In this document: positions 1 to 25,879 of the stretch, in pieces
Position numbering within the stretch: position 1 is the stretch's first letter
Layout of the letters: every line of letters starts with the position of its first letter
Origin: a virus
Direction: 5' to 3' (one strand)
IMG/VR virus record: IMGVR_UViG_3300039249_000046
Location: 1-25,879 of that record
DNA: 25,879 nt
Made by a program: the position numbers and the translations under genes
Notes under the pieces: generated by a model
The model's database searches: none
What the model was told of the DNA's origin: nothing
Seen by the model: only the letters and a program-made list of their open reading frames with translations

Positions 1-351
1 GTGTTCGCGGAGCGGGCCGTCTCCCCGACCCAGGCGCTCGAGGTGTGGGGCGACGGCACCCAGACCCACGACTTCGTCCACGTCGATGACTGCGTGGCGG
101 CCGTCCTCGCGCTCGCCGATGGCGGCGTCGACGGGCCGGTCAACATCGGTACGGGGGTGGGCACGTCGGTGGACGAGGTCGCCCGCCTGGCCATGCGGGC
201 GGCGGGCCGGGAGCGGCCGCTCCTCCACCGCACCGACCGGCCGGTGGGGGTCCCGTACCGGGTGGCCGATGTCACACTGCTCCAGAGCGTCTACACCCCG
301 CAGATCTCCATCGAGGAGGGGGTCGCGCGGGCCGTCCGCTTTCGTCAGTAG
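1..351 (+). CDS. NAD-dependent epimerase/dehydratase (extended SDR), 3' part only
   Basis: The frame is open at the left edge, so this is the C-terminal ~116 residues of a longer protein (family usually ~300-330). It shows the substrate-domain signature of sugar-nucleotide epimerases: W-G-D-G-T-Q-T-H-D-F-V-H-V-D-D near the start, then the V-N-I-G-T-G turn and a closing segment with the typical Ser-hel-E-E-G-V pattern. Known family members act on UDP- or GDP-sugars or similar nucleotides in the cytoplasm; the Rossmann NAD site would lie upstream of the window. The substrate cannot be told from this part. It is followed after 10 nt by another plus-strand gene with its own Shine-Dalgarno, so it may belong to the same transcript. 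It could be a phage-borne sugar gene or the flank of an inserted element. Confidence 0.85.
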   Translation: MFAERAVSPTQALEVWGDGTQTHDFVHVDDCVAAVLALADGGVDGPVNIGTGVGTSVDEVARLAMRAAGRERPLLHRTDRPVGVPYRVADVTLLQSVYTPQISIEEGVARAVRFRQ

Positions 352-361
352 GAGGATGACC

Positions 362-589
362 ATGGCTCAGCATGTGATCCGTGTCCTGGGGCGTCGTGGG
401 GACGCGCCCATCACCTTTGACCCGAAGGCGCCGGCGGAGGTGGACGCCGCCCGGGCGGTGTTCGACCGCCTGATGGGCAAGGGCCACGCCGCCTTCGCCG
501 ACTACGGCGACGGGGTCAGCACCAGGGTCAAGGAGTTCGACCCGCACGCCGTCGAGACCACCATCATCGCCCCCGTCCAGGGGGGCTGA
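362..589 (+). CDS. Small conserved-type protein, 75 aa, unknown function
   Basis: I chose the ATG at 362 because AGGAGG at 350-355 lies 6 nt upstream; the in-frame ATG at 356 touches that site and is unlikely. The protein is soluble, mixed alpha/beta, opens with a V-I-R-V-L-G-R-R-G-D segment, has a central A-A-R-A-V-F-D-R-L helix and ends F-D-P...I-I-A-P-V-Q-G-G. From memory, short proteins of this pattern recur in phage-like contigs, but I know no function. It stands at the head of the membrane-protein module and follows the epimerase closely. Confidence 0.75.
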   Translation: MAQHVIRVLGRRGDAPITFDPKAPAEVDAARAVFDRLMGKGHAAFADYGDGVSTRVKEFDPHAVETTIIAPVQGG

Positions 590-601
590 CGCCGGATCGC
601 G

Positions 602-1249
602 ATGGTCTCGCGGGCGCTCGGCTTCTCCCTGGGGATCACGACCGTCCTTTTTGCGGGAGGGGCGGCGGCGGGGTTGGCCCCGCTGTCATGGTCGTGGCGG
701 GCGCTCGCCATCGCGCTCGCCGTGGCGGGCGCGGTGCTGGGCATCGTCTGCTGGTGCTCGGAGTTCGGCTGGCCGCACCGCCGCCGCCGGGCCGAGGAGC
801 CCACCTATGAACCCTGCGGCTGCGCCGAGTGCCGACCTCCTGCCGGCACGCTCCAGGACGGCCTCCCGGAGTTGCTGCGCGGCCACCTCGATCGCGGCTA
901 CGGCCACGAGGGTCCGGTGACGGAGGAGGCGGAGCGGGTGGCCCGCGCCCTCCTCATCCGCCACTTGAGCGATGAGCAACGGAGGAGTTTTGGAAACCAC
1001 GGCTACTTCACGGTGACCCTGCCCGAGGCCTGGCGGCCCGACTTCTGGTACCGGCGCTGGCGGGTGCCCGGCCTGTACGGGCTGGCCGCGAGCCCGCTGG
1101 GCGAGGACGGCACGGCGCTGCCGTTCGCGCTCTGCGTGGTGCCCCGGGTGATCCAGCCGGAGAGTGACACCCTGCTCAGCACCAAACTGATGCTGGAGCA
1201 CGATCCCGGCAGGTTCCTGCGCGTCGGCCTCGTCCATGCCCGGCGCTGA
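602..1249 (+). CDS. Membrane protein with two N-terminal TM segments and a cytoplasmic-type domain
   Basis: 215 residues. Two hydrophobic segments (about residues 8-29 and 33-52) are followed by a basic stretch (HRRRRR), a small Cys cluster (C-G-C-A-E-C around 72-77) and a soluble domain from about residue 95. That domain has the order: helix with R-A-L-L-I-R-H-L-S-D-E-Q, aromatic beta region with Y-F-T-V and W-Y-R-R-W-R-V, then C-V-V-P...D-T-L-L-S-T-K-L-M-L-E-H-D. This last pattern resembles a small domain I have seen in phage and actinobacterial hypothetical proteins, in which a P-x-x-D-x-L-L/A-x-K-L-x-L-E box is conserved; the role is unknown. No good Shine-Dalgarno is visible. The stop overlaps the next start by one base (TGATG). 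Confidence 0.75.
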   Translation: MVSRALGFSLGITTVLFAGGAAAGLAPLSWSWRALAIALAVAGAVLGIVCWCSEFGWPHRRRRAEEPTYEPCGCAECRPPAGTLQDGLPELLRGHLDRGYGHEGPVTEEAERVARALLIRHLSDEQRRSFGNHGYFTVTLPEAWRPDFWYRRWRVPGLYGLAASPLGEDGTALPFALCVVPRVIQPESDTLLSTKLMLEHDPGRFLRVGLVHARR

Positions 1250-1971
1250 TGGCCGCCATCATCGTCGTGCCCCGGGCCGAGGTGACCCCGCAGCAGGTGT
1301 ACCAACTCCGCAACACGGCGCAGCAGCTAGCCCAGCAACTCGCCCACGCAGCGAACGGGGGCGGGGATCTTGTGTCGCGGGCGGTGAGCCCGGCGGATCT
1401 GTTCTCCGGTGGGGGGATCGGAGGTGCGCGGGCGGTGGCGCGGCTCCGCAACCCGGTGGCGCTGCGGGCCGACACCTGGGCGCACGATGTGTACCGGGGG
1501 ACCGAGGCCCAGCCTCGGGCGGCCATCGCCCTGTACGGCTATGAGGCGCTCAGCCGCTGGCCCCGGATCGACGCCATGCGTCTCGGCACCGCTGCCGTGA
1601 CCTTCGCTGAGCTCCAGCTGGCCCCCCTCTACGCCTACCCCCCCGACGAGCGCGACGAGAACGGCGTGCTCCGCTACCCGTCGCAGCGGGTCGGGTACTT
1701 CAACCCCGTCTACATCGCCCCCACCCAGCGGTTGGTCCTGTCGATGCTGGCCAGCCGGGACCTCCGCGCTGGCCGCGAGGAGTTCTGCTTCCTGGGGGTG
1801 ATCTCGGAGCCGCCGATGATGGTCGCCCAGCAGCAGCCGGTGATGCCATTCGGGGCGCCGGGGTACCAGGAGGTCGCGGCCCAGCCCCGGAATCAGGGCG
1901 ACCCCGACCGCCCCGGCGATGAGGCGCACTTCCGCCGCCAGCTCCGCGAGTTGGGCGGCGCGGCGGACTGA
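1249..1971 (+). CDS. Beta-rich protein, candidate virion structural protein
   Basis: 240 residues, soluble, no signal or TM segment. A Gln/Ala-rich N-terminal helix (about 14-36) precedes a central part (85-190) of alternating hydrophobic beta strands with turns rich in Pro, Asn and Gly, including G-Y-F-N-P-V-Y-I-A-P-T-Q-R-L-V-L and F-C-F-L-G-V-I-S-E-P. The tail is Pro/Gln-rich and ends in a charged helix. The strand pattern would suit a jelly-roll capsid subunit, and the gene sits among membrane proteins as in tailless membrane-containing phages, but this is inference from pattern and context only. The start shares one base with the upstream stop; a 6-bp inverted repeat lies at its end (1970-1986). 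Confidence 0.7.
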   Translation: MAAIIVVPRAEVTPQQVYQLRNTAQQLAQQLAHAANGGGDLVSRAVSPADLFSGGGIGGARAVARLRNPVALRADTWAHDVYRGTEAQPRAAIALYGYEALSRWPRIDAMRLGTAAVTFAELQLAPLYAYPPDERDENGVLRYPSQRVGYFNPVYIAPTQRLVLSMLASRDLRAGREEFCFLGVISEPPMMVAQQQPVMPFGAPGYQEVAAQPRNQGDPDRPGDEAHFRRQLRELGGAAD

Positions 1972-1986
1972 TCTCCCTGCGAGATC
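1970..1986. promoter_or_regulatory. Inverted repeat GATCTC-N5-GAGATC before a leaderless promoter
   Basis: Perfect 6-bp arms (1970-1975 and 1981-1986) around a 5-nt centre. It overlaps the stop codon of the upstream gene and falls in the -35 region of the -10 box at 1999-2004. This position suits an operator or activator site better than a terminator, since no T-run follows. A related palindrome (GGAGATC-N5-GATCTCC) lies before the promoter at 5609. Confidence 0.4.
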
Positions 1987-1998
1987 GCCTCTCGGGGG

Positions 1999-2004
1999 TA
2001 CCAT
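1999..2004 (+). promoter_or_regulatory. -10 promoter box TACCAT, leaderless start of the 2012 gene
   Basis: TACCAT, preceded by GG, lies 7 nt before the ATG at 2012, so transcription would begin at or next to the start codon. No Shine-Dalgarno precedes that ATG. The same arrangement recurs at 5609, 6732, 17878 and, on the minus strand, 24108. No clear TTGACA is present. Confidence 0.55.
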
Positions 2005-2011
2005 CGGCGCG

Positions 2012-3256
2012 ATGCCCGAGTCGGCCGTCGCCCTCGCTCCGCCGCCGCCGCTTACCCCCTCCCGGGGCCGCAAGCCGGTCAACCGGCCGAGCTCCCACAC
2101 GGGCGAGGAGGTGGCCTTCGGCGTGGGCGCGGGGGGCCTCGCCGCCCTGCTCGCCTGGCTGCTCTGGCCGAGGTCGCCGACCTCCCCCTCATCGTGCCCC
2201 CCGGGGCAGTACCTCCCGACGGGGGCCTCGGGGTGCGTTCAGTGCCCGTCGGGCACGGTGCGCTCCTCTGGGATGCCGATCTCGCAGTGCGTCTCCTGTC
2301 CCTCGGGCCAGCAGCCGCTCGGTGACCAGTCTGGCTGCGCGCCCATCCCGGTGCTCACGCCGATCTGCCCGCCCGCCGGGAGCATCATCGAGGACGCCTC
2401 AAGCGGCGCGCAGTACGCCGTCGACCAGGGCGGGGTGATGCACTACATCACCTCCCCCGCCGCGCTCGCCGCCTGCGGGTACTGTGATGATCCCTCGCAC
2501 GTCACCCAGGTGTCGGACGCGACCATGCAGCAGCTCCTGGCCAGTTGCGCCCAGGGCACCGACATCGACGGCCAGAGCACCTGCGTGCTGGGGCCGGCGC
2601 TCTGCCCGGTGACCCCGCAGCCGCCAGCGACCCCGGTGGGCGCCTGCGGGACAGATCCTGACAACGACCTCTCGGTGACCCCGTACTGGTGGTCGCAGGC
2701 CTCCCAGGCAACCCAGATCGCCTCCACGGTGGTCGCCATGCTGCTCGGCCGCTGGGACTGCACCGAGCCGACCGACCAGCACTGGACCAGCATCTACAAT
2801 GCCCCCTGCTGCGGCTACACGCCGCTCCAGATGGTCGCCTTCCGCATCGTCAGCGACAGCGGCCAGGAGCTGGTCAGCGACGTCCAGCACCTCGCCGACC
2901 AGTACCAGGCGGGTGGCGCCTTTGCGGGCAGCCCCAACCCAGCAGAGGATTGCTTCATCGCCGCCGCCTTCAACATCGTCTTCAACCGCAACTGGACGGG
3001 CGCGCCAGCCTCCCTGCTGGACACCTGGCGCTCTTTCTATGAGACGCCCTGGACTGAGCCGAGCGGCGAGACCCTGTCCGGTCCCGAGCGCCTGGTGTGG
3101 CAGTTCTGCATGCAGCCCGAGTTCAGCGACCGGGTGACCTTCAATGTCGGCAACCCGATCTCCTGCTCTCCGGGGGTCAGCGGCTGCGCGGACTATGAGC
3201 CGGCCGGGATGGTGGCCTCGGCGGCGCTGGCGGTGTCGGCGCCCGGTATCCTCTGA
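2012..3256 (+). CDS. Single-pass membrane protein with Cys-rich ectodomain
   Basis: 414 residues. A Pro/Arg-rich N-terminus (1-33) leads into one TM segment (about 34-52), then a long probably external part. Residues 62-119 hold a Cys-rich array (C62, C75, C78, C93, C96, C109, C119) with C-P-x-G-x and C-x-x-C-P-S-G units, like small disulphide modules of the EGF/TNFR type. More Cys pairs follow to about 215. A larger domain (about 214-400) is rich in Trp, Tyr and helices. The last residues, V-A-S-A-A-L-A-V-S-A-P-G-I-L, match the end of the next protein. A surface spike or receptor-binding role is possible; no family is recognised. ATG 2012 is chosen over upstream in-frame starts because of the -10 box 7 nt before it. 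Confidence 0.75.
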   Translation: MPESAVALAPPPPLTPSRGRKPVNRPSSHTGEEVAFGVGAGGLAALLAWLLWPRSPTSPSSCPPGQYLPTGASGCVQCPSGTVRSSGMPISQCVSCPSGQQPLGDQSGCAPIPVLTPICPPAGSIIEDASSGAQYAVDQGGVMHYITSPAALAACGYCDDPSHVTQVSDATMQQLLASCAQGTDIDGQSTCVLGPALCPVTPQPPATPVGACGTDPDNDLSVTPYWWSQASQATQIASTVVAMLLGRWDCTEPTDQHWTSIYNAPCCGYTPLQMVAFRIVSDSGQELVSDVQHLADQYQAGGAFAGSPNPAEDCFIAAAFNIVFNRNWTGAPASLLDTWRSFYETPWTEPSGETLSGPERLVWQFCMQPEFSDRVTFNVGNPISCSPGVSGCADYEPAGMVASAALAVSAPGIL

Positions 3257-3259
3257 GCC

Positions 3260-3661
3260 ATGGCCCATCACGCCATCGGGGCGGCGCTGCTCGGGGCGGG
3301 CGCGGGTGGGGCCGCCGACGATGTGATCCACATCCTGCCGCCCCGGAACGCGACCAACCCATCCGCCAACCTCAACCCCATGACGGTCGGTATTGCGGTC
3401 GGCTCGCTGGCGGCGGCCGGTCTGGGGATCGCGCTCCTGCTCCAGTCGGAGCCGCCGGGACACGGCCTGAGCGCGTGGAACTGGGTGGGGGTGGGGGCGG
3501 CCACCCTGAGCGGGGCCGCGCTCGCTGAGGGGCTGAACTTCGGATACGCCTGGTCCCACGTCGTGTGGAATCTCCCCGACATCGCAGCGGGCGCAATGAC
3601 CCCCTCGCACCGGGCGGTGGCCAGCCCAGCCCTCGCCGTCTCCGCACCGGGCATCCTCTGA
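3260..3661 (+). CDS. Small membrane protein sharing the C-terminal tail of its upstream neighbour
   Basis: 133 residues. A Gly/Ala-rich N-terminus is followed by TM segments at about 43-61 and 75-92; the first ~20 residues are also moderately hydrophobic. The C-terminus V-A-S-P-A-L-A-V-S-A-P-G-I-L matches the preceding protein at 13 of 14 positions, although the rest of the two proteins is unrelated. The gene begins 3 nt after the upstream stop, so translation is probably coupled. Function unknown; a membrane-embedded partner of the 2012 product is a reasonable guess. Confidence 0.7.
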   Translation: MAHHAIGAALLGAGAGGAADDVIHILPPRNATNPSANLNPMTVGIAVGSLAAAGLGIALLLQSEPPGHGLSAWNWVGVGAATLSGAALAEGLNFGYAWSHVVWNLPDIAAGAMTPSHRAVASPALAVSAPGIL

Positions 3662-3669
3662 GGCCGGTC

Positions 3670-3885
3670 ATGGCGGCGACGCGGCTCCAGGTGGCGGGCG
3701 ACGGGCTGATGATGGTGGGGCTCCTCTTCATCGCCCTCGAGGCGGCCCGGGTGTTCACCCGCCGCCCCCCGGAGACAGAGGCCCAGGCGGTGGAGCAGGC
3801 GATCCCGATCGGGACGGTGGCGGCGCTGCTGATCGCCTCCGGGGGGATCATCCGGGGCCGGGGAGCGCCCCCCGCGCGGGGCTGA
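3670..3885 (+). CDS. Small membrane protein, two TM segments
   Basis: 71 residues from the ATG at 3670, 8 nt after the upstream stop. Two hydrophobic stretches (about 8-26 and 46-62) are separated by an acidic Glu/Gln-rich loop, and the end is basic and Pro-rich (R-G-R-G-A-P-P-A-R-G). This looks like a hairpin membrane protein. There is no strong Shine-Dalgarno, so the start could also be the GTG just upstream. Function unknown. Confidence 0.6.
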   Translation: MAATRLQVAGDGLMMVGLLFIALEAARVFTRRPPETEAQAVEQAIPIGTVAALLIASGGIIRGRGAPPARG

Positions 3886-3890
3886 GGGCC

Positions 3891-4022
3891 ATGGACATCG
3901 GCGAGCCGGTCCGCACCGTGGAGATGCCGGAGCAGGAGCCTGCGGTGGAGCCGCAGGAGCCGGCGCCGGAGCGGGAGCCGGAGCGGGAGCCGGAGCGGGT
4001 GCCGGAGCGGGTGCCGGCGTGA
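3891..4022 (+). CDS. 43-aa Glu/Pro-rich repeat peptide
   Basis: Begins at ATG 3891, 5 nt after the upstream stop (TGAGGGCC ATG). Almost the whole second half is a run of E-P-x-R units made by a 12-bp tandem DNA repeat. The stop codon overlaps the GTG of the next gene (GTGA), the same coupling used all over this window, which supports real translation. Such stiff, highly charged Pro/Glu segments often act as spacers or linkers; the role here is unknown. Confidence 0.5.
   Translation: MDIGEPVRTVEMPEQEPAVEPQEPAPEREPEREPERVPERVPA
3967..4014 (+). repeat. Four tandem copies of a 12-bp repeat (cggagcggg[a/t]gc)
   Basis: Copies at 3967-3978, 3979-3990, 3991-4002 and 4003-4014. The first two carry an A and the last two a T at the variable position, giving Glu-Pro versus Val-Pro in the peptide. 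The period is a multiple of three, so copy number can change without a frameshift. Confidence 0.85.
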
Positions 4023-4528
4023 GGGTGGTGGGCTTCCGCGCCTTCGAGGCGGCAGATGTGCACGGCGGCGAGCTCCGCTCCTGGGCGTTCTTTCGGGTGT
4101 GGCAGATCGGTGTCAACGCCGCCTCCTGCGACCACCCCGGTTGCTCGGGCCCGCCCGCCCTGCACCCCGTCGCCACCGCCCTTGCCGGCGGGCGGCCGCA
4201 GCGGCTCGGCTGCGGCTTCCACGCCTTCGCCCACCTCGTGGCGCTCGAGCACTACCTGGACGCCCAGCGCCAGCGCCCGCCGCTGCTGCGCCCACCCATG
4301 TGCGCGGTGGTGGGGGGCCTCGGGACGGTGCAACTCTGCGGCCATGGGTGGCGGGCGCGGCGGGCCGAGATCCTCGCCCTCTTCGGCGACAGCCCCCTGG
4401 AGCACCGCCTGGCGGAGCGGTACGGGGTGATGCTGCTGCCCGTCCCCGCCACCGCCGACCTGGGCCGGGTGGAGCGGTTCGCTGGCGAGTGGGGGCTGAC
4501 CCACGGCGAGGCGCTCCGGCTGCCGTGA
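4019..4528 (+). CDS. Unknown soluble protein with His/Cys motifs, mobile-element type
   Basis: 169 residues, GTG start overlapping the previous stop (GTGA). Visible elements are V-G-F-R-A-F, then W-x-x-G-V-N-A-A-S-C-D-H-P-G-C (C37, H39, C42), a G-C-G-F-H-A-F segment (65-70) and C-A-V-V-G-G-L-G-T-V-Q-L-C-G-H-G-W-R-A-R-R-A-E-I (95-118), ending with L-A-E-R-Y-G-V. I recall short phage and actinobacterial proteins with the same order (Cys pair, G-C-G-x-H/Y-A, W/F-R-A-E), all without known function. The conserved Cys/His residues suggest metal binding. Confidence 0.65.
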   Translation: MRVVGFRAFEAADVHGGELRSWAFFRVWQIGVNAASCDHPGCSGPPALHPVATALAGGRPQRLGCGFHAFAHLVALEHYLDAQRQRPPLLRPPMCAVVGGLGTVQLCGHGWRARRAEILALFGDSPLEHRLAERYGVMLLPVPATADLGRVERFAGEWGLTHGEALRLP

Positions 4529-5052
4529 GCGTCACGCCGGGAGCCATCATCTTCGTCCGCAACGCGGGCATCGGGCCGGCGCTGATCCGGCTTGGCGAGA
4601 GTCGCCGGTACGGGCGGGGGCGGGGGCCAGGCGACCCCGCCTATTGGAACCACGTGGCCGTCTGCGTCGCCCCCGGCGAGGTGATCGAGGCGCGTCCCCA
4701 GGGGGTCGTGCCCTGGGCTCTGGATCGGGAGGGCGGTTGGGCGGCCTGGCAGGCATGGATGCCCCCGTACGGGCCTGCCGGCGCCGCCCCGTGCGTGGCC
4801 GCCATGCGCGAGCTGGCCGCCCACCGCGAGGGCTACGGCTGGGTGGGGATCCTGAGCGAGGTGCTGATGTTCCTGACCGGCTCCAAGCTCCGCCTCGGCC
4901 TCCAGGGGACCGACTTCTGCTCGGGCGCCGCCGCGTACGCGCTGACCCGCGCGGACATCGACATGGGCACCGACGAGGAGTGGGACGCCCCCGCCACGGT
5001 CTACGCGCTGGGGCCGAAGGCCGGCGGGTGGACGCTGCTCGAGCGCCGATGA
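4525..5052 (+). CDS. Permuted NlpC/P60 (papain-like, YiiX/YebB-type) hydrolase
   Basis: 175 residues, GTG start overlapping the upstream stop (GTGA). The layout matches circularly permuted papain-fold enzymes: a beta strand G-A-I-I-F-V-R, then W-N-H-V-A-V with H43, V-I-E-A with E55, and the Cys near the end in D-F-C-S-G-A-A-A-Y-A-L (C132). In the family the early His and late Cys form the active site and many members cut peptide or amide bonds in cell wall or act on lipids. Here it could be a virion-associated or lytic hydrolase. No signal peptide is visible. The substrate cannot be inferred. Confidence 0.65.
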   Translation: MSVTPGAIIFVRNAGIGPALIRLGESRRYGRGRGPGDPAYWNHVAVCVAPGEVIEARPQGVVPWALDREGGWAAWQAWMPPYGPAGAAPCVAAMRELAAHREGYGWVGILSEVLMFLTGSKLRLGLQGTDFCSGAAAYALTRADIDMGTDEEWDAPATVYALGPKAGGWTLLERR

Positions 5053-5369
5053 TCGGCCGGCGGCTGCAACCGGTGGTGGGGGAGGACGGCATCGCGCGGC
5101 CTCCCGAGTTCGAGCGGCCCGGCGACTACTGCGGACCGCTCCTCGGCTTCACGGGCGACAAGCCCGCCGTCTTCTACCTGCTCCCCAACGGCCAGGTGGG
5201 CGACATCCCCCACCACGTCGTCTCGCCGCCGCACACCTTCCGGGAGTGCGCCGACGGCAGCCTGGAGATCCGCAACAGCATCCTCCACCAGGGCTTCATC
5301 AGCGAGCGCGAGCCCGACGGTAGCTGGCACGGCTACCTGGACGAGGGCCACTCCTGGCGCGAGGTCTGA
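5049..5369 (+). CDS. Small phage-type protein ending in a W-H-G-Y-L motif
   Basis: 106 residues from an ATG that overlaps the previous stop (ATGA). The core reads as a beta-rich domain: A-V-F-Y-L-L-P-N-G-Q, H-H-V-V-S-P-P-H-T-F, D-G-S-L-E-I-R-N-S-I and finally G-S-W-H-G-Y-L-D-E-G. I recall this order (HHV, PHTF, DGSLEI, WHGYL) as common in small phage proteins of unknown function, which would support a viral origin. It is the last gene of this run; a promoter, a hairpin and a tRNA follow. Confidence 0.75.
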   Translation: MIGRRLQPVVGEDGIARPPEFERPGDYCGPLLGFTGDKPAVFYLLPNGQVGDIPHHVVSPPHTFRECADGSLEIRNSILHQGFISEREPDGSWHGYLDEGHSWREV

Positions 5370-5377
5370 GCGGGCGG

Positions 5378-5383
5378 TACACT
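5378..5383 (+). promoter_or_regulatory. -10 box TACACT upstream of the tRNA
   Basis: GG-TACACT has the same form as the other -10 boxes in the window. With a start about 7 nt downstream, the transcript would run through the 5398-5434 hairpin into the tRNA at 5443. No convincing -35 is seen. Confidence 0.4.
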
Positions 5384-5397
5384 GCGAGCGAGGATCG

Positions 5398-5434
5398 CGG
5401 CCCGCCGGGACGGCTCACGTTTGCGGGCGGGCCG
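5398..5434. other. Hairpin, 9-bp perfect stem before the tRNA
   Basis: Arms CGGCCCGCC (5398-5406) and GGCGGGCCG (5426-5434) enclose a 19-nt loop; a short TTCCCC follows. It lacks a proper T-run, so it is either a weak terminator for the upstream genes or a 5' structure in the tRNA precursor. Confidence 0.55.
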
Positions 5435-5442
5435 TTCCCCAC

Positions 5443-5517
5443 CTGGGCGTGGCGCAGCGGTAGCGCACGTGCCTCGGGCGCACGGGGTCGGAGGTTCGAG
5501 CCCTCCCGTCCAGACCA
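5443..5517 (+). tRNA. tRNA-Pro, anticodon CGG
   Basis: All four arms fold: acceptor CTGGGCG/CGTCCAG (one G-T pair), D-stem GCGC/GCGC, anticodon stem CGTGC/GCACG with loop CTCGGGC (anticodon CGG at 5475-5477), T-stem GGAGG/CCTCC with loop TTCGAGC. Position 73 is A and CCA is encoded (5515-5517). The C1-G72 first pair and G37 are usual for bacterial tRNA-Pro. It would read CCG, which is frequent in this GC-rich DNA, so it may support translation of the element's own genes. The mature gene is 5443-5514 plus CCA. Confidence 0.93.
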
Positions 5518-5608
5518 TGTCAGATGTGCTCTTGTGACACCGTCTGAGGAGGTCTGACGAGGCGTCAGGAGATCGGTGTGATCTCCCGCAGTGGCGCTCT
5601 GACAGGGT
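5518..5608. promoter_or_regulatory. Regulatory region rich in TGTCA/TCTGAC repeats and palindromes
   Basis: Between the tRNA and the next gene lie TGTCAGA (5518-5524), TGTGACA (5534-5540 region), two 10-bp spaced GTCTGA copies (5542 and 5552), CTGAC-N5-GTCAG (5554-5568), GGAGATC-N5-GATCTCC (5568-5586) and TCTGACA (5598-5604) just before the -10 box. The TGTCA/TGACA words match those in the 17819-17858 divergent region, so one repressor may act at both. This is inferred from motif sharing only. Confidence 0.45.
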
Positions 5609-5614
5609 CATAAT
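5609..5614 (+). promoter_or_regulatory. -10 box CATAAT, leaderless start of the 5621 gene
   Basis: CATAAT lies 6 nt before the ATG at 5621 and no Shine-Dalgarno is present. TCTGACA sits 4 nt upstream, where a bound repressor would block polymerase. Confidence 0.5.
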
Positions 5615-5620
5615 CGGCCC

Positions 5621-6160
5621 ATGAGCGACGCCCTGGTGACGCTGCCGCTGCCCGCCGACGCCCTGGCGGGGGCCTCCGCCGATCTGGTGGCCGCCCAGGT
5701 GTACCTCGAGGAGGCGATCCACGCCCCGTATGAGGACGAGTGCTTCGCCGCCCTCTGGCAGGTGAAGGAGTGGCTGGAGTGGGCCTGCGCCGACTACCAG
5801 GCGGCCGGCCTCGGCCCGGCGGCGGCGGTCTGCGGTGCGGTGCTCGCCCAGGTGCGCGGCCTCACCCAGGCGGGGACGGTGCCGGGCGGGATGAGCCTCG
5901 GGGACTTCCAGAGCCAGCAGCTCCTGCCGCTGCAGGGGGCTCTCGTGGAGATCCGCCTGGAGCCCATCGCGGAGTGGGCGCAGGGCCAGGCGGAGGCCTG
6001 GAAGGGCGACAACCTGATCTTCTGGGGGCTCTTGGGGACCGGGGTGGGCATCCTCGCCATCGCGGTCGGCATCGACGCCCTGGAGCGGCGCGGCAAGTAC
6101 CCGAGGCCGCCCCACGCCCGGCGGGTGGCCGTGACTGCGCTCCGCTACCCCAGGAAGTGA
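5621..6160 (+). CDS. Membrane protein with soluble N-terminal helical domain
   Basis: 179 residues. A helical soluble part (1-125), rich in Ala, Trp and Glu, is followed by one TM segment (about 132-152) and a basic C-terminal tail. No family is recognised. ATG 5621 follows a -10 box by 6 nt, supporting a leaderless message. The last codons repeat, in DNA, the first codons of the following gene (15-bp duplication at 6131-6145 and 6157-6171), and the two genes overlap as GTGA. Confidence 0.7.
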   Translation: MSDALVTLPLPADALAGASADLVAAQVYLEEAIHAPYEDECFAALWQVKEWLEWACADYQAAGLGPAAAVCGAVLAQVRGLTQAGTVPGGMSLGDFQSQQLLPLQGALVEIRLEPIAEWAQGQAEAWKGDNLIFWGLLGTGVGILAIAVGIDALERRGKYPRPPHARRVAVTALRYPRK

Positions 6161-6171
6161 CTGCGCTCCGC
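6131..6171 (+). repeat. 15-bp direct repeat spanning a gene junction
   Basis: gtgactgcgctccgc occurs at 6131-6145 and again at 6157-6171. It encodes V-T-A-L-R both times: near the end of the upstream protein and, in a different frame, as the first residues of the next protein. The second copy supplies the GTG start. Confidence 0.85.
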
Positions 6172-6699
6172 GCCCAGATCGCCCGCGACCTCAAGTCGGC
6201 CGAGGGGGCGCTGTGCACCCTCCTCCAGGTGTGGGCCATCGTGGCGGCCCAGCTGCCCAGCCTCGGGGTCTCAGCCAAGGTGGTGAGCGGGGCGGCGGCG
6301 GCGCTCGCGCTGGCGTCGCTGTGCGTCAAGGCCGGGCTCACCGCCGACTCGTACGGGCTGGAGACAGCCCTGCTCTCGATCCAGGGCTCCTGGTCCGTGG
6401 TGGGGGCCAACCTCGGCCAGGTGGGGGCGCCGCTCAAGGTGGTGAACCTGGCCGGCACGGGCCTGGCCCTGGCCGTCTTCTGCCTGCAGCGGGCCGCCCA
6501 GACCCGCCGCCCCGCGCCGCCGCTCCCTCCCCCAGCGCCCCCTCCGGTGAGCTCCGTGAGGCTGGAGGGCCCCGTGTCCATCGAGACGGGGCGGGCTCCG
6601 CAGCCGCTCTCGGAGGAGCTCGCGGGGCTGCCCGGGGTGACCTCGGTGGAGAGCGGCGCCGAGGGCGGCATGGTGCACGTGGACATCGGGCTCGGCTGA
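6157..6699 (+). CDS. Membrane protein with Pro-rich linker and small C-terminal domain
   Basis: 180 residues from GTG 6157, which overlaps the upstream stop (GTGA). Hydrophobic segments at about residues 15-60 and 95-115 suggest two or three TM passes. A Pro-rich linker (about 122-137) leads to a short soluble domain with S-V-R-L-E-G-P-V-S-I-E-T and a closing M-V-H-V-D-I strand. That last pattern (alternating strands around a G-V-T-S-V-E-S turn) could be a small ferredoxin-like or HMA-like fold, but it lacks a Cys pair. Function unknown. Confidence 0.65.
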   Translation: MTALRAQIARDLKSAEGALCTLLQVWAIVAAQLPSLGVSAKVVSGAAAALALASLCVKAGLTADSYGLETALLSIQGSWSVVGANLGQVGAPLKVVNLAGTGLALAVFCLQRAAQTRRPAPPLPPPAPPPVSSVRLEGPVSIETGRAPQPLSEELAGLPGVTSVESGAEGGMVHVDIGLG

Positions 6700-6731
6700 C
6701 GCGATCTCACCGCCACCCGCCACCGGGCGGG

Positions 6732-6737
6732 TACGAT
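6732..6737 (+). promoter_or_regulatory. -10 box TACGAT, leaderless start of the AAA+ gene
   Basis: GGG-TACGAT lies 8 nt before ATG 6746, with no Shine-Dalgarno between. The form is the same as at 1999 and 5378. Confidence 0.55.
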
Positions 6738-6745
6738 AGGGCGCG

Positions 6746-7762
6746 ATGGCCGGTCTGGATCCCGATGCGGCCGGCGAGGTCGCGACCTTCGTCACCCGGG
6801 GAGCGCTGACGCTGGTGAGCGAGGCCGCCCGCGGCGCCCTGGCGGGGCGGATGACGGGGAGCTTCGTGACCGAGGAGGTGGACGGGAAGCGGTACGGCCC
6901 GCTGCCGCCGCTCAGCGAGAGCGTCCACCTGGGCGACACCATCGGGGCGACGGTGATCGCGGAGCAGGAGGCGGCCGACCTCGAGGGCCAGCGGATCACC
7001 CTGCCCCCCGGGGTCTATGACACCGTCGTCGGTCTCGACTACGAGCGGGGCATCGTCCGGATGTGCGTGGAGGGCGAGGCGCCCCAGTCGGTGCTCCTGG
7101 TGGGCGACCCCGGCACCGGCAAGTCCATCCTCATGCAGGCGACCCGCGAGGCCCTGCCCGAGGAGGGCAAGTACATCGACGGCAAGCAGATGACCCCGGC
7201 CGCGCTCGCCAAGGTGGTCGCCGACCCGCGCGTCCGGGTGCTCTTCATTGACGAGATCGAGAAGGCGGATCGGGATGCCCAGGAGTCGCTCCTGGAGCTG
7301 ATGCTGGGCCGGGTGTCCACGGCCAAGGTGGGCAACATCCAGGAGATCGTCAAGGATCTGCGGGTGATCGCCGCCGCCAACGACCCGGAGCGGATGTCGG
7401 CGGCACTCCGCGACCGCTTCATCGAGATCGAACTCCCCCACTACAGCCTCCCCCAGCGGCGCGAGGTGATGAGCAAGGTGCTCCAGGCCCGCCACGGGGT
7501 GGCTGAGGAGGATGCGGAGCGGATCGCCAGCGAGGTCGCCCCCCACTCCACCTCTATCCGGGATGCGGAGCAGGTGGCCTGGGCGGAGAAGGAGAACCCG
7601 GCGCTCGCCCGCGAGATGACGGAGCGGATCCGCCGGCGTGCTGGCGGCGCCGAGGCGGCCGTGCCGCCGGGCACCGCACCACCGCGCACTGCACGCACTG
7701 CAACCCGCAAGGCTGCGCCCAAGCCGCCGAAGCCCCGGCCCCGGGCCGCCGCGCCAGCCTGA
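6746..7762 (+). CDS. AAA+ ATPase (RuvB/MoxR-like core)
   Basis: 338 residues. The AAA+ core has Walker A G-D-P-G-T-G-K-S (120-127), Walker B V-L-F-I-D-E-I-E-K (165-173), sensor 1 A-A-A-N-D (Asn 212) and an arginine-finger region L-R-D-R-F (221-225), followed by a helical lid. An N-terminal ~85-residue extension and a Lys/Pro/Arg-rich disordered tail (about 300-338) flank it. The tail is suited to nucleic-acid or virion contacts. Family members remodel proteins or DNA with ATP; the client here is unknown. The short neighbour downstream is a putative metallopeptidase. It does not look like a terminase or an FtsK/A32-type packaging ATPase. Confidence 0.85.
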   Translation: MAGLDPDAAGEVATFVTRGALTLVSEAARGALAGRMTGSFVTEEVDGKRYGPLPPLSESVHLGDTIGATVIAEQEAADLEGQRITLPPGVYDTVVGLDYERGIVRMCVEGEAPQSVLLVGDPGTGKSILMQATREALPEEGKYIDGKQMTPAALAKVVADPRVRVLFIDEIEKADRDAQESLLELMLGRVSTAKVGNIQEIVKDLRVIAAANDPERMSAALRDRFIEIELPHYSLPQRREVMSKVLQARHGVAEEDAERIASEVAPHSTSIRDAEQVAWAEKENPALAREMTERIRRRAGGAEAAVPPGTAPPRTARTATRKAAPKPPKPRPRAAAPA

Positions 7763-7775
7763 CCGGAGGGCTGGG

Positions 7776-8171
7776 ATGCCGCTCCTCCGACCCGGGGTGG
7801 AGGTTGACAACCGCACCCGGTACCCCACCGCCGAGGTGCGGGCGATCATCCAGCGCTGCATGGTGGGGCGGCGGGCCAAGCCTCCCCGGGTGATCGTGCT
7901 CCCTCAGCGCAACCCGGCTGGCGACCTGGCCTTCACCCCGTTCGACAGCGCCCAGCCGATCCGGATCTGGCTGGACCCGCCCTCCCGCTACCCCCAGGTG
8001 GGGGCCAGGACCTGGAAGGAGCAGCTCGCCAAGAGCGCGGGCCACGAGGACTGGCACTTCCAGCACCCGACCGAGGAGTGCCGGGGCGGCAGCTGCGAGC
8101 GGCGGGCGGAGCGCCACGCCACCCGCCAGTACCGCCGGCGGGCCGGGCGGCTGCGGAGGCGGGCACCGTGA
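7776..8171 (+). CDS. Putative zinc metallopeptidase (HExxH), 131 aa
   Basis: GGAGGG a few bases upstream supports ATG 7776. Near the middle is H-E-D-W-H (90-94), an HExxH zinc motif in a helix, followed by H97 and, after a short Cys-containing loop, C-E-R-R-A-E-R-H-A-T (107-116) whose Glu could be the third ligand. This spacing is like compact gluzincins such as the ImmA/IrrE or SprT-like groups. The tail is very basic (R-R-R-A-G-R-L-R-R-R). It may process virion or regulatory proteins; no target is evident. Confidence is higher for the gene than for activity. Confidence 0.65.
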   Translation: MPLLRPGVEVDNRTRYPTAEVRAIIQRCMVGRRAKPPRVIVLPQRNPAGDLAFTPFDSAQPIRIWLDPPSRYPQVGARTWKEQLAKSAGHEDWHFQHPTEECRGGSCERRAERHATRQYRRRAGRLRRRAP

Positions 8172-8356
8172 ACGTGAAGCTGGTGGCCCTGGCCCCCCTG
8201 CTGCGCCCACACCGCGACCGCGACGAGGTGCTGCGCGAGATCAGCGACCGGCTGCGCCGCCTGGACATCCATGTGAGCCGGGCGGTTCGCGAGGTGGAGA
8301 GATCGCGGCTCCGGTGCCCACCGCCCGTGGACGATTCGCCCGACGCTGGGTGCTGA
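8168..8356 (+). CDS. Small charged helical protein, 62 aa
   Basis: GTG start overlaps the upstream stop (GTGA). The product is mainly one amphipathic helix rich in Arg, Asp, Glu and Leu (about 17-48), likely a coiled coil, ending with a Cys. No family recognised. Confidence 0.5.
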   Translation: MNVKLVALAPLLRPHRDRDEVLREISDRLRRLDIHVSRAVREVERSRLRCPPPVDDSPDAGC

Positions 8357-8357
8357 A

Positions 8358-8768
8358 GTGCTCCGCGAGGGCCTGCCGGTCGCGATCCCGCTGACGCCAC
8401 GACCCCACCGCCGCCCCAAGCGCCCGCGCGAGTCCGACCTCGCCTACCGCATGGAGTTGCTGGAGGCGGACAGTCAGTGCCACTTTGAGCGCGCGCACGA
8501 CCTGAACGGGGCCGTGGGCATGGTGCGGCTGGACCAGGAGACCCTCCGCCGTGACCTCCTCGGCGACCCGACCATCGGCCTCAAGGGCATCCTGGGCGAC
8601 ATCCGCGACGAGGTGCATGGCCTGGTCACCACCGTCGGCGAGCTCCAGCAGGCAGGCCCCAGCCGGCGGCGGCGGCTCACCTGGCAGCTCTGGGTGCCGC
8701 TCCTCATCGCGGTGGTGGCGGGAGCGGTGGGGGGGCTGGTGGGGGCGTTCTCAGGGCTCCACCCTTAA
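8358..8768 (+). CDS. Tail-anchored membrane protein, 136 aa
   Basis: The GTG start is one base after the upstream stop. A basic N-terminus is followed by a long heptad-like region (about 35-98) and one C-terminal TM segment (about 111-131) preceded by R-R-R-R, the form of a C-terminally anchored coiled-coil protein. The ATG at 8451 would give a shorter form lacking the basic lead. Function unknown. Confidence 0.6.
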   Translation: MLREGLPVAIPLTPRPHRRPKRPRESDLAYRMELLEADSQCHFERAHDLNGAVGMVRLDQETLRRDLLGDPTIGLKGILGDIRDEVHGLVTTVGELQQAGPSRRRRLTWQLWVPLLIAVVAGAVGGLVGAFSGLHP

Positions 8769-8775
8769 CCGGACA

Positions 8776-8823
8776 CCGCACCGTCGATGCTCCCCGGGGC
8801 GGCCGGGGCGTGGTACGGTGCGG
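8776..8823. other. Nested inverted repeat around a -10-like box
   Basis: CCGCACCGT (8776-8784) pairs with ACGGTGCGG (8815-8823), and CCCCGG/CCGGGG pairs inside, giving a two-part hairpin. The right arm overlaps GG-TACGGT (8814-8819), a -10-like box for the small basic peptide. It may end the upstream transcript and/or regulate the promoter. Confidence 0.4.
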
Positions 8824-8863
8824 GGGGCAGCGCTTGCGGGACGGGGCGTCGTCGGAGGTCGCC

Positions 8864-8983
8864 GTGTACACCCACTCCCACCCCCATAAGCACATGGGCA
8901 AGAAGGGGCACAAGAGCCACAAGAAGGGCCGGAGCCGGGCGCGTCAGCCGCGCAACCGCCTCGGCCAGTTCAAGCGCAAGTAA
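8864..8983 (+). CDS. His/Lys-rich basic peptide, 39 aa
   Basis: GGAGG lies 7 nt before GTG 8864. The first 20 residues alternate His and Lys (H4, H6, H8, H10, H16, H19), and the rest is Arg/Lys-rich, ending R-L-G-Q-F-K-R-K. This basic G-x-F-K/R ending is common in small phage proteins. The peptide is likely to bind nucleic acid or metal. The stop codon forms part of the 8971-9004 hairpin. A convincing ribosome site and a promoter box upstream are the reasons to accept so short a gene. Confidence 0.6.
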   Translation: MYTHSHPHKHMGKKGHKSHKKGRSRARQPRNRLGQFKRK

Positions 8984-9004
8984 CCGGCCTCCGGTTACCG
9001 CTTG
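8971..9004. terminator. Bidirectional terminator-like hairpin shared by two convergent genes
   Basis: CAAGCG (8971-8976) pairs with CGCTTG (8999-9004) and GTAACCGG (8980-8987) with CCGGTTAC (8991-8998), with a 3-nt loop and a 3-nt bulge. The stem holds the TAA stops of both the plus-strand peptide (8981-8983) and the minus-strand gene (8997-8995). No T-run follows on either side. Confidence 0.6.
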
Positions 9005-9201
9005 ACCTCGGTGGAGGGGGCGGGGACCCGCTCCTCGCCCCCTGCCGCCTGCCTGAGTATCGCGGGGTGGCGCCGACCGGAGGGGGTCGGCGCCCAGTGG
9101 CACCAGCAGGGGCAGGGCGGCAGCCCGTGCCACGGCAAGTCGTGCTCGCGGGCACCCTCAGAGGTGGCGCACCCGGCGGAGCAGAAACAGATGGGACTCA
9201 T
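8995..9201 (-). CDS. Cys-rich small protein, 68 aa
   Basis: Last gene of the minus operon. Starts 12 nt after the upstream stop. Cys residues come in two groups, C-F-C-S-A-G-C near residues 5-11 and C-P-C-W-C-H-W near 31-36, with His between, consistent with a small zinc-binding fold; the rest is Pro/Arg/Glu-rich. No family recognised. The alternative is an unread tail of the operon, so support is moderate. Confidence 0.5.
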   Translation of the reverse strand: MSPICFCSAGCATSEGAREHDLPWHGLPPCPCWCHWAPTPSGRRHPAILRQAAGGEERVPAPSTEVKR

Positions 9202-9213
9202 CCGTGGCCGCCA

Positions 9214-9588
9214 TCAGTCGTCGTCAGGACCGCTCGTCGCGTCATTGAAGAGGTCGCGCGCAGCGGCCGCCGCGCTCTCTGGCCGCTCAGGGTGCCCAAG
9301 CCGCGCCAGGATGCGTGTTGCCCGTGATCCGAAGGCATCGAAGTGAGGCGGGAACCAACCGTGAGCCTCCTGGATCCACGACGCCCTCATCCCCTCCCGC
9401 TCGCCCCAGTCGCGGAGCACGGGTAGCTCAGCCATGACGTGCAGGAACGGCCCGCGCCTGGCTTTCCCGCCGATCACGGTCCCGCTGTAGTCAAGGTTCT
9501 CGTGGATGGCGACGCCCCCGTCAGCCGCGAAGCGGCACGCCTCCATGATCTCTCTGAGTGGGAAGTAGCGCTCGCGGAGTTCACCCAT
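9214..9588 (-). CDS. Soluble protein of unknown function, 124 aa
   Basis: The start overlaps the end of the upstream gene by 8 nt. The sequence has a compact, folded look: R-Y-F-P-L-R-E-I-M-E-A-C-R-F-A at the start, I-H-E-N-L-D-Y-S-G-T-V-I-G-G-K-A-R in the middle, W-I-Q-E-A-H-G-W-F-P-P-H-F-D-A-F toward the end, then a helical acidic tail. No family is recognised. Confidence 0.65.
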   Translation of the reverse strand: MGELRERYFPLREIMEACRFAADGGVAIHENLDYSGTVIGGKARRGPFLHVMAELPVLRDWGEREGMRASWIQEAHGWFPPHFDAFGSRATRILARLGHPERPESAAAAARDLFNDATSGPDDD

Positions 9589-10240
9589 TCGGCCGTTCCC
9601 GAGCCTCCCTACCGCCCTTGCCCATCGCAGCGATCAGCTCATCGGGGCGCGAGGTCACAGCGTCATGCACGAGGGCATGGGTTGGGCCGCAGGCCGTCGC
9701 GCTGTACCGTTCCCCGCACTGGGGACAGGTGACGCGGGGTTCCCACGCCTCAAGGAGCGACCGCCGACGGGCGGCGAGGCGGATCAGCTCATCCCGTTGG
9801 GCCACGAGGTCGTGCACCTGGCGCTGGAGCATGGTGATCTCGGCAACCGCTCCGGGGTTGGCAGGATTCGTCACCGCCCTTCCCGAGAATCTCCTGTTGC
9901 GTGCCGGGTTATCGGCCGAGTGCGAGTGGTGGGTGGGGGCACCCGCCGCTGCGTAGAGGGCGTGGAAGATGCCCTCCACGGGCTTCTGATCCGCCAGGCA
10001 GGCGGCGAGGCAGCCGGGGCAGCACAGTGCGTCAGGGTCGGTGCAACCACCGCCGAGTGACCACCCGGGCCCGCCCTTGGCGAACCGATCCTTGCCGCAT
10101 AGCGTCGGCCCCGGCGTCCCGTGGTGGGTCGCCCCGACGAGGCAGACCTCGTGGAGCGGCCGGCCATCGACCAGACCGCCGAAGGCCCACTGGAGCGTCT
10201 CATAGGCCACGATTTCGTCGGCGCTCGGCGTCTCAGTCAT
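9581..10240 (-). CDS. Zinc-finger protein, 219 aa
   Basis: I prefer the ATG at 10240 (GAGGG lies 9 nt upstream) to the one at 10249, which touches that site. The N-terminal half has C33, H39/H40, C48, then C66 and C-C-P-G-C (73-77) and C81, resembling the H...L-C-G...V-T-C-P-x-C-L pattern of small actinobacterial and phage proteins. A coiled coil lies at about 136-166, and a second cluster C-P-Q-C...C...H (172-188) follows. Likely a metal-binding adaptor; role unknown. Its start overlaps the upstream stop by 8 nt. Confidence 0.7.
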   Translation of the reverse strand: MTETPSADEIVAYETLQWAFGGLVDGRPLHEVCLVGATHHGTPGPTLCGKDRFAKGGPGWSLGGGCTDPDALCCPGCLAACLADQKPVEGIFHALYAAAGAPTHHSHSADNPARNRRFSGRAVTNPANPGAVAEITMLQRQVHDLVAQRDELIRLAARRRSLLEAWEPRVTCPQCGERYSATACGPTHALVHDAVTSRPDELIAAMGKGGREARERPNG

Positions 10241-10523
10241 GTGTGACATCCCTCGGTTGGTCCGCTGAATCTCTGCTCAGGTGAGGCTCACGCTCAGCTT
10301 GCCTTCTCAGTGCGGCCACTACAGCCGGGGATGATCCCAGCGGCACATCCACGGGGAGCCCGCCCATCAACTTCGCCACCGTTTTCACCGTCCGTACAAA
10401 GAGGGGCAAATCAACGGGCTCCCCTACTGGAGGATTGAAGGCAGCGAGGAAGGTGGCTTGGGGGTCGCCCTCTATGCGATCAGCTGCGCGCCGCAAGAGG
10501 TCGGGCAGTCTGAGGTTAGGCAT
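10233..10523 (-). CDS. Small helical protein, 96 aa
   Basis: Helices rich in Leu and Arg (about 5-27 and 44-56) with a Pro-rich loop. The C-terminal codons around S-R-D-S-A-D-Q contain the AGCAGAGATT junction repeat. The start is preceded by AGCAGAGATCCCC. No family recognised. Confidence 0.65.
   Translation of the reverse strand: MPNLRLPDLLRRAADRIEGDPQATFLAAFNPPVGEPVDLPLFVRTVKTVAKLMGGLPVDVPLGSSPAVVAALRRQAEREPHLSRDSADQPRDVTHD
10257..10277 (-). repeat. Junction repeat, copy 1 (long form)
   Basis: 21 bp matching 10956-10976 at 19 positions; on the minus strand it begins AGCAGAGATT and lies 16 nt before the start at 10240. It sits within the 3' end of the upstream gene. Confidence 0.7.
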
Positions 10524-10707
10524 GGGGATCTCTGCTCACGATGTAGAGGCGATCCACATATCCCTCGGGTGGGGGCGGTGTCAGGGGCGCCCAATGCAGC
10601 CCGAGCCGCGACACCGTCCGCCCCTGGCAGGTGCAGACGTAGGAGGCATTGAGGCCGTGGCCGCGCCAGTTGGCGTCCTTGTCCGCGCAGGCGCACATCA
10701 GGGTCAT
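10516..10707 (-). CDS. Cys-rich small protein, 63 aa
   Basis: Two C-x-C pairs (C5/C7 and C25/C27) suggest a small zinc site; a Pro-rich turn and a final Y-I-V-S-R-D-P-H-A follow. Its ATG at 10707 overlaps the stop of a 5-codon mini-ORF (10704-10721). The S-R-D near the end is encoded by the junction repeat at 10527-10536. Confidence 0.6.
   Translation of the reverse strand: MTLMCACADKDANWRGHGLNASYVCTCQGRTVSRLGLHWAPLTPPPPEGYVDRLYIVSRDPHA
10527..10536 (-). repeat. Junction repeat, copy 2 (short form)
   Basis: AGCAGAGATC on the minus strand, 3-4 nt before the ATG at 10523. Same core as at 10725, 10967 and 10268. Confidence 0.65.
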
Positions 10708-10721
10708 GCGTCAGTGCTCAT
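10704..10721 (-). CDS. Five-codon mini-ORF (M-S-T-D-A) translationally coupled to the next gene
   Basis: ATG 10721 stands 3-4 nt after the AGCAGAGATT repeat, and its TGA overlaps the ATG of the gene at 10707 (ATGA). The peptide resembles the first residues of the neighbouring 10944 protein (M-T-T-D-A). It may be a leader peptide, or the stump of a gene lost by recombination. Confidence 0.3.
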   Translation of the reverse strand: MSTDA

Positions 10722-10724
10722 GGG

Positions 10725-10734
10725 AATCTCTGCT
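10725..10734 (-). repeat. Junction repeat, copy 3 (short form)
   Basis: AGCAGAGATT on the minus strand, spaced from the following ATG (10721) exactly as copy 2 is from its ATG. Confidence 0.65.
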
Positions 10735-10743
10735 ACCGACCAC

Positions 10744-10944
10744 CTAGACGGCCTTGTTGGGGTCGGTGATCCCGGCCAGCTTGACCAGCTTGTCGAGCAC
10801 GACCAGCCCCTCGTTGAGGTTCCCCAGGTAGTCGAGTTGCTTGCTCTTAGGCAGGGCGTGGTGCATCTCTAGGATGGCCTCGCGGGCGTTGGCGGGCGAG
10901 AACGACTCCGGCTCGGGCTGGGCGGCGGTGGCGTCAGTGGTCAT
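10744..10944 (-). CDS. Small soluble helical protein, 66 aa
   Basis: An acidic Pro-rich start leads to helices (about 18-60) with N-A-R-E-A-I-L-E-M-H and L-N-E-G-L-V-V-L-D-K-L-V-K-L-A. GAGGAG is placed before the ATG at 10944, which overlaps the upstream stop (ATGA). Function unknown. Confidence 0.65.
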   Translation of the reverse strand: MTTDATAAQPEPESFSPANAREAILEMHHALPKSKQLDYLGNLNEGLVVLDKLVKLAGITDPNKAV

Positions 10945-11279
10945 GGTTTCTCCTCTTGGTCTGCTAAATCTCTGCTTCCAGCGGTGTTATCAGCGCCAAA
11001 GAAGGCGAGCACCTCGGCGGACTCTGGGGGTACCGCTGCCTGAACCACCCGACGACCAGCGACAAACGCATTGAAGTCGTCTGCCGCGTGCCACCAGCAC
11101 TGGAAACCCCACACAACCGATCCATCCTCTAGCACGATCTTGGGGTTTGGGTGCTTGACGAGGCGTAGATAATCTCCGATCTCTCCAGGCGGGTAATCGT
11201 CTCCGACATACTCACCAAAGCCGATCAGGCGCACCTCATCATCGTCAGCGCTCAAAATGGCAACCACGCGCTCGCTCAT
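10941..11279 (-). CDS. Soluble protein of unknown function, 112 aa
   Basis: Beta-rich in its first half (V-V-A-I-L-S-A-D-D-D-E-V-R-L-I-G-F-G-E-Y) with a later Trp pair in G-F-Q-C-W-W-H-A. Resembles phage proteins with a short Sm-like or beta-barrel start, but no family can be named. Its end, S-R-D-L-A-D-Q, carries junction repeat copy 4. The start overlaps the upstream stop (ATGA). Confidence 0.65.
   Translation of the reverse strand: MSERVVAILSADDDEVRLIGFGEYVGDDYPPGEIGDYLRLVKHPNPKIVLEDGSVVWGFQCWWHAADDFNAFVAGRRVVQAAVPPESAEVLAFFGADNTAGSRDLADQEEKP
10956..10976 (-). repeat. Junction repeat, copy 4 (long form)
   Basis: 21 bp, two mismatches to copy 1 at 10257-10277. It ends 11 nt before the ATG at 10944. 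Confidence 0.7.
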
Positions 11280-11842
11280 GTCTCTCGCACTCCGAAGCTA
11301 TCGGGCTCGGCGGCCCACTCCAGGGCGCACGGCGCGCAGAGCCGCCAGGGATTGTCCTCGCCGCCCTCGCCGTCCAGTTTCCCGTGACACGACGGGCAGC
11401 GGCCCATGCGGGCCTCCTTCCACGCCGGGCCGATCTCTCCGGGGCCGAGCCCCAGGCGAACGTAGAGCGCCCGGTACTCCTCGGACGGCGGGGTGAGGAC
11501 GAACGGCGGGGTGCCGATCTCCTCGGCGCTCATGCCGCCGCCCAGCGCGGAGAGCCGGTCTACCTCGCCCTGGAGCCGCGTGACCTCCTCGGTGAGCGTC
11601 TCCGCGATGGTGCGCCATTCCTCGGCGTCTCTGTTACCAGGCCGATCCTGGCAGTCGATGCCGCAGAGGGGGCAGGTGCCCACGTCGCGAAGGGCGCGGT
11701 GGTGCTCACACTCAGCGTCGTGACGGCCCGCAGCGGCAGCGGCCTGATGGGCAGGGCGGCAGCGGGTTCGCCAGGCGATCAGTTGCCCCTCGGTCACCCC
11801 GAGAATCGCGGCGTCCAGGGAGAGGAGATCAGCGTCGTTCAT
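11276..11842 (-). CDS. Zinc-ribbon and coiled-coil protein, 188 aa
   Basis: An N-terminal helical part is followed by C-P-L-C-G-I-D-C (about 57-64) with His residues before it, a coiled coil (about 75-102), and a C-terminal C-P-S-C...C-A-P-C ribbon (about 148-170). The two metal sites joined by a coiled coil suggest a dimeric adaptor or DNA/RNA-binding protein. It overlaps its upstream neighbour by 4 nt. No family recognised. Confidence 0.7.
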   Translation of the reverse strand: MNDADLLSLDAAILGVTEGQLIAWRTRCRPAHQAAAAAGRHDAECEHHRALRDVGTCPLCGIDCQDRPGNRDAEEWRTIAETLTEEVTRLQGEVDRLSALGGGMSAEEIGTPPFVLTPPSEEYRALYVRLGLGPGEIGPAWKEARMGRCPSCHGKLDGEGGEDNPWRLCAPCALEWAAEPDSFGVRET

Positions 11843-12129
11843 GCCGGAACCTCGGCGCTGATGGCGGGGGCGACCTCGAAGACGTGGACGATGATGAGCC
11901 CGCCGATGAGATGGCCCATCCCGATGCTCCTGACAATCCGCAGCGAGGCCGGGATCTCCTGTCCGGTATTGATGCAGAGGTAGTGGTGCTCCGTCTCGGG
12001 GAGGGCATCCCCGTGGAGCGCCCAGATGCAGACGGTGCCGCCCCGCTCCCGGCAGTACAGCGGCGGATGGGTGAGGCGCACGGTGGTGACCCCGTCCAGC
12101 ATGAGCGGGTACTTGAACACGGCGAGCAT
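11839..12129 (-). CDS. Small beta-rich protein, 96 aa
   Basis: I chose ATG 12129, preceded by GGGAGA, and not the upstream in-frame starts, which would overlap the next gene. The protein has C-R-E-R-G-G-T-V-C-I-W and a hydrophobic end (I-G-G-L-I-I-V-H-V-F-E-V) typical of a buried strand rather than a TM helix. Function unknown. Confidence 0.65.
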   Translation of the reverse strand: MLAVFKYPLMLDGVTTVRLTHPPLYCRERGGTVCIWALHGDALPETEHHYLCINTGQEIPASLRIVRSIGMGHLIGGLIIVHVFEVAPAISAEVPA

Positions 12130-12142
12130 TGAGGATCTCCCT

Positions 12143-12496
12143 TTACGGCGATGGGGTTGCGGTAGTGAGCGGATAGATGGAGGGCGGCGGGATCTCCGCC
12201 GTTGGCAGCGGGGTGGTGAGGTAGACGCCGGCGCAGGGCGACGATCCGGCGGGCGGCGGCCAGCTGGAGCACGCGGGGGTGGCATACGGCGTCGGCGTCG
12301 GGGTGCCGAACGTGAAGCTGGGCACCGGGGCGTAGGTCGGCCCCGTCCAGGTGCCGGAGGGCGTGAGGCTGGGCGTGGCCAGCTGCACCACGAGCGGAGA
12401 GCCCGGGCCGAGATCCCAGATCACCAGCACCACGACGCCAGCCACGACCAGGATGGCCAAGATCATGAGCAGGCCACGGAGGACGGCGGTCATCAT
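12143..12496 (-). CDS. Membrane-anchored Thr/Pro-rich protein, 117 aa
   Basis: One N-terminal TM segment or uncleaved signal (about 6-28) is followed by an exported-type tail rich in Thr, Pro and Ser (T-P-T-P, P-S-L-T-P-S-G) with a single Cys pair. The ATG at 12496 overlaps the upstream stop (ATGATG). Such stalk-like proteins often sit at the cell surface. Function unknown. Confidence 0.65.
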   Translation of the reverse strand: MMTAVLRGLLMILAILVVAGVVVLVIWDLGPGSPLVVQLATPSLTPSGTWTGPTYAPVPSFTFGTPTPTPYATPACSSWPPPAGSSPCAGVYLTTPLPTAEIPPPSIYPLTTATPSP

Positions 12497-12756
12497 CCAC
12501 GCTCTCCGTCGGGGTGGCAGCGGTAGCAGCGGGCGGTGCCGGGCACGGCGGACAGCCGGAACGGCAGAGCCCGCTCAGCCGCCTCGCGGAGGACCTTCCC
12601 CGTGACGGCTAGCGACACCCCGGCCTGCTCATCGAGGTCGAAGGTGCCGTCGGTGTGGAACCGCACCAGGCAGCGGCCGCAGTCGGAGCACATCTCCTCC
12701 TCGATCACGGGAGCATCGGGCGCAGGGGGCGCGGGACGCGACCAGGGGAACCTCAT
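12493..12756 (-). CDS. Zinc-ribbon protein, 87 aa
   Basis: Clear CxxC pairs: C23/C26 with C29 close by, and C77/C80 at the end, enclosing a small domain with D-G-T-F-D-L-D. ATG 12756 is chosen because it overlaps the upstream stop (ATGA); the much longer open frame upstream is a shadow of two other genes. Probably nucleic-acid or protein binding. Confidence 0.7.
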   Translation of the reverse strand: MRFPWSRPAPPAPDAPVIEEEMCSDCGRCLVRFHTDGTFDLDEQAGVSLAVTGKVLREAAERALPFRLSAVPGTARCYRCHPDGERG

Positions 12757-13052
12757 CGAAGGTGGCTCCGGGGTGAGCCCGGGGCCGGGCCACGGCCCAG
12801 CCAGAGCAGTGCCATCTTGACCTTGGACTCGCCGGGGTGGTGGTGGTGGAAGTGCGCCGCCACCATCCCCATCGGCTCCCCGTCCTCCCACTCGTCGCCG
12901 CAGATGCGGCAGACCAGGGCGAAGTCCTGGAAGCCGTACCCGGTGGCTCGGCTGCCCTCGGTGCGCCTCGGCACCTGGACGCCGTCGTCGTTGCACGGCC
13001 AGGAGCCGGGCGGGTAGAGGACCCCGTACCGGGAGATCTCGGCGCTGGCCAT
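12753..13052 (-). CDS. C2H2-type zinc protein, 99 aa
   Basis: C-R-I-C-G-D-E-W (C48, C51) is followed 16 residues later by H-F-H-H-H-H (67-72), a plausible C2H2 site. The first half has W-P-C-N-D-D-G. The start shares one base with the upstream stop (TGATG). Function unknown. Confidence 0.7.
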   Translation of the reverse strand: MASAEISRYGVLYPPGSWPCNDDGVQVPRRTEGSRATGYGFQDFALVCRICGDEWEDGEPMGMVAAHFHHHHPGESKVKMALLWLGRGPAPGSPRSHLR

Positions 13053-13612
13053 CAGCCGTCCTCACCGATGGTGATGATTGACCCCGCCTCGGCATGCTGG
13101 ATGCGCTCGCCGAGATGGCGCAGCCCGTCGGGGAGCGGAGCCGTCCGCAGCGTCTCCAGTGCCTCGCTCCACCGCTCATCCATGTCCACCACGGGACCGG
13201 CCAGCGTCTCGGCGGAGGCGCGGATGACATCGGCGCGGAGCCCAAAGGCGGCGGCCTCGGCCTCGGTGGGGAGGCGGAAGTACACGGTCGCATAGGTCGA
13301 GTCGAAGTCGTCGTCCTCGTCGCTGAGGTACAGCGGGTTGCTGGGCAGCCGGTGGGTGATGATGCAGCCGGGGCACACGCAGTACGGCCCCTCGGAGGTC
13401 TCGGGGTAGCTGAGCGCCCAGTGGTCGCGGTTGCCGCCGCCGTTGCGGGTGTAGACGGCGACCCGGAGCTGGCCCGGCTCCGTGCGCTCCACCCAGGCGT
13501 CGCGGAAGCGTCCCACGTCGTCGGGTCGCAGCCCGACCAGGAGGAGCACGACATCGGAGCGGGGGGCGTCCCGTGCCCCTCCCGGAAAGACGAGGTCAAA
13601 CATCGTGGACAT
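13052..13612 (-). CDS. Soluble protein of unknown function, 186 aa, actinophage-like
   Basis: AGGAGG lies 6-7 nt before ATG 13612. The central part has V-A-V-Y-T-R-N-G-G-G-N-R-D-H-W and, later, F-D-S-T-Y-A-T-V-Y-F-R-L-P. I recall the Y-T-R-N-G-G-G-N-R segment from hypothetical proteins of actinobacteriophages. A Cys pair (C-V-C-P-G-C) may bind metal. The C-terminal third is helical. Confidence 0.7.
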   Translation of the reverse strand: MSTMFDLVFPGGARDAPRSDVVLLLVGLRPDDVGRFRDAWVERTEPGQLRVAVYTRNGGGNRDHWALSYPETSEGPYCVCPGCIITHRLPSNPLYLSDEDDDFDSTYATVYFRLPTEAEAAAFGLRADVIRASAETLAGPVVDMDERWSEALETLRTAPLPDGLRHLGERIQHAEAGSIITIGEDG

Positions 13613-13970
13613 CGGATCCCTCCTGGTCGGGCGGGAAGTTGTACCCCTCCGAGAGGCCAGCCTGGCTGAGGTAGGCGGCGTGACGGCGCGCCACCTCAAG
13701 GTCGTCGGCGTAGGTGACGCGCCAGCACACTGACCCCACCGCCGCGCTGGGCGGGACGGGGGCCATGTTGGGCAGCAGCTCCAGCAGGATCGGGAAGACG
13801 CCCTCGCGCTGGATCAGCTGGGTGCCGAGCTCATTCCACTGCTCCGGGCTGGGCAGCGCGAACGTGCCCTCGTCATCGGTGCGGGTGGCCACCCAGATGT
13901 GATCGACATGGACGCCGCCCACGCACCGGCCGCGCAGCCCGCACTGGTGTGGCGGGAGCATCTCACCCAT
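13596..13970 (-). CDS. Soluble protein of unknown function, 124 aa
   Basis: ATG 13970 overlaps the end of the ASCH gene by 8 nt; an alternative ATG at 14000 would add 10 residues. No clear Shine-Dalgarno supports either. The N-terminus has C-G-L-R-G-R-C and H-V-D-H-I-W-V-A-T, and the C-terminal half contains W-R-V-T-Y-A-D-D-L-E-V-A. It overlaps the next gene by 17 nt. Confidence 0.55.
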   Translation of the reverse strand: MGEMLPPHQCGLRGRCVGGVHVDHIWVATRTDDEGTFALPSPEQWNELGTQLIQREGVFPILLELLPNMAPVPPSAAVGSVCWRVTYADDLEVARRHAAYLSQAGLSEGYNFPPDQEGSDVHDV

Positions 13971-14412
13971 CGCGTGGAGTCCAGGAGACGAGTAGGCCAT
14001 CGGGTGGCGTCCACCCCCAGAGCCGCTGATGGCCCACGGCCGGGATCGGTCTCTCCAGGCGATGAATGTCGGCGAGGAGCCACGCCCAGCGCTGCGGCCC
14101 GTAGTCGCCCAGTGGCTCCTCCAACGGGCGGGCACGGAGGAGTGAGCGGACGGAGGAGTTATCGACAGAGAGGCAGCGGCGCAGTACACAGACGGCGACC
14201 ACCGTGCCAGTCGGGAGGGCATCGACATCGACGCCCATGTACAACTGGGCGAGGTGGCGCTGGGTGTCGAAATAGGCCGAGGTGGGCCGTCCCCTGGCAG
14301 CGTGGATGGCCAGCGGGCCACGGTAGCGCGTCGACCAGGAGCGCGTTTCGACGCTCTTGTCCCCCGCTGCGACCAGCGATGCCCACGGCTGGGTAAGCGT
14401 CAGCGCCTTCAC
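13963..14412 (-). CDS. ASCH-domain protein, 149 aa
   Basis: GTG 14412 overlaps the upstream stop (GTGA) and GGAGGGG lies upstream. The N-terminus K-A-L-T-L-T-Q-P-W-A-S-L-V-A-A-G-D-K, then E-T-R-S-W, R-G-P-L-A-I-H-A-A-R, and a late R-L-E-R-P-I-P-A-V-G-H-Q-R-L-W-G-W are all hallmarks of ASCH/PUA-like beta-barrels. Known members bind RNA, and some act as RNA or nucleoside amidohydrolases; phages often carry them. The exact substrate is open. The long upstream extension of the frame is not used. Confidence 0.85.
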   Translation of the reverse strand: MKALTLTQPWASLVAAGDKSVETRSWSTRYRGPLAIHAARGRPTSAYFDTQRHLAQLYMGVDVDALPTGTVVAVCVLRRCLSVDNSSVRSLLRARPLEEPLGDYGPQRWAWLLADIHRLERPIPAVGHQRLWGWTPPDGLLVSWTPRDG

Positions 14413-14888
14413 GGGAGCCCCTCCACAAACCGATCCAGGGACGCGACCTCCTCGGTCCAGTGGCGGAGCGTGTCCCGTGCCTCGGCGAGGCGCTGGTGCG
14501 TCTCTCTGATCGCGCTCAGCGCTGGCCACCAGAGACGCGGAACCGCTGCGGTGCCGACGAGGAAGACGCTCTCGAGGGAGCAGCCCTGGGGGATGCCGAC
14601 GAGTCGCCCGAAGAGGGCGGCCTCCCGGAGGGGGGCGGCCACCGGGAAGAGCCGGTAGTGGAAGCCGACGGCCCGTTCAGCGATCCAGGAGGCGAGGCCG
14701 ATCACATCGTAGGCGCGGGCGAAGCCGTCCTCGGAGAAGAGAATGCAGACATCGCCGAGGTCCATGTAGGGGCGCCGGGGCAAGGCGCCTGGTGCAGTGA
14801 CGGCGGGGAACTCCTGGACGATGGTGACGGCGCCCCCCCTACCCTCTGAGACGACCGGCCAACCCCATGGGCGGGTCACGTCCAGCAC
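14409..14888 (-). CDS. Unknown protein with helical C-terminus, 159 aa
   Basis: Soluble, with a beta-rich first half (D-L-G-D-V-C-I-L-F-S-E-D-G-F-A) and a coiled helix near the end (I-R-E-T-H-Q-R-L-A-E-A-R-D-T-L). Starts inside the end of the upstream gene (13-nt overlap). No family recognised. Confidence 0.65.
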   Translation of the reverse strand: MLDVTRPWGWPVVSEGRGGAVTIVQEFPAVTAPGALPRRPYMDLGDVCILFSEDGFARAYDVIGLASWIAERAVGFHYRLFPVAAPLREAALFGRLVGIPQGCSLESVFLVGTAAVPRLWWPALSAIRETHQRLAEARDTLRHWTEEVASLDRFVEGLP

Positions 14889-15085
14889 TCCCCGAGGGGG
14901 GTGGAGGCGGCCGACCCGCAGGGCGGCGGGGACGGGGTCGGGGTGCCCCAGCCCACCGCGTGGACGGGGGTCAGGGCCTCCCAGGCGAGCAGCGTCGCGA
15001 GGAAGGCGAGCGCGACCAGGAGCACGATGACCGGGAACGCCCCGGCGGCGCGCCGCGCGAGCCCGCTCATGGTCAGCGCCCTCAT
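14876..15085 (-). CDS. Small membrane-anchored protein, 69 aa
   Basis: ATG 15085 overlaps the upstream stop (ATGA). One TM segment (about 16-37) follows a basic start (S-G-L-A-R-R-A), then a Pro/Ser/Cys tail. Orientation and composition resemble the 12143 and 15896 products. Function unknown. Confidence 0.6.
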   Translation of the reverse strand: MRALTMSGLARRAAGAFPVIVLLVALAFLATLLAWEALTPVHAVGWGTPTPSPPPCGSAASTPLGECWT

Positions 15086-15243
15086 GGCAGACCCTGACCC
15101 CAGAGGGGGTTTCCCGTGCTCACCCAGCGGATGATCGCCCAGATCAGGACGGCCCAGAAGGCGATGCCGAAGAGGATCGCCCCGGCCCAGCCGATGATGG
15201 CATCGCGTCGGCGTCGGCGTCGCCATCTGCTGAGGTCATTCAT
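15082..15243 (-). CDS. Small membrane protein, 53 aa
   Basis: ATG 15243 shares one base with the upstream stop (TGATG). A strongly basic run (R-W-R-R-R-R-R-R) precedes a single TM segment (about 15-41) rich in Trp and Ile. Function unknown. Confidence 0.6.
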   Translation of the reverse strand: MNDLSRWRRRRRRDAIIGWAGAILFGIAFWAVLIWAIIRWVSTGNPLWGQGLP

Positions 15244-15665
15244 CACCCCGTCCTCCGCTCGCACCACTCGACCAGGGCCAGGAGGTCATCGTCGGACATG
15301 GTGAAGTAGGCGTAGTAGCGGAAGGGAGAATCGGGGGTTGAGATCCCGGTGGCGGCGGCGAGGCGGTAGGCGAGGTCGCGACGGGCGTCGGCCTCTGCCT
15401 GCTCCCTATCGTGCTTGGCCTGCCTCTCGCTGTCGCGCAGCCGATGCTGCTCATGGACGCCGCAGAGCGTCCCCGACTTGCGGCGGTTGAGGCAGGGGTG
15501 GCCGTACAGCATCGACGTGCAGCGCTCCTCGGGCGGCCGGAACGGCTTGGCCACGGGCTGATCGTAGAAGTGGGGATGAGCGCGCCGCCACCCATTGAGC
15601 GCGAGCACGGCGCTGGTTGCCTCCACCGCCACGACCTTGTCGCCGTCGACGTACATGAACTTCAT
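15243..15665 (-). CDS. Zinc-binding and coiled-coil protein, 140 aa
   Basis: C49, C58, C68 and H71 form C-X8-C-X9-C-X2-H in the setting P-C-L-N-R-R-K-S-G-T-L-C-G-V-H, a small zinc motif common in phage and actinobacterial proteins. A charged coiled coil (74-100) and a folded end (Y-Y-A-Y-F-T-M-S-D-D-D-L-L-A-L-V) follow. Likely nucleic-acid associated. Confidence 0.7.
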   Translation of the reverse strand: MKFMYVDGDKVVAVEATSAVLALNGWRRAHPHFYDQPVAKPFRPPEERCTSMLYGHPCLNRRKSGTLCGVHEQHRLRDSERQAKHDREQAEADARRDLAYRLAAATGISTPDSPFRYYAYFTMSDDDLLALVEWCERRTG

Positions 15666-15704
15666 CGGATCAGCCTCCAGTGGGGGGTGGGTGGGTGCGG
15701 GGCT

Positions 15705-15899
15705 TCACAGCGGTGCGGTCTCCCAGCGGTGGACGGTGGGTGCGACCGTCTCCAGGCCGCCGAGGCAGCCGTCGCAGATGGGCCGCCACGGGTGCTCCTG
15801 GCCGGGCGGCGCCACCCAGCGGAAGCGGAGGGAGGCTTGCCGCCCGCACCAGGCGCAGGGCTGAGCCCTGTCCCTCCGCTCCATCGTCCCCACACTCAT
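15705..15899 (-). CDS. Zinc-ribbon protein, 64 aa
   Basis: C-A-W-C (15-18) and C-D-G-C (42-45) with strands between them: a classic two-knuckle ribbon. The start overlaps the upstream stop of nothing, but its own end is 39 nt before the next gene; it starts 4 nt inside the end of the 15896 gene (ATGA). Function unknown. Confidence 0.7.
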   Translation of the reverse strand: MSVGTMERRDRAQPCAWCGRQASLRFRWVAPPGQEHPWRPICDGCLGGLETVAPTVHRWETAPL

Positions 15900-16552
15900 G
15901 ACTGCGCGCAGGCAGCGCCGTCGGCGCAGGAGGCGTCAAGGGCGGTGCCCAGCATCCCGATGAGACGGTCGTAATTCTGCTCCCACTGCGTGTCCCAGGC
16001 GGCGTCCTGGGGGTACAGGCTGGCGTCGTTCTCGTGGCTGGCCAGGGCTTGGGTGACCCACCCGGCCGCCTCGGCGATGTCAGTCCGGGTCGGGTACTGC
16101 CCGCTCTGGCAGGCGCTCCTGATCCAGCCCGCCAGGGTGGTCCAGTCGGACGCCTCCTGGCGGTAGTAGGGGATGTCGGAGAGTGGGTAGCGGGTGTCGG
16201 TGCCCGCCTGCAGCGCGGCCGCCTCGGCGCTGTCCAGGCTGGCGTCCTGGCCGAGGGTCGCGGCCGCCCAGGAGCAGTCCGCCGCCGTCCAGGCGACGCT
16301 CATCACGGGCGCGGCGGAGGGGCTGAGCGGGATCAGCGACGGCGCTGCCTTTGCCGTGGAGGACGCCCCCCCCGTCGGGGCGATCAGTTGCGGCGCGGCG
16401 GGCGCCTGGGCGGGCGTCGGGGTCGCGCTGGGACTGCTCAGGACGGGCAGCGGCCCGGTGTAGAAGGGCTGGAAGGGCGGGTGGCCGCCCACGAGGTTGA
16501 AGCCCGCCAGGGCGAGCCCGGCGAGGACGAGTCCGGTGAGGATCTTGAACAT
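15896..16552 (-). CDS. Secreted or membrane-anchored protein, 218 aa
   Basis: ATG 16552 begins an N-terminal signal/TM segment (about 4-22), followed by a Pro/Ala/Ser-rich stalk (36-85) and a helical domain (88-218) with four Cys (C93, C148, C209, C215), suited to disulphides outside the cell. The open frame upstream of this ATG is not coding. No family recognised. It could be an exported host-modifying or exclusion-type protein. Confidence 0.65.
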   Translation of the reverse strand: MFKILTGLVLAGLALAGFNLVGGHPPFQPFYTGPLPVLSSPSATPTPAQAPAAPQLIAPTGGASSTAKAAPSLIPLSPSAAPVMSVAWTAADCSWAAATLGQDASLDSAEAAALQAGTDTRYPLSDIPYYRQEASDWTTLAGWIRSACQSGQYPTRTDIAEAAGWVTQALASHENDASLYPQDAAWDTQWEQNYDRLIGMLGTALDASCADGAACAQS

Positions 16553-16563
16553 CTCGGTGCCTT

Positions 16564-16677
16564 TCAGTGGTGGTGGGCCAAGCGCCGATCCAGCACGGCG
16601 AGGGCCGTGATGAGGGCGGCGGCGAGCCCGACGGTGGTGACGATGAGGACGGCGGCGGCACTGACCAGGGCGGTCAT
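16564..16677 (-). CDS. Small membrane peptide, 37 aa
   Basis: ATG 16677 overlaps the upstream stop (ATGA). The peptide is nearly all one TM helix (about 3-29, rich in Ala, Val, Leu), ending R-R-L-A-H-H-H. Such short single-TM peptides are frequent in phage operons and include holin-like and regulatory peptides; no function is assigned. Confidence 0.5.
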   Translation of the reverse strand: MTALVSAAAVLIVTTVGLAAALITALAVLDRRLAHHH

Positions 16678-17033
16678 GGCAGCCTCTCCGCCGGGAGCTT
16701 CGCGATGACGGCCTCGGCGAGGTCGGAGGCGGTCTGGGGGTGGTCGGGGAGCAGATCCAGGGCCACGCCTCGGCAGGCGGTGGGGATGATGAGGGGGCGC
16801 TCCAGGAGCACCCCCCGGCGGCGCCCTGGCGTCGACGCGCTGGGACGGAGCACCCCGTACACGATGGCCCCGTCACCGTCCACCCGCTGGCGCACGGTGA
16901 GGGTGGCCGTCTGGTCGCCGACATCGACGGCGGAACCGGCCAGGATCGGCCAGATCGCCCTCACGATGCGGATCGGCGGCCGCGAGGTCAGGGTGATGGT
17001 GAAGTCGGGCTCATCCACGGCGACATCGCTCAT
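16674..17033 (-). CDS. Soluble beta-rich protein, 119 aa
   Basis: ATG 17033 is chosen because it overlaps the upstream stop at 17030. Strands such as F-T-I-T-L-T-S and A-T-L-T-V-R-Q-R-V and a helical end (A-S-D-L-A-E-A-V-I-A-K-L) indicate a folded domain. No family recognised. Confidence 0.65.
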   Translation of the reverse strand: MSDVAVDEPDFTITLTSRPPIRIVRAIWPILAGSAVDVGDQTATLTVRQRVDGDGAIVYGVLRPSASTPGRRRGVLLERPLIIPTACRGVALDLLPDHPQTASDLAEAVIAKLPAERLP

Positions 17034-17197
17034 GAGCGAGCCCTCCGCTGCGGGTCGGGGCGGCCACAGGCGGGGCAGCGGCCCCGTAGGACCACCACCC
17101 CGCACGGGCAGACACGTCGGGTGCGCTCGCGCTCCGCGCGCTCGCAGAGCGCGATGATCCGGTCACGGTTGGCCATAGCCTCGGCGCGGGTGCTCAT
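17030..17197 (-). CDS. Zinc-ribbon peptide, 55 aa
   Basis: ATG 17197 overlaps the upstream stop (ATGA) and the TGA overlaps the next start. A charged helix (about 5-27) is followed by C30-x-C32 and C41-x-x-C44, a compact ribbon with a basic tail. Probably binds nucleic acid or another protein. Confidence 0.65.
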   Translation of the reverse strand: MSTRAEAMANRDRIIALCERAERERTRRVCPCGVVVLRGRCPACGRPDPQRRARS

Positions 17198-17769
17198 AGG
17201 GACTCCCAGCCGACGCCCATGGTCCAGACCAGGCAGGGCGCAGGATACTTGCGGTCGAGCGTCTCAAGGGCGGTATCGCGCGAAGCCTTCACGACTCGGA
17301 AGGCACCGCCTGGGTAGACACTCTCGCCGGGGGCGAGGAAGGGTGTGGAACCTCGCTTCACGAGACGGTCGAGGCGTTGGCGCAACTGCTGCTCCTCCAC
17401 CAACATGAGGGCGACCGTCTCCTCCCGGCTCGCCTGGAGCGTCTCATCGGAGATGCTCTCGCCGATCAGCCGTGCCAGGGAAGCGAGGGGTACAGCAGCG
17501 ACGAAGGCCCCCCACGCCTTGGGGACGATCCTGAACGGATCCCCGAGATAGTCGATGTGAACCCGGATCATGCCCCCGTCGCCAACATCCTCGATGCTGC
17601 CGACCACCGTGCCCTTCCAGGCCAGGGTGGCGCGGTACGCGATCCCTTCATGAGTCCGGTGCCCACTGTAGGAGGTGACGATCCAGTCCCGGTTGGGTGC
17701 CTCGAGCAGGCTGGCGGGGAGCGTGATGCTGGCGGCCACGGCCACCGGGATCTTGGATGTGCGGGCCAT
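17194..17769 (-). CDS. First gene of the long minus operon, 191 aa, unknown function
   Basis: GAGGAG stands 6-7 nt before ATG 17769. Soluble; the middle has W-K-G-T-V-V-G-S-I-E-D-V-G-D-G-G and I-R-V-H-I-D-Y beta elements, then a coiled helix (E-E-Q-Q-L-R-Q-R-L-D-R-L-V-K-R). It is promoter-proximal in a likely early operon. No family recognised. Confidence 0.75.
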   Translation of the reverse strand: MARTSKIPVAVAASITLPASLLEAPNRDWIVTSYSGHRTHEGIAYRATLAWKGTVVGSIEDVGDGGMIRVHIDYLGDPFRIVPKAWGAFVAAVPLASLARLIGESISDETLQASREETVALMLVEEQQLRQRLDRLVKRGSTPFLAPGESVYPGGAFRVVKASRDTALETLDRKYPAPCLVWTMGVGWESL

Positions 17770-17818
17770 CTGGATCTCCTCTGCGCCGTATTGGGGGCTG
17801 GCGCGTACCCCATCTGTC

Positions 17819-17858
17819 TGTCATCTGACATTCTCCTCCCTGGGCTGGGTGACTGTCA
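17819..17858. promoter_or_regulatory. Divergent control region: minus-strand promoter with two operator-like palindromes
   Basis: On the minus strand TTGACA (17859-17854) and GAGAAT (17835-17830), spaced 18 nt, form a good promoter about 55 nt before the operon start. TGTCA-TC-TGACA (17819-17830) overlaps its -10/start and TGAC-T-GTCA (17850-17858) overlaps its -35. The centres are about 30 bp apart, close to three helical turns. This suits repression by the neighbouring XRE protein. Confidence 0.6.
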
Positions 17859-17877
17859 AGTGGCAGCGGGGTCGCGA

Positions 17878-17883
17878 TATGAT
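17878..17883 (+). promoter_or_regulatory. -10 box TATGAT, leaderless start of the XRE gene
   Basis: TATGAT lies 6 nt before ATG 17890, with no Shine-Dalgarno; repressor genes of phages are often leaderless. The upstream palindromes could allow autoregulation. Confidence 0.55.
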
Positions 17884-17889
17884 GGCGGC

Positions 17890-18114
17890 ATGGAGGCCAC
17901 CGCCAACCGGCTGCGGGCGCTCCGGGTGGCCCGGGGTTGGACGATCATGGAGCTGGCCCGGCGCTCCGGCGTGGACGACTCCATCATCGGCCGCTGGGAG
18001 CGGGGCAAGCGCCAGCCCCTGGTGGCCTCGGCGCTCGCCGTGGCCCGCGCCCTGGGGGTGCCCCTCGAGGAGATCCTGCCCGCCAGCGTGGCCGTAGGCG
18101 CGGATGGAGGATGA
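17890..18114 (+). CDS. XRE-family (HTH_3) repressor-like regulator, 74 aa
   Basis: A single helix-turn-helix domain fills most of the protein: L-R-A-L-R-V-A-R-G-W-T-I-M-E-L-A-R-R-S-G-V (about 8-28), then D-S-I-I-G-R-W-E-R-G-K-R-Q-P (about 30-43) and A-L-A-V-A-R-A-L-G-V-P-L-E-E-I-L. There is no C-terminal dimer or cleavage domain. It probably binds the TGTCA/TGACA sites between it and the minus operon. Its end overlaps the start of the C5 methyltransferase by 11 nt, so repressor and methyltransferase may be co-expressed, as in restriction-modification controller systems. Confidence 0.9.
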   Translation: MEATANRLRALRVARGWTIMELARRSGVDDSIIGRWERGKRQPLVASALAVARALGVPLEEILPASVAVGADGG

Positions 18115-19990
18115 CACCTTCGTCTCGGTGTTCTCCGGGATCGGGGGCTTCGACCTCCCCCTCCAGCGCCTGGGCTGGCGCTGCGTCGCCCAGGTGGAGA
18201 TCGACCCCCAGGCCCGAGCGGTGCTCGAGCGCCACTTCCCCGATGTCCCCCGCCACGGGGATGTGAGGGGTGTCCACGCAGCCAGACGGTGCGGCGGACG
18301 CTGCGACGGCTGCCTCCCTCCCGCTCGCCTGGTCTGCGGGGGATTCCCGTGCCAAGATGTGTCGACCGCTGGACGCCGTGCTGGCCTGGGCGGAGCGCGG
18401 AGCGGGCTCTTCTATGAGCTCGCTCGCCTCTGTGCTGAGCTCGCTCCCGCCTGGATCCTCGCCGAGAACGTCCCCGGGCTTCTCACGTCCTGCGGCTGCC
18501 CTGAGTGCTCCGGAGCCCTCTCTGCCGCCGCCCGCGCAGCTAGAGCTGATCCCCTCGAGGACGAGGAGGAGACCGCCACAGCGATCCGCCCCGACCATCG
18601 CGGACGGGACATGGCGGCCGTCCTCGGGACGCTGGGAGAACTCGGGTATGGGTACGCCTACCGGGTGCTGGACGCTCAGCACTTCGGAGTCCCCCAGCGC
18701 CGCCGTCGCCTCTACTTTGTCGGACATCTTGGAGCCCCCTGGTCCGCACCTGGCGCGGTACTGCTTGAGCCCGAGGGCGGCGCTGGGCATCCTGCGCCGG
18801 GCGGAGCGCCGGGGCCGGGTGCTGCCGGCGGCGCTCCGGGAGGCGCTGGAGAACCTGGCGGGCGCTGGGGCGTCCCCGCCGTCGCCGGGACCCTCGGAGC
18901 CCTGACCGGCGGCCAGCGCCAGGACCTGGACGGCATGTCCTACATCCCCGTGCTCGAGGCGGCTGCCACCCTGACCAGCGGGGGCCACCCGAGCAGCCAT
19001 GAGCCGGGGCGCCATTGCGAGGACGATGTGAACCTCCTGGTGACGGGGCCGCTGCGCTCCCACCCGCGTCCGGGCTCGGCGACGCCGGGCAACCTCGCCC
19101 TGAGCCCGACGCTCACCGCCAGCATGGGCCAGGATGCCGGGCACCCCGGCCAGGGCGGCAAGGACGAGATCATCCTGGCGGTGGCCCACGCCCTGACCGC
19201 CGAGGGGGCCGATGCCAGCGAGGACGGCACGGGGCGGGGCACGCCGCTCGTGCTCGCCTTCACCCTCCATCCCAACGACGAGCCGGGCGGGGTGAGCGCG
19301 CGCGAGGCCGAGGTGGCGGCGACCCTGACCGGCAACCCGAGCCAGATGGAGGGAGGCGACCGGGGCACCCGCACCGTCTACCGCAAGGCCCAGAAGGCGC
19401 ACTCGAGCGACGACGCAGAGCGCTGGGAGGAGACCGCCGCCACGCCGACGCTGGATGCGACGGGCATGGGAGGTTTGAGTTCAACGCTGGTGGCGGAGAC
19501 GGTGGGACCGCTGGTGGCCGGCCGGGGCCCGGGCGGGCATGGCGGGTCGGGGCTGACCGGCTCTGGGCCGGTGGAGGAGGGGTATGTCGTGGCCCAGCCC
19601 CTCCGGGGCCGCCCCTACTCGGACAGCGGCGGGTCAGAGGGCGGTCTGCTCGCCTTCGGGATCAGCTCCGATGCGGTGGATCGCAGCGGTGAGGGCGATG
19701 GCACCCCCGGGGGGAGGTCGGGCCTGGGCATCGTGCCGGGGGCATCACCATCGCTCCGGTCTCGGCCGACGAACTCGGTGGCGGCGGGGATGGCGGTGCG
19801 CCGGCTCACCCCGCTCGAGTGCGAGCGGCTCCAGGGGTTCCCCGATGGGTGGACGGAGGGACAGGCGGACTCGGCCAGGTACCGCGAACTCGGCAACGCC
19901 GTGGCCGTGCCGGTGGTGGAGTGGGTCGGGACGAGGCTGACCGCAGTGGACAGGAGCATCCAGGAGCATCCAGGGGCGGTCGCGCCATGA
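18104..19990 (+). CDS. C5-cytosine DNA methyltransferase with a ~340-residue insert
   Basis: 628 residues, against about 350-450 for typical members. Motif I F-S-G-I-G-G-F-D (10-17), catalytic P-C-Q (C83) in G-G-F-P-C-Q-D, E-N-V (121-123), Q-R-R-R-R-L-Y-F-V-G (198-207), then motif IX-like R-R-L-T-P-L-E-C-E-R-L-Q-G-F-P (566-580) and motif X G-N-A-V-A-V-P-V (597-604). Between them residues ~220-562 are Gly/Thr-rich with repeated T-L-T elements and D-G-T-G-R-G-T-P-L-V, a segment I recall from phage cytosine methyltransferases. It methylates C5 of cytosine in a target that the insert/TRD should define. No partner endonuclease is next to it. Confidence 0.93.
   Translation: MEDDTFVSVFSGIGGFDLPLQRLGWRCVAQVEIDPQARAVLERHFPDVPRHGDVRGVHAARRCGGRCDGCLPPARLVCGGFPCQDVSTAGRRAGLGGARSGLFYELARLCAELAPAWILAENVPGLLTSCGCPECSGALSAAARAARADPLEDEEETATAIRPDHRGRDMAAVLGTLGELGYGYAYRVLDAQHFGVPQRRRRLYFVGHLGAPWSAPGAVLLEPEGGAGHPAPGGAPGPGAAGGAPGGAGEPGGRWGVPAVAGTLGALTGGQRQDLDGMSYIPVLEAAATLTSGGHPSSHEPGRHCEDDVNLLVTGPLRSHPRPGSATPGNLALSPTLTASMGQDAGHPGQGGKDEIILAVAHALTAEGADASEDGTGRGTPLVLAFTLHPNDEPGGVSAREAEVAATLTGNPSQMEGGDRGTRTVYRKAQKAHSSDDAERWEETAATPTLDATGMGGLSSTLVAETVGPLVAGRGPGGHGGSGLTGSGPVEEGYVVAQPLRGRPYSDSGGSEGGLLAFGISSDAVDRSGEGDGTPGGRSGLGIVPGASPSLRSRPTNSVAAGMAVRRLTPLECERLQGFPDGWTEGQADSARYRELGNAVAVPVVEWVGTRLTAVDRSIQEHPGAVAP
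19951..19970 (+). repeat. Two tandem 10-bp copies of caggagcatc
   Basis: A perfect doubling near the 3' end of the C5 methyltransferase gene, followed by a partial third copy (caggggc). It looks like slippage and affects only the last dozen residues. Confidence 0.75.
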
Positions 19991-21576
19991 TCGAGCCCGC
20001 CTACTCGGACGGCCTGGCCACCTGCTACCAGGGCGACGCCTTGGCGGTGCTCCGGGAGTTGCCGGCGGCGAGCGTGGACTGCGTAGTGACGAGTCCCCCG
20101 TACTGGGGCCTCCGCGACTACGGCACCGGCGCCTGGGAGGGCGGCGACCCTGCCTGCGAGCACCGAGGTGTGGCGGGCCGGGGCGGCGACCTAGAGGACC
20201 AGCGGAAGGCGGGAGCGCTGGGCCATGTCCCCGGGGCGCCCAACCGGGGCGGGGATCCCGCTCGCTGCCGCTGCGGGGCGGTGCGGGTGGACTCCCAGCT
20301 CGGTCTGGAGCCGACCCCGGAGCTCTACGTGGAGCACATGGTGGCCGTCTTCCGCGAGGTGCGCCGCGTGATGCGCCCCTGGGCGACCCTCTGGCTCAAC
20401 ATGGGCGACTGCTACGCGAGTTCCGTGAACGGCCAGGCGGTCACCGAGAAGCGGCGCCCAGGGGATGGCGCGGGAACGGGGGCCCGGGCTTGCGCTGATG
20501 ATCGTGCCTTCCGTGACAAGCCCCGCTCAACCGTGGTCGGCGGGCTCAAGACGAAAGATCTGGTCGGGATGCCCTGGCGGTTGGCCTTCGCGCTGCAGGC
20601 GGATGGCTGGTACCTCCGCTCCGACATCATCTACTCGAAGCCCAACCCGATGCCGGAGAGCGTGACCGACCGGCCGACGAAGAGCCACGAGTACCTCTTC
20701 CTGCTCAGCCGCTCCACCCGCTACTACTACGACGCCGAGGCGATCCGCGAGGTCGCAGACGGAGACACCCACGACCGGGGTGGCCGCGATGCGCCGGCGG
20801 GCTGGGAGCACGCTAGCTTCGCACCGGGAGCGGTTCGCGGAGAGAGGACGGCCCTGACCAACCGCTCCCGCAAGGTTCCCGATGGATGGGACACCACCCC
20901 GGGCCCGCACGGCACGATCCACCGAGGCGGGCGCCAGGCGGCCCTGGCGCGCGGTGACGACCGGTACCGGGGGGCGGAGTTCCCGAAGGATGTGGACGGG
21001 CGCACGGCGCGCCTGAACGGCGCCGGCGCGGATCCCCTGTCCCGCAACAAGCGGTCGGTGTGGGAGATCGCCACGCAGCCGTACCCGGGCCTCCACTACG
21101 CCACCTTCCCGGATGGCCTGGTCATCCCGTGCATCCGGGCCGGGACCAGTGAGCGCGGCTGCTGCCCCGACTGCGGGCGACCCTGGCGGCGGGTGCTGGA
21201 GCGCGAGACGGTGCGGGAGCACGGCGGGACACGCGAGATGTCCAAGACACCGCTGCCGGTGATTCGGGCGGGCTGGCGGCAGGGCGGGCCAGTGACCACG
21301 ACGACTGGATGGGTGCCGACGTGCACGGCCGTGCACCACGGTGCACCGGTTCCCTGCACGGTGCTGGATCCCTTCGCGGGCAGCGGCACCACCCTGGCGG
21401 TGGCCAAGCGCCTGGGCCGCTGGGCGGTGGGGATCGAACTCTCCGCCAAGTACATCCGCGACGACCTGGCCCGGCGGGTGGGCGAGGTGGGGGTGTCGGC
21501 CTCTGGGGAGTTCGTCAACCCGTCGGGCCGCCCGGCCCAGGAGCTGCTGTGGGATCAGCTTCCGGGGAGCGTCTGA
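19987..21576 (+). CDS. Beta-class N6-adenine/N4-cytosine DNA methyltransferase
   Basis: 529 residues, ATG overlapping the C5 enzyme's stop (ATGA). Motif IV T-S-P-P-Y-W-G-L-R-D-Y-G (35-46) comes first and the AdoMet-binding motif I V-L-D-P-F-A-G-S-G-T-T (459-469) last, the beta-class order. S-P-P-Y allows either N4-cytosine or N6-adenine as product. The central specificity part includes a P-T-K-S-H-E-Y-L-F-L-L segment, typical of the family, and a zinc-finger-like C-C-P-D-C-G-R-P-W just before motif I. With the C5 enzyme it would protect the element's DNA from host restriction. Its 3' end overlaps the convergent recombinase gene by 62 bp. Confidence 0.93.
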   Translation: MIEPAYSDGLATCYQGDALAVLRELPAASVDCVVTSPPYWGLRDYGTGAWEGGDPACEHRGVAGRGGDLEDQRKAGALGHVPGAPNRGGDPARCRCGAVRVDSQLGLEPTPELYVEHMVAVFREVRRVMRPWATLWLNMGDCYASSVNGQAVTEKRRPGDGAGTGARACADDRAFRDKPRSTVVGGLKTKDLVGMPWRLAFALQADGWYLRSDIIYSKPNPMPESVTDRPTKSHEYLFLLSRSTRYYYDAEAIREVADGDTHDRGGRDAPAGWEHASFAPGAVRGERTALTNRSRKVPDGWDTTPGPHGTIHRGGRQAALARGDDRYRGAEFPKDVDGRTARLNGAGADPLSRNKRSVWEIATQPYPGLHYATFPDGLVIPCIRAGTSERGCCPDCGRPWRRVLERETVREHGGTREMSKTPLPVIRAGWRQGGPVTTTTGWVPTCTAVHHGAPVPCTVLDPFAGSGTTLAVAKRLGRWAVGIELSAKYIRDDLARRVGEVGVSASGEFVNPSGRPAQELLWDQLPGSV

Positions 21577-22114
21577 GGGCGTCATAGAGGGTGGTGCGGG
21601 CGGCCCCGATCATCTTGGCCACCTCGGCCACCGACTGGCCCCGGCCGATGAGTTCGCGGGCCACCTGGAGCCGCCGCTCCGAGATCACCCGGTGGCGGCC
21701 GGGCCGGCGGCCGCGGCGGCGCGCCGCCTCCAGTCCCGCCCTCGTGCGCTCCTGGATCAGCTCCCGCTCGAACTGGGCGAGGACGGCCAGGAAGCCCAGC
21801 ACCATCCGGCCCGCCGGGGTGGCGGTGTCGAAGGCCTCGGTGAGCGAGCGCAGCTGCACCCCCCGGGCGTTGAGCTCGGGGATGAGGGTGACGAGGTGGC
21901 GCAGGGAGCGACCCAGGCGGTCGAGCTTCCAGACCACCAGGGTGTCGCCCGTCCGGAGCGCCTCGAGGCACAGCGCGAGCTGGGGACGATCGACCATCGC
22001 CCCCGAGGCGCGCTCCACGAAGAGCACCTCGCAGCCGGCGTCGCGGAGCGCGTCCACCTGGAGGCGCGGCTCCTGGTCCGCCGTGGAGACGCGGGCGTAG
22101 CCGATAAGGGTCAC
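21515..22114 (-). CDS. Serine recombinase, resolvase/invertase family, 199 aa
   Basis: The N-terminal catalytic domain shows I-G-Y-A-R-V-S-T (Ser10), then L-V-V-W-K-L-D-R-L-G-R-S and G-R-M-V-L-G-F-L-A-V-L-A-Q-F-E-R, all diagnostic of small Tn3-type resolvases and DNA invertases. A helix-turn-helix follows at about 145-180 (S-V-A-E-V-A-K-M-I-G-A-A-R-T-T-L). Length matches the short family, not the large phage integrases, so inversion or resolution is likelier than integration. It is last in its operon, with ATGA overlap to the nuclease gene. No obvious inverted crossover sites were seen in the window. Confidence 0.93.
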   Translation of the reverse strand: MTLIGYARVSTADQEPRLQVDALRDAGCEVLFVERASGAMVDRPQLALCLEALRTGDTLVVWKLDRLGRSLRHLVTLIPELNARGVQLRSLTEAFDTATPAGRMVLGFLAVLAQFERELIQERTRAGLEAARRRGRRPGRHRVISERRLQVARELIGRGQSVAEVAKMIGAARTTLYDALRRSPEADPTAAPGPGGPTG

Positions 22115-22974
22115 CCGGGCGCCGCTGCCTCCAGGCCCTGGCGCAGCCAGCGGGCGGTCTCCTCAGCGCTGGCGGCCAGGCGCTCCAGGCGCTCCCGGCC
22201 CTTCTCCATGCGGCCATCGGCGGCCACCACGGTGCGCACGGCGCTGGCGATGGCCCGCAGCGCCTCTAGCTCCTGGTAGTGGGAGGTCTGGATGCCCAGG
22301 GCCGCGAACACCTCGGTGCGGGCGGCGGCCTCCTCCTCGCGGCGGCGCCTCTCCTCCTCCGCCACCCGGCGCAGGCTCTCCACCTCGTGCTCCGCCCGGG
22401 CCCGGCCCTGGGCGAGGCCCTCCTCACGGGCGGCGCGGGCCTCGGCGGGATCGACCTCGGGGACGGCGCCGGCGGCGCGGAGCAGGCAGACGAGCCAGGA
22501 GCGGCTGACCGGCCGGGGCTCCTTGCCCGGGGCCAGCCGGGGGGCCTGCACCATGGTGACCAGGCGCCCCCGGCGCACGGCCAGCAGCCCCCACTGGGGC
22601 GGCAACTCCCCGGGGGCGACGATGGCCTCGTCGGCGGCAACGAGCGAGAACCGGTCGAGCCGCTGGACGAAGGCCTCGGCCTTGGCCGGCTCGTGGAGCT
22701 CGCGGATCCAGTCGGCGCGGCTGACCTTGACCTCATAGCCGTGGAGCTCCATGCCCCTGGACGGCCAGAGGCTGAGGGTGACGATGTCCAGGGTGCGGGA
22801 GCCGGAGAAACCGGCCGCATCGCGCACCTGGGTGAGGAAGGCGTACTCGCCAGAGCCGCCGTTGCCGGGCCGGGTGTGGCGCTGGCGGAGCATCCGGATC
22901 AACTCCGCCTCGGTGTAGCGGTGAGGCGGGCTGGCGGCGGGACTCACCGACTCGTCACGCGACCAGTTGGCCAT
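22111..22974 (-). CDS. PD-(D/E)XK nuclease-like protein with coiled coil, 287 aa
   Basis: ATG 22974 lies 20 nt inside the upstream gene. The N-terminal domain has R-T-L-D-I-V-T-L-S-L-W (D63) and G-Y-E-V-K-V-S-R-A-D-W (E81, K83), the D...ExK core of restriction-like nucleases, then L-D-R-F-S-L-V-A and L-P-P-Q-W-G-L-L. This pattern matches the MmcB-like/phage nuclease group as I recall it. A highly charged coiled coil follows (about 172-225) and a helical end. It may process DNA together with the recombinase. An active nuclease is inferred, not shown. Confidence 0.7.
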   Translation of the reverse strand: MANWSRDESVSPAASPPHRYTEAELIRMLRQRHTRPGNGGSGEYAFLTQVRDAAGFSGSRTLDIVTLSLWPSRGMELHGYEVKVSRADWIRELHEPAKAEAFVQRLDRFSLVAADEAIVAPGELPPQWGLLAVRRGRLVTMVQAPRLAPGKEPRPVSRSWLVCLLRAAGAVPEVDPAEARAAREEGLAQGRARAEHEVESLRRVAEEERRRREEEAAARTEVFAALGIQTSHYQELEALRAIASAVRTVVAADGRMEKGRERLERLAASAEETARWLRQGLEAAAPG

Positions 22975-23455
22975 GCGCCTCAAGCCACGCAAGGTCTCCC
23001 GTCTCGTCCCGCCACCCCCACTTCCAGCGCCTCGGCCCGACACCCTTCCAGACGCATCCTTGCTCGCACCACCAGAGACCATCGTGGGCGACCATCCTCA
23101 GGCCGAGGTGATTCGGGCAGATCCGCCGAAGGATCGGGGTGAAATCCCATGCCATCGTCTTGAGGGGCTCAGGCGTCGTGGCGAAGAGCCGGGCTTGAGG
23201 ATCACCCTCCCAACCTGGCCGAAGCCAGGGCTCAGGGATGAGTTCGCGGATCCTGAAGGCAGGCCACCACGAGAAGAGACGGAGCACCCGATCCGCGCAC
23301 TGGCGGCGGACGTCGGCCCGACAGCGGGCCTCCCAGTGTCCCAGAGCCTGGTCGGCGGCCTCAACCGGATCGACCTCAGCCACACGGTGGTCGCAGTGGG
23401 GGCAGTACCAGAGCCAGAGGTGCCGGATCTCTGCGCCCGCGACGATGCTGCTCAC
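22955..23455 (-). CDS. Zinc-binding protein, 166 aa, unknown function
   Basis: GTG 23455 overlaps the upstream stop (GTGA). Near the start is W-Y-C-P-H-C-D-H (C18, C21), and later C-P-N-H...W-W-C-E-Q-G-C (C113, C130, C134), giving at least two metal-binding clusters. The sequence is rich in Trp and Arg. Nucleic-acid binding is plausible. The longer upstream frame is not used. Confidence 0.65.
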   Translation of the reverse strand: MSSIVAGAEIRHLWLWYCPHCDHRVAEVDPVEAADQALGHWEARCRADVRRQCADRVLRLFSWWPAFRIRELIPEPWLRPGWEGDPQARLFATTPEPLKTMAWDFTPILRRICPNHLGLRMVAHDGLWWCEQGCVWKGVGPRRWKWGWRDETGDLAWLEAHGQLVA

Positions 23456-23754
23456 GGTGAGCCGCTGAGGCGAACAGCCATCCAGGGCGCGTGGCTGGGC
23501 GGGAAGCGGTCGCCCCGGGTGAGGGTGGCCTCGCGGCCGCCGCTCTGGTAGATGCCGCTGCGGCGGACGATCTGACCGGAGCGGAACTGGGGCGGGGGGG
23601 TTGGAGGCGGCGGAATCCTGGGTAGAGCGATACGGCGCCACTCAACAGGCGGGGAAGCCTCGGCGCCACCCGTCCGACTCGGAGGAGCCGGTCTCGGCCC
23701 GGCCGGCGTGCCGCTGGGTTCAGGGGGCCGAAGCCGCCGGGGCAGGGGGGTCAC
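23452..23754 (-). CDS. YjzC-like domain with Pro-rich N-terminus, 100 aa
   Basis: GTG 23754 overlaps the stop of the upstream gene (GTGA), which fixes the start. The first ~55 residues are Pro/Arg-rich and low in complexity. The rest, F-R-S-G-Q-I-V-R-R-S-G-I-Y-Q-S-G-G and E-A-T-L-T-R-G-D-R-F-P-P-S, matches the YjzC-type pattern (P-x-S-G-I-Y...T-L-x-x-G-D-x-F-P-P) found in small bacterial and phage proteins of unknown role. Confidence 0.6.
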   Translation of the reverse strand: MTPLPRRLRPPEPSGTPAGPRPAPPSRTGGAEASPPVEWRRIALPRIPPPPTPPPQFRSGQIVRRSGIYQSGGREATLTRGDRFPPSHAPWMAVRLSGSP

Positions 23755-24095
23755 GGGGGGAGGATCCCCTCGGGGTGATCCCTGGCCTCGGGGACCACCC
23801 GGTACCACTCCTCCCAGGTGGCGGCCATGGTGGCGGAGAACTCAGCCCACGCGCCCGCGACGCCCTGATCCCGCCGGGCTGCGGCGGCCGCCACCAGGAG
23901 TTCGTCGTCACCGCGCCCCATCTCCTCGCCGTACCTGAACCACGCCCCGTTGACGAGCCGCTCCCGCCGACTGACCGCTGCCTCGAGGTTGGACTGGAAG
24001 GCGGCTATGGCCCGTCTGATCTCGGCCACCCGGGCGGGATCAGGGGTGGGTAGGGGCTCTGTGCCTCGCTCCGCCGCCGCCTGGATCCCGTCCAC
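23751..24095 (-). CDS. Helical protein of unknown function, 114 aa
   Basis: GTG 24095 is 7 nt after the -10 box TACACT on the minus strand, so the start is probably leaderless. The protein is nearly all helix, with A-E-I-R-R-A-I-A-A-F-Q-S-N-L-E-A-A-V-S-R-R-E and W-A-E-F-S-A-T-M-A-A-T-W-E-E-W. First gene of a five-gene operon ending with the serine recombinase. Confidence 0.65.
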   Translation of the reverse strand: MDGIQAAAERGTEPLPTPDPARVAEIRRAIAAFQSNLEAAVSRRERLVNGAWFRYGEEMGRGDDELLVAAAAARRDQGVAGAWAEFSATMAATWEEWYRVVPEARDHPEGILPP

Positions 24096-24102
24096 GGGCG
24101 AA

Positions 24103-24108
24103 AGTGTA
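24103..24108 (-). promoter_or_regulatory. -10 box TACACT, leaderless start of the recombinase operon
   Basis: TACACT reads on the minus strand from 24108 to 24103, with 7 nt to GTG 24095. It is divergent from the plus-strand box at 24132. Confidence 0.5.
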
Positions 24109-24131
24109 CGGCAACCCGTCCGGGAGTGCGC

Positions 24132-24137
24132 TATGAT
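24132..24137 (+). promoter_or_regulatory. -10 box TATGAT for the 24176 operon
   Basis: GC-TATGAT lies 38 nt before ATG 24176; the leader contains GGGAGAG as a ribosome site. The promoter is back to back with the minus-strand one, only ~24 bp apart, so both may be controlled together. Confidence 0.5.
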
Positions 24138-24175
24138 TCCCGACCAGGAAATCCGGCGCTTTGGGAGAGATCGGG

Positions 24176-24616
24176 ATGGATGACCCCGAGGGGGGGCGGC
24201 AGCCAAGCGTTTCCCGACGCGGTGTGACGCCCTGCCGGGTGGCCGCCGCCGCTCCCGAGGTGGAGGTGATCGCCCGAGGCGCGCAGGTCCTCGCCGACGA
24301 GATCGGGATCGGCCAGCTTGACCTCTGGACGCTCAGCTTCACGGATCCCAGGCGTCCCCGAGGCAAGCGCTGGTTGGGCACGATCATGGTGGAGGCCCTC
24401 GGCTTGGTCGATGCGCTCACCCGGATCAGCGCCCTCGGCCTCAACCCCGGCGGTGAGGTTGCTGGGCTGGGCGTGCCACTGGAGAGGCCCCTCCCCCACG
24501 CCTACCGCGAGCGCTGGTGCGGGCGTCTCATGACGGATCGCCGAGAGGTGGAGGACATGCCCATGCCCTGGTCGGAGATGTGCTGGAGATGCTCCACCGA
24601 CGCAGGCAGGCGGTGA
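24176..24616 (+). CDS. Phage-type protein of unknown function, 146 aa
   Basis: GGGAGAG supports ATG 24176. The central domain reads D-L-W-T-L-S-F-T-D-P-R-R-P-R-G-K-R-W-L-G-T-I-M-V-E-A, then A-L-G-L-N-P-G-G-E-V and P-L-P-H-A-Y-R-E-R-W. I recall this order (S-F-x-D-P, F/W-L-G, L-G-I-N-P-G-G-E-V, P-x-x-Y-R) from hypothetical phage proteins. The end has C-W-R-C. First gene of the run leading to the RAMP-like gene. Confidence 0.7.
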   Translation: MDDPEGGRQPSVSRRGVTPCRVAAAAPEVEVIARGAQVLADEIGIGQLDLWTLSFTDPRRPRGKRWLGTIMVEALGLVDALTRISALGLNPGGEVAGLGVPLERPLPHAYRERWCGRLMTDRREVEDMPMPWSEMCWRCSTDAGRR

Positions 24617-24813
24617 GCGTCACCATCGCCATGCTCCTGATCTTCCTTGCGGTGGCCAGCCTCATCGACCTCTGGGGTGCCACTGCATGGCTCTGGCTCG
24701 CCTACCTCGCCGCCCTGGTGGGCTGGGGCGTGGTGGACATCCGCTTTGAGCGCCAGATCAGGCGGGTGCGTCGGCGGACCAGGGAGATCACCCGCGAGTC
24801 ATCGGGCCGCTGA
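24613..24813 (+). CDS. Small membrane protein, 66 aa
   Basis: GTG 24613 overlaps the upstream stop (GTGA). Two hydrophobic stretches (about 4-20 and 24-42) precede a very basic tail (R-F-E-R-Q-I-R-R-V-R-R-R-T-R). Function unknown. Confidence 0.65.
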   Translation: MSVTIAMLLIFLAVASLIDLWGATAWLWLAYLAALVGWGVVDIRFERQIRRVRRRTREITRESSGR

Positions 24814-24849
24814 CGGCCCGCAGATCCTCAAGCCCTCAAGGAGGGAACC

Positions 24850-25500
24850 ATGTTCACCTGGATCGACTACCGCCTCGCCATCACCGTCGATCGCCTGGTC
24901 GCCGGGGTGCCCGCCAAGGAGAAGATGCTGGATATCTGGCTGGAGACCAGGGCCGCCCGGATGAAGGCGCCCGCCGAGATGCCGGCGGAGCTTGCCTCGG
25001 TGCCGCTCACGCCCTCAGCGGCGCGGGAGGAGCACAGCGCCACCGCCGCCCAACTCGACGTGGCCGAGGTTCACGGGGTCGTCTTCTACCGCCTCCCCGA
25101 TGGCACCCCTTGTTATGAGGGGCGGTGCCTCAAGGGGGCGCTCAAAGAGGCGGCCAACATCCTGAAGGACGCCGTCCGGGTCAAGGCGTTCCGGTCCAAG
25201 GTGGCGGAGCGCGTCTTCGTGCTGGAGAAGGTGGTGCCGATCACGGTGCCGATCCAGGTGGACGATAGGCCGCTCACCGTGATGACCATGCAGGGTCCCC
25301 GGACCTCGATCAAGCGCTTCGAGTACGCCGACAGCGTGCCGCTCAGCTTCACCATCCGGGTCCTGGACGATGGCGTCAACAAGGTGGGGACCGAGGAGCA
25401 GCTCCGCGAGATGCTGGAGTACATGCGCTTCAACGGGATCGGCAGCGACCGCAGCCAGGGCTCGGGCACCTTCACCATCGACAGCTTCGGGCCGGTCTGA
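24850..25500 (+). CDS. Stand-alone RAMP-superfamily (Cas5/6/7-like) protein, 216 aa
   Basis: AAGGAGG just upstream supports ATG 24850. The C-terminus has G-I-G-S-D-R-S-Q-G-S-G (196-206), an exact fit to the RAMP glycine-rich loop G-h-G-x5-G-x-G, placed as usual near the end and followed by a strand. In the middle, E-G-R-C-L-K-G-A-L-K-E-A-A-N-I-L (90-105) resembles the G-x-x-h-K-G-x-h-R/K motif of Csm3/Cmr-type subunits, and S-I-K-R-F-E-Y-A (153-160) and S-F-T-I-R-V-L (166-172) give further strands. RAMPs bind or cut RNA in CRISPR effectors. No cas gene or CRISPR array is visible, so the role here is unknown: perhaps phage RNA binding. The only notable neighbour downstream is a C-rich repeat tract. 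Confidence 0.75.
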   Translation: MFTWIDYRLAITVDRLVAGVPAKEKMLDIWLETRAARMKAPAEMPAELASVPLTPSAAREEHSATAAQLDVAEVHGVVFYRLPDGTPCYEGRCLKGALKEAANILKDAVRVKAFRSKVAERVFVLEKVVPITVPIQVDDRPLTVMTMQGPRTSIKRFEYADSVPLSFTIRVLDDGVNKVGTEEQLREMLEYMRFNGIGSDRSQGSGTFTIDSFGPV

Positions 25501-25879
25501 CTATCCGTACCCGACCACTCCGACACTCCCTTCCGTGTCCGCCCAACCCGGACCCTGCCGACCAACCCGTCCGACCCGCACCGACAAGCCAGTCCATACC
25601 GACAATCCGCCCCAGCCCATACCGACAACCCGTCCCTCGCCCAGCCGTCCCGACGACCCCACCCTCCCCTTGCCGATCCGCCGTGTCAGATCGCACCCTC
25701 CCGCACCGAGCATCCCGACGAGCCTACCCCGGCCCCGCCGACGATCCAATCCCTGCCTGCGGACGATCCGGTGCTCGCCTGTCCCTTCCGCTCCGACTAT
25801 CCAGTCCCCACCCCACCCCACCGAACCCCGAGCCGTCCCGACAACCCCTCCCCGCCCCAGCCCCGCCCACAAAGCCGAC
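25501..25879. repeat. C-rich noncoding tract with recurring CCGACNANCC core
   Basis: No credible gene. The plus strand is strongly C-rich with few G outside CG. Close matches to CCGACNANCC start at 25581, 25599, 25622, 25650, 25715, 25738, 25793 and 25838, with partial ones at 25511, 25520, 25558, 25571, 25761 and 25875. Many neighbours are 20-23 bp apart and others about twice that, as in a decayed ~22-bp tandem repeat or iteron array. The tract runs off the right edge. Confidence 0.65.

Follow-up and report, generated by a model that had tools for sequence, protein, structure and literature searches.

Why should two neighbouring membrane proteins of different architecture end in the same peptide? 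This question is raised by the window, the 25,879-nucleotide stretch of viral DNA analysed here, in which the products of two consecutive genes, A1 and A2, both terminate in ALAVSAPGIL:

2012..3256, + strand: protein A1, 414 aa (from the ORF, hydropathy and an alignment of relatives)
3212..3256, + strand: A1 tail, VASAALAVSAPGIL-stop
3260..3661, + strand: protein A2, 133 aa, a small membrane protein with predicted transmembrane (TM) character (from the ORF)
3617..3661, + strand: A2 tail, VASPALAVSAPGIL-stop

The tail in A1 and A2

A1 has a large ectodomain and an N-terminal TM helix. Its layout comprises a short basic N-terminus, the single helix (residues 34-52, by hydropathy), Cys-rich repeats, a variable C-terminal half and the tail, and its C-terminus reads MVASAALAVSAPGIL; that of the differently built A2 reads RAVASPALAVSAPGIL. 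Neither protein belongs to a known family in Pfam or PHROGs, A1 giving a weak, below cut-off Pfam match to Ephrin_rec_like. Searches of the tailed and neighbouring proteins against Pfam, PHROGs and the PDB returned nothing informative for the tailed ones.

Our recount of the last 14 residues agrees with the preliminary description of this DNA: 13 are common to both proteins, and nine of these 13 are specified by different codons. Over the last ten codons the residues are identical and 8 of 30 bases differ, with all eight differences at third positions, a placement expected by chance with a probability of 7.7e-6. These exclusively third-position changes bear out the earlier proposal that the tail is kept at the protein level, and that it is a shared tag of this kind is well supported. 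A recent duplication of the tail was also considered and was rejected on the grounds of the codon differences, the third-position changes and the divergence seen in relatives.

The tail codons could alternatively represent a translated DNA-level signal, such as a ribosome-binding site for the next gene, a terminator or a recombination site. The A2 start lies just three bases past the A1 stop, and a cassette junction in a relative (described below) falls at the tails, as would suit such a signal. However, third positions vary while the residues stay, the sequences downstream of the tails have little in common, and behind some of the other tailed genes no gene follows in close coupling. We consider this the least probable of the explanations discussed here.

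Further carriers, conservation and kinship

The window, an IMG/VR record, is 99.99% identical to part of IMGVR_UViG_3300040944_000171 (G001; 70,626 bases, 71% G+C). The ends of G001 share a 127-base repeat that the window spans, from which it follows that the genome is a circle of about 70.5 kb; its source is an uncharacterised circular soil virus of ~70 kb. Module A denotes the window genes and module B the 6.2-13.6 kb region of G001, on the opposite strand. A search for other proteins with the tail, as the preliminary description had proposed, revealed two more membrane proteins in module B of the same genome, B1 (ending FLQVSQPGLL) and B2 (GDMRSAPGLL); a six-frame scan of G001 identified exactly A1, A2, B1 and B2 as tailed ends.

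Extending the search to relatives, likewise proposed, added a third locus and an unrelated replacement gene. IMGVR_UViG_3300044823_000503 (G008), a more distant relative whose DNA is about 80% identical, encodes five tailed proteins: A1 (ALAVSSPGIL), A2 (AMQLSAAGIL, with the looser ending LSAAGIL), B1 (FLQVSQPGLL), B2 (GDMISQPGLL) and C (GMVVSAPGIL). The G008 C protein combines a TM helix, a Pro stalk, a Cys-rich region and the tail. In G001, G006 and G007 the C gene, at the same place, gives a shorter product without the tail, which is therefore dispensable there. In IMGVR_UViG_3300018024_000368 (L011), A2 is replaced by a 305-aa protein, A2' (L011:5649-6566), ending GMAVSAPGIL. A2' combines a TM helix with a Pro/Thr stalk and with regions rich in Cys and Trp, and is unlike A2 except at its C-terminal end. 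The flanks of the replacement are 96-99% identical; the similarity is lost at the A1 stop codon and picks up again within the codons of the tail. We read this swap as a clean cassette exchange of putative surface proteins, with its junctions at the tail codons.

Together these sequences define the consensus [LM]-x-[VLIR]-S-x-[PA]-G-[IL]-L, C-terminal and flush with the stop codon in all 11 sequences; this exact register points to a signal that includes the free carboxyl end. Ends matching S-x-[PA]-G-[IL]-L occur in four of the 110 called genes of the complete genome against 0.0013 expected from genome residue frequencies (P about 1e-13, for a motif defined after looking at the data, although the margin is wide). 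The motif does not occur internally in any of the 110 gene products, and none of 20,000 trials with shuffled C-terminal 15-mers yielded more than one match. When 2.9 million viral contigs were scanned with two degenerate patterns, the tail was matched only in this virus group; the second pattern left two positions free for any residue, but each held certain codons or residues constant, so that looser variants could escape.

The register with the stop codon also bears on the suggestion, made in the preliminary description, that the tail is a cleavage site for an element-encoded protease. The neighbourhood of the tailed genes includes two candidates for such an enzyme:

1249..1971, + strand: 240-aa protein, paralogue (36% identity) of a 197-aa protein of module B
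3670..3885, + strand: 71-aa protein with two predicted TM helices, the next gene of module A
4525..5052, + strand: 175-aa protein resembling permuted papain-like hydrolases, from a residue pattern recognised by eye (NHVAVCV ... FCSGAAAYAL)
5443-5517: tRNA-Pro (CGG), downstream of module A
7776..8171, + strand: 131-aa protein with an HEDWH (HExxH) motif, from the gene call and sequence

The papain-like and HExxH proteins do lie nearby, as had been described, but nothing was found that links either to the tail, and the papain-like candidate has no Pfam match. Moreover, the conserved residues stop at the stop codon in 11 of 11 cases, leaving none behind a putative cut. The cleavage option is consequently very improbable, and a docking peptide or assembly tag is the best that remains of the functions first suggested. 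Yet less probable is a C-terminal degron or tail-specific-protease signal controlling turnover. Nonpolar C-termini are known recognition signals, being bound by ClpXP and Tsp/Prc, but a strict S-x-P-G-[IL]-L with its Pro-Gly is not the known degron pattern, and a degron would be odd on proteins that are likely to lie at the surface.

Between G001 and G008, 9 of the last 10 residues of A1 are kept, whereas the preceding 50 residues are 30% identical; correspondingly, pN is 0.05 in the tail and 0.60 over the 50 codons before it. B1 shows no residue change in its tail between the two genomes, and the 50 residues ahead of that tail are 68% identical. For A2 and B2, conservation of the tail does not exceed that of its surroundings, or does so only slightly. 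The tail serine is encoded by TCN in module A and by AGC in B1, a two-base switch.

The carriers are not all independent of one another. With the tails removed, B1 and B2 show profile similarity (E 0.003) and are probable paralogues by sequence; A2 and B2 show a weak one (E 0.084), which would make A2 a possible distant paralogue of the tailed module B proteins. A1 and A2' of L011 have in common a Cys-containing stretch of roughly 50 residues (E 7e-5). The kinship of B1 with B2 and the domain common to A1 and A2' mean that there were fewer independent acquisitions than there are carriers, with perhaps two or three kinds of carrier rather than five or six independent ones. The tail might accordingly be inherited from a few ancestral genes or recombined C-terminal ends, reflecting descent or gene conversion more than shared function. 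Besides these kinships, 26 of 30 bases are identical between the A2' tail and the A1 tail of the window, the L011 replacement has its junction at the tails, and the last Leu codon is CTC in 11 of 11 tails against a CTC usage of 48% in the genome, a uniformity that hints at common descent of some tails. However, descent accounts for the origin of the tail and not for its persistence: the tail stays although the protein bodies are no longer recognisably alike and changes have occurred at synonymous sites. We therefore regard inheritance as an unlikely main explanation.

Genome setting and candidate partner proteins

G001 encodes a D5-type primase-helicase, DNA methyltransferases, glycosyltransferases and a MoxR-like ATPase (Pfam and PHROGs, in the genes scanned). 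The hallmark genes of Caudoviricetes were not found: no terminase, portal, HK97-type or other known coat protein was detected among the scanned G001 genes with PHROGs and Pfam, or among the best 25 families of the group scans. A strict Walker A pattern picked out only the D5 helicase and the MoxR-like AAA protein among the G001 gene calls, and thus no FtsK/HerA-type packaging ATPase, although divergent ATPases could escape this pattern. A tblastn search against phages and plasmids gave no credible match. A 617-aa protein (L021:14339-16192, minus strand) has intein-like (Hint/LAGLIDADG) segments in its middle, with matches under the Pfam cut-offs.

Small TM proteins are numerous in modules A and B, and the genome encodes an SCP2 sterol/lipid-transfer domain (E 3e-12, group scan), the matching protein probably being L021:6263-6598 (minus strand), judged by length and sequence. 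An SCP2 domain is unusual in a virus and is possibly linked to virion lipids. The small TM proteins of both modules and the SCP2 domain serve only as supporting context for the docking explanation given below.

The 240-aa protein upstream of A1 is possibly a coat protein, although it has no family or PDB match. A check for single-jelly-roll coat proteins produced beta-rich models of low confidence, for the 197-aa protein (mean pLDDT 42) and for a neighbouring 270-aa protein (mean pLDDT 36), with no fold or PDB match. A fold search with the 197-aa model returned nothing usable, sequence and PDB searches gave no match, and nor did genome contigs searched with the 197/240-aa and 179-aa proteins. 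On these models, a coat-protein role for the 197/240-aa family is a guess.

A second common tail occurs elsewhere in the genome. At 28.7-34.8 kb of G001 (L022:8670-14810, minus strand), about nine different small basic proteins stand in a row and have a common His-rich C-terminus, RR-x-AP-[ILV]-H-[TS]-H-[ATG]-H-G-G-R or close variants; the array is also present in G006, at 30.5-36.3 kb. One of these proteins was tested against the phage collection and had no match. The window itself encodes, at 8864-8983, a 39-aa His/Lys-rich peptide (VYTHSHPHKHMGKKGHKSHKKGRSR...) that resembles the His-rich tails but has the similarity at its N-terminus.

A proposed docking peptide and its parallels

It is an established principle that proteins without common origin can bear C-terminal sorting signals, and the carriers here are of the membrane or secreted type; the tail could therefore be a sorting or export signal, read by a secretion machine or peptidase of the host or the element and not by a structural partner. 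Known sorting tails consist of a hydrophobic helix and a basic end. In LPXTG and PEP-CTERM signals these follow the motif, whereas here the motif forms the last residues of the protein and has neither. In addition, the carriers already possess TM anchors, and no sortase, exosortase, rhombosortase or export gene was found among the scanned genes. In the viral collection no tail turned up beyond this virus group; a signal read by the host would be expected on host genes too, the scanned collection being viral. We find a sorting signal quite unlikely, less so than the protease-related readings but more so than simple inheritance.

A docking function for the tail is plausible, and we see about an even chance that it is a C-terminal docking peptide for one group-specific partner. 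The motif [LM]-x-[VL]-S-x-P-G-[IL]-L-COOH would be read, along with its free carboxyl end, by a single such partner. The carriers would be proteins of the virion or envelope, anchored in a membrane. A1, A2' of L011 and C of G008 would be the spike-like ones, in which an N-terminal TM helix is followed by a Pro- or Cys-rich ectodomain and the tail comes last; A2, B1 and B2 would be the small ones. The tag would plug differing, fast-changing surface proteins into one socket, so that the proteins could be swapped and the plug retained. This socket would most likely be provided by a coat or scaffold protein that assembles against the membrane, with docking probably taking place during virion or envelope assembly. 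Partner binding, the structural nature of the partner and the membrane-containing particle are all elements that we infer.

Several observations favour docking: survival of the tail through gene replacement in L011, the presence of four tailed proteins in one genome, constraint on the tail while the bodies of A1 and B1 diverge, the serine codon switch, confinement of the tail to this group in viral contigs, and the anatomy of the G008 C protein. Against it count the tailless C of G001, G006 and G007, the looser end of A2 in G008, the weak constraint on the A2 and B2 tails, the kinship among carriers, the low confidence of the models behind the coat-protein guess, and the fact that no partner emerged from the analysis.

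Two known systems work on a similar principle. While the capsid targeting sequence (CTS) of phage T4 is N-terminal, is removed by the phage protease and targets soluble proteins to the scaffold core, the tail described here is C-terminal, flush with the stop and carried by membrane-anchored proteins, in an element where no terminase, portal or HK97-type gene was found. The CTS, the sole conserved piece of diverse internal proteins, directs their entry into the particle (PMC3012670); the likeness lies in a short peptide common to varied, fast-changing proteins, whose virion role we infer here. Encapsulin targeting peptides are short, C-terminal and present on unrelated proteins, and dock cargo to a shell protein (PMC8346489). 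Here too, otherwise unrelated proteins carry a conserved short peptide at the C-terminus, but the encapsulin peptides differ in sequence, their cargo consists of enzymes and not membrane proteins, and their shell has the HK97 fold; no encapsulin or HK97-type family was matched among the scanned genes (best 25 families in the group scans). The tail thus belongs to neither class, alike as the principle is.

In the Sphaerolipoviridae (SH1, HCIV-1, HHIV-2), single-beta-barrel coat proteins of 185 and 232 aa are touched and held in position by small membrane proteins, and the passages describing this mention no shared C-terminal tag (PMC6414509, PMC6441041). The element resembles this arrangement in having two related proteins, of 197 and 240 aa, in the company of many small TM proteins. 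In contrast, no sequence match was found, and the element has a genome of about 70 kb and a D5-type primase-helicase. By analogy, the sphaerolipovirus architecture is a plausible parallel to this element, and is not put forward as homology. In the literature searched on tailless membrane-containing phages we found no described tag of this kind.

More tentatively, there may be an unrecognised group of circular dsDNA viruses, membrane-containing and without a terminase, that assembles by two peptide-plug codes, with the proteins exchanged as cassettes; we think this possible but rather doubtful. One code, S-x-P-G-[IL]-L, would dock interchangeable surface proteins, and the other, the His-rich RR-x-AP-[ILV]-H-[TS]-H-x-H-G-G-R, would do likewise for the small basic proteins. 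If the docking explanation is true, the tail would amount to a modular code for attachment that occurs in nature, its nine C-terminal residues forming a plug whose partner should be a coat or scaffold protein. The tag would then mark likely structural proteins that homology searches have missed in an uncharacterised virus group, and the virus could exchange its surface proteins without redesigning the particle.
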